Of a stretch of DNA of 64,000 nucleotides, positions 1 to 64,000 are shown one piece after another. Under the pieces are notes generated by a model. The model saw nothing but the letters and a program-made list of their open reading frames with translations, searched no databases and was not told the origin of the DNA. The stretch spans positions 186,001 through 250,000 of the forward strand of contig JAFXSE010000118.1 of the NCBI GenBank assembly GCA_017525855.1, read 5' to 3'. The stretch is from Bacilli bacterium (GTDB taxonomy: Bacteria > Bacillota > Bacilli > RF39 > UBA660). The first letter of the stretch is position 1, and every line of letters begins with the position of its first letter. A program made the translations under genes and the position numbers.

Positions 1-695
1 TGCATGCTAAACTCATCTATATTATATGTAAAAGCAAGCGAATTAATAAGTTCCCTAACATCATTAGTAAAACATTTTTCATGAACCATATTCTTAGGAA
101 TACTAGATATCAATAAATTAAAATCTATGCTATTATTTAAAATAAATCTACTAGTACTTTTAGATACAATATCATTTACAACAAACTCACTTCTACCAGG
201 AACAGATGTAAAAACATCACCAAAATTTTGTGTAATTTCTTCGTAATCTTTTAGATTTAAATGTGGTACTTTAAAATAATTTAGTAATTTGTTATATTCA
301 ACTTTACCCAAATTATTATATAAAACTACATTTAATATTGGATGGTTAAAAAATTCATTTGGAGATATAGGAGAATATATTAAATATACATAGTTGTTAA
401 TATTTCCCTGTTTGATATAAGTCTTTAATAAACCAACAGCTTCTAATTTTTCTCTAGCAATTACTATATCATCTAATCTCAATTGCATTGTACTCATCAA
501 ATGATGATGTGTAATATCTTCACTCATCATCATATTTTTATTTAAATCATCAATTAAAGTTAAATACAAGCTTACAGCAGTATATCCAATTATAGGCTGA
601 TATAACATAGTTATTATTTTTCTATCTTCTTCATTAATAGTAGTTTTATTAACAACAACATATGTATCAGCAGGTAAAATTGTTACACTTCTCAT
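1..695 (-). CDS. dnaB: Replication initiation/membrane attachment protein DnaB (helicase loader), C-terminal part missing
   Basis: The visible 231 or so residues are the N-terminal part of the Bacillus-type DnaB helicase loader, which with DnaD and DnaI loads the replicative helicase at the origin. The start reads MRSVTILPADTYVVVNK and is followed by IITMLYQPIIGYTAVSLYLTL and later LEAVGLLKTYIKQ and HPILNVVLYNNLGKVEY, the order seen in the family. The ATG at 695 has GGTGAT a few bases upstream; an in-frame ATG two codons earlier is less well spaced. The gene runs off the left edge of the window, so the C-terminal DnaD-like domain is not seen. The family is typical of Bacilli. Confidence 0.85.
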   Translation of the reverse strand, partial: MRSVTILPADTYVVVNKTTINEEDRKIITMLYQPIIGYTAVSLYLTLIDDLNKNMMMSEDITHHHLMSTMQLRLDDIVIAREKLEAVGLLKTYIKQGNINNYVYLIYSPISPNEFFNHPILNVVLYNNLGKVEYNKLLNYFKVPHLNLKDYEEITQNFGDVFTSVPGRSEFVVNDIVSKSTSRFILNNSIDFNLLISSIPKNMVHEKCFTNDVRELINSLAFTYNIDEFSM

Positions 696-762
696 AAGCA
701 TCACCTACCAATTATATTACAACAAATAATTTAAAAAAAAAAGAAAAATATAATTATTTTTC

Positions 763-1524
763 CTATGTCAATAAATTAATAAGATCATTAGTATTAATAC
801 CACTATAAAAAAGTAAAATAAACGCAAGAAGAAGAAAAGGTCCAAATGGAATCATATTATTTTTACTTTTTAACAATACAATAAGTGATATAGGAAGAGC
901 AATTATACTAGCAAGAAATATTGTTACCATTCCAACCATTGGTTCAAGTACAAGTCCAAAAACAAATAGCAACTTTACATCCCCGCCACCTAAACTTTCT
1001 TTCTTAAACGCTTTTTCTCCTAATATCATAGTTAAATACATTAACAAAAACAAAAATATTCCAGTTAATATATGATACCCAACTGATATTACTCCACCCT
1101 TCAAAAATTGAAGTAAAATTAAAACTAGACTAAAAGTAACAATTACCTCATCAGGAATAATATAATATGTTATATCTGTTACTAAAACCACAATAAACAA
1201 ATTAGCTATAGTAATAGCAATTAAATAATCATATGAAAAACCAAACCTATAATATGAAAAGCCAAAAAGTAAACCTCCTATTATTTCACATATAGGTATA
1301 ATAACTGGTATTTTGCATTTACAATATCTACATCTACCACCTTGAAGAAAATATGATAAAAGCGGTATTAATTCAAACCATTTTAATTCATGTTTACATG
1401 TATCACATCTAGACTTGCCTTTTATAAAAGTAACCTTTTGTGGAAGCCTCATTCCAACAACACATAAAAATGAACTAATTACCATTCCAAAAACAAATGA
1501 AACAATCAAATATATACTTTGCAT
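763..1524 (-). CDS. comC: Type IV prepilin peptidase (A24 family)
   Basis: Integral membrane aspartic peptidase that cuts prepilin leaders before the Phe of the FTLIE motif and N-methylates the new N-terminus. The 253-residue protein has an N-terminal cytoplasmic loop with two CxxC pairs (CDTCKHELKW and CRYCKCK), the first catalytic Asp in the segment VTDITYYIIPDE and the GGGD motif in SLGGGDVKLL, with about seven membrane segments. It sits 15 bases after the PilC-like gene, so the two are likely co-transcribed. Its substrates are probably the three pilin-like proteins at 36.8-38.6 kb. PilD is the equivalent name in Gram-negative bacteria; I use comC by the Bacillus convention. Confidence 0.92.
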   Translation of the reverse strand: MQSIYLIVSFVFGMVISSFLCVVGMRLPQKVTFIKGKSRCDTCKHELKWFELIPLLSYFLQGGRCRYCKCKIPVIIPICEIIGGLLFGFSYYRFGFSYDYLIAITIANLFIVVLVTDITYYIIPDEVIVTFSLVLILLQFLKGGVISVGYHILTGIFLFLLMYLTMILGEKAFKKESLGGGDVKLLFVFGLVLEPMVGMVTIFLASIIALPISLIVLLKSKNNMIPFGPFLLLAFILLFYSGINTNDLINLLT

Positions 1525-1539
1525 TTTATTAAATACCTC

Positions 1540-2991
1540 TTAATTAATTTGATTATAAATATCAAACATTGGTGTTATGATTGAAAGTAATAATACTCCA
1601 ACAATACCCGCTAAAATAATTATCATTGCAGGTTCTATCATACTCTTTAACTGATCAACTGATGTTTTATGAAGCATTTGATAATGTTCAGATACTTTCT
1701 CCATCATAAGACCTAACTGTCCTGTATTCTCCCCTGTAACTAACATTTGATATGCAATTTCAGGGAAAGCCCATTCACCCTTAAATGATTCAGAAACAGT
1801 ATTACCTTTAGCCAAATTAACCATTGTCTTATTTATTATTTTTTTATAAATCTCATTATTTGTTATCTTAGATAATATCTCCATTGAATCTGTAATAAAT
1901 ACACCATGATTCAATAAAGACGCAAAAGTTTTAGTAAAATTATATACTTCTTTATATATAATGATATTACCAATTACAGGAATTCGCATTAAAATAACTT
2001 GTACCGTGGACTTAAACGACTTAACTCTAGTATATAAATACCAAAAAGTAATAACTATAGCTATAATAATACCAAGTATTATAAGATAATTATTTTTCAA
2101 GAAATTTGACATTCCTATAATTACTAATGTTATAGTTGGAAGAGATGCCCCTTGATCTTCATACAACGATACAAACTGAGGTACCAAATATATCAACATG
2201 AAAACCAAAACACCAATTGCTAAAATTATAACAATTACCGGATATGTCATTGCACTTCGCATTTCTTTTCTTACACTTTCTATTGATTCATAATAATCAG
2301 CCATGTCGTCTAATATTGTTGGTAAATCTCCAGTCATTTCAGCGGTTCTTACCATATTAACTAACAATGAAGGAAATGTCTCTCCCTGCTTATCCATAGC
2401 ATCACTAAGAGAATCACCTCTTAATAAATTATAAAGAAGTAATTGATAAGCTTTTCTTTGAACTGGCTTTGTAGCTTGCTGCGAAAGAATTTTCACTGAC
2501 TCTGCCAACGGAATACCAGCTTTAATATAAGTAGATAATTGAGTTAAATCAAAAGCTAAATCACCTGCAGATATTTTAGAAGTCAAATTTATATCAATAT
2601 CATACTTTTTCTTAACATTGACAACAATATCAGTATATCCTTGCAATTCCAAAAAGCGTTTACAATCATCTATATTTTCAGCCTCAAAAATACCAGTTAC
2701 TTTTCTACCACTAATTGTTTTTGCCTTATATCTAAAAGGATACATTGGTCTAGTCTCTTTAGTATGTTGTCTTGTTTTTATACCTTCCAAAGCTTCATTA
2801 GATTGTATACTAGAACTATTAGTATTAGTGCCATTAGCAGTACCATTTATATTGCTAGTAGAAGAGACTTCTTTAGTCTCTTTTATATCAGTCATATCCA
2901 TCAAAGCACCATTATTATTAGAATTAGAATCATTCTTCTTACGTGAAAAAAAACTAAATATACTTTTCTTAGGTTTATTCTCTTTTTCCAT
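1540..2991 (-). CDS. PilC/GspF/ComGB-like inner-membrane platform protein
   Basis: Platform protein of a type IV pilus, competence pseudopilus or type II secretion machine. Residues 1-80 are a polar Ser/Asn/Thr-rich tail unlike ComGB. A small domain follows (RYKAKTISGRKVTGIFEAEN, then FLELQGY) that is typical of the PilC N-terminus. Two T2SSF domains come next, each with cytoplasmic helices and a membrane hairpin, the first containing FPSLLVNMVRTAEMTGDLP and the second FPEIAYQMLVTGENTGQLG. I choose the ATG at 2991, because AGGAG lies upstream at workable spacing; an in-frame GTG four codons earlier abuts the SD. No PilB/PilT ATPase is in the window. Length (483 aa) is longer than ComGB and closer to PilC. 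Confidence 0.88.
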   Translation of the reverse strand: MEKENKPKKSIFSFFSRKKNDSNSNNNGALMDMTDIKETKEVSSTSNINGTANGTNTNSSSIQSNEALEGIKTRQHTKETRPMYPFRYKAKTISGRKVTGIFEAENIDDCKRFLELQGYTDIVVNVKKKYDIDINLTSKISAGDLAFDLTQLSTYIKAGIPLAESVKILSQQATKPVQRKAYQLLLYNLLRGDSLSDAMDKQGETFPSLLVNMVRTAEMTGDLPTILDDMADYYESIESVRKEMRSAMTYPVIVIILAIGVLVFMLIYLVPQFVSLYEDQGASLPTITLVIIGMSNFLKNNYLIILGIIIAIVITFWYLYTRVKSFKSTVQVILMRIPVIGNIIIYKEVYNFTKTFASLLNHGVFITDSMEILSKITNNEIYKKIINKTMVNLAKGNTVSESFKGEWAFPEIAYQMLVTGENTGQLGLMMEKVSEHYQMLHKTSVDQLKSMIEPAMIIILAGIVGVLLLSIITPMFDIYNQIN

Positions 2992-3103
2992 ACAGGACCC
3001 CACTCCTATTCTAGTAATATTTTAACAAAGTTTTTTTTAATTAAAAGATATAATATAAAACTTTTTTTAATATTTACATATACTAAAATATAGAGGTGAT
3101 AAA

Positions 3104-3406
3104 ATGTATAATAACCCTTTCCTTTACAGTAATCCAACTTCTTTTTCAAAACTAGGTCTTTTAAAAAGTCTAAAAACTATTAATTGGAGCACCTTTTTAG
3201 GAAATGCCCAAAAAACACTTGGAGTTATAAATCAAGCAATTCCCATAGTATATCAAGTAAAACCAATCATGCAAAACGCTAAAACTATATTTAAAATAGC
3301 AAACACTTTAAAAAAAGCAGACAATAATAATATAAATACAATAAAAGAAGATGTGTCTAATACAAATTATTCATATAATGATAATAAACCAATATTTTTT
3401 TTATAA
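3104..3406 (+). CDS. YqfQ/VrrA-like small protein, probably spore-related
   Basis: A 100-residue protein with an N-terminus rich in Asn, Pro and Phe (MYNNPFLYSNPTSF), a central segment FLGNAQKTLGVINQAIPIVYQ and a polar tail. The segment around NAQKTLGVINQ resembles the conserved part of Bacillus YqfQ, a spore coat-associated protein of unknown activity (FLSNTQKMIG...). The start follows a strong AGAGGTGAT site with three A's before ATG. It is transcribed alone and divergently from the pilC-like gene. The match is by eye and the function is an inference. Confidence 0.6.
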   Translation: MYNNPFLYSNPTSFSKLGLLKSLKTINWSTFLGNAQKTLGVINQAIPIVYQVKPIMQNAKTIFKIANTLKKADNNNINTIKEDVSNTNYSYNDNKPIFFL

Positions 3407-3441
3407 AATAAAACGATACCTGAATTTGGTATCGTTTTATT
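3407..3441. terminator. Bidirectional intrinsic terminator
   Basis: A 14-bp perfect inverted repeat (arm AATAAAACGATACC, loop TGAATTT) lies between the convergent YqfQ-like gene and tgt. A-rich and T-rich arms give a U-run in both directions. Confidence 0.85.
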
Positions 3442-3448
3442 ATTTAAA

Positions 3449-4591
<1,143 letters not shown>

Positions 4592-4682
4592 TTATACTAT
4601 ATATATTATAAAAATTCTATTAAATTTCAAAATTTTAAATAACTTATCTTAAACTCTGATTTTTATTTTTACTTATATACCT

Positions 4683-4994
4683 TCATACATAAAAATAACT
4701 ATTTTCAGTAAAACCAGATGGTAAAGAAATAAAACTATTTGGTGTTTTATTCCCAAAATGATGAAATAAAACTATACATAACATAGCTAAAATTCTTAAT
4801 AGTTCAATATTTAATTCTTTAATACATGAATAATACTTTATATTTTTCTTATCTAATACTTTAATTAATTCTTTTTCAAGAGTATTATATTCTCCACAAT
4901 TAAAGATTACCTTCTCTACTTGAAAGTTGTTAACTAGATTAATTGCTTCACCCATATGATCAAAGTCTCCATGTGGTGATATACGTTTATGCAT
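4683..4994 (-). pseudogene. Chimeric remnant: comEC C-terminal fragment joined to the start of an acyltransferase-3 gene
   Basis: The open stretch begins with about 63 residues nearly matching the metallo-beta-lactamase part of ComEC in this window (HGDFDHMGEAINLVNNFQVE, then VLDKKNIKYYSCIKELNI). After NI it switches abruptly to ELLRILAMLCIVLFHHFG, the typical first membrane helix of acyltransferase-3/OatA-like proteins, and ends after about 40 more residues. Neither half is a complete domain, the apparent start has no good SD, and the ComEC part lacks its fold. It is best read as the junction left by an illegitimate recombination. See the direct repeat entries at 4808 and 10229. Confidence 0.75.
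4808..4983 (-). repeat. Direct repeat, diverged copy of a comEC segment (copy B)
   Basis: These 176 bases align without gaps to 10229-10404 inside comEC. By my hand count about 150 of 176 positions agree (roughly 85%). Both copies have the same orientation and flank the accessory genes at 5.0-9.8 kb. Confidence 0.85.
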
Positions 4995-5047
4995 ACGAAT
5001 TTAGAGAAAGAAAAAGAACTATCAATCTGATAATTCTTCAGTAATAA

Positions 5048-5620
5048 TTATTTCTTTATATAATTTAAATATGCTTTTATTAAATCCACATCCATTAAAT
5101 TTTCAGGAACTTCATCAGGATTAAAAAATCTTAAACGTTTTGTTTCTGAATCTCCTTTTAATGTAGATTCGTCACTTATTGAGACATCAGCTAAATATAA
5201 TGATGTATTATTATAAACAATATCACCATTTGGATAACTATTTTTTCTAGATTCACCAGACAATGTATCTATAAGTTCAATTTCATTAGGATTAAGTTTT
5301 ATTCCAGTTTCCTCGTAAGCTTCCCTTACAGCAGTTACTCTTAAATCTTCACCTAAATCTTGACATCCACCAGGAAGTCCCCATTTATTTCTATCTGTTC
5401 TTTCTTGTAATAATATTTGTCCATTTTCATTTCTTATAATAATAGCTGCACCAGTTTGAATAAATGGTATATGACTAATTCTATCATCAAGTGCCATTCT
5501 AAATAAAACAGGATATCCACCATACCTAGCACTAAATTCTAATAACTCTTTTTCATTTAAACTTAATATAATATTAACAAATTCTTCATGTGTGTATTCT
5601 CTCATTTTTTTATATTCCAT
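5048..5620 (-). CDS. Nudix hydrolase
   Basis: Hydrolyses a nucleoside diphosphate linked to another moiety; the substrate is unknown. The 190-residue protein has a complete Nudix box around residues 84-106: GLPGGCQDLGEDL, then AVREAYEETGI (GX5EX7REUXEEXGU). An N-terminal helical segment (EFVNIILSLNEKELLEFSAR) precedes the fold. It follows a TrpF-HAD fusion gene by 47 bases on the same strand and could be co-transcribed with it. A helical N-terminus plus Nudix occurs in proteins loosely annotated as ADP-ribose or NADH pyrophosphatases, but nothing here fixes the substrate. It lies in the accessory island. Confidence 0.88.
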   Translation of the reverse strand: MEYKKMREYTHEEFVNIILSLNEKELLEFSARYGGYPVLFRMALDDRISHIPFIQTGAAIIIRNENGQILLQERTDRNKWGLPGGCQDLGEDLRVTAVREAYEETGIKLNPNEIELIDTLSGESRKNSYPNGDIVYNNTSLYLADVSISDESTLKGDSETKRLRFFNPDEVPENLMDVDLIKAYLNYIKK

Positions 5621-5667
5621 AAAATAACCTCCAATAACTTATATAATTATATTCATATTTTTATAAT

Positions 5668-6942
5668 TTACAAAATACCTTTTAATTCATCTATGTTTCT
5701 TATTTCTTTATACTCATCTTGAAAAATACCTTTACGATTATAAAATATTGTTTCTATTCCAATAGAGACAGGTAACTTGATATCCATATCAATATTATCG
5801 CCAATAAACATATAATTATTAATGTTATTTCCAACAATTTCTCTTAAACCTTTCATAGATGGTTTAACTGGTAAGACATCCCATCCTAGAACCTTACTAA
5901 AGTAATTATCTATCTTATTAATTTTTAATCTTAGTATTTGATTATCTGTAAACCAATTCGTATATGCAATCAACTCATATTTATTAGATAAATATGCTAA
6001 TATATTCTCAACAACTTCAATATTTTTAAGAGGAATTTTTGCATATATTTCTAATAATTCATCAAATTTTTGTTCATCAAAGTCAAGTGACAATTTATCA
6101 TTAATGTAATCTATAAAAAATTGCTTTGTTATATATATATCAGGATTATTCTTTTCTATTGTTCCTATAGTTGAATATAATTCTTTAGCTGATACATTCA
6201 AGTTATATTTATCTATAAAAAAATTGTATGCATCTATCCATTCGTCAGATATAAATAATAAAGTGTTATCTAAATCAAATATTATTTTCTTTGATTCATT
6301 ATGTTTAGCATTAGTAACAAATTTTATTACTTTTTCTCTATCTTTTTTACCGATTTCATTTTTGCATCCACTATTAACATCTACACCATATGGTTTAGCT
6401 GTTTCAATTGCAGTTTTTACATTATCAGGATTTAGTCCGCCAGCTAAAAAAGTCGGTTTATTTAATAATTTTATTAATTCACCACTTTTATTCCAATCAT
6501 GCATAAGCCCAGTACCACCTACTTGATTTGTTTTTAAGTTAAAACTATCTAATAAATAATAATCCACATATATCATTTTTTTATAATCTGTACAAATAGT
6601 TCCATCACTTGCTACATGAATTAATCTAACTAATTCTATATTTGGTAATTCATTTTTTATTTTTTCTACTTCACTTTCATCAATATCTGAATATAATTGA
6701 ATTATATTATTTCCAATATATTTTGTTAATTTAATTATTTCATCAGCACTTGTTAAATGTGTAACTAATGATACATCACATCTTTTATTTACGTATTCAC
6801 ATATCTCTTTAGCTTTTTCTTTATCAACAAAGTCATTACTAACATGTTCTTGTCCAACTAAAATTCCAATTATATCAGCTCCAGCATCAATACACATTTG
6901 TGCTTCTTCTATACTTGTATTAGCACATATTTTTACTTTCAC
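5668..6942 (-). CDS. Fusion of a phosphoribosylanthranilate isomerase-like (TrpF) barrel and a HAD hydrolase
   Basis: Residues 1-212 look like TrpF: MKVKICA with Cys6 in the place of the general base, D132 in LLDSF, GGTGLMHDW, FLAGGLNPDNV and GVDVNSG. Residues 217-424 are a HAD phosphatase: motif I DLDNTL at 223-228, motif II in IAYTNW, a Lys in LPVKPS and motif IV in FIGDNIDMDI. The TrpF half isomerises phosphoribosylanthranilate in tryptophan synthesis when canonical, but no other trp gene is nearby, and KICG is changed to KICA. The fusion suggests a different sugar-phosphate substrate or a salvage/repair role, which is inference. It may share transcription with the Nudix gene. Confidence 0.8.
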   Translation of the reverse strand: MKVKICANTSIEEAQMCIDAGADIIGILVGQEHVSNDFVDKEKAKEICEYVNKRCDVSLVTHLTSADEIIKLTKYIGNNIIQLYSDIDESEVEKIKNELPNIELVRLIHVASDGTICTDYKKMIYVDYYLLDSFNLKTNQVGGTGLMHDWNKSGELIKLLNKPTFLAGGLNPDNVKTAIETAKPYGVDVNSGCKNEIGKKDREKVIKFVTNAKHNESKKIIFDLDNTLLFISDEWIDAYNFFIDKYNLNVSAKELYSTIGTIEKNNPDIYITKQFFIDYINDKLSLDFDEQKFDELLEIYAKIPLKNIEVVENILAYLSNKYELIAYTNWFTDNQILRLKINKIDNYFSKVLGWDVLPVKPSMKGLREIVGNNINNYMFIGDNIDMDIKLPVSIGIETIFYNRKGIFQDEYKEIRNIDELKGIL

Positions 6943-7059
6943 TATTCATCACCTATGTCTATTATATCATACTAATTCATATTCTCTGGCAATTATTCTA
7001 TCATCAGAACAATATTTAATTACATATTCATTTGTTTCTTTTACAAAAAGACATACAAT

Positions 7060-7215
7060 ATTTTTGGTTGTTAATTAGAAATGTATATCTTTTCTTTTTA
7101 TTTAAACTTGCTTGAATGGGTTTTCAAAAGGGGTTAATCCCTTTGCCCACAGATATTAGCTTTGCCAATATCGTAGTGGGTTACTAAAATGTCTTTTTAA
7201 TTTTAAAAAGCGAAA
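7060..7215. other. Gene-free stretch with nested hairpins
   Basis: The 313 bases between 6943 and 7255 contain no convincing gene. Two structures stand out: a hairpin at 7127-7144 (AAAGGG/CCCTTT) and, immediately after it, a nested stem at 7146-7180 (CCCAC/GTGGG enclosing GATATT/AATATC). The block is GC-richer than its surroundings. It could be a small RNA, a terminator complex after the metallopeptidase-like gene, or a remnant of a mobile element; I cannot decide. Confidence 0.4.
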
Positions 7216-7255
7216 ATCCATTAGTTATGTAATTTCTTTTGGATTTCTACTATTT

Positions 7256-8380
7256 TTATCTCTTTATATCTGATTGTTCTTCTCGATTTATAGATACAGT
7301 AACATTTGTATTTTCAAAAGATGCTTGTAAACTTTCCTGTATATCTTCATCTGTCATCACTTCGTATCTACGTTTACGTATTTTTATATTAGATGCCAAT
7401 GATGAAATATATTCAGTCAATTTTTGTAATATTTCGTCATTTGAAGAAATCTCACCATTTTTAACTTGTTGTTGTAACTTTTTTGAATAGCAAATTATTA
7501 CAAATCTATTAATACTTTTCAAACAATTGCCAATCATATTCTTTTCAAATAATTGTAATTTCTTATCATCCATATGGTTGATTAGAAAATCTGTATTAGA
7601 TATAAATTTCATTATTTCTTCTTCTGATACATATTGTTTAAGTTCATCAATTAACCCTTTTAAATTAGAATTTAAATATAAACTTTGAAGTTTTTCTTTA
7701 CCTATTATTTGCTCTAATTTTTCTGCTATAAACACTTGATATTCATAAGTACCAGTAACAGAACTATCAGGCGTAAAATATCTTTGAGATAGCAATTCGG
7801 TATATCCCTCATTTAGTCCTTTTCCTAAAGAAACAACACCTGATTTCAAAGATGCCTGTTGAAAACCAGAATATCTTATTCCATCTTTATATGTAGAACT
7901 TGCCATATGAAATAATTCATGATAAATTGTTGTTTCTGCAGTATCATCATCAATTGTGATTTCATTTTTTTTAGGGTCATATTGACCAGCAGTTTTTGAC
8001 CTTAAAATTAAGTTTTGAATACCAAACTTTTTTGATCTCGTTTTCAAATCATTTATATTATTATAAAAGTTTGTTAAATCTTCTGATGAAAAATTATTAA
8101 TTACAACATCAGCAAATTTTACTATAGATTCGCCATATTTTGTTGCAACAATTTTGTTGATATCAATTTCACTATATTCTGATGTTAATTCAGGTGGCAA
8201 TGTTACTTTAGAGATATTTTTAGGTTTATAATCTCTATGAAGTTTATAAGTATCAATTGCCTTGCTAGTAACATAGTAAATAATTAATGGTTTTATAGCA
8301 TCAAGAATTTCTAAATAATTAATTTGTTCTAATTGAATAATGAAATCTTGTATTGTAAAATTTTCTTTATTATCCATCAT
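7256..8380 (-). CDS. Putative zinc-dependent protease-like protein (HELFH), accessory
   Basis: A 374-residue protein of unrecognised family. Around residues 150-160 it has YHELFHMAS, a zinc-peptidase HExxH motif, followed about 40 residues later by GLNEGYTELLSQRYF, whose Glu could be the third zinc ligand of a gluzincin. No signal peptide is present; one hydrophobic stretch near residue 40 (LIIYYVTSKAI) may be a short membrane or buried helix. The region before the motif (GQYDPKKNEITIDDDT) resembles the strand that precedes the active helix in metalloproteases. It sits in the accessory island next to a DUF1292 gene. Toxin, effector or maintenance roles are all possible and unproven. Confidence 0.6.
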   Translation of the reverse strand: MMDNKENFTIQDFIIQLEQINYLEILDAIKPLIIYYVTSKAIDTYKLHRDYKPKNISKVTLPPELTSEYSEIDINKIVATKYGESIVKFADVVINNFSSEDLTNFYNNINDLKTRSKKFGIQNLILRSKTAGQYDPKKNEITIDDDTAETTIYHELFHMASSTYKDGIRYSGFQQASLKSGVVSLGKGLNEGYTELLSQRYFTPDSSVTGTYEYQVFIAEKLEQIIGKEKLQSLYLNSNLKGLIDELKQYVSEEEIMKFISNTDFLINHMDDKKLQLFEKNMIGNCLKSINRFVIICYSKKLQQQVKNGEISSNDEILQKLTEYISSLASNIKIRKRRYEVMTDEDIQESLQASFENTNVTVSINREEQSDIKR

Positions 8381-8397
8381 TTAATAACACATCCTTA

Positions 8398-8646
8398 CTA
8401 TAATTCCTTTAACCTTCTATCAATTTCATCCCATTCTTCATCTGTTTCAATAGGATCTAATTTATTGCTATCATATGGATAGTAAATAGCAGCAAGCACA
8501 TTTAAACTTCCATCCCCATCATTTGTATTATCAGTATAAACAATATAGTTTTTATTTGTTTTTGTCCATTTAAATGCAATTAAAATTTCATATTCAATTT
8601 CTTTTCCATTTTCATCAGTTAGTTTTAATATTTTCTTTTCTTCCAT
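8398..8646 (-). CDS. DUF1292 family protein
   Basis: An 82-residue acidic protein: LTDENGKEIEYEILIAFKW, NYIVYTDNT and a C-terminal WDEIDRRLKEL, the layout of DUF1292 (B. subtilis YrzB-like). Function unknown in the family. The start at 8646 is chosen because AGGAGG lies eight bases upstream; an upstream in-frame start would precede that SD. It lies 17 bases before the metallopeptidase-like gene and is likely co-transcribed. Confidence 0.75.
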   Translation of the reverse strand: MEEKKILKLTDENGKEIEYEILIAFKWTKTNKNYIVYTDNTNDGDGSLNVLAAIYYPYDSNKLDPIETDEEWDEIDRRLKEL

Positions 8647-8717
8647 TTCTAGTTTCCTCCTACAATGAAAATATACCACATTTCAAATAATTTTTACATA
8701 GATTTGACATTTTTATA

Positions 8718-8986
8718 TTATAAACTCATTCCCATATCATCATCTTTTTCAATTTCGTCATCATATTCTTCATAATCATCATAATCTTGCTCATATTCAT
8801 CTTCATATAAAGGTGTTCTAATAGTTCTATATTGATCAGGTAATTAACATAATTAAATAGTTCATCTCTGTCATTTAATAATTTACTTTTTAAATCTGTA
8901 ATAGTTAAGTGATGTTTGTATGGTTTCCCTTTTAAAAAAAGCAAATCTGTTGTTTTAACAAATGATTTCCTTTTGTTAAAGATTGT
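8718..8986 (-). pseudogene. C-terminal remnant of an unidentified gene with a frameshift
   Basis: Reading from 8986 downward gives KRKSFVKTTDLLFLKGKPY, then HHLTITDLKSKLLNDRDELF and NYVNYL. At about 8840 one frame continues into a Met/Lys-rich nonsense tail, while the +1 frame continues as PDQYRTIRTPLYEDE and an Asp/Glu/Tyr-rich acidic tail ending in MGMSL at 8718. A single-base deletion therefore explains the break. No start is available: the frame is preceded by a stop inside the YhcG gene. I read it as the end of a decayed gene fused to the YhcG gene by a deletion. The family is not recognised. Confidence 0.65.
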
Positions 8987-9813
8987 TTATCTTGTTTGCA
9001 AATAATAATACCTACTGTATCATTTTCTTCAATAGTTTTTATATTTTTATCAATATAATTCATATAAGTCATTATTTGTCCCGTGTGTTCTTTCTTTAAT
9101 TCTGTCACTTTTAATTCAACTACTACATAACATTTATACCTAATATTATAAAGTAATAAATCAACATAATTATATCTATTACCAAATTTAATTGGATATT
9201 CATTATCTATAAATGTAAATCCAGCCCCAAGCTCTTTCAAAAAAGATGAAATGTCCTCAAGTATTAGTCTTTGCAATGCTTTTTCTGATATATATTCATA
9301 ATTATTACTGTTTTTAATTCTTATCGGATTAGGAATTAAATCGTTTGGGCTAAGAATTTCATTTTTGTTTAATTTGTTTCTTGATTCAATAGGTATTCTT
9401 TTATATTCATTACTTTTTATTTTTTCTTGTAATTGTCTTTGAGTTAAATTATTATTTTTAGATATATTTATATAATATATTATTTCATCATAATCACTTA
9501 TCGATAATAATAGTAAATAATGTGACCAAGTTAATTGTGTCAACATTGTTGTCACTTTCTCATTGCCAAATACATTATAGAATTTCTTCATTCTAAACAA
9601 AGTTCTTCTATTATACTTTTTACCAACTTCAATAACTAACTTTTTAGAATATTCATCTATAATATTATCTCCATATTTACCACCAGCTTCATTTAACAAC
9701 TTACCTATTTCAAAATATGTGATAACTTTGTGTCTTTCTTTTGAATAATCTTTAACTTTTGAATATATTTCATTATCTATTATTTTATTTTTTATTTCAT
9801 TATAATAATTCAT
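8932..9813 (-). CDS. YhcG/DUF1016-family PDDEXK nuclease domain protein, C-terminus altered
   Basis: Residues 1-130 are the DUF1016 N-terminal domain (FEIGKLLNE, YSKKLVIEVGKKYNRRTLFRMKKF, LTWSHYLLLL). Residues 170-280 carry the PDDEXK nuclease-like fold (LGAGFTFIDNEYPI, VDLLLYN, VVVELKV). YhcG proteins are widespread accessory putative nucleases of unclear role, often near restriction-modification or mobile genes. The C-terminus ends in SLTKGNHLLKQQICFF instead of the usual family ending and overlaps the decayed 8718-8986 fragment, which suggests that the last 15-40 residues were replaced by a deletion junction. The conserved nuclease core is intact. Confidence 0.8.
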   Translation of the reverse strand: MNYYNEIKNKIIDNEIYSKVKDYSKERHKVITYFEIGKLLNEAGGKYGDNIIDEYSKKLVIEVGKKYNRRTLFRMKKFYNVFGNEKVTTMLTQLTWSHYLLLLSISDYDEIIYYINISKNNNLTQRQLQEKIKSNEYKRIPIESRNKLNKNEILSPNDLIPNPIRIKNSNNYEYISEKALQRLILEDISSFLKELGAGFTFIDNEYPIKFGNRYNYVDLLLYNIRYKCYVVVELKVTELKKEHTGQIMTYMNYIDKNIKTIEENDTVGIIICKQDKQSLTKGNHLLKQQICFF

Positions 9814-9825
9814 ATTTACTCCTTT

Positions 9826-11925
9826 CTATGGACTACAAGTCTCAATTCTTAATTTATTATTTTTAATTTTAAACATAATACTTCCATCTTCGTCTGTTCT
9901 ATATATTTTTGATTCTTTTAGATTATCTAATACTTCTTTATTTGGATGACCATATCTATTATTCTTACCAACAGATATAATGGAATACCTTGGATTAATT
10001 TCATTTATAAAATCTTTTCCACTGCTTGTTTTAGATCCATGATGTCCTACTTTTAATACATCTACATCTGGTAAGTTATATTTACTTAATATTTCTTTTT
10101 CAGTTGTAGTTGATGCATCACCCATAAACATAAATTTATAACCATTTAGATCAGTATATATAACATTTGAATTATCATTTTCATTATCATAAACTTTAGT
10201 TTGTAAAAAGTATAATTTGTTATTATTGATATTTAACTCTTTAATACAGGAGTAATATTTTATCTTCTTTTTATCTAAAACTTTAATTAAATCTTTTTCG
10301 AGAGTATTATATGGCCCACAATTAAAGATTACTTTTTCTACTTTGAAATTATTAACTAGGGTTATTGCTTCTCCCATATGGTCAAAGTCTCCATGTGTTA
10401 ATATCAAATAATCTATTTTTCTAATTCCTTTAGAACGAAAATATGGAATTAGTGAATTAATTACAATACTTTTAGTACTTTTTCTAATCTTCCAATCATC
10501 CGCCTTTTGTTTTATTTCCCCTCCTGTATCAATAACTACATTAGAATTATTAAGTTTTATTAAAGATGAATCCCCTTGACCAACATCGAAAAAATATACA
10601 TAATCAACCTGAAAAATACTATAGAAACAATAATGAAGAATAAGTAATATAATAAAAATTAAATATAAAAATTTATATTTAAATTTGTAAAGTAAAATAA
10701 TAATAGCAACATATAAAATGTAATAAAAAATACTTACTTTTGGAAAAACTATTTTACCAAAATCAATTTTACTTATAAAAAGTGATGTTTTCTCTAAAAC
10801 AATTATAAATAGATTAAATAAACCATCAGTCCACGGAAAAAAGAGCGTAATAACAGCAAATGGAAACAAAATGCTATTTACATATGGTACATAAAACAAA
10901 TTATAAATAACACTCATAAAATTAGTTTGATAAAAATTATAAAGTGTTATAGGTAAACTGATTATAAATGAAATTATAGAAGTTAAAACTAATTGATAAA
11001 AAGCATTTTTATTATCTAGCAATCTAGAACACATAATCAATGCCATACTTATAGAATATGAATATAAAAAACCCAAATCATAAATATAATATGGATTTAT
11101 AAAAATAGTAATAGACAAAGTCAAAATAAAAAGATTACTATTTGTTATATAAAAATAATTATATTTATTAATTGAAGAAAGTAAAAAAAACAATACTGCC
11201 CTAAGTATAGCTGGAGGACTACCAGTTAAAAACATATATATAAATATCAAAATATTAACAATAATATATCTTTTTTTCTCCTTAACTTTTAACCTTTTTA
11301 AAAGCTTTAAAACACCTTCAGCAAGCACTGTGACTTGTGTCCCTGAAATTGCAAAAAGGTGACTAATACCATTCTCTCTAAAACTATTAATTACTTTATC
11401 TGATACAAAGTCAGTATTCCCTAACAACAACATCTTAATATAAGGACCCGATTTCAAACTAGATAGATATTTAAGTATTAAGTTTTTAAAAGAATAAAAA
11501 AGATTAGTATGAGAAGATTCAATATTTATTTTATCAATACTAAATAGATTATATATATGTTTAATTCTTAAATATTTTTCGTATGAGAAAGAATTATCAA
11601 TCGTTGCTGTATTTATTTTCATCACTTTACCATAAAGCTTTACAGACATTCCAAGAGATAATTTCCTACTAATAGAATCAAACTCACTCTTTGTTTTAAA
11701 CTTATAGTATCCCTGTATTTGTTCAATATAATCAACTTTAACTATAATCGTTAATAAATTACCATCATACTTAATACTTGTAACTCTACCATCAACAACA
11801 CTATCCGAGCTATGAATTACACTATCATATGGTATAGTTAATCTAATAATCATAGCTAATATTGATACTATTAAAACTAAATAGTAAAACTTATTTAATA
11901 GTAATATACGCCTCAATTTGAGCAT
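9826..11925 (-). CDS. comEC: DNA internalization channel ComEC/Rec2
   Basis: Membrane channel that moves single-stranded DNA into the cell during transformation. The 699 residues comprise an N-terminal OB-like extracellular domain, the competence domain with HLFAISGTQV and GSPPAILRAVLFFLL and about ten helices, and a C-terminal metallo-beta-lactamase domain (FFDVGQGDSSLI, LTHGDFDHMGEA, KVGHHGSKTSSG). The start at 11925 has AAGG five bases upstream and overlaps the comEA 3' end by 35 bases, so the two genes are translationally coupled. The competence DNA receptor order comEA-comEC is conserved; comEB is absent. Part of the C-terminal domain is duplicated at 4808. Confidence 0.95.
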   Translation of the reverse strand: MLKLRRILLLNKFYYLVLIVSILAMIIRLTIPYDSVIHSSDSVVDGRVTSIKYDGNLLTIIVKVDYIEQIQGYYKFKTKSEFDSISRKLSLGMSVKLYGKVMKINTATIDNSFSYEKYLRIKHIYNLFSIDKINIESSHTNLFYSFKNLILKYLSSLKSGPYIKMLLLGNTDFVSDKVINSFRENGISHLFAISGTQVTVLAEGVLKLLKRLKVKEKKRYIIVNILIFIYMFLTGSPPAILRAVLFFLLSSINKYNYFYITNSNLFILTLSITIFINPYYIYDLGFLYSYSISMALIMCSRLLDNKNAFYQLVLTSIISFIISLPITLYNFYQTNFMSVIYNLFYVPYVNSILFPFAVITLFFPWTDGLFNLFIIVLEKTSLFISKIDFGKIVFPKVSIFYYILYVAIIILLYKFKYKFLYLIFIILLILHYCFYSIFQVDYVYFFDVGQGDSSLIKLNNSNVVIDTGGEIKQKADDWKIRKSTKSIVINSLIPYFRSKGIRKIDYLILTHGDFDHMGEAITLVNNFKVEKVIFNCGPYNTLEKDLIKVLDKKKIKYYSCIKELNINNNKLYFLQTKVYDNENDNSNVIYTDLNGYKFMFMGDASTTTEKEILSKYNLPDVDVLKVGHHGSKTSSGKDFINEINPRYSIISVGKNNRYGHPNKEVLDNLKESKIYRTDEDGSIMFKIKNNKLRIETCSP
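10229..10404 (-). repeat. Direct repeat inside comEC (copy A)
   Basis: The segment coding for ComEC residues around HGDFDHMGEA to KYYSCIKELNI. It is the intact partner of the diverged copy at 4808-4983. Confidence 0.85.
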
Positions 11926-12577
11926 ATAATCCTTCTCCAATACCATCAACATTCATCAAGTCATGAACACTACTAAATAATCCATTCTTATTTCTATAAT
12001 CAACTATACTCTGAGCCTTATTATCACCTATCCCAGGAAGACTCTTTAACTCTTCTACACCCGCTGTATTAATATTGATTTTAAGAGTTGAACTAGTATT
12101 AAAATTATTTACATCATCAATACAAGCATCATTAGAAAGAGAATCATTATCTTTTTGTAAACACCTACTTTGTACTTGTTTCTCTATTTCTTTAATCTTC
12201 TTAAAATCATTTACTTCATCTCTACTATAAATAATTATTACCATTTCATCCTTAATTTTTTTACTCAAATTAATTACAGTAGTATCAGCATTATCTGTTA
12301 AACCTCCAGCTATATTAATAACATCAATTACTCTACTATCTGACTTTAATGAATAAATACCAGGAGCTTTTATTTCTCCTTTAATATCAACTTTTAATAA
12401 ATTAGTATCCTCTTTTTTTAATAAAGTATTATCATTTTTACTTTCAAGAACAATGTCATCTTTACTCACTTTTTTCTTATAAAAACCTTTATAAAGAAAA
12501 AAAACACCAGTACTAATTAAAAAAACTATAATAATACATAACAGAATTACCTTTCTATGTCTATAATGAAAAGACAT
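11891..12577 (-). CDS. comEA: Competence DNA receptor ComEA
   Basis: Membrane-anchored double-stranded DNA binding protein of the transformation apparatus. The 228 residues start with a single membrane segment (residues 10-29), then a SLBB domain (VDIKGEIKAPGIYSLKSDSR, AGGLTDNADT) and end in two helix-hairpin-helix motifs (INTAGVEELKSLPGIGDNKA, LMNVDGIGEGL), with a polar linker in between. SD AGGAGGTG precedes the ATG. First gene of the comEA-comEC unit. An unusual 24-bp block lies immediately upstream. Confidence 0.94.
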   Translation of the reverse strand: MSFHYRHRKVILLCIIIVFLISTGVFFLYKGFYKKKVSKDDIVLESKNDNTLLKKEDTNLLKVDIKGEIKAPGIYSLKSDSRVIDVINIAGGLTDNADTTVINLSKKIKDEMVIIIYSRDEVNDFKKIKEIEKQVQSRCLQKDNDSLSNDACIDDVNNFNTSSTLKININTAGVEELKSLPGIGDNKAQSIVDYRNKNGLFSSVHDLMNVDGIGEGLYAQIEAYITIK

Positions 12578-12583
12578 TATAAC

Positions 12584-12607
12584 ACCTCCTATATGTATTA
12601 TTCTAAA
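12584..12607 (-). promoter_or_regulatory. 24-bp block shared with the C39 exporter leader; candidate alternative-sigma -10 plus SD
   Basis: On the minus strand the block reads TTTAGAATAATAC followed by ATATAGGAGGT. It is identical base for base to 26221-26244. It holds a GAATA core and the SD of comEA. No sigma-A -35 lies 16-18 bases upstream, where the sequence is T-rich. GAATA cores are known in the -10 boxes of competence sigma factors of the SigH/ComX type, so a competence-type promoter is a reasonable inference. Confidence 0.55.
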
Positions 12608-12612
12608 TAAAA

Positions 12613-12652
12613 CTAAAAAAACAAAAAAAAAGAAAACTTTATTTTCTTTTTT
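12613..12652 (-). terminator. Terminator after the 12651-13115 gene
   Basis: An 11-bp stem (AAAAAAGAAAA, loop CTTTA, TTTTCTTTTTT) followed on the minus strand by a long T-run. The T-run also forms the T-rich region just upstream of the comEA leader. Confidence 0.6.
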
Positions 12653-13115
12653 AGAACTTTTTTTTAATAATTTTACTGCTACACATAAATTTATTCATAA
12701 ATATATCATATATATATACAAAACTATTTTGATAATCTTCACTATCATAAGTAATACTATTTAAATATCCATCTTTAAAATCACAACTATAATCATTATC
12801 AAAATTTTTATTTAATATTATATTTCTATTTTGAATAGACATAATTTGAAATAATAAGTAAGAAGAAAAAAATCTAATAGTATCAAAATGTTTATCTTTA
12901 GGTATCAAATCTGATAACATCGTAAATAAATCAATTGTATTAAAATTATTCAATTCATTATCACTAAAATTATATCTATTGCTTATTTCTAATTTTGATA
13001 TTATATACTTTTTTAACCCTTCATCAATAATTTCTTTTTTCTTTTCTATATTTAAACAATCAAACTCATTTTGATACAAAAACAAATTAACTTTATAATA
13101 TAAATCATTAAACAT
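12651..13115 (-). CDS. Hypothetical protein, 154 aa
   Basis: No family recognised. Soluble and mostly helical by composition: FNDLYYKVNLFLYQNEFDCL, then IEKKKEIIDEGLKKYIISKL and DLFTMLSDLIPKDKHFD, with a basic tail KIIKKKF. It starts after GGTGATAAT and ends in its own terminator. Located between comEA and the FtsW-like gene. Nothing supports a function. Confidence 0.55.
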   Translation of the reverse strand: MFNDLYYKVNLFLYQNEFDCLNIEKKKEIIDEGLKKYIISKLEISNRYNFSDNELNNFNTIDLFTMLSDLIPKDKHFDTIRFFSSYLLFQIMSIQNRNIILNKNFDNDYSCDFKDGYLNSITYDSEDYQNSFVYIYDIFMNKFMCSSKIIKKKF

Positions 13116-13171
13116 ATTATCACCAATTTTTCTACTATTAAATTATCAAGTAATATTTATATCAACATAAA

Positions 13172-13196
13172 ATTAGTACTTGCATCAAGTACTAAT
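13172..13196 (-). terminator. Likely terminator of the FtsW/SpoVE gene
   Basis: A perfect 10-bp stem (ATTAGTACTT / AAGTACTAAT, loop GCATC) followed on the minus strand by TTTTATG. It lies about 90 bases after the FtsW-like gene, in a 170-base gap with nothing else visible. Confidence 0.55.
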
Positions 13197-13287
13197 TTAA
13201 GACAAAAATTATAATTTAGCTCAACCAACCTGACATATTAAAAATAACATAAAACAAGTTAGTTTTCAACAAATTAATAATATTTTA

Positions 13288-14433
13288 TTAGTTTTTCTTA
13301 GTCTTTAAATTATCTCTTATTCCTGTTTCAACACTTACTCTCTGTACAGCAGTCAATGCTGCAACTAAACAAATAGTAAAACTTCCTCCATAGCTCATAA
13401 ACGGAAGTGGAACACCAGTCATTGGCATAAGCCCAAATATACCAAGAAGATTAACCGCAATATGTAAAAATATATAAATCGCAACACCATAACAAATAGT
13501 ACTTCCTCTATTAGTATAACTCCGCTTTCCAATCGCAAGTATTCTATATAATAATACCGTATATAAAATTAATATAATTATCCCAACAATAGACCCCAAC
13601 TCTTCAACAGTAATAGTAAAAATAAAATCAGTATAAGGTTCAGGTAAATACAAATATTTTTGAGTGCTATTGCCTAATCCTTTACCAAGTAAACCTCCAT
13701 TATTAATAGCAATATATCCATTACATACTTGATTACCTGTACTTAGTAATCTATCACAAGGCCTAGTAAAATTAAGACGCTCCATTTGCCTCTCTAAAAT
13801 CAATTGTTTTCCAGAAGTTAAAACAACGAATGCACCCATAGCTATTATTCCAACAATAACTAATATAGTTTTACTTTTAATTGCTTTACTAATAGGCTGA
13901 GCAATAAAAATAAACCCAACAATAAGAGAATAAATAATTGTTGTTCCTAAATCAGGTTGTAAAAATATTAAAACAGCAATTACCATACATAATCCAATAG
14001 GAAATAAACTTGCCCAATAAGAGTTTAAATTATTTTTATTTTTTTCATAATAATCAGCTAACCAAATAATTGATATTACTTTAATAAACTCACTCGGCTG
14101 AAAACTAAAAGGGCCAAAATCATACCAACTAACTGCTTGATTTTGTGCTTGTCCTACAACAAGTAAAATTCCAAGAGAACATCCAACAACTAAAAACAAC
14201 AATTTAGAAATAATACCATAAAACTTAGTATTAAAACTGACCATAACAACAGCTAATATAACACCCACAACTAAAAAGACTGTCTGCTTTATAAAATAAT
14301 TATATGGACTTACAGCATGTTGCATATAAGCAGTAACATTAGATGAAGAAAAAACCATTATTAACCCCACAACAAAAAGAATAACTGAAATAACTAGTAA
14401 TGATTTGTCCATATACTTAATTACTCTTTTCAT
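13288..14433 (-). CDS. FtsW/RodA/SpoVE-family peptidoglycan polymerase (SEDS)
   Basis: Polytopic SEDS glycosyltransferase that polymerises lipid II; 381 residues with about ten membrane segments. Motifs seen: SSSNVTAY in the first loop, WYDFGPFSFQPSEFIKVISI, FLQPDLGTT, GGLLGKGLG followed by LPEPYTDFIF, and GLMPMTGVPLPFMSYGGSF. These match FtsW and SpoVE better than RodA. FtsW acts at the septum with PBP2B, SpoVE in spore cortex synthesis; the sequence alone does not separate them. It is a lone gene, not in a dcw cluster. A putative partner transpeptidase is at 33.5-35.6 kb. Confidence 0.88.
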   Translation of the reverse strand: MKRVIKYMDKSLLVISVILFVVGLIMVFSSSNVTAYMQHAVSPYNYFIKQTVFLVVGVILAVVMVSFNTKFYGIISKLLFLVVGCSLGILLVVGQAQNQAVSWYDFGPFSFQPSEFIKVISIIWLADYYEKNKNNLNSYWASLFPIGLCMVIAVLIFLQPDLGTTIIYSLIVGFIFIAQPISKAIKSKTILVIVGIIAMGAFVVLTSGKQLILERQMERLNFTRPCDRLLSTGNQVCNGYIAINNGGLLGKGLGNSTQKYLYLPEPYTDFIFTITVEELGSIVGIIILILYTVLLYRILAIGKRSYTNRGSTICYGVAIYIFLHIAVNLLGIFGLMPMTGVPLPFMSYGGSFTICLVAALTAVQRVSVETGIRDNLKTKKN

Positions 14434-14578
14434 AACGGTCTCCTATTCTTATTTATAATAACACAGATTAGCTTTTTTTTCTATTTTATTTAAGAATTAA
14501 TTAAATTATTTACAGTCATAATGAACACTTTTTTATTTTCAACATATTCTATAATAGAACAATAAAGGAGGCTAAATT

Positions 14579-14740
14579 ATGTATTACTACGGCGGAGGTA
14601 GTTGTGGAAATTATCAAACTCCATACTATCCAGTATATAATTATGGAAATAATAACAACAATTACGGTTCTACTTATGCAATTATTTTAGTATTATTTAT
14701 ATTACTAGTTATTGTTATCGGAACAAGATATGCAAATTAA
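14579..14740 (+). CDS. YjcZ/SscA-like small spore-associated membrane peptide
   Basis: A 53-residue peptide: MYYYGGGSCGNYQTPYY, an Asn/Tyr/Gly-rich middle, then one membrane helix AIILVLFILLVIVIGTRYAN. A Gly/Tyr-rich head followed by a single C-terminal helix ending shortly after IVIG is the layout of the YjcZ family of tiny sporulation proteins. SD AAGGAGG sits eight bases before the ATG, and a terminator follows directly, so it is a real single-gene unit. Function in the family is poorly known (spore assembly for SscA). Confidence 0.75.
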   Translation: MYYYGGGSCGNYQTPYYPVYNYGNNNNNYGSTYAIILVLFILLVIVIGTRYAN

Positions 14741-14760
14741 GAGCTTTGCTCTTTTTTCTT
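14739..14760 (+). terminator. Intrinsic terminator
   Basis: AAGAGC-TTT-GCTCTT followed by a T-rich run, overlapping the stop codon of the YjcZ-like gene. Confidence 0.8.
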
Positions 14761-14828
14761 TACTTTTTTAGATATTTGTAGTATAATAACACTGTCAAAA
14801 AGAGGGGTTTAAGTTAGGAGATGAAGTA

Positions 14829-15377
14829 ATGTTAAAAACAAAAGATATATTAGATGAAAAGAACAAACTATTAAGAACAGTTAGCAAAGAAGTTACCTTT
14901 CCTTTAACTGAAAAAGACAAAAAAACAATTAATGATATTATTGAATACTTAACCAATAGCCAAATACCTGAACTTGCTGAAAAATATGATTTAAGACCAG
15001 GTATGGGAATGGCAGCAATTCAACTTGGAATTGCCAAAAGGTATTTTGTAGTTGTACATGAATATGAAGAAAAAAAATTTCACAACTATGTAATTATAAA
15101 TCCTAAAATTATCAGTACTTCAGAAGAAAAAATTTATGTAACTGATGGAGAAGGCTGCTTAAGTATTAATCGCGAAACAATTGGAATAACACCAAGATAT
15201 GCAAGAGTTACCATCGAAGGTTATGATATGGATGGAAATAAAATTAGAGTTCGTGGTCGTGAAGAATTAGCAATAGCATTTCAACATGAATATGATCATT
15301 TAGATGGTATATTATTTATAGACAAAATTGATAAAAAGAATCCTTTCAAAGATCAAGATAAAATGAGAGGTATATAA
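14829..15377 (+). CDS. def: Peptide deformylase
   Basis: Removes the N-formyl group from nascent proteins; metal enzyme. The 182 residues show motif 1 GMGMAAIQLG (about 57-66), motif 2 EGCLS and motif 3 HEYDHLDG, giving the Cys and two His metal ligands. The insertion between motifs 1 and 2 and the total length match the type 2 deformylases of Gram-positive bacteria. SD GGAG is near 14818. It is monocistronic with a terminator on the 3' side. Confidence 0.95.
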   Translation: MLKTKDILDEKNKLLRTVSKEVTFPLTEKDKKTINDIIEYLTNSQIPELAEKYDLRPGMGMAAIQLGIAKRYFVVVHEYEEKKFHNYVIINPKIISTSEEKIYVTDGEGCLSINRETIGITPRYARVTIEGYDMDGNKIRVRGREELAIAFQHEYDHLDGILFIDKIDKKNPFKDQDKMRGI

Positions 15378-15408
15378 AAAGACGTTAACCAAAACGTCTT
15401 TATTTTTT
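15378..15408. terminator. Bidirectional terminator
   Basis: AAAGACGTT / AACGTCTTT with a six-base loop between the convergent def and the 15400 gene; T-run on the plus strand, A-run giving U's on the minus strand. Confidence 0.8.
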
Positions 15409-16293
15409 GTTTATTTTAGGCTTAACACTTTCAGCTACAAAATCAAATGTATTATCTCTATATCTTAATAATCCAGCATAATACGTCTCTTCTGTAATAG
15501 GAATATTATTTTCCAAGAAGTAACTAATTAAAGCAAACTTCTGTTCATCAGTTATAATCGTTCCTTTTTCAATATCACTATCATTCTTACAATTATATAC
15601 TACTAAATCATCAAATTTTTTCTGAATAGCAGTATAAGATAAATCATTTATTTGACTATATCTTCTTGCAAAATTTTTAAATTCACCCATTTCACTTATT
15701 GTCATTACCCTTTTCAACATATAAAATAGTTTCATAGGATTAACTTTTACAGCTAAATAATAATCAATAATATCGAATTCTCTACTTTTACCATTCTCAA
15801 TTACAATCCCATTATCCATTTTTTCTATTAATTGTTTTCCTGATAATATTATATTATCTTCAAATATTTTTTCTCTTCTATTAATTTCATTTAAATAATA
15901 ATTATATAATTCAGGATTTAAAAATCTAATTACTCCAACTGTATATTCAAACAACATTTTAGAATAAGGCTCTAGTTTACAAAACTCATCAACTGTAAGA
16001 TAATCACTCATTAAAAACGAATAAATAACAGTCTCATAAGAATCTTTATCCTCTTCTAATTGTTGTTGAAACTGTTTAATCCAATCATAATAACTTAACA
16101 GTTTTTCTTGACTAGATTTTGTAATATATAACTCTGCTCTACATGATATAAGTTTCTTTTTGTATTCCTCTGCATTAATACCATATTTAATACAAGCAAT
16201 TTCACCAACTTTTTGCATATTAGGCTCTACTAAAAACCTAAGTTCTTTATACATAGTAGTAAATGATTTATTAGATAAATTATTTTTTTTCAT
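15400..16293 (-). CDS. Hypothetical protein, 297 aa
   Basis: Not recognised. Predicted soluble, helical and charged: MYKELRFLVEPNMQKVGEIA, YITKSSQEKLLSYYDWIKQF, REFDIIDYYLAVKVNPMKLF. No membrane segment, no signal peptide, no obvious catalytic motif. The ATG at 16293 is chosen because AGGAG is six bases upstream; seven more codons upstream are open. It ends in a shared terminator with def. The repeated helix-loop pattern in the middle could be a winged or TPR-like fold, but that is a guess. Confidence 0.55.
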   Translation of the reverse strand: MKKNNLSNKSFTTMYKELRFLVEPNMQKVGEIACIKYGINAEEYKKKLISCRAELYITKSSQEKLLSYYDWIKQFQQQLEEDKDSYETVIYSFLMSDYLTVDEFCKLEPYSKMLFEYTVGVIRFLNPELYNYYLNEINRREKIFEDNIILSGKQLIEKMDNGIVIENGKSREFDIIDYYLAVKVNPMKLFYMLKRVMTISEMGEFKNFARRYSQINDLSYTAIQKKFDDLVVYNCKNDSDIEKGTIITDEQKFALISYFLENNIPITEETYYAGLLRYRDNTFDFVAESVKPKINKK

Positions 16294-16331
16294 ATTTTCT
16301 CCTTTTTGATGCATGTTTTAAATTATAAATG

Positions 16332-16366
16332 AAAAAAGAAGTCATGTCAATGAAAACTTCTTTTTT
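16332..16366 (-). terminator. Terminator of the uridine phosphorylase gene
   Basis: An 11-bp stem AAAAAAGAAGT / ACTTCTTTTTT immediately after the stop codon of the udp gene. Confidence 0.75.
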
Positions 16367-16372
16367 ATTAAC

Positions 16373-17140
16373 TTATTTACTACTAGATATTAGCTTTTTA
16401 ATTGAATTAATAGCAACTTTTATCTCTTTTTCAATATCAAAGTTACTTTCTTGACTAAGTCCGCATTTTTCTCTTTCTTGATTCCAAACCACTAAAACTA
16501 TAGCACCTGCATGAAGTTTTAATACAGTAGCAACCGAGAATAATGAAGCAGTCTCCATTTCACTACATAATGCGCCAGCTTTTATAAAAGCATCCCATTT
16601 ATTTTTTAAATCATAACCAACAGGCATCCTTTCAGGATTATGTTGGCCATAAAAACTATCTTTACAATGAACAACACCAGTATGATATTTATATCCTAAT
16701 TCTTCACAAGAATCCCTTAATGCAAGAACAACATCTAAATCAGCAACAGCAGGATATTCTATAGGTAAGTATTCTTTACTTGTACCTTCCTGTCTAATCG
16801 AAGCAGTTGCTATTACTAAATCTCCGGCACTAGTATCTAACTGCATTCCCCCACTAGTTCCAATTCTTATCAAATGAGTGATACCTATTTGAGCTAATTC
16901 CTCTACACAAATTGCTGTAGATGGCCCTCCCATACCTGTAGATATAATTAAAACCTTTTCACCATTCAGTCCTCCTAAATAAGAAGTATATTCCCTATTC
17001 TGAGCTATTTTTTTAGGTTTATCCAAATATTTAGCAATATTACCAACTCTACCAGGATCCCCAGTTAATATAGCAAATTTTGCACCATCCAAATCACTTT
17101 TACTCAAACGAATATGATATTTAACTTCACTATCTACCAT
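16373..17140 (-). CDS. udp: Uridine phosphorylase / nucleoside phosphorylase
   Basis: Phosphorolysis of uridine (or a related nucleoside) to base and ribose-1-phosphate. The 255-residue protein has the family features: AILTGDPGRVGNIAKYLDKP (phosphate Arg), STGMGGPSTAICVEEL, RIGTSGG, and SEMETASLFSVATVL near residue 200, the ribose-binding Met-Glu. It matches Udp better than purine nucleoside phosphorylases. I choose the ATG at 17140 because GAGGTGG lies six bases upstream; a GTG three codons earlier overlaps that SD. Monocistronic. Confidence 0.88.
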   Translation of the reverse strand: MVDSEVKYHIRLSKSDLDGAKFAILTGDPGRVGNIAKYLDKPKKIAQNREYTSYLGGLNGEKVLIISTGMGGPSTAICVEELAQIGITHLIRIGTSGGMQLDTSAGDLVIATASIRQEGTSKEYLPIEYPAVADLDVVLALRDSCEELGYKYHTGVVHCKDSFYGQHNPERMPVGYDLKNKWDAFIKAGALCSEMETASLFSVATVLKLHAGAIVLVVWNQEREKCGLSQESNFDIEKEIKVAINSIKKLISSSK

Positions 17141-17222
17141 ACCAACCACCTCTATCCTATATACTATTATATCATTACCTAAATTTATTTACAATGAAGT
17201 AATAAATAAAATTTAATATAAA

Positions 17223-17247
17223 CAAAAAAATCGCCATTTAGCGATTT
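17223..17247 (-). terminator. Intrinsic terminator
   Basis: AAATCGC / GCGATTT hairpin followed by seven T's on the minus strand, just after the 17249 gene. Confidence 0.85.
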
Positions 17248-17248
17248 A

Positions 17249-17869
17249 TTATAAAACTTTAGTTTTACTTTTTTCTTTTTTATCTAGAGCATATCCTAGT
17301 AAGAAAGGAAATGCCATAAGAGACAAACTTGAACTCAAATAAGTTAGATTAATGACAGCATCTTTACTTGTATCTGAAATCATTTTTTTATCATCATAAT
17401 CAGCATCAAAAGTAATATAATTAACTTCATAATTATTAAATTTTGGTATACTTTCAGTTTCCACATATGTACAATCACTAATACTAATTTTATCTTTTTG
17501 TGAATTTTCAATTAAATCAGATATACTTTTAGTATTTAATAATTTATTTTGATTACTAACATTTTCTTTTATAAACTCTATTGTATCATTAGATATTTCT
17601 TCTGTATCCACTAATAAAACTTTACTCTTATAACAACCATCTGATACTTCTTCATAAGGTGTTCTTATTGCAATAGCATCCCCATTATAATCTTTAGTAG
17701 TATAAAAATCCACTGATTTTTCTTCATCACTAATTGTAACCTTATGTCCTTCATATTTATTATGTGTAAAAGGTATTACTCCTCTATTAACAAATGAATA
17801 ACCATTTACAGTCTCCATACCTACAGAACATATAAATGCTGCTAAATATATTTTTAAATTCTTTCTCAC
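17249..17869 (-). CDS. Hypothetical membrane/exported protein, 206 aa
   Basis: Unrecognised. A hydrophobic N-terminal segment (IYLAAFICSVGMETV) looks like a signal anchor, followed by an extracytoplasmic charged region (residues 25-165) and a C-terminal membrane segment (LTYLSSSLSLMAFPFLLGYAL) with a basic tail. Start codon is GTG, supported by GGGGAG five bases upstream. Own terminator. It lies between udp and recO with no operon partner. Confidence 0.6.
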   Translation of the reverse strand: MRKNLKIYLAAFICSVGMETVNGYSFVNRGVIPFTHNKYEGHKVTISDEEKSVDFYTTKDYNGDAIAIRTPYEEVSDGCYKSKVLLVDTEEISNDTIEFIKENVSNQNKLLNTKSISDLIENSQKDKISISDCTYVETESIPKFNNYEVNYITFDADYDDKKMISDTSKDAVINLTYLSSSLSLMAFPFLLGYALDKKEKSKTKVL

Positions 17870-17927
17870 TACAACTCCCCATTTCTAAAGCGAGTATATT
17901 TTAACATAAACTAGCTAATTTGTCAAA

Positions 17928-18665
17928 TTAAACAGTATTTATCACCTTTAACAAATTCTTTTTATTTCTTAGATAAATACCAGTATATTTATCATAATAC
18001 TGATCAATAAAATCATTAATTTCACTAATACTCTCATCTTTTAAATCAAGTTTTGTTATTTTATCTATATCTACATAATAAAACATTCTAATAAGTTTTA
18101 TAGTAGTAGGTTTAACAACAGTCTCTATTGTATGACAATTCTTACATATAAAACCTCCATGATCACTACTAAGAGTTAAAATGTTTTTATCATCTCCACA
18201 TAAACTACAACAATCAATACTAGGAGAAACGCCTAAATAATTAAGACATTTTAATTCCATTATATTAGTTAATATTAAAGGATTAAACCCCTCATCAATC
18301 TTTTGAAGTCCTGCTCTTAATAAGTCAAATAATGAGTTGTCATTACTCTGTTTAGCTACTTGTTCAAATAACATGAGTATGTATGTAGCATACGTAATAG
18401 CATCAAAATTACTTAATATGTTATTATAAGAGTTTTTAACATCAACATCGATTAATGTAGATAAACCATTTTCTTTATAGTAAATATGAAAAGAGCCATA
18501 AATCAATTTACGGCTTACACCTCTTAATTTATTTTTCATATTGCGACATCCTTTAGACATAACACCTATAAGGCCACGATCTTTAGTTAATACATTTAAA
18601 ATTTTACTTGATTCACTATAATTAGTTTCTCTAATTACTATTCCCTCTATTACATCTATTTTCAT
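17928..18665 (-). CDS. recO: DNA repair protein RecO
   Basis: Loads RecA onto gapped DNA with RecR. The 245-residue protein has an N-terminal OB fold (IEGIVIRETNYSESSKILNV, GLIGVMSKGCRN), a helical middle and a C-terminal zinc site CCSLCGD ... CKNCH (about residues 151-178). Position after era and yqzL is the conserved Bacillus order. Starts directly after the yqzL stop. Confidence 0.93.
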   Translation of the reverse strand: MKIDVIEGIVIRETNYSESSKILNVLTKDRGLIGVMSKGCRNMKNKLRGVSRKLIYGSFHIYYKENGLSTLIDVDVKNSYNNILSNFDAITYATYILMLFEQVAKQSNDNSLFDLLRAGLQKIDEGFNPLILTNIMELKCLNYLGVSPSIDCCSLCGDDKNILTLSSDHGGFICKNCHTIETVVKPTTIKLIRMFYYVDIDKITKLDLKDESISEINDFIDQYYDKYTGIYLRNKKNLLKVINTV

Positions 18666-18752
18666 TCACTCACCATCTTTTAGCTTTATATATAATAAAT
18701 AATAATTAATATCCCCTGTTTCTTTAAATAATTTCCATAATGTTTCTTTCAT
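18666..18752 (-). CDS. yqzL: YqzL-family small protein
   Basis: A 28-residue protein, MKETLWKLFKETGDINYYLL, then YIKLKDGE. The W-x-x-F/L-x-x-TG-I/D-x-YLL pattern and its place between era and recO are those of Bacillus YqzL (unknown function). It overlaps neither neighbour and ends one base before the recO start. SD GGGTGAT. Confidence 0.8.
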   Translation of the reverse strand: MKETLWKLFKETGDINYYLLYIKLKDGE

Positions 18753-18753
18753 A

Positions 18754-18784
18754 AAAATCACCCTATTTATATAGTGGTGATTTT
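18754..18784 (-). promoter_or_regulatory. Hairpin sequestering the yqzL ribosome binding site
   Basis: AAAATCACC and GGTGATTTT form an inverted repeat in the era-yqzL gap, and on the minus strand the second arm contains the GGTGAT SD of yqzL. A closely similar leader stands before the DUF421 gene at 40565-40592. Confidence 0.4.
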
Positions 18785-18793
18785 CATATTTTT

Positions 18794-19678
18794 TTATTCA
18801 TCTTCTTTTAAACCTAATTCAGAAAAGTATTTTTCTTCATCTCTCCAATTTTTAAGAGTTTTTACATATGTTTCTAAATATACTTTCTTACCTAGAAACT
18901 TCTCCATATCAACTCTTGCTCTTGTTCCTATTTCTTTCAACATCAAACCTTTTTTACCAATTATAATTGGCTTAATATTTTCTCTTTCTACTATAATTAG
19001 TACACTTATATTAACCTGATTTTCCTCTTCTACATATTGTTCTGTATAGCATGTTACAGTATATGGTATTTCATCATGAGTTAATTGTAATACCTTTTCA
19101 CGAACAAACTCCGCCATAATAAATTTTAATGAAACATTAGTAAGTTCTTCTTCTGAATAAATCCTATCTTGATCTTCCAAATAATTTTTAATAGTACTCA
19201 AAAGTTCATCTATATTGTTTTTATTTAAAGCAGATATTGGTATTATTTCTTTAAATGGATATAAATCTTTACTTTTTACAATAGTTTTTAAAATTTGTTC
19301 ATGTGATAAAGAATCAATTTTATTAATTACTAAAAATACAGGTATATCAATATCCTTTAATTTATTTAAAACAGCTATATCCTTTTTACCAATACCCGTT
19401 TTAGCATCAATTAAAAATAATATTAAATCTACATCATTTACACTCGAATAACTCTTTTTATTCATTAAGCTTTCAAGTTTATTAAGGGGCTTATTTACCC
19501 CAGGTGTATCAACAAAAATTATTTGACTATCATTATCATTATATATTCCATTAATTAAATTTCTTGTTGTTCCAGCCTTATCAGATATAATCGCTAATTT
19601 CATATTTAAAATACTATTTAATAGTGTACTTTTACCAACATTAGGTCGTCCTACTATACTGACTGATCCTACTTTCAT
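18794..19678 (-). CDS. era: GTPase Era
   Basis: Ribosome assembly GTPase binding the 3' end of 16S rRNA. 294 residues: G1 GRPNVGKSTL near residue 10, G2 region AGTTRN, G3 DTPGV, G4 NKID, and the C-terminal KH domain with IGKKGLMLKEIGTRAR and a final LGKKVYLETYVKT. ATG overlaps the stop of cdd by one base, showing translational coupling in the ybeY-cdd-era-yqzL-recO set. Confidence 0.96.
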   Translation of the reverse strand: MKVGSVSIVGRPNVGKSTLLNSILNMKLAIISDKAGTTRNLINGIYNDNDSQIIFVDTPGVNKPLNKLESLMNKKSYSSVNDVDLILFLIDAKTGIGKKDIAVLNKLKDIDIPVFLVINKIDSLSHEQILKTIVKSKDLYPFKEIIPISALNKNNIDELLSTIKNYLEDQDRIYSEEELTNVSLKFIMAEFVREKVLQLTHDEIPYTVTCYTEQYVEEENQVNISVLIIVERENIKPIIIGKKGLMLKEIGTRARVDMEKFLGKKVYLETYVKTLKNWRDEEKYFSELGLKEDE

Positions 19679-20076
19679 TATTTGACATCCTCTTCTCTAA
19701 ACTCTTCAAACGGATAAGGACATAATTGTTCAACAGTAAACTCTGTCACATTTCCAGTTTGTGAGTAACAATATACCATAGCATTCTTATCAAACAATTC
19801 TGAAATCATTTGTCTGCATACAAAACAAGGGAATCCTGGATTTTCGTTATTAGATGCTAAAATATGTATTTCTTTAAATTCACCTTTCTTTACTCCAGAA
19901 GCTATAGCTGAAAAAATTGCAACTCTTTCTGCACATGCTCCTGCTCTCGTAGAACAATCCTCTACATTTGTCCCAATAAACTCTCTATTATCTTTAGTTA
20001 CAACTATTGCACTCACTGAAAACTTTGTATAAGGTGAGTAACTATTCTTTCTAATTTCTAATAATTTTTCAAACAT
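19678..20076 (-). CDS. cdd: Cytidine deaminase
   Basis: Deaminates cytidine and deoxycytidine. 132 residues with YSPYTKFSVSA at the start, the catalytic CAE motif (GACAERVA) and the zinc pair PCFVCRQ. Directly downstream of ybeY (two-base gap) and coupled to era, as in Bacillus. Confidence 0.94.
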   Translation of the reverse strand: MFEKLLEIRKNSYSPYTKFSVSAIVVTKDNREFIGTNVEDCSTRAGACAERVAIFSAIASGVKKGEFKEIHILASNNENPGFPCFVCRQMISELFDKNAMVYCYSQTGNVTEFTVEQLCPYPFEEFREEDVK

Positions 20077-20078
20077 AC

Positions 20079-20534
20079 TTATACCTCTCTTGTTATATTA
20101 AACTCTTCTAATACTTCTTCTTGTTTACCAAACATTACTTTTTCATCTTCCTCTGTCATATGATCATACCCTAACAAATGATAAAAGCCATGCACAGCTA
20201 AAAAAGATAATTCTCTTTTAAATGAGTGTCCATATTCTTTTGCTTGTAAGTGAGCCTTATCTAAGCTTATATAAATATCACCTAACATCCTAATATCGCT
20301 ACCATTAATAATGGTATTATCATCTTCCAAAGCAAAAGTAATTACATCGGTTTCTCTATCAATATTTCGATAATTCTTATTTAATTCATGAATATATTGA
20401 TTATCAACAAATATAACATCAAAAGATGTATTTTCTAACTTCTCCTTTTCCATCGCAAACATTAAAACATCATTGAGTAATTGTTCTTCCTGAACTTCTT
20501 CATCTGTTAAATTATTAAACTCTATTTTATTCAT
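20079..20534 (-). CDS. ybeY: rRNA maturation endoribonuclease YbeY
   Basis: Single-strand endoribonuclease of rRNA processing and quality control. 151 residues with the zinc motif HGFYHLLGYDH at about 115-125 and the preceding RETDVITFALEDD and LGDIYIS strands. Two bases before cdd. Confidence 0.95.
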   Translation of the reverse strand: MNKIEFNNLTDEEVQEEQLLNDVLMFAMEKEKLENTSFDVIFVDNQYIHELNKNYRNIDRETDVITFALEDDNTIINGSDIRMLGDIYISLDKAHLQAKEYGHSFKRELSFLAVHGFYHLLGYDHMTEEDEKVMFGKQEEVLEEFNITREV

Positions 20535-20541
20535 AATCCAC

Positions 20542-21144
20542 CTACCATACTACTGCAACAATACATAAAAGTATTAAAATTGAAACTATATTTAAAAACC
20601 ATTCTTTTCCACAAAAAGATGGAGCCCTATTTTTGAAATGACAAATACCTTTATATAGGTAATATCCAAAATAACCACCTATAGTATTTAAAATAATATC
20701 ATCCACATCAAATACTCTACCAATTGTTAATTGAACACATTCAATTGATAAAGATGCAAGTACTGTCAAAAAAACTATTAATTTAGCATTATAATCATTC
20801 TTTAATGTATATGATGTAAAAAGACCAAAAGGTACAAACATAATTAAATTACCTAAAACATTTTTAAAAAACAGTCTACTACCAATCTTATATCGAAATA
20901 TTTCTTTAAATGGAATAAAATTATTACTAGACCAATTAACAACATCTTGACCAGTTACAACCTGGAATAACATAAGAACATAAATTATCATAGAAAGCAT
21001 AATCAATTCCTTATATAATACTACATGTTCATGCTTTTTTATAAGATAACATACTCTAATTGAAATAATAATAACCATCGAAACAAAGACCATAGGCCAA
21101 GTCATATTAATAACATCACTAATAGTACTAGTTACTGTTCTCAC
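20542..21144 (-). CDS. VanZ-like membrane protein
   Basis: About 200 residues with five membrane segments. The stretch NNFIPFKEIF, then LGNLIMFVPFGLF, SIECVQLTIGRVFDVDDIIL and NTIGGYFGY is the VanZ-like signature (IPF, NxxxFxPxG, E-Q, D-x-DD-x-xxN-x-xG). The family has been linked to glycopeptide or antimicrobial tolerance and membrane lipid handling, but in this location it is generally of unknown role. I choose the GTG at 21144 with GAGGGTG upstream; the gene overlaps the end of yqfD by 17 bases. The true start could be nearby. Confidence 0.75.
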   Translation of the reverse strand: MRTVTSTISDVINMTWPMVFVSMVIIISIRVCYLIKKHEHVVLYKELIMLSMIIYVLMLFQVVTGQDVVNWSSNNFIPFKEIFRYKIGSRLFFKNVLGNLIMFVPFGLFTSYTLKNDYNAKLIVFLTVLASLSIECVQLTIGRVFDVDDIILNTIGGYFGYYLYKGICHFKNRAPSFCGKEWFLNIVSILILLCIVAVVW

Positions 21145-22312
21145 TTTCTTCACCCTCTTGTAGTTCACCAGATATTTTTACATAATCAGTAATATCTTCT
21201 TGAACCTTGAAAAACACATCTACTATTATTGTACTATTATTTATAGTCTTTTTCAAAACTTTTTTATTTAAAATAACATCCTCATCTTTTAATTTTGTTT
21301 TTAAACTCTTAATAGCTAGTTTCAATGCCTCTTTTTCTGCGTTACTAGTTGTAAATTTTTTATCTATTATTTTTAATTCATAGTTTTCTTCAACTACTAA
21401 TTTAAAAGGCAAAAAATTACTTTTTAATAAAACTCTATCAAATGTTTCATATGACTTATTTTTATCTTTAATAGGAAGTGAAATTCTTTTATTAGAAATT
21501 CGTATTGTTAAGGCTTTAAAAGTATTTCCTGTACGTATTTCTTCATGATATCTTTTAGGAAGACTAACACCTACTTTATACCAAACTTCACCTAAAACCT
21601 TTCCATCAGCTTTTACTTTTGCTACTTCCCTATCTCTATTCATTATAGTACCACTAATTAAAACATCTCCCTTTTTTACATAATCATATTTTTTTCTAAT
21701 TATTTCACCAGCTGATGCTTCAATCTTAACTATCATAGAATCCTTTTTAGCAACAATATTCCTAAAATAATTATCCTCATTTTTTTGATTAGTCAATCTC
21801 TCCTCAACATTAACAATATATTTAGTACCAATATTATCTATTTCCAACCATTCCAATTTATCTTTTTCTTTTTCTAAAATCTTATTTCTAATCTCTTCTT
21901 TCTTTTCATAAGATACTCTAAATTTATATTTTTCCAATCCAAACTCTTTTAAGTCTTGTAAAACAAGCTGTCTTATTTCTTCTTTTTGATGCACTACTTC
22001 TATTGAAAATATAAGTTGAGATAAAAAAATAATTATAAATAATGTAAATAACAAAAAAATTAAAATAAACTTGTATTTTTTTATTAAGTGTTTTAGTTTC
22101 AAAAAACCATAATGATTTATTATTGATATTCTATAACTAGTTTTCATTTCAATTATTTTCCTATAATCTTCTTCAAGTACTGTTATCTTAACTTCGTCTT
22201 CACTTTCTACTATATTAAAAAGTTTCACTTTTTTCATAACAAGCATCTTTAAAAAACTATTAGGATTTTTACCTTTAATACTTAATCTATACCTATTCAT
22301 TGTTAAGTTCAA
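21128..22312 (-). CDS. yqfD: Sporulation protein YqfD
   Basis: 394-residue membrane protein with one membrane segment (FILIFLLFTLFIIIFLSQLI, about residues 80-100). N-terminal domain RYRLSIKGKNPNSFLKMLV and a long extracytoplasmic part with VVKIEASAGEIIRKKYDYVKKGDVLISG, the YqfD signature. Required for efficient sporulation in Bacillus. Overlaps yqfC at the start by 20 bases, so coupled to it. Confidence 0.88.
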   Translation of the reverse strand: MNLTMNRYRLSIKGKNPNSFLKMLVMKKVKLFNIVESEDEVKITVLEEDYRKIIEMKTSYRISIINHYGFLKLKHLIKKYKFILIFLLFTLFIIIFLSQLIFSIEVVHQKEEIRQLVLQDLKEFGLEKYKFRVSYEKKEEIRNKILEKEKDKLEWLEIDNIGTKYIVNVEERLTNQKNEDNYFRNIVAKKDSMIVKIEASAGEIIRKKYDYVKKGDVLISGTIMNRDREVAKVKADGKVLGEVWYKVGVSLPKRYHEEIRTGNTFKALTIRISNKRISLPIKDKNKSYETFDRVLLKSNFLPFKLVVEENYELKIIDKKFTTSNAEKEALKLAIKSLKTKLKDEDVILNKKVLKKTINNSTIIVDVFFKVQEDITDYVKISGELQEGEESENSN

Positions 22313-22532
22313 CTCTCTTAATTATTCCTAAAATAAGTACTTCATTATCTAAAAGTTTATTTAATTTTAAATCTTTCCCGAATACCTTAATTTTGTTTTT
22401 ACCTTTTGTAAAACTTATTTCATTTTCCGTAATGTCCCTTAACCTATCATAATTACAAATATTTACTCTATCTTCAAAAACTATTATTTTTAACTCATTA
22501 TCAGATATATACTCTCTTAAGCTTTTTAACAT
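22293..22532 (-). CDS. yqfC: Sporulation protein YqfC
   Basis: 79-residue YabP/YqfC-family protein: SLREYISDNELKIIVFEDRV, DRLRDITENEISFT and VFGKDLKLNKLLDNEVLILG. Gene order yqfC-yqfD is universal in endospore formers. Sigma-E-dependent in B. subtilis; the upstream gap of 54 bases here contains the yqeY terminator. Confidence 0.85.
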   Translation of the reverse strand: MLKSLREYISDNELKIIVFEDRVNICNYDRLRDITENEISFTKGKNKIKVFGKDLKLNKLLDNEVLILGIIKRVELNNE

Positions 22533-22553
22533 TATATCACCAATAAATTATAT

Positions 22554-22576
22554 GAAAAAAATGACTATTTAGTCAT
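22554..22576 (-). terminator. Terminator after yqeY
   Basis: ATGACT-ATTT-AGTCAT followed on the minus strand by seven T's, just after the yqeY stop. Confidence 0.85.
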
Positions 22577-22585
22577 CTCTATTTA

Positions 22586-23023
22586 TTAGTTTAATTTTTC
22601 TTTTATCTTAGAACTTATTTTTGACATATCAAAACGACCTTTAACTTTTGGAGTAACAAGTCCCATAACTTTACCCATATCTTTCATTGAAGTAGGATTT
22701 ACCTCATTAAAAATGTCATCAATTATCTTATCAACTTCTTCTTCTGTTAATTGTTCTGGTAAATACTTTTTCAAAATCTCTACTTCTTTTGTAGTCTTTT
22801 CTACTAAATCATTTCTATTACCTTTTTCAAATTCCTTTATTGACTCATTTCTTGTCTTAATTTCTCTTGCTATAACTTCTGTAAGTAAATCATCATTTAC
22901 TTCTCTTTTCTTATCAATTCTTTCTTTATCAAGACTACCCTTTGCCATCCTAAGTACTGATAATGTTTCTTTATCTTGACTTTTCATTGCTTCTTTTATA
23001 TCATTCATAAACTTTTCTAACAT
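22586..23023 (-). CDS. yqeY: GatB/YqeY domain protein
   Basis: 145 residues: LEKFMNDIKEAMKSQDKETL, SVLRMAKGSLDKERID, EKTTKEVEILKKYLPEQLTE and the C-terminal GatB-like tail MKDMGKVMGLVTPKVKGRFD. Found after rpsU in many Firmicutes. Possible role in charging-related tRNA binding, unproven. Confidence 0.93.
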   Translation of the reverse strand: MLEKFMNDIKEAMKSQDKETLSVLRMAKGSLDKERIDKKREVNDDLLTEVIAREIKTRNESIKEFEKGNRNDLVEKTTKEVEILKKYLPEQLTEEEVDKIIDDIFNEVNPTSMKDMGKVMGLVTPKVKGRFDMSKISSKIKEKLN

Positions 23024-23057
23024 AACATCACCCTCCTCTTTAATTATACATTATTTT

Positions 23058-23087
23058 AAAAAAAAGAAAAGAGACAACTTAGTCTCT
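23058..23087 (-). terminator. Terminator of rpsU
   Basis: AGAGAC-TAAGTT-GTCTCT on the minus strand, overlapping the rpsU stop codon, then a U-rich tract. It may be partly read through into yqeY. Confidence 0.75.
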
Positions 23088-23279
23088 ATCTCTATTAGCT
23101 TTATTTCTTTTTCTTGAATTTTTAATGCCTTCTTTTTTAGCTGCACGTCTACGAACGCCTGGTTTATCATAACATTCTCTTTTTTTGCACTCAGAAGGGA
23201 CACCATCTCTAGCCACTTTTTGTTTAAATTTTCTTAGAGCCATATCTAAGTTTCCATTTTTAACAGTTACTTGTGTCAT
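23079..23279 (-). CDS. rpsU: 30S ribosomal protein S21
   Basis: 66 residues; N-terminus MTQVTVKNGNLDMALRKFKQ and VARDGVPSECKKRECYDKPG, then RRRAAKKEG. Binds the platform of the 30S subunit near the anti-SD region. A longer basic C-terminal tail than in B. subtilis (KNSRKRNKANRDRD). A consensus sigma-A promoter is visible upstream. Confidence 0.95.
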   Translation of the reverse strand: MTQVTVKNGNLDMALRKFKQKVARDGVPSECKKRECYDKPGVRRRAAKKEGIKNSRKRNKANRDRD

Positions 23280-23315
23280 TGAATTTCCCTCCCTTCATTT
23301 CCATAACTACAATGA

Positions 23316-23344
23316 ATTATAGCAAAAAAGTATTTATTTTTCAA
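23316..23344 (-). promoter_or_regulatory. Sigma-A promoter of rpsU
   Basis: On the minus strand TTGAAA, a 17-base spacer, then TATAAT. Confidence 0.85.
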
Positions 23345-23449
23345 CAATATTCGTGATTTTTTTTACTTTTTTTACATTTTTTAGTTAAATTCATCTGTTT
23401 TTTAAATATATGATATAGTCTATAAAGAATTACTATAAACTAAATAGAA

Positions 23450-23620
23450 TTAATTTAAAGGGCACATTTTTCCTTCTGTGATTCTTCTAAAACTAGAACC
23501 AACTGATTTACCAACATCAAAAAATATTTTTACTATTCCCGAAACAGCATTAATTATTGTACCAGAAATACTTGATCCTCCTATTATACTCTCCAATTTT
23601 CTATTATCTATTTTATTCAT
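23450..23620 (-). CDS. Double-glycine leader peptide 2, bacteriocin-like
   Basis: A 56-residue peptide. Residues 1-15 are a typical C39 leader, MNKIDNRKLESIIGG, with Leu at -7 and hydrophobics at -4 and -3 before Gly-Gly. The predicted 41-residue mature peptide is SSISGTIINAVSGIVKIFFD, then VGKSVGSSFRRITEGKMCPLN: an amphipathic helix with a GxxxG pattern, a basic tail and one Cys near the end. Its ATG overlaps the stop codon of the first peptide gene, with GAGG five bases upstream, so the pair is made together. Export and cleavage by the adjacent C39 ABC transporter is inferred. Antibacterial peptide or signal are the main options. Confidence 0.75.
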   Translation of the reverse strand: MNKIDNRKLESIIGGSSISGTIINAVSGIVKIFFDVGKSVGSSFRRITEGKMCPLN

Positions 23621-23768
23621 TACAACCTCTTGGATGAGTAAATCCTTCTAGTACTCCTGATATAAACACAGAAATAGTAGTAACAGCCAAAATAATACCT
23701 CCAAAAATACCAATTGAAGCAGCTCCACCTACTACGCCTTCTAATTTATTATTTTCTAATTTCTTCAT
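23613..23768 (-). CDS. Double-glycine leader peptide 1, bacteriocin-like
   Basis: A 51-residue peptide. Leader MKKLENNKLEGVVGG, then a very hydrophobic mature part of 36 residues, AASIGIFGGIILAVTTISVF and ISGVLEGFTHPRGCNE. It has glycine spacing (GIFGG) suited to helix packing and a single Cys near the C-terminus. GGAGG stands seven bases before the ATG. It starts two bases after the stop of the small membrane protein gene and overlaps the second peptide. The pair resembles class IIb two-peptide bacteriocins, but neither sequence matches one I know, and there is no obvious immunity gene unless the 23771 gene serves. Confidence 0.78.
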   Translation of the reverse strand: MKKLENNKLEGVVGGAASIGIFGGIILAVTTISVFISGVLEGFTHPRGCNE

Positions 23769-23770
23769 AA

Positions 23771-24151
23771 TCATTCCTCCCAACATTTCATAAATAATTT
23801 AAAAAAACTTTTTCTTCCTCCATAGACACTCATATCAACAACACTATCTAATTTTTTCATATTGCACTTTAACAACAAACTATCATAATTTTTATAATAG
23901 TTTTTTTCACGACTTATTATTTCAACATTAATTTTTAAAGAATTAATATACACATAAGGATTTTTTTCTAATTCCTTAACAATATATTTATCAACCACAA
24001 CATTATAGACATTATCAATTACCCAATTTGCTTTTATAACATAATAATTAGGTATATATTTCTTAAATACATTTATAAAAATAGAAATAGTTATCACAAT
24101 AATTACAAAATTAACTATAAACAAATTCTCATCCTTTTTATACTTCATCAT
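23771..24151 (-). CDS. Small membrane protein of the C39 export locus
   Basis: 126 residues, unrecognised. One N-terminal membrane helix (LFIVNFVIIVITISIFINVF), then an extracytoplasmic domain with YNVVVDKYIVKELEKNPYVY and a basic, Cys-containing end (KLFMKCWEE). It overlaps the end of the exporter gene by 14 bases and is followed two bases later by the first peptide. By position it could be an immunity protein, an accessory factor for export in place of the HlyD-type adaptor, or a peptide-modification partner. Nothing in the sequence decides. Confidence 0.65.
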   Translation of the reverse strand: MMKYKKDENLFIVNFVIIVITISIFINVFKKYIPNYYVIKANWVIDNVYNVVVDKYIVKELEKNPYVYINSLKINVEIISREKNYYKNYDSLLLKCNMKKLDSVVDMSVYGGRKSFFKLFMKCWEE

Positions 24152-26213
24152 ATACTTTTCCTTCTTTTAACTTTACAACTCTCGTATATAAATCCTTATT
24201 AATCATTCTATGACTTATAATAATAACTGTCTTATCTTTCAAATACCTAAACATATCAGTTAATATTTTCCTTTCCTGCTTTTCATCAATTTGACTTAAA
24301 GCTTCATCAAAAATAAAAATATTACTATTATTCAGTAGTGTTCTAGCAAGAATTATTTTTTGTCTTTCTCCTCCACTAAGACTTAATCCCTCATCATCAA
24401 CTAAAGTATTTAGTTTTGCATCCTTTTTATCAATTATTTCCTTTGCATTAGTAATTTCACATACCTTCTCTAAATCATCAAAACTAATATTTCTATCTAA
24501 AGTAATATTGTTTTTTATCGTATCTTTAAAAAGATGTTCATTTTGACTAACATAAGAAATTTCATTTCTAAGTATATCTAAATGATGATGATTGATATCA
24601 ATACCATTAATTTTAATACAACCAAATGGAACTTCAATATATCTCATAAGCATTTTCATCATAGTACTTTTACCACTACCACTATCACCATAAAAGAATA
24701 TTTTTTCTTTAGGTTTAATAATAAAACTTAAGTTATTAAATATATTATTACTATTAAAACCATAAGTTAAATCACGATACTCAACAACACCATTTAATTT
24801 TATTTCTTTAAAATAATTACTACAATTAAAATTTTCTTCCTTAATCATAAATAAGTTTTCTATTCTACTTTTAGAAATTCTATATTTATAATAATCACTG
24901 TATAAAGATAAAATCCTATTAAAAGAGCCAAAGTAGTATCTAACAATACTTTCCAAAACTATTATTATTCCAAGATTAATTTTATTATCTATCACTCTTA
25001 ATGAGAGCAGTAGGAAAAACAAGATATAAAAAGAATCATGTATAATCTCTTTTAATAAATTAGTAATTAAATTAGTAGTCATGACAGAATACAAACTATT
25101 TAAACAACATTCATATATTCTATAAAACTTACTAATTATTTTTCTTTCTAAATGTAAATTTTTAATTGTAGATTGCTTTTCTAAAGCCTCAATAAAAACA
25201 GTATTAACTTTATCAAGTTTACTCTTATATTTTTCTAATCTAGTCTTTATTACTCTATTACTTACAAGTTGGATAACAAAAAGTATAAAACTTAAGAAAA
25301 CAGTTATAATAAAAAGAATAATATTCTTATTAAACAAAACTACTATGAAAACTAAAACAACAAGTACATCTGCAGTAAAAGTTACTAATAAATTAGTAAG
25401 AAAACTTTTAATAGTATTTAAATCCTCCATTCTCGACATAATTTCACCAGTTGTTCTATTTTTATAATAAATGTAAGGAAGTAGAATAAGTTTATGATAG
25501 TATTTTTTAGTAATATATTCATCTAAAAGAATATTAAAAGTCATACTAGTTTTTTCTCTTAGAAAAGTGTTTAAGATTTTTAGAAAGTAAATTAAAATAA
25601 ATATATTGGTAATGATATAAATATTATTTTTCATTCCAATATTAATACCATTATTCAATAAGAGAGTAAAATGAAAACTACAAAGAATATTAAGACAAAA
25701 ACTAACAATAGAAAGTATTATTATATATACTAAATAACCTTTATTATTTAACGAAAATAACTTAATCCAATTTTTAACGGTTTTTTTTACTCCAATATTT
25801 GGCAATACTCCTTGATTTTTTAAATATATAAAGTTATAACTCGTTATTAAATTAAACTGAGAAAAAGACATTTTTATCTTCCCTTTATCAGGATCCATAA
25901 CTATTAATTGTCTTTTTATTCTATCTATTTGATATATAACAATAAAATGTTTCAAATTCTTATTAATTATTACATGAGCAATTAAGGGTAAATATTCATC
26001 CTTTATATCTTCTAATTTACCATTTAAACCATAAGCATCAAACCCCAAATCACAAGCTGCCTCTACCAACTTATAAGCATTCACACCACTTTTCGTAGTA
26101 TTTGTCTTTTCTCTTAAATACTCAATTGGAATATTTCCACCATAGTATCTAATAATAGAAAGTAAACAACAAACACCGCAATCCATATTACCATCCTGTT
26201 TTACTATCTCCAC
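24138..26213 (-). CDS. Peptidase-containing ABC exporter (C39) for double-glycine peptides
   Basis: 691-residue bacteriocin-type transporter that cleaves leaders and exports peptides. Residues 1-130 are a C39 peptidase: Gln6 (oxyanion), Cys12 in DCGVCC, His89 (KHFIVIY) and Asp107 (VMDPDKG). Residues about 150-430 form six membrane helices; the rest is the nucleotide-binding domain with Walker A GDSGSGKS, signature LSGGERQK and Walker B IFIFDEA. All catalytic residues are intact. It heads a four-gene unit with the membrane protein and two peptides. Resembles ComA, LagD and BlpA exporters. The upstream 24 bases are identical to those of comEA. Confidence 0.93.
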   Translation of the reverse strand: MEIVKQDGNMDCGVCCLLSIIRYYGGNIPIEYLREKTNTTKSGVNAYKLVEAACDLGFDAYGLNGKLEDIKDEYLPLIAHVIINKNLKHFIVIYQIDRIKRQLIVMDPDKGKIKMSFSQFNLITSYNFIYLKNQGVLPNIGVKKTVKNWIKLFSLNNKGYLVYIIILSIVSFCLNILCSFHFTLLLNNGINIGMKNNIYIITNIFILIYFLKILNTFLREKTSMTFNILLDEYITKKYYHKLILLPYIYYKNRTTGEIMSRMEDLNTIKSFLTNLLVTFTADVLVVLVFIVVLFNKNIILFIITVFLSFILFVIQLVSNRVIKTRLEKYKSKLDKVNTVFIEALEKQSTIKNLHLERKIISKFYRIYECCLNSLYSVMTTNLITNLLKEIIHDSFYILFFLLLSLRVIDNKINLGIIIVLESIVRYYFGSFNRILSLYSDYYKYRISKSRIENLFMIKEENFNCSNYFKEIKLNGVVEYRDLTYGFNSNNIFNNLSFIIKPKEKIFFYGDSGSGKSTMMKMLMRYIEVPFGCIKINGIDINHHHLDILRNEISYVSQNEHLFKDTIKNNITLDRNISFDDLEKVCEITNAKEIIDKKDAKLNTLVDDEGLSLSGGERQKIILARTLLNNSNIFIFDEALSQIDEKQERKILTDMFRYLKDKTVIIISHRMINKDLYTRVVKLKEGKVYDEV

Positions 26214-26220
26214 ATATCAT

Positions 26221-26244
26221 ACCTCCTATATGTATTATTCTAAA
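26221..26244 (-). promoter_or_regulatory. 24-bp block identical to the comEA leader
   Basis: On the minus strand TTTAGAATAATAC then ATATAGGAGGT, ending in the SD of the exporter gene. A T-rich tract (GTTTTTTTAGT) lies upstream in both copies. No sigma-A -35 at the right distance. Candidate for a shared alternative-sigma promoter. Confidence 0.55.
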
Positions 26245-26286
26245 CTACTACTAAAAAAACTAATTTTTTGCAAAAAATTTTAATAC

Positions 26287-26315
26287 TTGCAAAAACTAAA
26301 AAAATAGTGTATACT
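26287..26315 (+). promoter_or_regulatory. Sigma-A promoter of the tRNA-Arg gene
   Basis: TTGCAA, 17-base spacer, TATACT, 15 bases before the tRNA. Confidence 0.8.
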
Positions 26316-26330
26316 TAAAAAGTATTAGTT

Positions 26331-26407
26331 GTTCACGTAGCTCAGCTGGATAGAGCAATCGCCTTCTAAGCGATCGGTCACGTGTTCGAATCACGTCGTG
26401 AACACCA
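26331..26407 (+). tRNA. tRNA-Arg(TCT)
   Basis: Seven-base acceptor stem GTTCACG / CGTGAAC, D arm GCTC/GAGC, anticodon stem ATCGC/GCGAT around loop CTTCTAA (anticodon TCT, reading AGA), T arm with TTCGAAT, discriminator A and an encoded CCA. Own promoter and a terminator follow. tRNA genes are frequent integration sites; here the exporter/peptide locus lies on the opposite strand directly next to it. Confidence 0.97.
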
Positions 26408-26417
26408 TTATAAAATT

Positions 26418-26446
26418 AAGAAACTTGAAAAAGTTTCTTTTTTTTG
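26418..26446 (+). terminator. Terminator of the tRNA-Arg unit
   Basis: AAGAAACTT-GAAA-AAGTTTCTT followed by seven T's. Confidence 0.9.
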
Positions 26447-26469
26447 TTATCTTGATATAGGAGGATAAA

Positions 26470-26643
26470 ATGCAAAAAAGAAATTTAGATATTAATTATG
26501 GTAATACAAATGAAGAGGAATTAGATGAAGGTTATACTTTCATAATACCAAACGACAAATATAAAAATATTAACATTAATTATAAAAAAGAAAAAGATAC
26601 GAAAAAGGAAACAAAAAAAAGAGATGAAATTAAGAAAAATTAA
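26470..26643 (+). CDS. Small charged hypothetical protein, 57 aa
   Basis: Open frame with a strong SD (AGGAGG, six bases before ATG): MQKRNLDINYGNTNEEELDE, GYTFIIPNDKYKN, then a Lys/Glu-rich tail. No known family, no membrane segment. Its 3' end overlaps the convergent YgjP-type gene by four bases. The SD and spacing argue for a real gene. Confidence 0.55.
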   Translation: MQKRNLDINYGNTNEEELDEGYTFIIPNDKYKNININYKKEKDTKKETKKRDEIKKN

Positions 26644-27278
26644 AATTCTTTCATCTCTTTTCTTATTCTCTTATAATTAGGGCAATTTTCTTCAACCAGA
26701 CTCCAAAAACCACTTGAATGGTTTGGATGAATCAAATGTGATAATTCATGAACTATAACATAATCTAAATATTTAGTATCTCTCTTAATTAATTCCAAAT
26801 TTAAAGTTACAGTTTTTAGCTTAGTATTACATACACCCCACCTTGTTGTCATTTTGCGTATTTTTAAATCAGGATAAGGAATTTTCTTTGAAAATCTATG
26901 ATAAATTAAATCTAAATGTTCTTGAAAAAGAGTTTTTGCTTTTTTCTTATACCACTTATCAATATCAATATTTTTATTTAAAAAAACCTTATTTTCACCA
27001 AAAGATATATCACAATACTCAGTATAAATAATATCATAGTTTTTACCTAGATAATTAAAATTTTCATTATTACTATTTTTTATTTCTTGTTTTCTTATCA
27101 TTTTAACAATAGAATCATAATTATCATTAAGTAATTTAACAATATCCTTATCTCGAGTAAAATAATTAGTTGTAACATAAATAGTCAAATCATCTTTTAC
27201 TCTTATATATGTATTTTTAGTAGATTTCTTTTTATCTATCAAAACAGGATATTTTATATTATCAATTAATACTTCCAT
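26640..27278 (-). CDS. YgjP-like metallopeptidase (DUF45)
   Basis: 212 residues. C-terminal half shows the DUF45 pattern: KKAKTLFQEHLDLI, KIRKMTTRWGVCNTKLKTVT, then the zinc motif VIVHELSHLIHPNHSSGFW (HExxH plus a third His). Cytoplasmic, no signal. Related to SprT-type proteases; its substrates in Firmicutes are unknown. Monocistronic by layout. Confidence 0.85.
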   Translation of the reverse strand: MEVLIDNIKYPVLIDKKKSTKNTYIRVKDDLTIYVTTNYFTRDKDIVKLLNDNYDSIVKMIRKQEIKNSNNENFNYLGKNYDIIYTEYCDISFGENKVFLNKNIDIDKWYKKKAKTLFQEHLDLIYHRFSKKIPYPDLKIRKMTTRWGVCNTKLKTVTLNLELIKRDTKYLDYVIVHELSHLIHPNHSSGFWSLVEENCPNYKRIRKEMKEF

Positions 27279-27340
27279 TTAATCACTTCCATACCTATCA
27301 CCAATTCTAACATAATTTACTTACTCTGAAAACCACAAAG

Positions 27341-27367
27341 TAAAAAAGAAGAAATTAATTTCTTCTT
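27341..27367 (-). terminator. Terminator of the adhesin gene
   Basis: Perfect 22-base palindrome with arm AAGAAGAAATT, followed by six T's on the minus strand, overlapping the stop codon. Confidence 0.85.
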
Positions 27368-29798
27368 AAGATTTTCTTGTTATAGCCCTAATAGTAATAA
27401 ATGAACCACTTAACATTAAGAATATAGAAATTAAATAAACCCATACTGATGTTTTCTTACCTGTATTTGGTACTTTTATTTTAGGAGAATTATACATAAC
27501 AGCAGTTTGAATATCACCTGTTTCTTTTACTTCAAACTCTACTGTTTCTGTACTTAAAATATAACCCTCTGGAGCTATAGTTTCAGTTAATTTGTACTTA
27601 CCTGCTGGTAATTTACTAATTTCATGTGGCTTAGTTGTAGAAACCCATGTATCAATAACTTTATCACTACTATCCTTCAATACTAATTTAGCCCCTGCTA
27701 ACTCCTTACCATTAGTAAAATCTTTCTTAGAAATATTAACAGTAATAGGTTTATTAACAAGTTTTACAGTATCTAATGTACCTTGATCAGATATAACAAA
27801 CTCATAAGGACTACTAATATTAACATAACCTTTTGGTACTTTTAATTCCGTTAAAACATATGTCCCATTTTCTAATTCCTTAGTTATATGAATTTTCTCA
27901 TCACTAGTCCATTCATCTATTTTTGTTCCATCTTTCTTTGTTAAAACAAATTTAAATCCTTTAACCTTATTAGTATCAACTAATAATTTTTTAGAATCAA
28001 CAGTTAACGATACATAATTGTCTACCATTGAAACACTTTGAACTTTTCCAGTATTCTTTACTTCAAAAGTTAATTTATTACCATTACTAATATATCCTTG
28101 TGCAGAAGAAACTTCAACAAGTACATAATTTCCTGGTTTTAATGCCTTGAAGACCTTTTTACTAGTTGTTGTAATCCAAGTTTCTATTTCTTTTCCTTCT
28201 TCATCCATAAGTTTTAACTTAGCTCCTGGAATTAAAGAATTAGTATTTGAATCTACTTTAGCTATTTCTACAACTATTGCTTTATTAGAAATAACAACTT
28301 CTCTACTAGTATTATTTTCATCAAAAACAATTTTATGAGATGTATCATCTAAAACATATCCAACTGGAGCTTTTACTTCTTTAACATAATAAGTACCAAA
28401 TGATAAAGGCTTATTAATTAAATAAGTATTATCACTATCACTATTACCAGTTATAAAAGATATAACAGGGTTTTTCAAATCACCTTCTTTATAAACATTA
28501 ATAGTAGCTCCTGATACAAATTTAGTTGGATCGTCTTTATCAACTTTCTTAATTGATAATTCAATTTTTTTATCAACCATTGTTACTGTTTTATTAGAAG
28601 AAGCAACTACCTCTACATTTTTATCACTATCAATTAAATAACCACTAGGTGCTTCAAGCTCTGTAACTGTATATACTGTAGGTATAAGATTAGATAAAAC
28701 TATAGGAGTATTCGTTGTTATAACTTCCTTAGAATATCCATAGTTATTCTTAATAAGTAATTTTGCACCTTGTAAATTGTTATTACCCATATCATGTTTA
28801 ATAACAGTTAACTCTCCTGTTGGTGCAGTTAAAACAATTTCCTTAGAAATACTTTTATTAGTAGCTTCAACTGCTGCAACTGCCGCATCTTGTACATTAT
28901 CATCCTTTTGTTCAGGAGTATATAAATATGTATCTCTTTGAATATAATCAGCTAGCACTGTAATAGTAATCTTCCTGTTTGATTTCTTTTCAAGTTCATC
29001 AAGAGGAACTCTTAATACAAAACTACTAGAAGAATCTAATTTATTATTCTTAGTAACATCACCATTTACTACTTTTCTAAATACTGTACCACTTTGATTT
29101 AGTATTTCGTAATTTGAAACATCAATTGATACCTGATAATCTTCAAATGGATTATCTGAATTAACACTTATATTAGAACTAACTAAATAATCCTTACCAC
29201 TTATTCGACTATAACTTAAACTATTATTAGATGCACCAATGACAGGACTTGGTTTAACACCCTTTTCTTTAGCAGATAAAGCTCCATCAATTAAAGGCTT
29301 AATATAATTAGTATAATATGATGAAGAAATAATAGTTGACTTTTCTGAAGCAGTCAAAACTCCATTTTGTCCATCACTAACACCATTAGATCTATCTTGA
29401 TAAAACCATAAAGCTATCTGCGTTAAATAATACTTATCAGCATCACTTGCTCCTGTACCCTTCATAAAATCTGAAGAAGGAAAACCATTTAAAGCAATAT
29501 ATTGATATCCATTATTAAGAGGACTAGCAGACTTTTTAAATTTAACATTATTAGGCCATTCTTTTGCTTTATCCAAACAATAAATATTATATTCATTACC
29601 ATTATCATCTTTTAAAAACTTTCTAGAATCATCTATTCCTAAAAAAGTAACATAATCTAAAGACACCCCAGAAGTCATAATAGAAGGTAAAGAATTATCA
29701 ACTGCTAAAGATTTAGGAATATACTTCATAAAAAATACTCCTGTAATCAAAATAAAAAACACTATTGAAAAAGAAATTATCTTTCCAGTCTTACTCAT
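27366..29798 (-). CDS. Cell-wall anchored surface adhesin with thioester (TQXA) and Cna-B domains
   Basis: About 810 residues from the ATG at 29798, which follows AGGTGAT. A signal peptide (ISFSIVFFILITGVFFMKYI) is followed by a thioester domain: Cys74 in IYCLDK and Gln127 in LTQIALWFY could form the internal Cys-Gln bond that couples to host or surface amines. A jelly-roll-like region comes next, then five prealbumin-like Cna-B/SpaA repeats starting with variants of GAKLLIKN, ATINVYKEG, GAKLKLMDEEG, GFKFVLTKKDG and GAKLVLKDSS. The C-terminus has the sortase signal VPNTG at about 776, a membrane helix and a basic tail. VPNTG rather than LPXTG hints at a dedicated sortase, none of which is in the window. 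Confidence 0.9.
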   Translation of the reverse strand: MSKTGKIISFSIVFFILITGVFFMKYIPKSLAVDNSLPSIMTSGVSLDYVTFLGIDDSRKFLKDDNGNEYNIYCLDKAKEWPNNVKFKKSASPLNNGYQYIALNGFPSSDFMKGTGASDADKYYLTQIALWFYQDRSNGVSDGQNGVLTASEKSTIISSSYYTNYIKPLIDGALSAKEKGVKPSPVIGASNNSLSYSRISGKDYLVSSNISVNSDNPFEDYQVSIDVSNYEILNQSGTVFRKVVNGDVTKNNKLDSSSSFVLRVPLDELEKKSNRKITITVLADYIQRDTYLYTPEQKDDNVQDAAVAAVEATNKSISKEIVLTAPTGELTVIKHDMGNNNLQGAKLLIKNNYGYSKEVITTNTPIVLSNLIPTVYTVTELEAPSGYLIDSDKNVEVVASSNKTVTMVDKKIELSIKKVDKDDPTKFVSGATINVYKEGDLKNPVISFITGNSDSDNTYLINKPLSFGTYYVKEVKAPVGYVLDDTSHKIVFDENNTSREVVISNKAIVVEIAKVDSNTNSLIPGAKLKLMDEEGKEIETWITTTSKKVFKALKPGNYVLVEVSSAQGYISNGNKLTFEVKNTGKVQSVSMVDNYVSLTVDSKKLLVDTNKVKGFKFVLTKKDGTKIDEWTSDEKIHITKELENGTYVLTELKVPKGYVNISSPYEFVISDQGTLDTVKLVNKPITVNISKKDFTNGKELAGAKLVLKDSSDKVIDTWVSTTKPHEISKLPAGKYKLTETIAPEGYILSTETVEFEVKETGDIQTAVMYNSPKIKVPNTGKKTSVWVYLISIFLMLSGSFITIRAITRKS

Positions 29799-29854
29799 CA
29801 CTATCACCTATCCTAATATAAATTATAACATAATCACAACAATAAAAAAAGAAT

Positions 29855-30859
29855 TTATAAATATATTATATAAAAACTCTTTTCATCATTCATAAATTGT
29901 AATAATAACGAAAAAGAATCAGAAGAACATATAAACTTATTCACTTCTTTTCTACTATTAAAGATTTCCCTTTCCTCTTGCGTTACATAATTTTGTAATA
30001 TTACACTATTCCCATCATCTTTATAAACTAAATCAACACCACTATAAATACTATTATTATCTGATGTTAAAATACTATTTCCAGTTGTAATATCATATAT
30101 ACTACTCTTTATTATTTCATTTTCCTTCTTCTGTTCTAAAAGATACTTATCAGTTAATAACCTATAATCATTTTCTGTATCAAAATCAATATCTACTTTA
30201 TTAACTTCACCTTCATTATCTAAATAAACTAAATCTATTTTTTCATCACTTTTTCTTTTCAGTAAAACTGTTTTCCCGTCATTAGATATCAAATATAAAT
30301 CATATGTTATCCCATCTATATTTCTTATATATTCTTCCTCTTTATCATCATCAATACTCTTCTTTATTATACCAGTATCTGTTTTAACTAATTTATACTT
30401 TAAATTAGGAAATAATAGTTCATTATCACTAACCTCAATAAAATCACTTACTTTTTTAAAATTACTATCATACACTATATTATTTATAATATGATAATTA
30501 CCAAAATCAACGATTCCACCACTAATTTGTTCACTATCTTCATATAAAACTTTAACTTTATTTTTTTCAACATTATATTTTAATAATGTAGCAATATTTT
30601 CACCCTCTAAATAAAGAAAAACATTTTTATCATCATAAAATACATCACTTAATTCTTTTTTGTCAAATGAAGAACTATCACTAGTTAAAGTATATTTATT
30701 ATTTTTTCTAATAATTTTATACTTATCTTTTGAAACAACCCCATTATCTTCTCCATTTCTAACTTTTTCTTTCTTATAATTTTTATATACAGTTACAATA
30801 GATCCACACACTATTCCTAAAAGAAATAATAGTATTAAAATTTTTATTTTTTTATTCAT
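29855..30859 (-). CDS. Membrane-anchored hypothetical protein, 334 aa
   Basis: Not recognised. N-terminal signal anchor (ILILLFLLGIVCGSIVTVY), the rest extracytoplasmic and rich in short beta-like repeats (DDKNVFLYLEGENIATLLKY, DLYLISNDGKTVLLKRKSD, IIKSSIYDITTGNSI), the pattern of a beta-propeller or a sensor domain. It is 56 bases after the end of the adhesin unit's upstream gap and runs on the same strand, possibly upstream in the same transcript. Confidence 0.6.
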   Translation of the reverse strand: MNKKIKILILLFLLGIVCGSIVTVYKNYKKEKVRNGEDNGVVSKDKYKIIRKNNKYTLTSDSSSFDKKELSDVFYDDKNVFLYLEGENIATLLKYNVEKNKVKVLYEDSEQISGGIVDFGNYHIINNIVYDSNFKKVSDFIEVSDNELLFPNLKYKLVKTDTGIIKKSIDDDKEEEYIRNIDGITYDLYLISNDGKTVLLKRKSDEKIDLVYLDNEGEVNKVDIDFDTENDYRLLTDKYLLEQKKENEIIKSSIYDITTGNSILTSDNNSIYSGVDLVYKDDGNSVILQNYVTQEEREIFNSRKEVNKFICSSDSFSLLLQFMNDEKSFYIIYL

Positions 30860-30952
30860 ACAACATTACCTCTACAACAATTATAATCTAAATAATAACA
30901 TTTTTGTATATTTTTTTTAATAACGTAAAAAATAAAACTAGGAGATGATCAA

Positions 30953-31165
30953 ATGAATATTAGTATTAAAGAACACATTATAAATAATTTTAAAAATGAT
31001 AATGAAGATGATATCATGATTGCAATTAATGAATCAGTAGAAAACAATGATGAAATAACACTACCAGGATTAGGCGTTTTTATGAATTTATTATGGGAAC
31101 AAAGTAACAAAGAAGAAAAAGAAAAAATAGTAAAAAAAATAAAAGAGGCACTAGCAAAAAACTAG
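30953..31165 (+). CDS. sspI: Small acid-soluble spore protein I
   Basis: 70 residues matching SspI: ISIKEHIINNFKN, an acidic middle, then EITLPGLGVFMNLLWEQSNK and KIVKKIKEALAKN (family core LPGLGVLFEVIWK). A minor SASP made in the forespore under sigma-G/F control in Bacillus. SD AGGAGATG. Terminator directly after. No clear -10/-35 could be assigned by eye. Confidence 0.9.
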   Translation: MNISIKEHIINNFKNDNEDDIMIAINESVENNDEITLPGLGVFMNLLWEQSNKEEKEKIVKKIKEALAKN

Positions 31166-31175
31166 TGTCTCTTTA
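31144..31175 (+). terminator. Terminator of sspI
   Basis: AGAGGCACTAG / CTAGTGTCTCT with one G-T pair, overlapping the stop codon, then a short T tract. Confidence 0.85.
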
Positions 31176-31189
31176 AATATAAAAGATTA

Positions 31190-31747
31190 TTAAGCTCTTG
31201 ATACATATTTAGCATCTTTTGTTGATACTAATATTTCTTCATCTTGATTAATAAATAAAGGTACCTTTACAACTAAACCAGTCTCTAACTCTGCATCTTT
31301 CATAGCACTACTTGTAGTATTACCTTTAACCGCAGATTCAGTTTTAACTATTTTCATAGTAACTTTATCTGGAAGTGTAATACCTAATACTTCATCACCA
31401 TAAAACATCATAATAACTTCTAAGTTTTCTTTTAAAAATTTTGATTCATATTCTACTAAAGATTTATCAAGTTCAATTTGTTCATATGTAGTCATATTCA
31501 TAAAATAATATGTTCCATTCATTTCATATAAGAACTGCATATTCTTCTTTTCAATTCTAGCAAGAGCTACTTTCTCACCAGCATTAAAAGTCTTTTCAAT
31601 AATTGAACCAGTTCTTAAATTCTTAAGCTTAGTTTTAACTATAGCCGCACCCTTCCCTGGCTTAACATGTTGAAATTCAAGGATTGTATATATTGAACCA
31701 TCTACTTCAATAGTTACTCCTACTTTAAAATCATTTGAATTTGTCAT
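31190..31747 (-). CDS. efp: Elongation factor P
   Basis: 185 residues, three beta-barrel domains. Domain I contains FQHVKPGKGAAIVKTKLKNL, with Lys in the PGKG tip where beta-lysine or 5-aminopentanol is added in some species; domains II-III contain MMFYGDEVLGI and TGLVVKVPLFINQDEEILVS. Relieves ribosome stalling at polyproline. SD TAGGAGG. Confidence 0.96.
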   Translation of the reverse strand: MTNSNDFKVGVTIEVDGSIYTILEFQHVKPGKGAAIVKTKLKNLRTGSIIEKTFNAGEKVALARIEKKNMQFLYEMNGTYYFMNMTTYEQIELDKSLVEYESKFLKENLEVIMMFYGDEVLGITLPDKVTMKIVKTESAVKGNTTSSAMKDAELETGLVVKVPLFINQDEEILVSTKDAKYVSRA

Positions 31748-31784
31748 TTTAACCTCCTAAAACAAAAATAAGATTACTCTTATT

Positions 31785-31949
31785 TTACTTCTTTTCTTTA
31801 TGTGTTGTATGTTTTCTACATTTAGGACAATATCTATTTAATTCTAGTTTGTCACTATTTTTTACATTTCTTTCTTCACGATAATTTTCTTCACCACAAA
31901 CACTACATTTTAGTGTTTTATTTTGTCTATTTCCAACCTTTTTTGCCAT
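31785..31949 (-). CDS. rpmG: 50S ribosomal protein L33
   Basis: 54 residues from the ATG at 31949 (AGGAGG upstream): KTLKCSVCGEENYREERN, then LNRYCPKCRKHTTHKE. Both CxxC pairs are intact, the zinc-binding form. Upstream in-frame codons lie 5' of the SD. Confidence 0.93.
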   Translation of the reverse strand: MAKKVGNRQNKTLKCSVCGEENYREERNVKNSDKLELNRYCPKCRKHTTHKEKK

Positions 31950-31983
31950 GAGAAACACCTCCTTACGTGAAACGTCTGTATAT

Positions 31984-32012
31984 ATTGTAACAGAATAGTT
32001 TATATATTGCAA
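31984..32012 (-). promoter_or_regulatory. Sigma-A promoter of rpmG (and efp)
   Basis: TTGCAA, 17-base spacer, TACAAT on the minus strand. Confidence 0.75.
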
Positions 32013-32097
32013 TTATTTTTTTCAGAAGTTTTAAAGTTCTTAAAGACAAATCATACAAAATAAAACTGTATTAATGAAACAACAATAACTTTAATAG

Positions 32098-32688
32098 TTA
32101 TTTTTGATATATTAATTCATTTCTATAAAGTAATACTTTATCATCTTTTTTTACATATTTAACTAAATAACCATACTCTCTAGTCTCATTCTTATATCCC
32201 CTAATAACTTTATTCTTTCTATTTAAAGTATAATCAATACATTTGTAATCAATTTCAGCTTCAAATGAAAAACTAGTAACATTCTTAATATCAACTTTAA
32301 CTAATTCTATATCACTAACTATATTTTTATAGCGTTCTTCTTTAAAGTATTTACTACTAGCAATATACTCTTTATACAACTTATCTGATAAAAGCTTTTC
32401 CAATTCTTTACTATCTTGTTTTTCAATTAATTCCAATGTTTTTTTATAATTTAAAAATATATATTCTGAAAAACTATTACTCTTACATTTTGGAAAAAAC
32501 TTTTTCAAATTTTTATTTTGTTCTTTATTATTTTCATTTTTATTATAATCTAAAAATTTAATTTTAAAGAACAAAAAAGAAATCATAACTGCTAATAAAA
32601 CAACATAATAAACTATATTTAAAATGCCAATAAATAGCAAATATGTAAAAATAGTTAATATAATTAATATTAATATAAGCGTTATCAT
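32098..32688 (-). CDS. Tim44-like membrane protein, paralog of its neighbour
   Basis: 196 residues: a strongly hydrophobic N-terminus (LILIILTIFTYLLFIGILNI, then IVYYVVLLAVMISFLFFKI), then a soluble domain with ELEKLLSDKLYKEYIASSKY, VDIKNVTSFSFEAEIDYKCI and VIRGYKNETREYGYLVKY. The domain order resembles the Tim44-like/DUF fold seen beside zinc-ribbon membrane proteins. Start overlaps the stop of the 32685 gene by four bases. Role unknown. Confidence 0.6.
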   Translation of the reverse strand: MITLILILIILTIFTYLLFIGILNIVYYVVLLAVMISFLFFKIKFLDYNKNENNKEQNKNLKKFFPKCKSNSFSEYIFLNYKKTLELIEKQDSKELEKLLSDKLYKEYIASSKYFKEERYKNIVSDIELVKVDIKNVTSFSFEAEIDYKCIDYTLNRKNKVIRGYKNETREYGYLVKYVKKDDKVLLYRNELIYQK

Positions 32689-33482
32689 ATCTCAACCACC
32701 AACTTCTTTTCACTAACAATTAAATGAGTTGTATCATTTAAAATAATTTCACCACAATTAGGGCATTTATTACTAGAACTATTTTTTAGTTCTTTGTGAC
32801 AATAAGGACATTCTTTTAAGTCTTTGATTTTCTTGTTCTTTACAAAAACCATTTCATATTTATAATTAACGCTTTTATACATATCCCCTTTTACTAAGAT
32901 ATTCTCACTATCTATAATATAATCTATACAATTAACATTTAGACTAGTACATATTTCATAATGGTCAACAAACTCTTTGCAATCTTCTATTTTTATGTTT
33001 TCTATCATTAGATTATCAATAATTTGACTAAAATTATTCTCTTTCAAATTATCTAAATCGGTTTTATATTTGTTAAATAATTCAGATGTTAACAAACTCT
33101 TAAGTTTTTCATAATCAAAACTCATATATGCTTTTTCAATCTCATTATATACATAAAAAACTTCTTTTTGAAACTCTGTCTTATTAAACGCATCTATATT
33201 AATATCGCAATTATTCTCTTCTAAATCCATCTCCATCTCATGATTATTACTGTTCGTAGAATAATTATGAAATTCTTCTATTAATAAATATAATATTGTA
33301 GATAGAGATATAATAACAATTAAAAGAAAAATTATTAAAAATGATGGAATATCCATAAAGAAATCTGATTTAAATAATAATTTTGCACCAATAATATCAG
33401 AATAACCAATAACACCAATCGAATACACAGCAGTAAATATAAATAATACTATTGCTAACTTTATGTTAATCTTTGATTTCAT
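32685..33482 (-). CDS. Zinc-ribbon membrane protein with a Tim44-like domain
   Basis: 265 residues: two membrane segments (about 7-27 and 45-68), an extra acidic linker (EMEMDLEENNCDIN), a domain parallel to that of the next gene (AYMSFDYEKLKSLLTSELFN, DYIIDSENILVKGDMYKSVN) and a C-terminal zinc ribbon CPYCHKEL ... CPNCGE. The pair of genes overlaps by four bases and looks like a duplicated, co-evolving module. No function is supported. Confidence 0.6.
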   Translation of the reverse strand: MKSKINIKLAIVLFIFTAVYSIGVIGYSDIIGAKLLFKSDFFMDIPSFLIIFLLIVIISLSTILYLLIEEFHNYSTNSNNHEMEMDLEENNCDINIDAFNKTEFQKEVFYVYNEIEKAYMSFDYEKLKSLLTSELFNKYKTDLDNLKENNFSQIIDNLMIENIKIEDCKEFVDHYEICTSLNVNCIDYIIDSENILVKGDMYKSVNYKYEMVFVKNKKIKDLKECPYCHKELKNSSSNKCPNCGEIILNDTTHLIVSEKKLVVEI

Positions 33483-33543
33483 ACTAACAACCTACCTTAC
33501 TCTTAATAACATTATAGCATTTAAAATAACTAGAAACAATTAT

Positions 33544-35586
33544 TTATTTATAAAATTCGTAATACTTATTTGAAATCTTTTTTGTTATATGTAAGTTAAC
33601 TAAACTATTATAATTTATTGAGCTATTGGGATGAGAAGAATCAGGACTTGTTACAGTAAAAGTAACCGTTGGATTATTAGTGGGAGCATAGCCAATAAAA
33701 AGAGTAGAAATAGTTTCAGTATCTATTTTTCCATCATTATCTGTATCAATGAAACTTTGCGAAGTCCCCGTTTTTCCACTAGGATCATGACTACTATCTA
33801 TATAGTTTCTACCCAAACCATAACTAGACATAGTAACCGCATGAAGCCCTTCCTTTACTCTATTAAAATACTCTTCTTTAGTATCTATTTTATTTAATAC
33901 TTTCCTATCAATTACTTTAATAGGAGCTTTTAAACTATCATCCTCACTTGATAAATGTACTTCTTTTAATAAATGTGGTTTTAATCTTTCACCTCCATTA
34001 GCGATAGTTGAAACATACTGTGATAGTTGCAGTGGTGTATATGTTTCAAATTGTCCCATTACAAAATCCAAAAGTAAACCAGAAGTCTCATCATTACTAG
34101 TATAACCTGTACTCTCAATCGGTAAATCAATCCCAGTTTTTACACCTAATCCAAAAGAATGATACATATTCCTATATATTTGAAAAGCATTATTATAAAT
34201 TTTAAAAGGCATATTATAACTATAACTTGAACCAGCTACTCTAATAGCCGTTTTAAACTGATATACATTACTAGATAAAGCCAAGGCATCTATATCATTA
34301 ATATAACCTAGAGTACGCCAAGAACACTTTTTCGGAGTAGAAGCAATTTTTACACATTCATCCTTCATATATTCACCTATCTTTATGGCACCAGTATTAT
34401 AACCCACTAACATAGATGCAGCTTTTACTACAGATCCAGGAGTCATCGGTGAAGTTAACAGAGCTGGAGTATAATCAACAACCTTCCATTGTCCATTTTC
34501 CTTTTCTACCTTTTTGCCAGTCATTGCTAAAATCTCTCCAGTATTAGGGTCCTGAATAACTACAAAACTATGATTATAATACTTAGTATTAGGTTCATTT
34601 TTAGCTTTTAAAACTTCATCACTTAAAATACTCTCAATTTCTTTCTGTAACTTTATATCAATAGTCAAAACTATATCTTTACCTCTCTTACCTTCCTCAA
34701 TAAGTTTCAATTCATGACTATTTACAACCTTGTACTTATTCTTTGAACCTTTTAAATATTTTTCGTATTGTTTCTCCAAATAACTAAGTCCAACTCTATC
34801 ATCAAGACTATAACCCTTACTAAGATAATCTTTTTTTAATTCAGCAGGAAGCCCCTGTTCACTAGTAGAAACACTACCTAATATACTTCTAAAAACATCT
34901 CCATAAGGATAAACTCTCTCCCAATCATTCTTAATAAAAAAACCACCTAATTCATCACTATGCTCAGAAATATACGCATATTCACTATCCTTTATATCTT
35001 TTACCTTTATTGCCTTTTCAGAATAAGTATATCCTTTATTCATCAAATAATATAAATATGAAACCTTATCATCATATTCACTAAAAACTTTTAAATCATC
35101 ATCTGTTATTCTTTGTCGCATTAATTTTTCCATCTGTTTAACAGTCAATTTTCTTTCATCAAGCATCTTATATTCTTTTTTAGTAATCTTCTTACTAACA
35201 ATATCAGGATACTTTATTAAAAAAACTTCTTTTCTCATATCATTTGTTAATTTACTTAAATCAAAATCTAAATGTTTACCAATTTTATAAGCTAAATCTA
35301 ACTCTTCTTTTTTACTTACATTTTTAGTTTTCTTATAATATATTTTCTTAATTGCAATATTATCAACAATAATATTATAGTTCCTATCATAAATCCTACC
35401 TCTAGGAGCACTATCTTGCTCTACTATTGAATAAGTTAAAGTCTTAATTTTATTTCTATACTTTTTATTATCAAGTACCATGACTTGAAAAAGTCTAAAA
35501 ATGAGTACAATAAATACAAAAAATACCAAAAATAAATATATATTTATTCTTCTAATAATATTTCTTCTATATCTTACTTTTTTCAT
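33544..35586 (-). CDS. Class B penicillin-binding protein (PBP2/SpoVD-like transpeptidase)
   Basis: 680-residue transpeptidase that crosslinks peptidoglycan. N-terminal membrane anchor (INIYLFLVFFVFIVLIFRLF), dimerisation domain with PRGRIYDRNYNIIVDN, then the catalytic domain: SxxK in PGSVVK, SxN as SSN in ALSSNVYQF and KTG in SGKTGTSQS. No PASTA domains, so it resembles MrdA/PBP2 or SpoVD lacking PASTA more than PBP2X. It may work with the SEDS protein at 13.3-14.4 kb. Monocistronic. Confidence 0.9.
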   Translation of the reverse strand: MKKVRYRRNIIRRINIYLFLVFFVFIVLIFRLFQVMVLDNKKYRNKIKTLTYSIVEQDSAPRGRIYDRNYNIIVDNIAIKKIYYKKTKNVSKKEELDLAYKIGKHLDFDLSKLTNDMRKEVFLIKYPDIVSKKITKKEYKMLDERKLTVKQMEKLMRQRITDDDLKVFSEYDDKVSYLYYLMNKGYTYSEKAIKVKDIKDSEYAYISEHSDELGGFFIKNDWERVYPYGDVFRSILGSVSTSEQGLPAELKKDYLSKGYSLDDRVGLSYLEKQYEKYLKGSKNKYKVVNSHELKLIEEGKRGKDIVLTIDIKLQKEIESILSDEVLKAKNEPNTKYYNHSFVVIQDPNTGEILAMTGKKVEKENGQWKVVDYTPALLTSPMTPGSVVKAASMLVGYNTGAIKIGEYMKDECVKIASTPKKCSWRTLGYINDIDALALSSNVYQFKTAIRVAGSSYSYNMPFKIYNNAFQIYRNMYHSFGLGVKTGIDLPIESTGYTSNDETSGLLLDFVMGQFETYTPLQLSQYVSTIANGGERLKPHLLKEVHLSSEDDSLKAPIKVIDRKVLNKIDTKEEYFNRVKEGLHAVTMSSYGLGRNYIDSSHDPSGKTGTSQSFIDTDNDGKIDTETISTLFIGYAPTNNPTVTFTVTSPDSSHPNSSINYNSLVNLHITKKISNKYYEFYK

Positions 35587-35660
35587 CTTGTACCCTCTTT
35601 CTATTATTAGTCTATCTCATATTTAAATTATTATTTCATATATTTTTATGAGGTGAAAAT

Positions 35661-35918
35661 ATGTACTATAGATTAATTGAAAAAAATATAAATAAATTAA
35701 CATGGAATATAACTTTCAATTTTTTCAAAAAGAAAAATATAGATTTAACAGAAGAAGAAGCAAGACTTCTAACTACTATAGCGAAAAAAAATTGGAGAGA
35801 TTTATATAATAAAAAATATGAAGAGAGTTTTAACATTATAAAAGAAAAACTAAGTAAAGACAAAAAAGATAAAATAATAAAAATTTATTTTGAAACAATA
35901 AACCAGTATCTTAATTGA
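35661..35918 (+). CDS. DUF2624-like small protein (YqfT-like)
   Basis: 85 residues: LIEKNINKLTWNITFNFFKK, KNIDLTEEEARLLTTIAKKN and DKIIKIYFETINQYL. The pattern LT-x-E/Q-A-x-x-L ... I resembles DUF2624. In Bacillus the family gene yqfT sits next to nfo (yqfS), and here it converges on nfo with a shared terminator, which supports the call. SD GAGGTGAAA. Confidence 0.6.
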   Translation: MYYRLIEKNINKLTWNITFNFFKKKNIDLTEEEARLLTTIAKKNWRDLYNKKYEESFNIIKEKLSKDKKDKIIKIYFETINQYLN

Positions 35919-35924
35919 TACTGG
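35903..35924. terminator. Bidirectional terminator inside two overlapping gene ends
   Basis: CCAGTATC-TTAATT-GATACTGG, overlapping the stop codons of both the DUF2624-like gene and nfo. Confidence 0.7.
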
Positions 35925-36771
35925 CTTTAAAATCTATAAATTTCCTATTTTTAATCATTTGTATTTCTTCCTTATATGGAGCAATATCTCCTATATATGG
36001 AGTTTCAAGTATCTTTGGTACATCTATAAGTCTATCATTATAAATTATATTAATTAAAGTATCAAAACCTATAGTTCCATATCCTATATTCTCATGTCTA
36101 TCTTTATGAGAATTAATAGGATTCTTACTATCATTAATATGAACACAACCAATATAGTTTATACCTATTTTTTTATCAACTTCATCCAAAACTTTATCAA
36201 AACTATTCATATCATATCCACTATCATTTAAATGGCATGTATCTAAACATATTCCTATACGTTCTTTATTAGAAACATTATCAATTATAGTTTTAATTTG
36301 ATCAAGATTACATCCAAGTTCACTACCTTTTCCAGCCATTGTTTCTAAAAGAATAGTAACCTGGCTATTTTCAAGAACATCATTAAGTCCATTTATAATG
36401 TTATTAATACCAACTTCTTCACCTAATCCCACATGACTACCAGGATGTAAAACCATGTACTTTATACCAATTGTTTCACATCTTTTAATCTCCTGTTTTA
36501 AAAAGCTAACAGCAAAATCATACTTTTCAGTATTAGCAAGATTAATAATATAAGGAGCATGAACCACTACGTTGTCTATCTCAATACCATTTTCATGCAT
36601 TAGTTCTTTCGCCTTTGCAACAATATCCATCTCAATTGGAGTTCTTAGAGTGTTCTGAGGAGCACCAGTATAAAACATAAATGTAGTTGCTCCATAACTA
36701 ATTGCTTCTTCCACACTTCCTAATAATTGTGTTTTATTATTATATTTAACATGACTTCCTATTAACAACAT
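35911..36771 (-). CDS. nfo: Endonuclease IV
   Basis: AP endonuclease with a TIM barrel and three zinc ions; base-excision repair. 286 residues: LIGSHVKYNNKTQLLGSVEE, FMFYTGAPQNTLR, VVHAPYIINLANTE, VLHPGSH, LLETMAGKGSELGC, GICLDTCHLNDSGYD and VHINDSKNPINSHKDRHENI. All metal ligands visible. Shares a convergent terminator with the YqfT-like gene. Confidence 0.95.
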   Translation of the reverse strand: MLLIGSHVKYNNKTQLLGSVEEAISYGATTFMFYTGAPQNTLRTPIEMDIVAKAKELMHENGIEIDNVVVHAPYIINLANTEKYDFAVSFLKQEIKRCETIGIKYMVLHPGSHVGLGEEVGINNIINGLNDVLENSQVTILLETMAGKGSELGCNLDQIKTIIDNVSNKERIGICLDTCHLNDSGYDMNSFDKVLDEVDKKIGINYIGCVHINDSKNPINSHKDRHENIGYGTIGFDTLINIIYNDRLIDVPKILETPYIGDIAPYKEEIQMIKNRKFIDFKASIN

Positions 36772-36820
36772 AAAATCATCTCCTACTATACTTATTCTAT
36801 CATGAATAACTCTTTTACAA

Positions 36821-36846
36821 AAGAAAAAGATGTGAAATTCACATCT
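36821..36846 (-). terminator. Terminator of the tandem pilin genes
   Basis: AGATGTGAA-A-TTCACATCT, overlapping the stop of the 36845 gene, then a T-rich run on the minus strand. Confidence 0.75.
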
Positions 36847-37441
36847 AATTTTTAATCTTACAAGTTGTTGTAGTTCCAGTTAATTTTGAAATTGTAGTAG
36901 AATCAATTTTACAAGTAGTTTTAGCATTACCGGTTTTTACCTTTGAAATAGATAACTCACCTTCAGCTACTGGTGTATCAATACCATTTTTACTAGAATC
37001 AGTTCCAACAAAGTACCAAACTAATTTATCTCTTCCTTCTGTATCACCACTACCTGCACTACCCTCATTTACAACTATTACCTTAGGACCACATGCAGCA
37101 CTTTCTGCATTATATTGTACTCCAAAAGCACTTTTATTAGTAGAGCCGCCTTCTAACTCTATTGAAGTAATAGGAATTATAACAGCATCACCAGGTGCTG
37201 GAATTGCGCACACTGTATCAGTGATAGTATTATTTGTCGCATCCCAAACATTATATTCCATTGCTAAAAATGGTGTTTGTGCTGCTTGAATATATTGTTT
37301 CGCATTTTGCCAATATGTATTTCTCCTTGATTTTGCAATTGCACGTGTTACAGCTGGAATTGCTGTTAACATCAATATTCCTAAAATTACAATAACTGCA
37401 AGTAGCTCAATTAAAGTAAAACCTTTTTTATTTGTTTTCAT
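36845..37441 (-). CDS. Type IV pilin-like protein A
   Basis: 198 residues. Class III leader MKTNKKG then FTLIELLAVIVILGILMLTA, the prepilin motif with Glu5. The N-terminal helix and the following ARNTYWQNAKQYIQAAQTPF-like stretch (residues 35-60) are nearly identical to pilin B. A Cys-rich C-terminus (TTCKIDS, TTTTCKIKN) may form a disulfide-bonded loop. It directly follows pilin B by 15 bases with SD GGAGG, so they are co-transcribed. Substrate of the prepilin peptidase at 763. Whether it builds a competence pilus or an adhesive pilus is open. Confidence 0.85.
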   Translation of the reverse strand: MKTNKKGFTLIELLAVIVILGILMLTAIPAVTRAIAKSRRNTYWQNAKQYIQAAQTPFLAMEYNVWDATNNTITDTVCAIPAPGDAVIIPITSIELEGGSTNKSAFGVQYNAESAACGPKVIVVNEGSAGSGDTEGRDKLVWYFVGTDSSKNGIDTPVAEGELSISKVKTGNAKTTCKIDSTTISKLTGTTTTCKIKN

Positions 37442-37456
37442 AAAATAACCTCCAAA

Positions 37457-38020
37457 TTAATTGCTAATAGTACAAGTCACAGTTTTAGCAGCTGTTGTTG
37501 TTCCTGGAATTGCTGTACATTCAGTAGCAGTACCTGTTTTTACTTTTGAAATAGATAAATCGCCTTCAGATACAGGGTCAGAAATACCATTATTGCTTAC
37601 ATCAGTTCCAACAAAGTACCAAACTAATTTATCTCTACCTTCTGTAGTAGTACCATTACCTGCAGTACCTTCATTTACAACAATAACATATGGTTTACAA
37701 TTACCACTAGATGTGTAACCAACTCCAAAAGCACTTTTCTTAGTAGTACCTCCCTCTAATTCAATATTATCTAAAGAAATCTTTACAGCGTAAGTAGGTG
37801 CTGGAATTGCACACACATTACTTCCATTTTTATATTCACCAGCCAAAAATGGTGTTTGTGCTGCTTGAATATATTGTTTCGCATTCTGCCAATATGTATT
37901 TCTCCTTGATTTTGCAATTGCACGTGTTACAGCTGGAATTGCTGTTAACATCAATATTCCTAAAATTACAATAACAGCAAGCAATTCAATTAAAGTAAAA
38001 CCTTTTTTATTTGTTTTCAT
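37457..38020 (-). CDS. Type IV pilin-like protein B (paralog of A)
   Basis: 187 residues, start at 38020 with AGGAGAAG upstream. Leader MKTNKKG|FTLIELLAVIV and helix are almost identical to pilin A at both protein and DNA level; the C-terminal parts have diverged (TGTATECTAIPG versus TGNAKTTCKIDS) while keeping GRDKLVWYFVGTD and the paired Cys. The pair is a recent tandem duplication or is kept similar by gene conversion. Upstream sequence holds a possible promoter (TTGAAG, 18 bases, TATTAT). Confidence 0.85.
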   Translation of the reverse strand: MKTNKKGFTLIELLAVIVILGILMLTAIPAVTRAIAKSRRNTYWQNAKQYIQAAQTPFLAGEYKNGSNVCAIPAPTYAVKISLDNIELEGGTTKKSAFGVGYTSSGNCKPYVIVVNEGTAGNGTTTEGRDKLVWYFVGTDVSNNGISDPVSEGDLSISKVKTGTATECTAIPGTTTAAKTVTCTISN

Positions 38021-38123
38021 TATTCTTAACTTCTCCTCTCTCCTATAATAAAATATTATCATTAATATCTTCAAATTGTAAATACATTTATAATATTTCC
38101 ACAATTTTTACACTTAGTTTACA

Positions 38124-38645
38124 CTAATCGTCATCTTTTGGATATATATTAGCACTTTCGCATCCATAATCAATAGATGAATCAGCATCTAAAAATCCTT
38201 CACTTTTTACATAATCATTTTTTGCATTTACTTTCACTAATTCAGAATAATTAGTTAATAAAACACCTTTTTGTCCTTTGTCATATTTCTCAACAATTTG
38301 AACCATATAATCATACAATTGATTAGTACTATCATACTTAATAACTACAAATGATCGATTTAAATCATAAACTCCATTTTCAGGTCCTTTATTAAGTTCT
38401 GTTCTATCTAAAGCTTCTAATTCCATTACAACACAGTCACTACCTTGTGGCTTCATAATCGATGCATCTAGTTCAAATTTATATCTAGCAAGAGCAACCA
38501 TTTTTCTCGCATCATTAATATAAGTTTGGTTTTTATTCTTATTAACTATACTTATAACATTAGGAACAGCAATAAGCATAATAATTGATAAAATAGTAAT
38601 TGTTGCAATCAATTCAATTAAAGTAAAACCTTTATTATTTTTCAA
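38124..38645 (-). CDS. Type IV pilin-like protein C
   Basis: 173 residues from a TTG start, MKNNKG|FTLIELIATITILSIIML, placed three bases after GGTGAT. The helix is followed by VNKNKNQTYINDARKMVALARYK-like sequence. Divergent from A and B; DCVVMELE and YGCESAN near the end give a possible disulfide. Encoded upstream of B in the same direction with a 100-base gap. Could be a minor pilin. Confidence 0.8.
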   Translation of the reverse strand: MKNNKGFTLIELIATITILSIIMLIAVPNVISIVNKNKNQTYINDARKMVALARYKFELDASIMKPQGSDCVVMELEALDRTELNKGPENGVYDLNRSFVVIKYDSTNQLYDYMVQIVEKYDKGQKGVLLTNYSELVKVNAKNDYVKSEGFLDADSSIDYGCESANIYPKDDD

Positions 38646-38726
38646 CTTATCACCTACCTTATCAATATAATTATAAATCGTAATTTTATAATACACAATA
38701 ACTATTTTTTATAACATTACAATTAT

Positions 38727-39875
38727 TTACATAACATGTTTTAAATTTTCTAATTCCTTAATAGTATTTTCAGTTTGTATCTCTCTATTAAATAAATTAT
38801 CATATCTAAAAACAGAAAATCCTTGATATCTACTATTTTCTCTCAACAACAAAACCTGCCTTTTAATTATATCACTGTTTTCTACCCATTCATTTTTTCC
38901 CCCTTTAGCATAATTATCAATAACACCAGTTTTATAAAATGCCAGTGCTGCAAATAAAACAACATTAGTATTTTTAGCTAAACTCTCCCATTCATGTATA
39001 ACATCTATAAATGATTTAGATTCATTATCAAATCCATAATATATTTGAGGCATCAAAAAATCAACATATCCTTCTTCGCTAATCCACTTTTTAACATCTG
39101 CAAAATTATGACTATAATTATTATCAATATTTCCTTCTGGAGAAACTCCAAAAACAACATTTTTATTCATTTGTTTAATTTTTTTATTTACACTGTAAAT
39201 CATATTACTTATATTATTTAAATGATATTGTTCAATTGGTATATCTAAATTATCATTTTTATACTGTTCAAAATCTATATCATTACTTGGATAAAAATAA
39301 TCATCGAATAAAATCCCATCTACATCATATTTTTTTACAATTTCTTCTACACCTTCTATTATTAATTGAGTAACTTTTAAACTAGCAGGATTTAAGTAAT
39401 AAGTATTATTTACTATCTTAATATCATCTTTTACCCTTTTATAATAAACACTATTCTTATCAAATGTTGAACCAATTCTATATGGATTAATCCATGCATA
39501 AACACTTATTTTATTTTGTTTAGCTTTCTTAATAAAATAATCTAATACATCATAACTACTTCCATCATTTAAAACAATATTTTTACTCACAGGAAATAAG
39601 TAAGAATCATAAATACTATCCATATGACTTCTTACTTGTAAATAAATTGTATTAAAACTATTATTTTTAATATTACTTATTATTTTATCAATATTAATTT
39701 TACTAATCTTTTCACTATTATTCTTTATATAGTTATTTAACTCTATATATGAAATAAAAATACCTCTTATTTCCGTTTTTTCATTTTTTTGCTTTACTTT
39801 TAAACTTTTTCCCCTAGGAATCATTATATATATTATTAATAATAAAAGTGTTATAATAAAAAGCTTTTTAGTCAT
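38727..39875 (-). CDS. Glycoside hydrolase-like GHL10/DUF4015 lipoprotein-like protein
   Basis: 382 residues from the ATG at 39875, which follows GGGTGATAAT. N-terminal hydrophobic anchor (LFIITLLLLIIYIMIP), then a TIM-barrel domain: IRGIFISYIELNNYI, NTIYLQVRSHMDSIY, KISVYAWINPYR, VDGILFDDYFYP, VVFGVSPEGN, FLMPQIYYGF and VLFAALAFYK. DigH/YngK-type proteins hydrolyse denuded peptidoglycan glycans. Possible cell-wall role; the exact substrate is not fixed. Confidence 0.85.
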   Translation of the reverse strand: MTKKLFIITLLLLIIYIMIPRGKSLKVKQKNEKTEIRGIFISYIELNNYIKNNSEKISKINIDKIISNIKNNSFNTIYLQVRSHMDSIYDSYLFPVSKNIVLNDGSSYDVLDYFIKKAKQNKISVYAWINPYRIGSTFDKNSVYYKRVKDDIKIVNNTYYLNPASLKVTQLIIEGVEEIVKKYDVDGILFDDYFYPSNDIDFEQYKNDNLDIPIEQYHLNNISNMIYSVNKKIKQMNKNVVFGVSPEGNIDNNYSHNFADVKKWISEEGYVDFLMPQIYYGFDNESKSFIDVIHEWESLAKNTNVVLFAALAFYKTGVIDNYAKGGKNEWVENSDIIKRQVLLLRENSRYQGFSVFRYDNLFNREIQTENTIKELENLKHVM

Positions 39876-39919
39876 ATTATCACCCATTAAAATATATAAC
39901 TATATTATTAATTATTTTG

Positions 39920-40564
39920 TCATTTTAAGTCACTATTTTTAATTATATATAATTTCTTATTTTGATATAATGCATAATATATATCTTCCAATTTTAAATG
40001 TTCTTTTAACAACATATTCTCTAAATCCTTCTCTTTTAAATCAGATATTGTTAAAAGATTCTTATTAATTTTGCTATTAAGTATAATAGGTTGATTACTT
40101 TTTTCATATTTACAATAATCATTAAAAAAAACTAATAATTCTTTATTATCTTCCAAAAAAACATACTTAATATTTTCTAAAGAATATATCTTTTTACTTC
40201 TTAATTGATCAAAAAAACTATCAACAGTATAATTATTATTTATTAAATTTCTAAACATGATTTTACCGTTTCTAACTAACATTACTGGTTCTTTTTCAAA
40301 ATAATTTTTTACACTGCTATGCTCACTATAATAAATATTCACTATTTCTTCAAAGAAAAAAACTGTTATTATTGGAATTATTTGAACAAAAATACTTTGA
40401 GTATAATTAATCACTATATTACAACTAAGTATTAAACTAAGTAAGATAGTTAACTTGTTTAAAATAAGAATCTTCCTATTCATTCTTGTAATTAAATAAG
40501 TTAAAAGAATTAAAAACAAATAAACAATAATACTTCTAGATATTAAAACAAGTATTAAAAACAT
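39920..40564 (-). CDS. DUF421/YetF-like membrane protein
   Basis: 214 residues: three N-terminal membrane segments, then a YetF-type soluble domain (EKEPVMLVRNGKIMFRNL, YTVDSFFDQLRSKKIYSLEN, IKYVFLEDNKELLVFF). Sporulation-associated in several spore formers (YetF/YrbG). Leader contains AGGTGAT; compare 18754-18784. Confidence 0.8.
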   Translation of the reverse strand: MFLILVLISRSIIVYLFLILLTYLITRMNRKILILNKLTILLSLILSCNIVINYTQSIFVQIIPIITVFFFEEIVNIYYSEHSSVKNYFEKEPVMLVRNGKIMFRNLINNNYTVDSFFDQLRSKKIYSLENIKYVFLEDNKELLVFFNDYCKYEKSNQPIILNSKINKNLLTISDLKEKDLENMLLKEHLKLEDIYYALYQNKKLYIIKNSDLK

Positions 40565-40636
40565 AAAATCACCTAATTATATAGTGGTTTTAAGTATATT
40601 TTTTTATACATATCATATTGTTTAATAGAGGTGCTT

Positions 40637-40993
40637 ATGAAAAAATATCTTAAATGTGTGTTAAAAATTACACTTGAAATACTAGTAACTACTATAATTC
40701 TAACGATGTTCTCATATTTTGATATTATAAGTAATAATATATATAATTACCTAGAATTAATTATAATCTTACTCATCCTATATTTTAATGGTAAGAAACT
40801 TGGAAACAAAAATAATAAATATCCATTTCTAGAAGGATTAAAAATAGGTATATTATTTTCACTAGTATTCATGATAGTAAACATAGTATTTACTAATACA
40901 TATAGTACTAGATTGTTAGTTTATTACATTATGGTAATATTAATACCCGTATTAGGAAGTATAAGAAAAACAAATAGTAAAATAAAAAAATAA
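40637..40993 (+). CDS. TIGR04086-family membrane protein
   Basis: 118 residues, start at ATG 40637 (GAGGTGCTT upstream). Four membrane segments: LEILVTTIILTMFSYF, LIIILLILYFNGKKLG, FLEGLKIGILFSLVFMIVNI and YYIMVILIPVLGSIRK. The G-K-x-x-NK / GLKxG pattern matches TIGR04086 (YrzE-like). Unknown role. Converges on sigE with a shared terminator. Confidence 0.65.
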   Translation: MKKYLKCVLKITLEILVTTIILTMFSYFDIISNNIYNYLELIIILLILYFNGKKLGNKNNKYPFLEGLKIGILFSLVFMIVNIVFTNTYSTRLLVYYIMVILIPVLGSIRKTNSKIKK

Positions 40994-41018
40994 AACTAGT
41001 TTTAAAACTAGTTTTTTA
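40992..41018. terminator. Bidirectional terminator
   Basis: AAAACTAG-TTTTAAAA-CTAGTTTT between the TIGR04086 gene and sigE. Confidence 0.85.
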
Positions 41019-41708
41019 AATACAATTAACTACATTTTTAAGTCTTTTAATTACCCTTTTTTCTATTCTTGAAATATAAGATTGACTAATTCCTAACATA
41101 TCAGCTACTTCCTTTTGAGTTTTCTCTTGACAACCAAATAAACCATATCTAAGTATTATAATATCTCTATCTCTTTTACTTAACTGCTTAATTTCCTCTA
41201 TCATTAATTTTTTATCATCTTCTTCCTCCAAAGGTCTCGTTACAATATCATCATCTGTCCCTAAAACATCCTCCAAATGTAATTCATTACCTTCAGCATC
41301 ATAACTTAAAGAAGCATCAATACTTACTTCCGTTTTTGTCCTTTTGTTTTTCCTTAAATACATTAAAATTTCATTATCAATACACCTTGATGCATAAGTT
41401 GCAAGTTTGATATTCTTACCCCTATGAAATGTATTAATCCCTTTTATTAATCCTATTGTTCCAATACTAACTAAATCTTCTAAATCAACTCCTGTATTTT
41501 CATATTTTTTAGAAAGAAACACTACTAGTCTTAAATTATGTTCTATTAATATATCTTTAGCTTCACTATCACCTTGTTCGTTTAATTCTAAATACTTCTC
41601 CTCTTCTTCTTTAGACAATGGCTCTGGTAATACATCCGTCTTTCCTACATAAAATAATTGACCATATACATTAAATAATTTTCCTATCAAAAATAATAAA
41701 CTAATCAT
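41016..41708 (-). CDS. sigE: Mother-cell sigma factor E
   Basis: 230 residues. N-terminal pro-sequence with a membrane-seeking helix (ISLLFLIGKLFNVYGQLFYV) to be removed by SpoIIGA; region 2 (DILIEHNLRLVVFLSKKYEN, GVDLEDLVSIGTIGLIKGIN, ATYASRCIDNEILMYLRKN) and region 4 (QKEVADMLGISQSYISRIEK). The best match is SigE. Overlaps the spoIIGA stop by one base. Establishes that the organism is an endospore former. Downstream terminator shared with the convergent gene. Confidence 0.95.
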   Translation of the reverse strand: MISLLFLIGKLFNVYGQLFYVGKTDVLPEPLSKEEEEKYLELNEQGDSEAKDILIEHNLRLVVFLSKKYENTGVDLEDLVSIGTIGLIKGINTFHRGKNIKLATYASRCIDNEILMYLRKNKRTKTEVSIDASLSYDAEGNELHLEDVLGTDDDIVTRPLEEEDDKKLMIEEIKQLSKRDRDIIILRYGLFGCQEKTQKEVADMLGISQSYISRIEKRVIKRLKNVVNCI

Positions 41709-42493
41709 TAAAATTCCTCCTTTATTTTATTAGGCAATATACATTCTATTCCTTCTATACTAAACTTATCTTTACTTAATCCAATCAAAATATTATTATC
41801 AACAAACTTATCATCTATTTTTAAACTATCAATCTTCCTACATTTTATAATACCTTCACTTTCTAAAGTTTTATAAGGAACCAAAATACAATCTTCATAC
41901 CCAAAAGATAATTTCTTATCATACACTAAAAGAATAGGCCTTTTCTTATATGGATCACATAGTTTATTACCAGTATCCAAATAACCATTATATATATATT
42001 TTTTATTATTTAAAATAAACTCTACTTTATGAATTAAAGTATATGTCATTTTATAGTTTCTTTGCTCCTTTAAATAAAGATACGTTATAACAGGAGACGA
42101 TATTAGAAGAACAATAAAATTAATTGATAACCCATTATTAAAAAATAGTAAACCTTTATTTTTATAACTAAAAGTGATATTCAAAAAATAAAGTACACCA
42201 CCTAAAATAATACTAATCATATATAAATACAAAAAATTTTTTTTAAAATAAGACTCATCTTTATAACCAAAAGATATAACTATCATTATAATACTTACTA
42301 TTACTTTCAAAAGAAATAATGTAAAAGAAGAAAGTGGTAAAAAAAGAAAAAATATTGATAAACTTCCACATAATGCACCTAAAATAAGTCTAAGTAATCT
42401 ACAGTTTCTTTTTAATATATAAGAAACTAAGAACAATAAAATAAAATCAAACAAAAAATTAAGTAATAATACAACATCTAAATAAATCTTCAA
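41708..42493 (-). CDS. spoIIGA: Sigma-E processing peptidase SpoIIGA
   Basis: 261 residues from a TTG start that gives MKIYLDVVLLLNFLFDFILL, the usual SpoIIGA N-terminus; GGTGAT lies four bases upstream, while the upstream in-frame ATGs lack an SD. Five N-terminal membrane helices, then a C-terminal aspartic-protease-like domain with YNGYLDTGNKLCDP (DTG active site). Activates pro-sigma-E across the septum on a signal from SpoIIR. Coupled to sigE. Confidence 0.92.
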   Translation of the reverse strand: MKIYLDVVLLLNFLFDFILLFLVSYILKRNCRLLRLILGALCGSLSIFFLFLPLSSFTLFLLKVIVSIIMIVISFGYKDESYFKKNFLYLYMISIILGGVLYFLNITFSYKNKGLLFFNNGLSINFIVLLISSPVITYLYLKEQRNYKMTYTLIHKVEFILNNKKYIYNGYLDTGNKLCDPYKKRPILLVYDKKLSFGYEDCILVPYKTLESEGIIKCRKIDSLKIDDKFVDNNILIGLSKDKFSIEGIECILPNKIKEEF

Positions 42494-42512
42494 AAACATC
42501 ACCAAAAACATC

Positions 42513-42546
42513 ATATAAAAAAAGACGAACAATATTTGTCGTCTTT
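42513..42546 (-). terminator. Terminator after the 42549 gene
   Basis: AAAGACGA / TCGTCTTT hairpin then a T-run on the minus strand; it lies over the 5' end of the spoIIGA region, so spoIIGA needs its own promoter, which is not clearly visible. Confidence 0.7.
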
Positions 42547-42548
42547 TG

Positions 42549-42863
42549 TTAATGTCTTCTCTTTTTTATAAAAATTCTAATTAAGTATCCTACAAATATG
42601 AATAATAATACTATATAAACCCACATAACTATAGTATAAGGTAAACCTTTTAAGTACTTACCAATAATACCTGGAACACTTTCTGGAATATATTTATTAA
42701 TTACATTCTTTAAATCTTGTAACGGAATATTCCATTTAATATAAGTAAGTCCTCTAAGTATTAAATCAATTATAAATATAGCGTATACAATACTAGAAAA
42801 CTTCCTAAAAAATATAAAAACTACTAAAATTAAAATAATTAATACTATTAAATCTATATACAT
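42549..42863 (-). CDS. Small membrane protein, 104 aa
   Basis: Unrecognised. Membrane segments at 5-20 (LIVLIILILVVFIFF) and 76-95 (YTIVMWVYIVLLFIFVGYLI), with a polar loop LQDLKNVINKYIPESVPGII between and a basic tail. Common in Bacilli genomes next to sigE or hypothetical operons; no function known to me. Confidence 0.6.
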   Translation of the reverse strand: MYIDLIVLIILILVVFIFFRKFSSIVYAIFIIDLILRGLTYIKWNIPLQDLKNVINKYIPESVPGIIGKYLKGLPYTIVMWVYIVLLFIFVGYLIRIFIKKRRH

Positions 42864-42880
42864 AAAAATACCTCTCTACT

Positions 42881-43408
42881 CTATTTTAAATATGGATTAT
42901 TATCAATCTCATATCCTAATGTAGTTTCTTCCTGATGCCCTGGAAAAAGTTTAATATCCCTTGAATACTCTTTAATTTTTTGGATACTTTTTTTCATATC
43001 ATCCACACTACCACCAGGTAAATCATATCTTCCTATACTCTCTTTGAAAATAAAATCCCCAACAAACATCATACTCTCTTCTCTAAAATAAAAAGTAACT
43101 TCATCACTAGCATGTCCCGGAGTATATATAGCTTCAAATTTAAATGGTCCTATTTCATATTCTTTATCCTCAACAACATTACTCTTCTTAAAAATTTTGA
43201 TACTTCTTTTTGTTAAAAAATTACGAAGAGCTCCCACATGATCAAAATGAGAATGAGTAATTAAAACTCCAAGGACTTTACAATCACCTATTTTCTCTTT
43301 AATTTTCAAATAATCACTTCCTGGATCAACTACCAAACAAGTATTATCTTTTTTCAAAATATAACAATTCTCATCAAGTACGCCAGTTACAACTACATCA
43401 ACTACCAT
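42881..43408 (-). CDS. Metallo-beta-lactamase-fold hydrolase (glyoxalase II-like)
   Basis: 175 residues with CLVVDPGSDYLKIKEK, the zinc motif THSHFDHVGAL, YTPGHASDEVTFYF, FVGDFIFKESIGRYDLPGGS and LFPGHQEETTLGYE. Likely a hydroxyacylglutathione-hydrolase-type or general thioesterase; substrate unknown. 17 bases before the membrane protein gene. Confidence 0.85.
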   Translation of the reverse strand: MVVDVVVTGVLDENCYILKKDNTCLVVDPGSDYLKIKEKIGDCKVLGVLITHSHFDHVGALRNFLTKRSIKIFKKSNVVEDKEYEIGPFKFEAIYTPGHASDEVTFYFREESMMFVGDFIFKESIGRYDLPGGSVDDMKKSIQKIKEYSRDIKLFPGHQEETTLGYEIDNNPYLK

Positions 43409-43519
43409 ATTATCACCTACTATATAATTCTACATTAAAATAAGAGTTTTTTCAATAAAGTATTATTTTATTTACATATTTTACTAAACATATATACATA
43501 ATAATTATAGGTGATAAAA

Positions 43520-43687
43520 ATGAAAAATAATGAACAAATAACTATTCAATGTAATGTTCATGAATGTAAATATTGTAATTGCAAAGACGATAAATGTACT
43601 TTAAATAAAATTAAAGTATCTAAAAGTAGTAATGAAGAAAATAAAGAAGATACAATGTGTACTAGTTTTGAACAAGAAAAAAAATAA
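43520..43687 (+). CDS. DUF1540 zinc-binding protein, spore-related
   Basis: 55 residues: ITIQCNVHECKYCNCKDDKC, TLNKIKVSK, then DTMCTSFEQEKK. The spacing CxxxxCxYCN...C and final C match DUF1540, small zinc-cluster proteins of spore formers. SD AGGTGAT before ATG. Confidence 0.8.
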   Translation: MKNNEQITIQCNVHECKYCNCKDDKCTLNKIKVSKSSNEENKEDTMCTSFEQEKK

Positions 43688-43707
43688 AGAAAACTCTTTA
43701 TTTTTTT
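43682..43707. terminator. Bidirectional terminator
   Basis: AAATAAAGA-AAAC-TCTTTATTT then T's, between DUF1540 and the 43698 gene. Confidence 0.75.
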
Positions 43708-44150
43708 ATATAATCAATATAAGTTTTTCCATGTTTCAATAATGTTATTTTATCAACATTCCTATATTTTATAAATCTATCACAAAATACATTAGATAAA
43801 TAAGCGACATAATCAGATGGTCTACCAAAAATTTTAATAGAATTAATATATCTACTAACTAGACAATTAGATAATAAATCTACATCTTCATCTAACTTAA
43901 AAAATTGTTCGACACTATTATACTTTTGCATATATGAACTCTCACTATCAAACTCTTTTGAAGAAAGAAAACCATTATCCAGTAAATCTTTAGCAAAAGC
44001 AATATGAACTTTAGTTTGTATCTGATCTTTACACATACATAATTCATTAATAAATTGTCCCATTTCTATTGGATCGTTTTTATTAAGTTCAAAATATCTT
44101 TTAAATAAATTATTAATATTACTTTCATAGTACAAATATTTTTTTTCCAT
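43698..44150 (-). CDS. Hypothetical protein, 150 aa
   Basis: Unrecognised helical protein, YYESNINNLFKRYFELNKND, VHIAFAKDLLDNGFLSSKEF, LSNVFCDRFIKYRNVDKITL. No motif or membrane segment. Start with GGGGAG upstream. Followed by a terminator shared with DUF1540. Confidence 0.55.
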   Translation of the reverse strand: MEKKYLYYESNINNLFKRYFELNKNDPIEMGQFINELCMCKDQIQTKVHIAFAKDLLDNGFLSSKEFDSESSYMQKYNSVEQFFKLDEDVDLLSNCLVSRYINSIKIFGRPSDYVAYLSNVFCDRFIKYRNVDKITLLKHGKTYIDYIKK

Positions 44151-44164
44151 TATATACTCCCCTG

Positions 44165-44881
44165 TTAACTATTAACCTTATCAGTTAATTTATTTTTACT
44201 ATACTCTATAAACGCATTTAAAATTTTTAAAGAATTTAAATCATCTTCATAATTTTTTTCTGGATGCCACTGAACACCAAGATTAAACGTGTTCTTTTTA
44301 TTTTGTATTGCCTCTATTACTCCATCTTCCGAATAAGCAACTACTTCATAATACTTATTATAAGTAGCCTGTTTAGTATGAAAACTATTTACCATAATAC
44401 TATCTTGTTTCAATATATTATATAATAAACTATCTTTTTTTATATCAACTCTGTGACTAACTCCATCTTGACTTTCTTGTTTATGGTTTAAATGATTATC
44501 CTCAATTGGGATAATCTCTATTTCTTTTTTATAACAAGACATTACTTGCATTCCTAAACATATACCTAAAATTGGAATATCATTTTCTGTACAATACTCT
44601 ACTACATATCTATCAAAATTAGTTAATTTATAACCACCTGGTAAAATAATCCCATTACACATATTTAGCCATTTTAACATTCTTTTCTCATCTTCCATAG
44701 TAAACTCAGGATAATCTTTAACTCTGGTTTTATAATAATCTAAATCTTGTGGTGGAAGAAGTAAAAGAGGTTCTCCTCCACAATTAATTATACTTTTCCT
44801 AATTGTTTCAAACACATAAAACATTGAAGAACCATTTTCATTTTTCTCACTTCTTGCCACTATCCCAATTATTGGTCTCAT
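44165..44881 (-). CDS. Class I glutamine amidotransferase-like (gamma-glutamyl-GABA hydrolase type, C26)
   Basis: 238 residues. Nucleophile elbow ILGICLGMQVM, then FNLGVQWHPEKNYED with the catalytic His and Glu. Resembles PuuD-type peptidase C26, which hydrolyses gamma-glutamyl amides. Starts overlapping the stop of glyS by one base, so coupled to it. Physiological substrate unknown. Confidence 0.82.
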   Translation of the reverse strand: MRPIIGIVARSEKNENGSSMFYVFETIRKSIINCGGEPLLLLPPQDLDYYKTRVKDYPEFTMEDEKRMLKWLNMCNGIILPGGYKLTNFDRYVVEYCTENDIPILGICLGMQVMSCYKKEIEIIPIEDNHLNHKQESQDGVSHRVDIKKDSLLYNILKQDSIMVNSFHTKQATYNKYYEVVAYSEDGVIEAIQNKKNTFNLGVQWHPEKNYEDDLNSLKILNAFIEYSKNKLTDKVNS

Positions 44882-46251
44882 TATAGTTCTATTTCCTTAC
44901 TTATATAATCTACTACTTTAGAAATATCTAATGTAATTTGCTCCATAGTATCACGATTACGTATTGTTACAGTATTATTATTAAGTGTTTCATCATCAAC
45001 AGTTATACAAAAAGGTGTTCCAATAGCATCCTCTCTTCTATATCTTTTACCAATAGAACCAGATTCATCATATGCAATCATAAAATGTTTTGATAACATA
45101 TTAAATACTTCTTCTGCTTTTTCACTATGGTACTTTTTAGCAAGTGGTAAAACACAAGCTTTATAAGGAGCAAGTACCCCACTTATTTTTAATACTTCAC
45201 GTGTTTCACCATTTTCAAGTTCTTCTTCATTATAAGCATCACATAATAATGCAAGAGCAAGTCTATCACATCCAACTGATGATTCAACTACATATGGTAT
45301 ATATTTTTCATTAGTTTCTGGATCTAAATACTTCATTTCTGTTTTAGAATATTCTTCATGACGAGATAAATCATAATTAGTTCTATTATGTGTTCCCCAA
45401 AGTTCACTAAAACCAAATGGAAATTTATATTCAATATCACAAGCTTCTTTTGCATAATGAGATAATTTATCATGATCATGAAATCTAATTAATGCTTCAT
45501 TCATTCCTAAATCAATTAAAAATTTCTTAGCTTTTTCTTTATATAACTTATAAAAATCACTATCTGTTCCTTCTTTACAGAATAATTGATGTTCCATTTG
45601 TTCAAATTCTATTGTTCTAAAAGTAAAGTTACCTGGAGTTATCTCATTTCTAAATGATTTACCTATCTGTCCTATACCAAATGGTATTTTTGCTCTCATT
45701 GTTCTTTGAACATTTAAGAAATTTACAAACTCTCCTTGTGCAGTTTCTGGTCTTAAATATACTGTAGAAGTGGCATCTTTTACAACGCCTCTATTTGTTT
45801 CAAACATTAAATTAAATTCACGAATATCAGTATAATCACTCTTACCACATTTAGGGCATGGGATTTTATTAGCTTTTATATATTGTACCATTTCTTTATC
45901 TGTCATAGTATCAGGTACTACTTCATCTGTAAACCCTTCAATCAAATGATCTGCTCTATGACGAGTTTTACAATTCTTACAATCTATTAATGGGTCTGTA
46001 AAACTACCAACATGACCACTTGCTTCCCAAACTTTAGGATTCATAATAATTGCCGCATCTAACCCATAGCTATTTTTACTCTCTTGTACAAATCTTTTCC
46101 ACCAAGCCTTTTTAATATTATTTTTGAATTCTACACCTAATGGACCATAATCCCATGTATTAGCTAAACCTCCATATATTTCACTACCTTGGAATATGTA
46201 ACCATATTGTTTGCAATAGCTCACTAATTTTTCCATTGTTAATTCTTTCAT
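44881..46251 (-). CDS. glyS: Glycyl-tRNA synthetase (single-chain class II)
   Basis: 456-residue alpha2-type enzyme. Motif regions: GYIFQGSEIYGGLANTWDYG, FTDPLIDCKNCKTRHRADHL (CxxC with C-P-K-C-G), LRPETAQGEFVNF, FGIGQIGKSFRNEITP and VVESSVGCDRLALALL, with an anticodon-binding C-terminal domain. Typical of Firmicutes outside Bacillus and of archaea. Preceded by a T-box leader. Confidence 0.95.
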   Translation of the reverse strand: MKELTMEKLVSYCKQYGYIFQGSEIYGGLANTWDYGPLGVEFKNNIKKAWWKRFVQESKNSYGLDAAIIMNPKVWEASGHVGSFTDPLIDCKNCKTRHRADHLIEGFTDEVVPDTMTDKEMVQYIKANKIPCPKCGKSDYTDIREFNLMFETNRGVVKDATSTVYLRPETAQGEFVNFLNVQRTMRAKIPFGIGQIGKSFRNEITPGNFTFRTIEFEQMEHQLFCKEGTDSDFYKLYKEKAKKFLIDLGMNEALIRFHDHDKLSHYAKEACDIEYKFPFGFSELWGTHNRTNYDLSRHEEYSKTEMKYLDPETNEKYIPYVVESSVGCDRLALALLCDAYNEEELENGETREVLKISGVLAPYKACVLPLAKKYHSEKAEEVFNMLSKHFMIAYDESGSIGKRYRREDAIGTPFCITVDDETLNNNTVTIRNRDTMEQITLDISKVVDYISKEIEL

Positions 46252-46253
46252 AT

Positions 46254-46380
46254 GTTCCTCCTTAAAATAAAAATTCCCCTAAAACGTAAGGACGATTTTC
46301 TCGCGGTTCCACCTTACTTATTCTAGAAGAATCTCTCTTTAAATATCGCTAGAGGGTTCCAAGCCTCATCATCGCGTCTT
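46254..46380 (-). promoter_or_regulatory. T-box leader of glyS, unusually short
   Basis: Minus-strand T-box motif GGTGGAACCGCG (46302-46313) after AAGTAA, then CGTCCTTAC that can pair with GTAAGG to form the antiterminator, and TCCTTACGTTTTAGGGG as the competing terminator followed by a T-run. Upstream GATGATGAGG, CGC/GCG pairing and a GAGG/CCTC element could be a reduced stem I with the specifier. From the mapped promoter to the SD it is only about 130 nt, so a full-length stem I cannot fit. Glycine starvation should raise glyS. Confidence 0.8.
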
Positions 46381-46386
46381 TTCTAT

Positions 46387-46415
46387 ATTATAATAAAGAG
46401 TTTCAAACTTTTCAA
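46387..46415 (-). promoter_or_regulatory. Sigma-A promoter of glyS
   Basis: TTGAAA, 17-base spacer, TATAAT on the minus strand, placing the start just upstream of the T-box leader. Confidence 0.85.
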
Positions 46416-46424
46416 GTCATAAAA

Positions 46425-46455
46425 ATAAAAAGTTAGAATTAATCTAACCTTTTTT
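46425..46455 (-). terminator. Terminator of the 46454 gene
   Basis: GTTAGA-TTAAT-TCTAAC hairpin with A/T-rich flanks giving a T-run on the minus strand; overlaps the gene's stop. Confidence 0.7.
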
Positions 46456-47578
46456 ATTTACTACGCCCCATAGTATTTTCATCTGATTTTATATCATTAT
46501 TATTTTCATCTAACATACCAAGTATTTCTTGACTCTTTCTAATTTGTTCTGGAGTCATACCTTGTGTTTTAAATACCTGTTCTGATAAATCTTTTAAACT
46601 CATATCCTGAATAATTTGATCTTTTTTAAAATGATACTCACCACTCATAAATTTATCACTATCAGAAGTATCTTTTGAACCTAACACTTCTACTATATCT
46701 TTAGAAGGTATTGCTAATGTAGTTTCTTCTGATACATTTGCTTGTTTTTCTACATTATCATTACTTTTATTAACAGTATCTTGGTGAACATTATCTTTTT
46801 TAACTTCGTTTTCAACTTGATTTTTCTCAACATTACTATCAGATTGACTATTATTAGCAGCAACTTTTTCTTCATTACCACTATTAATTAAACTATTTAC
46901 TTCTTTAACATCAATAGGATCTGGTAACATTCCTTTATAATTATTTTCCGGTTTTATTTTACCCAAATTAACTGAATAAACATTATAATTATGATACTTA
47001 TTAACTTGTAATATTTTCTTATGATTTTCAATTAATTTCTTTGTTTTTGAAAGTTGATCTATACGCTTTGCTTTTTTACTATATTTTCTAGATGCTTTAA
47101 ACTTAAGTCTAAAAATATAAAACTTTTCAAATTTATTAGCTATAGCTTTTTTAACCTTAGCAAGTGTCTTAAATTTTGCAGGTAATTGTGCTTCTATAGC
47201 AACACCTGTTTCATTTACCGTTCTATTAATTTCACTGACTTTCTCTTGAATATCAGCAGCTTTTAAATCACTTCTAATTCTTAATTTATCACCATATACT
47301 ACAGATTTCTTTTCCATATCATCTAAAATCATTTCTTCAGCTTGATATCTTCTTAGCCATTTTGTAGTAGATTTTATAACACTTTTTGTATATGCTAATT
47401 TCATTCTCAATTTTAATCTAGTAATTAATCTATACTTAGGAATCTCTTTTGTTTTTATCAAAGAAACATAATCTCTTCCACTAGCTCCATAACCAGAAGC
47501 ATTTGGAAGGTTATACATATTATGCTCATCCATCATTCCTGGAAGTATATGCATATGAGGTCCTCCTACTGGTCCCAT
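46454..47578 (-). CDS. Hypothetical protein with basic core and acidic linker, 374 aa
   Basis: Unrecognised. Start at ATG 47578 (GGAG repeated just upstream): MGPVGGPHMHILPGMMDEHN. Residues 60-200 are rich in Lys/Arg and helical (LKLRMKLAYTKSVIKSTTKW, FYIFRLKFKASRKYSKKAKR). Residues 240-310 are low-complexity Asn/Val/Glu, and the C-terminus contains MSLKDLSEQVFKTQGMTPEQ. No membrane segment. Could be a nucleic-acid or coat/scaffold protein. Confidence 0.55.
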   Translation of the reverse strand: MGPVGGPHMHILPGMMDEHNMYNLPNASGYGASGRDYVSLIKTKEIPKYRLITRLKLRMKLAYTKSVIKSTTKWLRRYQAEEMILDDMEKKSVVYGDKLRIRSDLKAADIQEKVSEINRTVNETGVAIEAQLPAKFKTLAKVKKAIANKFEKFYIFRLKFKASRKYSKKAKRIDQLSKTKKLIENHKKILQVNKYHNYNVYSVNLGKIKPENNYKGMLPDPIDVKEVNSLINSGNEEKVAANNSQSDSNVEKNQVENEVKKDNVHQDTVNKSNDNVEKQANVSEETTLAIPSKDIVEVLGSKDTSDSDKFMSGEYHFKKDQIIQDMSLKDLSEQVFKTQGMTPEQIRKSQEILGMLDENNNDIKSDENTMGRSK

Positions 47579-47706
47579 ACTCCTCACTCCTTTTATGGCA
47601 TACATTATACCACATTTTTTTAATTTTGGCAAGTTTTTATTATGATACACTAACCATAACGCTCAAAAAGCACCATATATTAACCATATAATACCTTAAG
47701 CAATTT

Positions 47707-48162
47707 TTACTCATCTTCTTCGACAACTAAATATCTTTGCTTCATAACTTTCATATAATTAGTTATCTTAGTATGCAATTCAGGTAAAGCTCTATTTGAT
47801 ATATTAGAAAGAACTACAAACTCTTTTACTGTATCAATCATCACTTTACCCCAGATAATTCCTCCAGATATTTTTAAATCATTAAACATATCTGGTGTTA
47901 TTGAATCCAAAAAGTAACCAAAAATTACTCTTTTTCTTCCAATTAAAATTCTTTCATTAGTAAGTGCAACTACAGCACTCTGAAATATTTGAAAAGGATT
48001 ATCATTTTTTTGAGCAATAAATGCATATAATACCTCTTCACCCGGATTTAAATGTTTTTCTACTATACTAGAATTCTTTAAATATCTCCATCCTATCGTT
48101 AAAGGATATTTCTTTTTGAATCTATAAACAAAATCACTTGTAGAAGGTTTAACTTCTGGCAT
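47707..48162 (-). CDS. PH-like (bPH) domain protein, 151 aa
   Basis: Start at 48162 after GAGGAG. LNPGEEVLYAFIAQKN, AVVALTNERILIGRKRVIFG, YFLDSITPDMFNDLKISGGI and KEFVVLSNISNRALPELHTK follow the strand order of YokE-like bacterial PH domains. Cytoplasmic; role unknown. Between the 46454 gene and the thioredoxin-like gene. Confidence 0.65.
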   Translation of the reverse strand: MPEVKPSTSDFVYRFKKKYPLTIGWRYLKNSSIVEKHLNPGEEVLYAFIAQKNDNPFQIFQSAVVALTNERILIGRKRVIFGYFLDSITPDMFNDLKISGGIIWGKVMIDTVKEFVVLSNISNRALPELHTKITNYMKVMKQRYLVVEEDE

Positions 48163-48178
48163 AAAAACCACTCCTCTT

Positions 48179-49093
48179 TTATTCGTTTATTATACCGTAT
48201 TGTTTAAACAATTGCACTAAATCTTTTCCACTTGTTTCACCAGACGCTTTATTCAATATTTCATTATTTTTAACAATTAATATCAATGGAGTTCCCCAAC
48301 CACCACTAAAGTACTCATTAGATTCTTGTAATCTTGAAATTCCATCACTATCTAATTCATCAGTATTTAAATAGTTAATAGTTATATTATATTTGTAAAC
48401 TAAGTTTTCCATAATTGGTTTTTGTACAGCACAATGTGAACAAGTTGGTCTAGCAATATATATAACCTTTGCTTCATCTCCTGCTAAAATTTCCAAATAT
48501 TGATCAATATTAATTGATGTTAAATCTTTCTTTTCACTATCCTTAATTGAAGCACTCTCTTCAGCTACACCAGAACCAGTATATGAATTTGAATCACTAT
48601 TACTAGATGATGTATTATTATACCTTCCTTTAGATGTAGAAACAATACAACTAACAATAATAGCTACTACTAAAATAGAAATACCAATAATAGTAAATAA
48701 ATTATTATTAGAAGTTAATTTCTTTTCTTCCTTTTTAATCTTTTCTTCTTGTGTTTTTACTTCCTCTTTTTTTAATTGTTTTTCTGGCTTTACAACTTGC
48801 TTCTTATTTTTTGAAGCATCTTCTTTTTTTACTGTTACACTACTATTTTTCTTTGAAGCGGTAGTTCCCGCACTCTTTTTAGTAGATGTTTTTGGTTTAG
48901 CACTTTTGCTACTAGTACTCTTTTTCGCTGTTGTACTTTTTGTAGATGCTACCTTTTTTGCTGTTGTTGTTTTCTTTGCAGTTGCTGTTTTATTTGAAAC
49001 AGTTGTTTTTTTCTTAGGCGAACTAACCTTTGAATTTGTAGTTACTTTCTTTTTTGTAGAACTACTTGTTCCACTCTTTTTTGTATTTGCCAT
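48179..49093 (-). CDS. Membrane-anchored thioredoxin-fold protein with a Lys/Thr/Ser-rich cytoplasmic tail
   Basis: 304 residues. Residues 1-115 are low complexity (KKTTTAKKVASTKSTTAKKS, KKEDASKNKKQVVKPEKQ), resembling histone H1/HU tails. One membrane helix follows (LFTIIGISILVVAIIVSCIV), then an extracytoplasmic thioredoxin-like domain: VIYIARPTCSHCAVQKPIME with CxxC, and GGWGTPLILIV with the cis-Pro. Probable thiol-disulfide activity outside the membrane, with a DNA/RNA- or acidic-protein-binding tail inside. Unusual combination. Confidence 0.75.
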   Translation of the reverse strand: MANTKKSGTSSSTKKKVTTNSKVSSPKKKTTVSNKTATAKKTTTAKKVASTKSTTAKKSTSSKSAKPKTSTKKSAGTTASKKNSSVTVKKEDASKNKKQVVKPEKQLKKEEVKTQEEKIKKEEKKLTSNNNLFTIIGISILVVAIIVSCIVSTSKGRYNNTSSSNSDSNSYTGSGVAEESASIKDSEKKDLTSINIDQYLEILAGDEAKVIYIARPTCSHCAVQKPIMENLVYKYNITINYLNTDELDSDGISRLQESNEYFSGGWGTPLILIVKNNEILNKASGETSGKDLVQLFKQYGIINE

Positions 49094-49122
49094 TTTGTCA
49101 CTTTCCTTTCAATATACTTGAA

Positions 49123-49746
49123 TTATAACATACTTTTTATTCTTTTAACTAATTTTCTTACAATTTTAATTAAAAAATCCTCTAAATAATCAAAAAAATC
49201 ATTTTTTTGATTTTTAATATTATTTGTTTTAACAGAGTTATTTTCTATTTCTTTTCTCTGTTCAACTGCCTCATCACTCCATATTCTTAACTTTTTACTT
49301 TTAGCTATCATTTCTTTTTCTTTTAACTGATCTGTATATAAATAATCTGCATATAAATATTTTACCTCTGCATAGCCTTTACTAACCAAGTCATTTTGTA
49401 AAAGTTTTCCATCCACATATATCCATGCAAGCACTCTTCCATACTTATCTTCTTTTTCACTATTAGGATCATACTGAATTTCAATCTTTTCTGCTTTCGT
49501 TAGCTTTTTACAAGTATAATTACTAGCTTCTTTTCCATATGGTTCAGACACTTTTTTCGGATCCACTGATTCCGGAGTATTAATAGCTAAAAATCTGGTT
49601 TTTTTAATTTCTTTACCAATCTTAAAAACAGCTGTATCTCCATCTACACATTTATCAAGCTTCACAGTCTTTCTAGAAAGAGCAAATACACCATCAAAAC
49701 TAAAAATAATAAACAAAATAATTAATGCTCTAAAAACTCTCTTCAT
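49123..49746 (-). CDS. Thermonuclease-family (staphylococcal nuclease) protein
   Basis: 207 residues with a signal peptide (RALIILFIIFSFDGVFALSR) and the SNase fold: VKLDKCVDGDTAVF, TRFLAINTPESVDP, EPYGKEASNYTC, YGRVLAWIYVDGKLLQNDL, GYAEVKYLYADY. Catalytic Arg in TRFLAINTPE and Arg in YGR. Exported or membrane-linked calcium-dependent nuclease for DNA/RNA. Its basic C-terminus (KIVRKLVKRIKSML) may bind the membrane surface. Confidence 0.88.
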   Translation of the reverse strand: MKRVFRALIILFIIFSFDGVFALSRKTVKLDKCVDGDTAVFKIGKEIKKTRFLAINTPESVDPKKVSEPYGKEASNYTCKKLTKAEKIEIQYDPNSEKEDKYGRVLAWIYVDGKLLQNDLVSKGYAEVKYLYADYLYTDQLKEKEMIAKSKKLRIWSDEAVEQRKEIENNSVKTNNIKNQKNDFFDYLEDFLIKIVRKLVKRIKSML

Positions 49747-49828
49747 TTTTTTACCTCTATTCTATTATTAATTATATTATACCTAATATTATAAAAGAAT
49801 TAAATGAATTAACTAAAAATTTACACAT

Positions 49829-49855
49829 AAAAAAAAAGATACTAAAAAAGTATCC
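49829..49855 (-). terminator. Terminator of the ABC-F gene
   Basis: GATACT-AAAAA-AGTATC followed by a T-run on the minus strand, three bases after the stop of the ABC-F gene. Confidence 0.8.
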
Positions 49856-49857
49856 TT

Positions 49858-51450
49858 CTAATTATTCTTATGTTCTAAATATTCATCATATGAAGAATAT
49901 CTATCAATAATTGTTCCATCACCTTTAATCTCAATAATTCTATTAGTAACAGTACTATTTAATTCATGATCACGACTAGTAAGTAAAATACTACCTTCAA
50001 AATTAATTAACCCTTTATTTAAAGATGTAATACTCTCAAGATCTAAATGATTAGTAGGCTCATCCAACACCAAGAAATTAGGAGTTTCTAACATACATTT
50101 ACTTATCATGCATCTAGCCTTTTCCCCTCCTGATAAAACACCTACTTTTTTAAATACATCATCGCCAGAAAATAACATTCTTCCTAAAAAGCCACGAAGA
50201 ACAGTTTCATCATCTATTTCATAATACTGCCCAATCCATTCAATAATATTTTTGTTGTTGTCTTTAAAATAAGAACTGTTATCTTGTGGTAAATAACTAG
50301 GTATTATTGTTTTACCCCATTCAAAACTACCTTTATAATCACGATCTAGTCCCATTAAAATATTAAATAACGCTGTTTTAGGAATATCATCTTCAGCTAT
50401 TATATTGATTTTATCACCTTTCATAACTGTAAAATTTACCTTATTTAAAACTTTTTTACCATCTATTTCTTTAGTTAAATTAGTAACCTTTAATATCTCT
50501 TTACCTACTGCTTTTTCAATTTTAAAATCAATAAATGGATATTTACGTGATGACGGTACTATCTCATCAAGCACTATCTTTTCAAGCATTTTCTTACGTG
50601 ATGTTGCCTGACGGCTTTTAGATGCATTAGCTGAAAATCTTGCTATAAAATCTTGCAATTCTTTTATTTTATCTTCCTTTTTCTTATTAGATTCTTTCAT
50701 TTGCTTCAAGGCAAGTTCACTAGATTGATACCAAAAGTCATAATTTCCTATATATAGTTTTATTTTATTAAAATCTAAATCAGCAATATGTGTACACACC
50801 TTATTTAAAAAATGTCTATCATGTGATACTACAATAACAGTATTATTAAAGTTTATTAAAAATTCCTCTAACCAGTTTATAGCTTCAATATCAAGTGAGT
50901 TTGTTGGTTCATCTAATAAAAGTACATCCGGATTTCCAAATAATGCTTGAGCAAGCAATACTTTAACACGAAGTTTTACAGGAATGTCTTTCATAAGCAT
51001 GTAGTGATATCCTTCTTTAACACCAAGACTATTTAACATAGTAGCAGCATCACTCTCACTATTCCAACCATCAAGATCCATAAATTCTCCCTCAAGCTCT
51101 GCAAGTCTCATACCATCTTGTTCACTAAATTCAGTTTGACTATAAAGTTTATTCTTCTCTTCTATTATTTTCCATAATTTAGAGTTTCCCATAATAACTG
51201 TATCAATAACTCTTTCTTCATCATACATATAATGGTCTTGCTTTAAAAATGAAAGACGTTCCCCTTTTCCTAAAATAACTTCACCTGTTGTAGTCTCAAC
51301 TTCTCCTGATAATATTTTTAAAAATGTACTTTTTCCAGCTCCATTCGCACCTATTAAACCATAACAATTACCATCTGTAAACTTAATATTTACATCCTCA
51401 AATAATACTCTTTTTCCAAATCTTAAACTAACATTATTTACTTGTAACAT
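49858..51450 (-). CDS. ABC-F family ATPase (YbiT/YkpA-like)
   Basis: 530 residues from ATG 51450 (GGAGGGGA upstream). Two NBDs without membrane segments: Walker A GANGAGKST near residue 37, Walker B LLLDEPTNSLD; second half signature LSGGEKARC and LVLDEPTNHLDLES. The first NBD signature is degenerate (KLRVKVLLAQAL). ABC-F proteins act on ribosomes (translation elongation or antibiotic protection). This sequence resembles the YbiT/YkpA group. Confidence 0.88.
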   Translation of the reverse strand: MLQVNNVSLRFGKRVLFEDVNIKFTDGNCYGLIGANGAGKSTFLKILSGEVETTTGEVILGKGERLSFLKQDHYMYDEERVIDTVIMGNSKLWKIIEEKNKLYSQTEFSEQDGMRLAELEGEFMDLDGWNSESDAATMLNSLGVKEGYHYMLMKDIPVKLRVKVLLAQALFGNPDVLLLDEPTNSLDIEAINWLEEFLINFNNTVIVVSHDRHFLNKVCTHIADLDFNKIKLYIGNYDFWYQSSELALKQMKESNKKKEDKIKELQDFIARFSANASKSRQATSRKKMLEKIVLDEIVPSSRKYPFIDFKIEKAVGKEILKVTNLTKEIDGKKVLNKVNFTVMKGDKINIIAEDDIPKTALFNILMGLDRDYKGSFEWGKTIIPSYLPQDNSSYFKDNNKNIIEWIGQYYEIDDETVLRGFLGRMLFSGDDVFKKVGVLSGGEKARCMISKCMLETPNFLVLDEPTNHLDLESITSLNKGLINFEGSILLTSRDHELNSTVTNRIIEIKGDGTIIDRYSSYDEYLEHKNN

Positions 51451-51512
51451 AGTATCCCCTCCGTCATTAGATTTTACCATAAAATAAAAGCAATCGCAAT
51501 TATTATTGATAT

Positions 51513-51538
51513 AGAAAAGCCACCTAAATTAGGTGACT
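51513..51538 (-). terminator. Terminator after the 51550 gene
   Basis: CACCTAA-A-TTAGGTG hairpin with T-rich trailer on the minus strand. Confidence 0.8.
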
Positions 51539-51549
51539 AAAAAAAGTTA

Positions 51550-52122
51550 TTACTGTTTTTTTAACACTTTTTGTTTAACAATATATTCTTCTATCGTAGT
51601 TTGATGATACTCCTCTGTTAAAATCTGTACTACTTCATTAAAGAAAGCAGTTAACATGTCTTTAGTATCTTTATATTGTTGATCAATTTTACTTCTTCCA
51701 TCAAAACAAATATTTTTAATAAATATATTAAACTTATCATAATCAAATAAAGTCTCTTCTACCATCTTATTATGAAATGATAATTTTATAATATCATCAT
51801 CATTTCTTATTTCTAAATACTTCTCATCCACCTCAAAAGTATCATCATCATCAATTATTAAAGAATTAGAACCTCTTAATAAATGCAATAATGAAAAATA
51901 TAAAGGATGATCAATATCGAAACTAAAAGACACTTCATTTATATTATCATAATCATCTAAAGAAACATAAAAATTATAATCATCACTACGAGACAAAGTA
52001 TATTCTTTTTCTATATTATTTTCATTAAAAAAAGTTTCCGTAATAATAATTGAATAAGAATAATCAGAAGATATATCTAATTGCAAAAATCTATTACTAT
52101 CAATCACTATTTTTTTATTCAT
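51550..52122 (-). CDS. Hypothetical protein, 190 aa
   Basis: Unrecognised. Beta-rich N-terminal half (FLQLDISSDYSYSIIITETF), a very acidic middle (SLIIDDDDTFEVDEKYLEIR) and a helical C-terminus (AFFNEVVQILTEEYHQTTIE). Third gene downstream of the OLE RNA, after oapA and the 52143 gene, all in one direction, so it may belong to the OLE/OapA transcript. Confidence 0.55.
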   Translation of the reverse strand: MNKKIVIDSNRFLQLDISSDYSYSIIITETFFNENNIEKEYTLSRSDDYNFYVSLDDYDNINEVSFSFDIDHPLYFSLLHLLRGSNSLIIDDDDTFEVDEKYLEIRNDDDIIKLSFHNKMVEETLFDYDKFNIFIKNICFDGRSKIDQQYKDTKDMLTAFFNEVVQILTEEYHQTTIEEYIVKQKVLKKQ

Positions 52123-52142
52123 AACCTAACTCCCTAGTTTTT

Positions 52143-52757
52143 TTATTTAAAAACTTTTACTTTTAAATCATCTGAAGCAATTATATTACAATCTGGAATT
52201 GATTGTTTATATTTTTCATCAATATAATCTTTTAAAAACGGAAGAATATTATACTTTAATGAATTAAATTCTTGGGCACTTCTTTTTCTATCAGTAGCCA
52301 TTACTTGTATTGGCATTTTTAGTTTATACTTTATATTATCAACACATTCACTAATATAATTAATAGCATCAAATTGTTCCTGTGTTAGTGTATTAGTTTT
52401 TGAAGGTAAATATATTAAAATATAATTTCCTTTAATATTATTAATATACTCAACAACAACTATTTCATTTAAAACACTTTTATGATTCTCATCAAGTTTT
52501 TCATATAATTCTGGACTATACCCGAATCTTAAAAACAAATCTGGATTAAAATCAAATACATCACACAATATACCACCTAATATTTCAAAATTAGAAACAA
52601 AAGGTTTTTGAGGATCATTATAAAACCTAGTTATCATTTGACTTTCTGTGATTATACTAGTAGCACCTACTCCCAAATTATTATTTAAATATCTATATTT
52701 ATCATTAAAAAACTCTTCTAAATCAAACTTATTTATTTTCAAAATACTCATCTCCAT
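52143..52757 (-). CDS. Hypothetical protein, 204 aa
   Basis: Unrecognised. MSILKINKFDLEEFFNDKYR, then ITRFYNDPQKPFVSNFEILG, YIPLPSKTNTLTQ-like sequence (ILIYLPSKTNTLTQEQF) and VDNIKYKLKMPIQVMATDRK. It may have an early Met at residue 3. The upstream spacing after oapA is three bases, so it is coupled to it. No domain is recognised, but linkage to oapA makes it a candidate partner of the OLE complex. Confidence 0.55.
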   Translation of the reverse strand: MEMSILKINKFDLEEFFNDKYRYLNNNLGVGATSIITESQMITRFYNDPQKPFVSNFEILGGILCDVFDFNPDLFLRFGYSPELYEKLDENHKSVLNEIVVVEYINNIKGNYILIYLPSKTNTLTQEQFDAINYISECVDNIKYKLKMPIQVMATDRKRSAQEFNSLKYNILPFLKDYIDEKYKQSIPDCNIIASDDLKVKVFK

Positions 52758-52760
52758 TAA

Positions 52761-53300
52761 TTATTTAATTCCAAATGTTGATATAATTATACCTACACTA
52801 TGTACTATTTTAGTACTCTTTTTTATAGCAAACTCTTTTCCTATTGCCTTACCACCAATTGTAAGCATAGAAATTATAGCAGTAACTAATGCACCGACAA
52901 ATAGACTATTTAATTTAAACTTTAAAATTAAAATAGCTGCAATACTAACACCAGAAGATCCAGAGGCAACACCACAAACATCACCTACTACATCGCAACA
53001 AATAGAGGAAACTCTACTTGCATTATTAACGAGTTTAACAGCAACACTTGCTCCACTAACTTTTTTAGAAGCCATACTATTAAACACATGAATATTTGCC
53101 GCCGTAGTAGCAACTCCAATAATATCAAAAACTATTCCTAAAATTATAAATATAAGAGTTATTATAATTGAAATAACAAGCCCTACATTTGATAAAATAA
53201 TCTCACCAAAAAAGCCCATAATAACAGAGATAATAAATGCTAAAGCAGTTACTATGACAATCCATTCAACATTACTTTTTTTTCTTTTTTTACTTTTCAT
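52761..53300 (-). CDS. oapA: OLE RNA-associated membrane protein OapA
   Basis: 179 residues from ATG 53300 (GAGGAG upstream). Four membrane segments; conserved core LGIVFDIIGVATTAANIHVF, NSMASKKVSGASVAVKLVNN, CCDVVGDVCGVASGSSGVSI and MLTIGGKAIGKEFAIKKST. From memory of the family, this matches OapA, which binds OLE RNA at the membrane. Its position directly after a 570-nt structured RNA, on the same strand, is the diagnostic arrangement. Sometimes annotated as a Mg/Co-transport-related (CorB-like) protein, but it lacks CBS domains. Confidence 0.88.
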   Translation of the reverse strand: MKSKKRKKSNVEWIVIVTALAFIISVIMGFFGEIILSNVGLVISIIITLIFIILGIVFDIIGVATTAANIHVFNSMASKKVSGASVAVKLVNNASRVSSICCDVVGDVCGVASGSSGVSIAAILILKFKLNSLFVGALVTAIISMLTIGGKAIGKEFAIKKSTKIVHSVGIIISTFGIK

Positions 53301-53320
53301 ATTTCTCCTCAAAATAAGAA

Positions 53321-53893
53321 TAATGGCTCTAAATGTGATAAATTCTTAGTCTTAGGTCAAGCAGGCTTTCCCCAATTCTTACATATTCGTTACCAAATAT
53401 GTGGTTCCCCTTTAAAAGAAAAGATATGATGTCACCATTCATATAGCTTGATCACCACTTAGTACCAACTTTAATCTCACATATAGATGCACTCTAGGAA
53501 ATTTCTTCCCCAACTCCTTGTTATTAATCCTTTTTTGCAAGAGTAATTTCATAGTATAGCTATTTTGTTTCTGGCCGGAAAGCAAAACAGCCTTAACCTA
53601 ATTCCAAAGCTCTCACTCAAGACAAGCTACGCTACTCATAACTTTCGCCACGATGTAGGTTTAATCCTAATTCATAATTAGTCAATCAGAAAATTCGTTT
53701 AGGCTAACCACAATATTAGGTCTCCGCGAACTATGGGTCACATAACGTATGCCATTACATTTAGCCCATAACCCTCATCTCCAGCATTCACCCCAGTTTG
53801 GGCAACAGAAGCAAACACAAGAGGCTTCATAGATGTGCTCTTTAACGATAGTTTATCCCCGTCCTCATAACAATTGCGTTGACTAGAATAATG
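53321..53893 (-). ncRNA. OLE RNA (ornate, large, extremophilic)
   Basis: A gene-free 570-nt stretch with clearly raised GC and no ORF. Transcribed on the minus strand it contains stable helices, e.g. 53381-53402 (ACATATT / AATATGT with an eight-base loop), CCCA-GTT-TGGG near 53796 and CTAATT/AATTAG near 53670, with purine-rich blocks such as GGGGAAAGCC and AAGGGGAACC. Length, position between rluB and a downstream OapA-type gene, and multi-helix content fit OLE RNA of anaerobic and extremophilic Firmicutes. No tmRNA or RNase P signature is present. Ends are approximate. Confidence 0.8.
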
Positions 53894-53903
53894 TGCCATT
53901 ATT

Positions 53904-54611
53904 TTATTTTAAACTGTATAGTTTTTGCACTTCTTTAGGATTAAGTTTACGATATTGTCCACTCTTTAAATCCATTACATTTAAAAAGGCAATACTCTCC
54001 CTTTTTAATTTCACAACAGGATGATTAATAAATTCAAATAACTTTTTTACTTCATGATTATGTCCTTCATGAAGTACTACAGTTAAATATGTAAAATTAG
54101 AATTTATATCATATTTTCTAAATTTAACTTTATCTGGCTTTAAAAACTCATTCTCTAATCTTATACCTTTTTCTAAAATATGTATTTCATCACCCATAAC
54201 TTTCCCTTCTACTTTTACATAGTAAGACTTTTCAATATTGTTTTTTGGATGAGTTAAAATATTAGCAAGTTCTCCATCATTTGTTAAAATTAGTGCCCCT
54301 GTTGTATCATAGTCAAGTCTTCCAACAGGATAAATCCTCTTATCAGTGTCTATCAAGTCAACTACTGTTTTTCTACCTTTATCATCATTGGATGCTGATA
54401 TAATACCACGTGGCTTATTAATAAGAAAATATACTTTATCTTCTTTTCTAATTAATTTAGAATCAACACTAACACTATCACTACTATCTACCTTCATGCC
54501 TAACGTAGCTAATTCATTATTAACTTTTACACGTCCCTGTTTTATTAATTCTTCAGCTTTTCGCCTAGAACAAACTCCAGCCTCAGCCATCACTTTTTGC
54601 AAGCGTTCCAT
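53904..54611 (-). CDS. rluB: RluB/RsuA-family rRNA pseudouridine synthase
   Basis: 235 residues from ATG 54611 (AGGTGAT upstream). S4 domain (ERLQKVMAEAGVCSRRKAEE, LIKQGRVKVN), then the synthase core with catalytic Asp in GRLDYDTTGALILTNDGELA. Makes a pseudouridine in 23S rRNA (U2605 for RluB). Terminates shortly before the OLE RNA, so one promoter may serve both. Confidence 0.9.
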   Translation of the reverse strand: MERLQKVMAEAGVCSRRKAEELIKQGRVKVNNELATLGMKVDSSDSVSVDSKLIRKEDKVYFLINKPRGIISASNDDKGRKTVVDLIDTDKRIYPVGRLDYDTTGALILTNDGELANILTHPKNNIEKSYYVKVEGKVMGDEIHILEKGIRLENEFLKPDKVKFRKYDINSNFTYLTVVLHEGHNHEVKKLFEFINHPVVKLKRESIAFLNVMDLKSGQYRKLNPKEVQKLYSLK

Positions 54612-54781
54612 AAAATCACCTAGAGTCATTATACATTATTTTAAACAAAAAAGAAATATATTGAAAAATAATATTGATTGATATAATAAGAAAACATTAA
54701 GAGTTTGACCAACATATATACTTAAAAATAATAAAGACATATACAAAAGCGACTGAAAAAATGTAAAGTAATGTTATTAAA

Positions 54782-54811
54782 TTGTTCATAAAAGCAATTT
54801 TCTGATAAAAT
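54782..54811 (+). promoter_or_regulatory. Likely pta promoter
   Basis: TTGTTC, 18-base spacer, TAAAAT, 17 bases before the pta ATG. The 217-base region between rluB and pta is otherwise plain A/T sequence. Confidence 0.45.
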
Positions 54812-54828
54812 GAAAGTGAGGTGTCTAT

Positions 54829-55830
54829 ATGGAAATAATTGAAAGAATAAAAGAAAGAGCAAAAGAAAACATAAAGACCATTGTCTTACCAGAAGCAGAT
54901 GATATAAGAGTATTAAAAGCAGCTAGAACAGTAACAAACGAAGGCTTTGCCAAAATTATACTTGTTGGAGAAAAAGAAAAAGTTGAAAAACTAGCTAAAG
55001 AGAACAATATTGATATAAACGACATTTTTTTAATTGATCCCAAAACATATGACAAAACAAGCTTGTTGATAAATGAGTTCTATAATTTACGAAAAGAAAA
55101 AGGTATTACTGAAGAACAAGCAAAAAATATAATTACTAATAATTACTTATACTTTGGATGTATGTTAGTAAAACTCGGATTTGCTGATGGTCAAGTAAGT
55201 GGAGCTAAAAATAGTTCAGCTGATACATTACGCCCAGCACTTCAAATTATAAAAACTAGTACTAATACAAAAGTAGCTTCATGCTTTTTCTTGATGAGTC
55301 TAAAAGATACTAACTTTGGATCAAATGGAACTTTTATTTATTCTGACTGTGGTATGATTCAAAATCCTACTAGTCAAGAATTAGTAGAAATTGCTAAAAG
55401 TTCAGCAGATACTTTTAAACTATTAGTTGAAGATACACCTAATATTGCATTCTTATCACATTCAACACTAGGAACAAGTAAATGTGATGATGTTTACAAA
55501 GTACAAGAAGCTGTAAAAACTTTCAAAGAAAATTATAAACAATATAATGCCGATGGTGAAATGCAATTTGATTGTGCTATAATACCTGAAGTTGCCAAAA
55601 TAAAAGCTCCAAATTCAAAAGTAGCAGGTCATGCCAATGTATTAATCTTTCCAAATTTAGACTCAGGCAATATTGGATATAAGATTACAGAACGCCTAGC
55701 CCATGCTAAAGCTTATGGGCCAATTACACAAGGATTAAAAAAACCAGTTAATGACCTATCCCGTGGCTGTAATGAAAATGATATAGTAGGCGTAATTGCA
55801 ATTACTGCACTACAAGCAAATAATAATTAA
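54829..55830 (+). CDS. pta: Phosphate acetyltransferase
   Basis: Interconverts acetyl-CoA and acetyl phosphate. 333 residues: MEIIERIKERAKENIKTIVL, PEADDIRVLKAA, FGCMLVKLGFADGQVSGAKN, SADTLRPALQIIKTS, IPEVAKIKAPNSKVAGHANV and GPITQGLKKPVNDLSRGC. Single-domain form (no DRTGG). With phosphoketolase at 60.4 kb it suggests acetyl-phosphate metabolism. Its usual partner ackA is not in the window. Confidence 0.96.
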   Translation: MEIIERIKERAKENIKTIVLPEADDIRVLKAARTVTNEGFAKIILVGEKEKVEKLAKENNIDINDIFLIDPKTYDKTSLLINEFYNLRKEKGITEEQAKNIITNNYLYFGCMLVKLGFADGQVSGAKNSSADTLRPALQIIKTSTNTKVASCFFLMSLKDTNFGSNGTFIYSDCGMIQNPTSQELVEIAKSSADTFKLLVEDTPNIAFLSHSTLGTSKCDDVYKVQEAVKTFKENYKQYNADGEMQFDCAIIPEVAKIKAPNSKVAGHANVLIFPNLDSGNIGYKITERLAHAKAYGPITQGLKKPVNDLSRGCNENDIVGVIAITALQANNN

Positions 55831-55833
55831 AAG

Positions 55834-55882
55834 AAAAAATGTATTTAATTAAACAAAACCAATTTAATTATTTACATTTTTT
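55834..55882. terminator. Terminator of pta, shared with the GGDEF gene
   Basis: Long hairpin with outer arms AAAAAATGTA / TACATTTTTT and an imperfect inner stem, ending in T's on the plus strand and near the GGDEF stop on the minus strand. Confidence 0.7.
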
Positions 55883-56498
55883 TATTAACATAAATTTTAT
55901 TTTTTAGTCTTAGAACTTTATTTTTATTTGTATATTTAGTAACCATATTTCTACCATTCTTTTTAGATTCATATAATGCTTTATCAGCTTTTTTTATAAG
56001 CTCATCTATATTTTCAAAATTAGAATTAATAACAAATCCAACACTAATTGTTACATTATATCCATTATCAGGTAATAATTTCATTTCGCATAATTGTTGC
56101 CTAATAGTCTCTATTCTATTGCAAATCACAGATTCTGGACAACTTACAAAAGCAATAAAAAATTCATCTCCACCAAATCTGCAAACGTAGTCTTTTGCTC
56201 TTGTATTTTTTTTAATAACCTGTGTAACAGCCTTTATTACCATATCACCAGTATCATGACCGTAATTATCATTTACTTGCTTAAAATCATCTATATCACA
56301 CATAACAACAGCACTACATTCCCTAATTCTTTTTAATATTCTTCTATTATTTAAACCAGTTAATGTATCTATATTAGCAATTTCAGATAAATAATTTCGC
56401 TCTTCAATTAACTTTTTTATTAATAGGACTAATTCCTTATCATCTATATTTTCTAACTTTTTTAATAATCTTTTAATATATAAATCGCTTTCTCTCAT
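55872..56498 (-). CDS. Diguanylate cyclase-like GGDEF protein
   Basis: 208 residues from the second of two adjacent ATGs (56498), five bases after GGAGG. A helical N-terminal segment (YIKRLLKKLENIDDKELVLL) precedes the GGDEF domain: NIDTLTGLNNRRILKRI, VVMCDIDDFKQVNDNYGHDT, and the active motif RFGGDEFFIAF. The motif is intact. No membrane or PAS domain, so cytoplasmic, probably coiled-coil dimer. Rare in spore formers of this AT-rich kind; effectors not in the window. Confidence 0.88.
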   Translation of the reverse strand: MRESDLYIKRLLKKLENIDDKELVLLIKKLIEERNYLSEIANIDTLTGLNNRRILKRIRECSAVVMCDIDDFKQVNDNYGHDTGDMVIKAVTQVIKKNTRAKDYVCRFGGDEFFIAFVSCPESVICNRIETIRQQLCEMKLLPDNGYNVTISVGFVINSNFENIDELIKKADKALYESKKNGRNMVTKYTNKNKVLRLKNKIYVNKKM

Positions 56499-56510
56499 CA
56501 TATCCTCCTC

Positions 56511-56538
56511 GTTGTAATAATACCGTTGTAATAATACC
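56511..56538. repeat. Two tandem copies of a 14-bp unit
   Basis: GTTGTAATAATACC repeated twice exactly, directly upstream of the GGDEF gene SD. Possible operator or slippage product. Confidence 0.7.
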
Positions 56539-56600
56539 ATTATATATTAAAGTAATACAACAAATAATTATAACACAAAAAATTATAAATCAAAAACAAA

Positions 56601-56625
56601 AAAAATAGAGAATCACTCTATTTTT
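56601..56625 (-). terminator. Terminator of hsp20
   Basis: Perfect 10-bp stem AAAAATAGAG / CTCTATTTTT followed by a T-run on the minus strand. Confidence 0.85.
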
Positions 56626-56650
56626 ATAATATTCAATTAATAACAAAATG

Positions 56651-57031
56651 CTATTGAATTTCAATATGTTTCTTTGCTTCAATTTCATGTTTCTTAGGAA
56701 CAACAATAGTAAGTGTACCATCTTCAAATTTAGCACTTATCTCTTCTTCTTCAATATCTCCTAAATAAAAACTTCTAGAATACTCATTATATATTCTTTC
56801 ACGACGAATATAATTACGATCATCATCCTCATTTGTTTTTTCTTCTTTAGAAGCTTTAATTAATAAGTTACCTTTCTCACATTCAATTTTAATTTCATTT
56901 TTATTAAAGCCAGGTAAATCCATTTCAACGAAATATTTATTATCCTTTTCATAAATATCACATTTCATCTTATTATCTCCATCTAAGAAACTACTAATTG
57001 AATCATCAAAATATAATTTTGGTATTAACAT
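56651..57031 (-). CDS. Small heat shock protein Hsp20
   Basis: 126 residues with the alpha-crystallin domain: KCDIYEKDNKYFVEMDLPGF, EIKIECEKGNLLIKASKEEK, YNEYSRSFYLGDIEEEEISA and the I/VXV-type end KFEDGTLTIVVPKK. Chaperone holding unfolded proteins. The promoter overlaps a CIRCE element, so HrcA-regulated. Confidence 0.95.
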   Translation of the reverse strand: MLIPKLYFDDSISSFLDGDNKMKCDIYEKDNKYFVEMDLPGFNKNEIKIECEKGNLLIKASKEEKTNEDDDRNYIRRERIYNEYSRSFYLGDIEEEEISAKFEDGTLTIVVPKKHEIEAKKHIEIQ

Positions 57032-57055
57032 AATATCATCTTCCTTTCATTTATA

Positions 57056-57084
57056 GTTATACCACTATTTTTAGCACTTGTCAA
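57056..57084 (-). promoter_or_regulatory. Sigma-A promoter of hsp20
   Basis: TTGACA, 17-base spacer, TATAAC on the minus strand; the -35 lies inside the CIRCE element. Confidence 0.85.
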
Positions 57085-57097
57085 TAGTGAGTGCTAA
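57071..57097. promoter_or_regulatory. CIRCE element (HrcA operator)
   Basis: TTAGCACTT-N9-GAGTGCTAA, one mismatch from the consensus inverted repeat (TTAGCACTC-N9-GAGTGCTAA). HrcA-type repressors bind it; here it controls hsp20, unusually instead of groES or hrcA. Confidence 0.9.
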
Positions 57098-57145
57098 TTT
57101 TTTTAATTATACTATTAATAATATATCCATAACTATATTATTTAT

Positions 57146-57174
57146 TCATATTTAATAATAATTAGGCATTTACC
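57146..57174 (+). promoter_or_regulatory. Possible sigma-E promoter of the cotJ operon
   Basis: TCATATT, 14-base spacer, CATTTACC, partly matching the sigma-E pattern (-35 KMATATT, -10 CATACAHT). cotJ is sigma-E-dependent in B. subtilis. The -10 match is weak. Confidence 0.4.
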
Positions 57175-57220
57175 TATACTAATTAAAACAAAAAGAATAA
57201 GTTAATATGAAGGAGGAAGT

Positions 57221-57733
57221 ATGTATAATTACAATGAATTTGTAAATAATTATAGGTTAAACAATGATATGAATTCTAATATGTTTGACTTTAATAATTT
57301 CTATAACGAAAAAGAAATATATAACATGAATTCTACATTTGATAATATGAATATGAATATGAACATGAATACAAATGTAAACCTATTTAACCCAGAAGAA
57401 GGATATGAAAAAGGTAATTTATTTAAAAATTTGTATTCACAATATAAAAACTATAATCAAAAAAAGTTACAAGCAAAAGATGAAAAAACAAGATTATGGT
57501 TAGATATGAGTAAAAATCTTTTTGCCCAACATGAACTTAATTTATATCTTGATATAAATCCTAATGATGAGTCAATGATAGCATTATTTAATGATTATAG
57601 AAATAAAGCTAATCAACTAAAGGAACAATATGAAAAATCATTTGGTCCTATATGTATAACTAGTGATGTATTAAATAATTCACCGTTTTTATGGGAAGAA
57701 ATGGCATGGCCATGGGAAGGAGATAAAAATTAA
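57221..57733 (+). CDS. cotJB: Spore coat CotJA-CotJB fusion protein
   Basis: 170 residues. N-terminus Asn/Met-rich with an (MN)x repeat (NMNMNMNMNT), then a CotJA-like motif NLFNPEEGYEKGNLFKNLY, and from about residue 80 the CotJB domain: AQHELNLYLDINPNDESMIA, LFNDYRNKANQLKEQYEKSF and the ending NSPFLWEEMAWPWE. CotJA and CotJB are normally separate genes. SD AGGAGGAAG. TAATG overlap with cotJC. Confidence 0.82.
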   Translation: MYNYNEFVNNYRLNNDMNSNMFDFNNFYNEKEIYNMNSTFDNMNMNMNMNTNVNLFNPEEGYEKGNLFKNLYSQYKNYNQKKLQAKDEKTRLWLDMSKNLFAQHELNLYLDINPNDESMIALFNDYRNKANQLKEQYEKSFGPICITSDVLNNSPFLWEEMAWPWEGDKN

Positions 57734-58311
57734 TGTGGGCATATGAAAAAAGATTACAATACCCTGTAAATATAAAAAAGAAAGACTTAAGAATGGCCAA
57801 ATATTTAGTTACACAATATGGTGGCTCAAACGGAGAGCTTGCAGCTGCTCTTAGATATTTAAACCAAAGATATACAATGCCTGATAATAAAGGAAAAGCA
57901 CTTCTAACAGATATTGGAACAGAAGAATTAGCACACATTGAAATAATTTCAACAATGATTTATCAACTTACAAAAGACGCCACTATAGAAGAATTAAAAG
58001 ATGCAGGTCTAGACACACACTATACAGAACACAACAAAGCACTATATCCAACAGACTCTAATGGAGTACCATTTACAGTAACATATTTTGCAGCAACAGG
58101 AGACCCTTTAGCAGATTTATCAGAAGATATGGCAGCAGAACAAAAAGCAAGGGCTGTATATGAAAACTTAATAGATTTAACAACTGATGAAGATGTCTTG
58201 GCACCACTTTTATGGTTAAGACAAAGAGAAATAGTTCACTACAATCGCTTTAAAGAATTATTTGATTACTATGACAAAATGTTAAACAATAAAGAAAATA
58301 AAGTAAGATAA
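57733..58311 (+). CDS. cotJC: Spore coat protein CotJC (manganese catalase-like)
   Basis: 192 residues, MWAYEKRLQYPVNIKKKDLR and an Mn-catalase-type four-helix bundle: LVTQYGGSNGELAAALRYLN, TDIGTEELAHIEIISTMIYQ and EQKARAVYENL, LRQREIVHYNRF. The E-E-x-x-H clusters can bind two Mn. Coat-associated, peroxide-detoxifying in the family. Coupled to cotJA/B by a TAATG overlap; SD GGAGATAA inside the previous gene. Confidence 0.93.
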   Translation: MWAYEKRLQYPVNIKKKDLRMAKYLVTQYGGSNGELAAALRYLNQRYTMPDNKGKALLTDIGTEELAHIEIISTMIYQLTKDATIEELKDAGLDTHYTEHNKALYPTDSNGVPFTVTYFAATGDPLADLSEDMAAEQKARAVYENLIDLTTDEDVLAPLLWLRQREIVHYNRFKELFDYYDKMLNNKENKVR

Positions 58312-58333
58312 ATTAAACTTATCTTACTTTTTA
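58301..58333 (+). terminator. Terminator of the cotJ operon
   Basis: AAGTAAGATAA-ATTAAAC-TTATCTTACTT then T's. Confidence 0.85.
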
Positions 58334-58343
58334 GTTACAAAAA

Positions 58344-58366
58344 ACACCATACAAAATGTATGGTGT
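58344..58366 (-). terminator. Terminator of the zinc-ribbon YIP1 gene
   Basis: ACACCATAC-AAAAT-GTATGGTGT then T's on the minus strand. Confidence 0.85.
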
Positions 58367-58381
58367 AAATTTAAATATTAA

Positions 58382-59140
58382 TTAAGAAAATAATTTTGGT
58401 AAAACATAAAGTAATACAAATAATGCCACTGAAAGTGATGCAAATAATGAATATACCATTTTATCTTTCTTAACCTTTAATGCTTCCATAGCACCTGCTG
58501 TAAGATTTATAGCACTAAATACTAATCCAAGTATAAATACAATTATACCTAAAGTAACTTTAATTTTAAAAGCAATAGATCCAAGTATAAATGCACAAGA
58601 CATAAATACACTAGATAAACCTACAACTGTAAGAATCTTCTTAAAGTTTGTATCTTCTTTAAATACTACTTTAGTCATTAGAAGTAACATTGCAGATAGA
58701 ACTACAAGGTAAATTGCTACATATATAAATATTGTAATAAATACATCTCCAAATGAAACATTTAACATATTAGCAGCTCCAGCTACACCTAAAGCACTTG
58801 TTGCACTACCACCACCAAACATAGTAGCAAGTCCTCCAGCTGCACCCAATAAACTAGTTACTGCACTCATTATAGTATCACATAATACATACATAAATAT
58901 TCCAGATGCTACTGCACAAACTCCTAAAAGTACTAGTGCAAGTATAAAATTAGATTCAGTTGAAAATTCTTTAATAGTAGTTACAGGTTTTGTAAAAGAA
59001 CCTTTTAGAACTTCTCCAAAATCACTGAATGCTCCACCATTAGAGCTAGTAGAAGTTGATTTAACTTCTTCATTTTTAGAACAATCACATTTTTGTCCTT
59101 CTTTTAATTCTTTTCCACATTTTGTACAAAACTTTGCCAT
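58382..59140 (-). CDS. Zinc-ribbon YIP1-like membrane protein
   Basis: 252 residues. N-terminal zinc ribbon MAKFCTKCGKELKEGQKCDC, polar Ser/Thr linker, then five to six membrane segments (FILALVLLGVCAVASGIFMY, VAIYLVVLSAMLLLMTKVVF, GIIVFILGLVFSAINLTAGA). YIP1-like domain. Role unknown. Follows the TcaA-like gene by 17 bases on the same strand. Confidence 0.75.
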   Translation of the reverse strand: MAKFCTKCGKELKEGQKCDCSKNEEVKSTSTSSNGGAFSDFGEVLKGSFTKPVTTIKEFSTESNFILALVLLGVCAVASGIFMYVLCDTIMSAVTSLLGAAGGLATMFGGGSATSALGVAGAANMLNVSFGDVFITIFIYVAIYLVVLSAMLLLMTKVVFKEDTNFKKILTVVGLSSVFMSCAFILGSIAFKIKVTLGIIVFILGLVFSAINLTAGAMEALKVKKDKMVYSLFASLSVALFVLLYVLPKLFS

Positions 59141-59157
59141 TTTAAACTCCTCCTATT

Positions 59158-60393
59158 TTAATATATTGAAAAATATGTTGGTAAAGAGCTTACCTCTTTT
59201 AATTTATATTCTTTTCCACTCATATCATATGTTAAATAAACATAATCATAAGTTTCTTTATCCTTTGTAGCTTCAGTATCACCAGATTTATAAACTACAC
59301 TATAATTATATGTAATTTTTAATCCTAATCTAACAGCATTATCACTAGTACTTGATAATGAAGAATATTCAGCCTTAGTAATTTCAAATTTTGTAAGTTT
59401 TCTACTAGATGATGTAATAGATGATAAATAACTACTATAAGACTTAGATAAATCAGAATCAAAATTCTTATTATTTAATTTACTAAACTCAGTATTAGAA
59501 AGAACACCTTCATAAATATCTTTTAGATCTTTTTTAGATTGTTCAACCATTTGCTTTTTCAATGATTCAGAAATATTACTGCTTGAAAGTCTTGCTGTAT
59601 AAGTCTTGTAATATTCGCTAGGTGTATAAGTATCTTCAATTACAATTCCACTCTTTAAAGTAGTTTTAATTACTGCTTTTGATGAGAAAACTTGTGGTAA
59701 TACATATACATCATAAGTATCAGATGTTTTCTCTTTACTAAGATAACTCTTACTAACATCAACACCACTAAAGGTAACTTTAGAACCAGTTGGTACCTTT
59801 ATTTCAAAATCTTTAACTAAAGAACTTTCAGTTTGAACATCAGCAAGTACCCATTTGTCAAATATTAGATAAGCTTTCTTATCAGATTTCTTTAATTTAA
59901 CATCTATTTCTTTAGCACTACTTGATCCCTCTGAAGTATAACTAACTTTAACTGTTCCAGTTAATTTACCAACATCATAAGTAACAGCTCCAACTGTATA
60001 ATTTACAATCTTAGTTTTATCATTTTCTTTTGCTAAATTTACAAATACATCTTTTGAAACAAAAGTAGTATCTCCAGTTTTAACATCAACCATATAATCA
60101 TATAGCTTAGCATAATCTTTCTTAACCATTGCATCCATATAGTCCTTAACTATATTTTCAGGTTTAGTTATTGATGAACCGATAGCATATAATGCAATTA
60201 AAGCAACTGCACATAAAGCTACAAGCCCAATTATTAATTTCTTTTGTTTTGGCATTGGTTGCTTATCCTTATTTTTTTGAACAGACTTTTTAGCACTTTT
60301 ACTTTCAGTCTCTTCAACTTCTAATTTGGCACCACATTTTTCACAAAATTGAGCGCCTTTTTCATTTTTTGTTCCACACTCACTACAGAACAT
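59158..60393 (-). CDS. Zinc-ribbon, single-TM protein with TcaA-like extracytoplasmic domain
   Basis: 411 residues. N-terminal zinc ribbon CSECGTKNEKGAQFCEKCGA, basic linker, one membrane helix (LIIGLVALCAVALIALYAIG, about 53-72), then an extracytoplasmic region with ENIVKDYMDAMVKKDYAKLY (DUF4878-like), SKVTFSGVDVSKSYL (TcaA second-domain style) and a C-terminal DUF-type beta fold. Resembles TcaA/YvbJ stress-sensing proteins of cell-wall response. Function not shown here. Confidence 0.75.
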   Translation of the reverse strand: MFCSECGTKNEKGAQFCEKCGAKLEVEETESKSAKKSVQKNKDKQPMPKQKKLIIGLVALCAVALIALYAIGSSITKPENIVKDYMDAMVKKDYAKLYDYMVDVKTGDTTFVSKDVFVNLAKENDKTKIVNYTVGAVTYDVGKLTGTVKVSYTSEGSSSAKEIDVKLKKSDKKAYLIFDKWVLADVQTESSLVKDFEIKVPTGSKVTFSGVDVSKSYLSKEKTSDTYDVYVLPQVFSSKAVIKTTLKSGIVIEDTYTPSEYYKTYTARLSSSNISESLKKQMVEQSKKDLKDIYEGVLSNTEFSKLNNKNFDSDLSKSYSSYLSSITSSSRKLTKFEITKAEYSSLSSTSDNAVRLGLKITYNYSVVYKSGDTEATKDKETYDYVYLTYDMSGKEYKLKEVSSLPTYFSIY

Positions 60394-60453
60394 TTTATCA
60401 CTCCTTTATGTTATAAATTATAACTCAACAAATTCTTTTTGTAAATGAGTATA

Positions 60454-62838
60454 TTAAAGAATTTCATATTCTTCATCATTAATATCTTTCCATTTCCAGT
60501 TTTCTATGATATCCATATCAACACCATAATTTTTAATATATTCTTTATGTTCAATCAATTTATTAAGACAATCCTGATATACTGCACCACCTCTACTTCC
60601 CAATTTATCTAAATACTTAAGAGCATCCATTACTAAATGAAATCTATCAATATGATTTTGAACTCTCATATCAAATGGTGTAGTAATTGTACCCTCTTCT
60701 ATATAACCATGAACATGAATATTATTGTTATGTCTTCGATGAACAAGTTCATGAATAACTGATGGATAACCATGAAAATTAAATATAATTGGTTTATCTT
60801 TAGTAAATAACATATCATAACTTAAATCATCCATACCATGAGGATGTTCAGTATTTGACTGTAACTTCATTAAATCAACAACATTTATAGTTCTAATTCT
60901 TAAATTAGGAAATTCCTTGTGTAAAATTGACACAGCAGCCAAAGTTTCAAGTGTTGGAGTATCACCACAGCAAGCCATAACAATATCAGGTTCATATCCT
61001 TTATCATTACTAGCCCAATCCCAAATACTAATTCCTAAAGTACAGTGCTTTATAGCCTCTTCCATACTTAACCACTGAAATCTTGGATGTTTAGACGCAA
61101 CAATTGCATTAATGTAATTACGACTTTTTATGCAATGATCAAAGCAAGATAATAAACAATTAGCATCAGGTGGTAAATAAATACGAGTTATATCTGCCTT
61201 TTTAGTTATTAAATGATTTAAAAAGCCAGGATCTTGATGAGTAAAACCATTATGATCTTGTTGCCAAATATGAGAAGTTAAAACATAATTTAACGATGCT
61301 ATTTCCTCTCTCCAAGGAAGTTCATGACAAACTTTTAACCACTTAGCATGCTGACTAACCATTGAATCAACTACTCTAATAAAAGCTTCATAGCAGTGAA
61401 AGAAGCCATGCCTTCCAGTAAGTAAATAACCTTCTAACCACCCTTCACATAAATGTTCAGAAAGATATGCATCCATTACTCTTCCACTATTAGAAAGATA
61501 TTCATCTGTTTCTAAAATATCACATTCCCATTGTCTATTTGTAGAATTAAATACATAATTAAGTCTATTAGATAAAGCTTCATCAGGTCCAAATATTCTA
61601 AAATTATTATTATTTTCATTTAGTTTAACCACTTCTTCAACATATTTACCCAACTGCATCATATCTTGAGCTAAAACACTACCATGCTCTTTTACTTTGA
61701 CTTCAAATTTTTCAAAATCTGGCGTTCTTAGGTTTTTAAGAAGTTTTCCCCCATTTGCATGTGGATTTGCCCCCATACGCCTATCACCCACTGGTGTAAA
61801 GTTCTTAATATCAGGAAGAATTCTACCATTATCATCAAATAATTCTTCAGGATGATAGCTTCTTAACCAATCCTCAAGTATTCTTAAATTATCAAGATGT
61901 TTTTCATCTATTTGTATAGGTACCTGATGAGATCTAAAACTATTTTCAATAGTTTTTCCATCAACTACCTTAGGGCCCGTCCACCCTTTTGGAGTTTCAA
62001 GTATTATCATTGGCCATTTTGGTCTTTTTTCTTCGCCAAAGCTTCTTGCATTATTCCAAATAGTTTTTATAACAGTAATGCATTTATCCATAGTACTAGC
62101 CATTTTTTCATGCATAACAAGAGGATCATCGCCACTTACAATATATGGATCATATCCATATCCCCTAAACAAAGACAACAGTTCATCTCTACTAATTCTA
62201 GCAAGTACTGTAGGATTAGCAATTTTGTACCCATTTAAATGAAGAATTGGAAGTACTGCCCCATCTGTTTTTGGGTTTATAAACTTATTAGAATGCCAGC
62301 TAGTAGCAAGTGCACCAGTTTCTGCCTCACCATCCCCTACAACGCAAGCGGCTATTAAATTAGGATTATCAAACACTGCACCATATGCATGTGCAAGACT
62401 ATAACCCAATTCTCCACCCTCATTAATAGATCCAGGTGTTTCAGGAGCAGCATGTGAAGATATTCCTCCAGGAAAACTAAATTGTTTACAAAGTTTTTTT
62501 AATCCTTCTTCATCTTCCGAAATATTAGGATATATTTCACTATATGTTCCTTCCAAATAAACATTAGTAACACTAGCCTGTCCTCCATGACCAGGTCCTG
62601 ATATATAAATCATATCTAAATCATACTTGTTAATTACTCTATTTAAATGAGTATAGACAAAATTCTGTCCAGGAACAGTTCCCCAATGTCCAACCAGTTT
62701 TTTCTTTATATCAGAAAGAGCTAAAGGCCTTTTCAAAAGTGGATTATCAAGTAAATACATCTGACACACAGATAAATAATTTGCCGCTCTAAAATATCTA
62801 TCGATAACGCTTAATTCTTCTTCTGTAAGTATGTTCAT
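60454..62838 (-). CDS. xfp: Xylulose-5-phosphate/fructose-6-phosphate phosphoketolase
   Basis: 794 residues, thiamine-diphosphate enzyme cleaving xylulose-5-P (and often fructose-6-P) into acetyl phosphate and glyceraldehyde-3-P. Seen: [69 protein letters not shown] and [20 protein letters not shown], with TPP motif GDGEAETG and [10 protein letters not shown]. Its acetyl phosphate can feed Pta or acetate kinase. Uncoupled from neighbours. Confidence 0.97.
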
Positions 62839-62964
62839 ATAAATTCCCCTTTTTCCCTATTCTATATATATGATAACATAAATTACTATATTTTTCTACA
62901 AAAGAAACAAATAATTTTACACATAATATTTAAAGTTAATGTTATAATAAAAAAGGAGGATTTT

Positions 62965-64000
62965 ATGAAAGAAAAATATATAGATTTATTAGTTAATAAG
63001 TGCCTAAATTTTAGTAAAAGTAATTCACTTTTTATTAGCTGTGACAAAATAAATAAAGATTTTGTAGATAGATTAATAGAAAAAATAGATAAAGAAAAAG
63101 TTAGTAATATTTATATTGATATGGATGATATTTTTCTAAAACACGACAAACTTAAACACATGTCCCTAGATGAAATTGAAAATGATAAATATTTTGACAA
63201 AAGTATTTGGGATGAATATGCCAAAAAAGATGCAGCATTTTTAATGATTGATACTGAATTTCCACATGTAATGGATGATATTGAACCTGAAAAAATTACA
63301 AAAGCAGCTGAGGTAGCTCGCCATTCAAGACCAATATTTAGAAAAAAAGAATCTAACATGGAAATATCTTGGTGTATAGCCGCTGTAGCTAATGAAATCT
63401 GGGCTAAAGATATTTTTAAGGATGATAATAATGCATATCAGAAATTAGAAGAATTAATCTATAAGTGTTGTATGATAGATCAAGAAAACCCAATAGAAAG
63501 TTGGAATAACTATTTAAAAAATTCAGAAGAGCTTGCATATAAACTTAATAATTTAAAGATAGAAAGTCTTCATTATAAGAACAGTTTAGGAACTGATTTA
63601 AATATAGAACTACCTAAAAATGTTATATGGCAAAGCGCTGCTAGTGAAGCAAGTTTTGATTGCATAGTAAATATGCCCACATATGAAATATTTACCTCTC
63701 CTAACTATAAAGGTACAAACGGTATAGTTTATAACGCCCTTCCATTAATGTATGGTGGAAAACTTGTTGATAAGTTTTCAATTGAATTTAAAGATGGGAA
63801 AGCAGTTAATTGGAAAGCAGAAAAAGGGGAAGAAATCTTAAAAGGTATTATTGAAGGAGATGAAAGGAGTTCTTATCTAGGAGAAGTAGCTTTAGTTAAT
63901 CATAACTCTCCTATTTCTAATACCGGTGTTATATTTGGTACAACACTTTTTGATGAAAATGCTTCATGTCACTTAGCTTTAGGAGATGGATTTAGAGAAT
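62965..64000 (+). CDS. Aminopeptidase, M29 family (AmpS/PepS-like), 5' part
   Basis: The frame from ATG 62965 (AAGGAGG seven bases upstream) runs off the right edge; about 345 residues visible. MKEKYIDLLVNKCLNFSKSN, PIFRKKESNMEISWCIAAVA, LHYKNSLGTDLNIELPKNV, NMPTYEIFTSPNYKGTNGIV, YLGEVALVNHNSPISNTGVI and ENASCHLALGDGFRE, matching M29 metallo-aminopeptidases: the Glu in GEV and in the NMPTYEIFTSP region coordinate the two metals. Cytosolic peptide turnover. The metal-binding residues further downstream are outside the window. Confidence 0.9.
   Translation, partial: MKEKYIDLLVNKCLNFSKSNSLFISCDKINKDFVDRLIEKIDKEKVSNIYIDMDDIFLKHDKLKHMSLDEIENDKYFDKSIWDEYAKKDAAFLMIDTEFPHVMDDIEPEKITKAAEVARHSRPIFRKKESNMEISWCIAAVANEIWAKDIFKDDNNAYQKLEELIYKCCMIDQENPIESWNNYLKNSEELAYKLNNLKIESLHYKNSLGTDLNIELPKNVIWQSAASEASFDCIVNMPTYEIFTSPNYKGTNGIVYNALPLMYGGKLVDKFSIEFKDGKAVNWKAEKGEEILKGIIEGDERSSYLGEVALVNHNSPISNTGVIFGTTLFDENASCHLALGDGFRE

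Follow-up and report, generated by a model that had tools for sequence, protein, structure and literature searches.

Peptide genes of a probable class IIb-like two-peptide secretion system carried by nearly every sampled genome of one bacterial order

Here we describe a compact four-gene locus on the minus strand (positions 23450-26213) of a 64,000-nucleotide stretch of a Bacilli contig (JAFXSE010000118.1), hereafter the window, in which the genes follow one another in the order exporter, one-transmembrane (one-TM) protein, PepB and PepA. The exporter gene (24138..26213, GTG start) encodes a C39-peptidase ABC exporter (PCAT) of 691 aa, and it adjoins a gene for a 126-aa one-TM protein (23771..24151), as an earlier note on this DNA had stated. 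The two tiny overlapping genes pointed out in that note lie behind them on the same strand; they share 8 bp and encode precursors of 51 aa (PepB, 23613..23768), with a hydrophobic helix, and 56 aa (PepA, 23450..23620), with a cationic one. Each precursor carries a leader of residues 1-15 that ends at Gly14-Gly15, and predicted cleavage after Gly15 would yield products of 36 residues (PepB) and 41 residues (PepA). The window holds a single PepA/PepB pair. On the 3' side of PepA are genes that, from their translations, we take to be rpsU, yqeY and yqfC/yqfD-like, and a search for terminators found none.

Protein searches with each peptide returned copies that are nearly identical to it, plus a single additional relative per peptide (69% and 66% identity), and one scan of species genomes found a set of the same four genes in an uncultured Erysipelotrichaceae MAG (locus L001, genome G001). 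Of 196 relatives of G001, 107 have the exporter (E<=1e-60); their 108 matches and the window make up 109 exporter loci. PepB was present in 100 of these, PepA in 98 and both in 97 (window included), and the order exporter, PepB, PepA was kept in all 97. The 12 loci without both peptides comprise five truncated by the end of their contig (L073, L105, L111, L141 and L142), one with a truncated PepB and no PepA (L081), two (L107 and L135) in which a single peptide passes the threshold and its divergent partner stays under it, and four (L120, L123, L128 and L145) in three genomes taken as outside the order of G001, as none of the relatives G118-G196 occurs in a 385-genome sample of that order.

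These loci were picked by their exporter, independently of the peptide profiles, which were seeded with 11 PepA and 15 PepB peptides picked by eye and thereby favour motif-bearing matches. Across the relatives, the near-invariant positions are G14, G15, G37, G41, R46 and C53 in PepA (alignment A3, n=97) and G14, G15, G38, G42, P46 and C49 in PepB (alignment A4, n=96), which bears out what had been noticed of the double-glycine leaders, of the closely spaced glycines in both helices and of the paired C-terminal cysteines. Conservation of the two frames in relatives, on which the earlier reading had been made to depend, is strong. The GxxxG of PepA (G37-G41, 23498..23512; columns 98% and 100% Gly) was observed in 95/97 sequences against 25.6 expected from shuffled mature sequences, and that of PepB (G38-G42, 23643..23657; columns 97% and 100% Gly) in 94/97 against 45.3. 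Cysteine fills 99% of the column at PepA Cys53 (codon 23462..23464; 97 sequences) and 99% of that at PepB Cys49 (codon 23622..23624; 96 sequences), while the PepA R46 and PepB P46 columns reach 95% and 98%. The last 20 mature columns of the two peptides hold 2.57 and 2.67 bits, compared with 1.97 and 1.99 bits in leader columns 2-13, and the PepA and PepB profiles have the leader and the first core residues in common. Sequences that resisted trimming to a canonical start were dropped (PepA of L042; PepB of L070, L095 and L122), as was the truncated PepB of L081 from alignment A4; four odd long ORFs (L049, L116, L140 and L143) were excluded from alignment A5, and alignment A6 consists of 54 sequences, namely those of the window and L001 and 52 of 110 matches.

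Exactly one cysteine is found in the mature part of 93/97 PepA and 87/97 PepB, the window's pair having one each, so that a disulfide, if there is one, would need to be intermolecular; an intramolecular bond of the gallocin type was rejected on the same counts. Both peptides have a cysteine in 92 of the 93 loci where both were trimmed. The exception is L121, the second of whose two pairs lacks the conserved cysteine in either peptide while the first pair has both; its second PepB was scored Cys-positive on account of a cysteine within nine residues of the end, which is not the conserved Cys of P-x-x-C. This single co-loss fits a PepA-PepB disulfide and does not prove it.

The exporter of the window is intact by its three Pfam domains, Peptidase_C39 (6.3e-30), ABC_membrane (1.8e-31) and ABC_tran (1.8e-26), all above the Pfam cut-offs. 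All 45 exporters aligned from relatives, no two of which share more than 55% identity, keep the residues that we assign as the catalytic Cys/His/Asp, the Walker A Lys and the Walker B Asp. With a C39 domain bearing the triad joined to ABC membrane and ATPase domains the window's protein is, as judged from its sequence, a C39 peptidase-containing ABC exporter. Its top relative in the PDB is the ABC-type bacteriocin transporter 4ry2, and the next by name is ComA (8hf7); these closest solved structures are peptide-exporting PCATs. A viral origin of the locus was considered and set aside, one scan of viral contigs having found no exporter relative.

Had the peptides belonged to an unrelated known family, this would have spoken against the earlier note; they belong to none. 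PepA of the window matched PF10439 at E 0.0065, under the cut-off, and in NCBIfam a pair of bacteriocin models (E 0.13 and 0.28), while PepB of the window had one unrelated Pfam match (PF13886, E 0.013, under its cut-off) and no match in NCBIfam, TIGR03949 included. In relatives, TIGR03949, the model for class IIb peptides of the lactobin A/cerein 7B type, matched 74/96 PepB and 14/97 PepA at E<=0.01. When ten PepBs of relatives were scanned singly, six scored above its curated cut-off of 21.5 bits, with matches that span leader and core, one fell below it (20.4) and three were without a match at E<=0.001. Searches of the PDB with the PepA, PepB and one-TM profiles yielded either nothing or chance matches and matches confined to the leader.

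The system is near-universal in the sampled order. The PepA profile matched 359 of 385 genomes in an even sample of the larger order, and in a sample of equal size and membership the PepB profile matched 181/193 genomes and ribosomal protein S8 184/193 (thresholds for these and the following searches were E<=1e-3 for PepA and PepB in the order and E<=1e-5 for S8, class and phylum). Just three genomes were missed by both PepB and S8 (G220, G226 and G286) and nine had S8 and no PepB match, so that the misses are alike in number, not in identity. In a class sample, the PepA profile matched 52/395 genomes, 51 of which are in the order sample, the other (G120) matching at positions 1-30 only; in a phylum sample it matched 26/392, 19 of them genomes of the order sample and seven, G120 included, weak matches within positions 1-41 that cover the leader and the first part of the core. 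Outside the order sample, the class and phylum samples thus held partial matches (positions 1-41) and no full-length PepA. This order is probably RF39 of GTDB. PMC10868615 and PMC7301438 deal with that uncultured lineage, and the word "bacteriocin" does not occur in their main texts. Among the papers listed for RF39 and bacteriocins, titles and abstract openings describe no such system, and wider, partial literature searches, which bear weakly on novelty, gave no description of it either; the 82,806 gut precursors reported for IIBacFinder (PMC12648078) may include these peptides.

Descent of the system has been mainly vertical, with some conflict. A species tree was built for 51 genomes from thirteen proteins that we identified as those of the S8 operon; 45 of the genomes also had a full exporter and six were dropped. 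Among exporter splits with a support of at least 0.9, 16 of 21 recur in the species tree, where label shuffles gave a mean of 0.14 and a maximum of 2, and the remaining five contradict a supported species split. The correlation with species distances is 0.439 for exporter distances and 0.448 for peptide distances (n=41), values that none of 2,000 permutations reached in either case, and in 52/86 loci (those with over 2.5 kb downstream) the exporter is followed within 3 kb by an rpsU. It is this agreement of splits and distances, together with the rpsU linkage, that points to inheritance from parent to offspring. Given that nearly every sampled genome of the order has the peptides, adjacent to the exporter where this was examined, the locus looks like a bacteriocin pair fixed as a core trait.

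A third small gene, pepC, is found in many of the relatives. PepC is an ORF of 39-62 aa that overlaps the last 5-21 bp of PepA in 42/97 loci. It has no double-glycine leader; its N-terminus is basic, a single hydrophobic helix follows, and at the C-terminal end there is, as in PepA, a GxxxG with an Arg after it. A cysteine lies within the last six residues in 22/42. The 42 sequences were picked by a regular expression that included GxxxG, so that their invariant glycines are there by construction; small ORFs elsewhere in the same loci served as the control, and the motif was carried by 42 of 53 small ORFs at the PepC position versus 6 of 4,023 elsewhere. By hhalign, PepC and PepA align over 55 columns with a probability of 95.3% (E 2.2e-8), compared with 0.3% for PepC and PepB. 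A PepC profile added L138 and L050, both of which were put on the list for the comparison of presence. Neither the motif nor the profile search found a PepC in the window locus, and the regular expression found none in 55/97 loci, a scatter that suggests repeated loss or misses of the search. PepC is the best immunity candidate of the system. Class IIb immunity proteins can be as small as 42 aa (CbnZ; PMC6957408), and GIP, the immunity peptide of gallocin A, has been modelled as resembling both gallocin peptides and is proposed to act as a mimic (PMC10100652).

The class IIb-like layout suggested in the earlier note holds up across the relatives. Two different peptides are encoded side by side in all 97 loci with both, GxxxG is present in both cores, the window's included, and, judging from the genes alone, double-glycine leaders are paired with a C39 exporter, so that in these three anatomical respects the system is class IIb-like; a candidate immunity gene, that of PepC, accompanies 42 of the 97 pairs and not that of the window. 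It shares with the lactococcin G, carnobacteriocin XY and lactobin A/cerein 7B types these same features and, in many relatives of the window locus, a small membrane immunity candidate. It differs from them in its near-universal and mostly vertical inheritance across a whole order, in the single C-terminal cysteine of each peptide and in a PepC that is PepA-like; the window further departs from them in lacking PepC, and a very small protein stands in place of the accessory protein of class IIb, which is usually larger. Gallocin A (GllA1/GllA2/GIP) likewise has two Cys-bearing peptides and, as a third component, a small immunity peptide whose model resembles both (PMC10100652). Its disulfides are intramolecular, where here nearly every mature peptide has a single cysteine, and PepC resembles PepA by profile. 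The Caulobacter Cdz system (CdzC/CdzD/CdzI) also combines two small glycine-zipper proteins with type I secretion and a small TM immunity protein (PMC5380434), but it is alphaproteobacterial, and the likeness is one of description.

With moderate confidence we favour a class IIb-like two-peptide secretion system, a mostly vertical core trait of one order, whose exported pair would permeabilize membranes and in which PepC would protect many of the producers. The C39 domain of the exporter would cut both leaders after Gly-Gly and export PepA and PepB, aided perhaps by the one-TM protein as a miniature HlyD-like adaptor. Outside the cell, the two peptides would pair through their GxxxG faces and insert into a membrane, probably linked by their C-terminal cysteines as a disulfide heterodimer; the target would most likely be the membranes of competitors or neighbours. 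In many species PepC, a homologue of PepA that lacks the leader and is anchored in the membrane, may shield the producers by competing for PepB. More tentatively, and with less conviction than for the system as such, we put forward its most specific form, in which an order-wide disulfide-linked heterodimer opens the membranes of neighbours for competition or nutrients and immunity arises from PepC mimicking the pairing surface of PepA.

The foremost alternative, which we regard as unlikely, is that the peptides act on the envelope of the producer or its kin, with controlled leakage, lysis or nutrient exchange as housekeeping of small-genome bacteria and PepC as a membrane-anchored partner instead of an immunity factor. 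A prevalence in the sampled order close to that of a ribosomal protein, mostly vertical inheritance and the 55 loci where no PepC was found would suit such a role, and self-directed bacteriocin-like peptides have been reported in the autolysis of Neisseria gonorrhoeae (PMC11798529). Against this, the anatomy examined bears the hallmarks of two-peptide bacteriocins, and PepC is similar in size to class IIb immunity proteins.

It had also been suggested that the one-TM protein is the immunity protein of the locus. Its single TM segment and shared operon agree with this, class IIb immunity proteins having one to four TM domains (PMC6957408), but the same source gives class IIb clusters an accessory protein besides the immunity protein, and the one-TM gene is missing from the interval between exporter and PepB in 23/97 loci. 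The model of the protein is a beta-barrel with HlyD-type adaptor barrels among its structural matches, which is no more than suggestive of a possible HlyD-like mini-adaptor; against Pfam it gave only rows of one member each at E 0.0046 or worse. Its absence from those loci and the adaptor barrels together fit an export accessory better, and we consider an immunity role improbable.

That one or both peptides are exported signals, the other possibility raised in the earlier note, seems to us quite improbable. Double-glycine peptides are used in communication as well as in competition (PMC7018657), but here both are hydrophobic and both carry GxxxG, and no sensor-kinase gene was seen in the neighbouring ORFs inspected. 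The mature C-terminal columns are moreover more conserved in bits than those of the leader, which sets the two peptides apart from those signals that split into pherotypes. Chance ORFs or a misread region, which very short genes in an AT-rich genome might invite, are refuted by the conservation of both frames and their motifs in about 100 divergent loci and have a negligible probability.

Bacteriocins are usually patchy, mobile and strain-specific. If a pair is about as widespread as a ribosomal protein in an order, here probably the uncultured RF39 of the gut, then bacteriocin-like peptides can join the basic biology of a lineage; this near-universality is the most surprising part of the results and lay beyond the reach of the earlier note. 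The paired single cysteines predict a covalent heterodimer, and PepC, as a visible homologue of one of the peptides, opens the competition model to direct test through its 42 natural versions. Seven further small genomes (L202-L208) encode double-glycine leader proteins that resemble the PepA profile weakly over their first 30-41 residues (E 5.3e-9 to 9.9e-6); unlike PepA, the six that were read as ORFs are 78-130 aa long, and nothing in the 10-11 kb covered for each genome matched the window's exporter at E<=1e-5.

Upstream of the C39-peptidase ABC exporter, the window carries a tRNA-Arg(tct) on the plus strand (26331-26407) and, on the minus strand, a gene for a YgjP-like metallopeptidase (26640-27278) and one for an 813-aa surface protein (27366-29807) with a thioester domain and SpaA-like repeats, the C-terminus of which, judged by eye, resembles a sorting signal. 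A ygjP match lies upstream in three of the 108 fetched loci as well.

Among the relatives, locus L121 of genome G049 holds a tandem of two complete PepB/PepA-like pairs, at +449 to +1020 after the exporter, and both peptides of the second pair are without the conserved C-terminal Cys. At locus L081, PepB ends early, directly past the GxxxG motif, and a search for PepA at the exporter locus found none; it is possible that L081 represents a decayed copy of the PepA/PepB system.

Seven genomes of 0.7-1.0 Mb, none of which belongs to the order sample searched with the PepA profile, each contain a GG-leader frame (L202-L208) matching PepA weakly over the first 30-41 residues. The six frames that were read as ORFs encode 78-130 aa, and we infer that the seven are possibly mycoplasma-side relatives. 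An rplU-like gene, which we take to encode L21, was not seen downstream of the frame in one of the seven loci (L204); it starts at most about 530 bp downstream in four (L202, L205, L207, and L208) and 1.5-1.9 kb downstream in two (L203 and L206).
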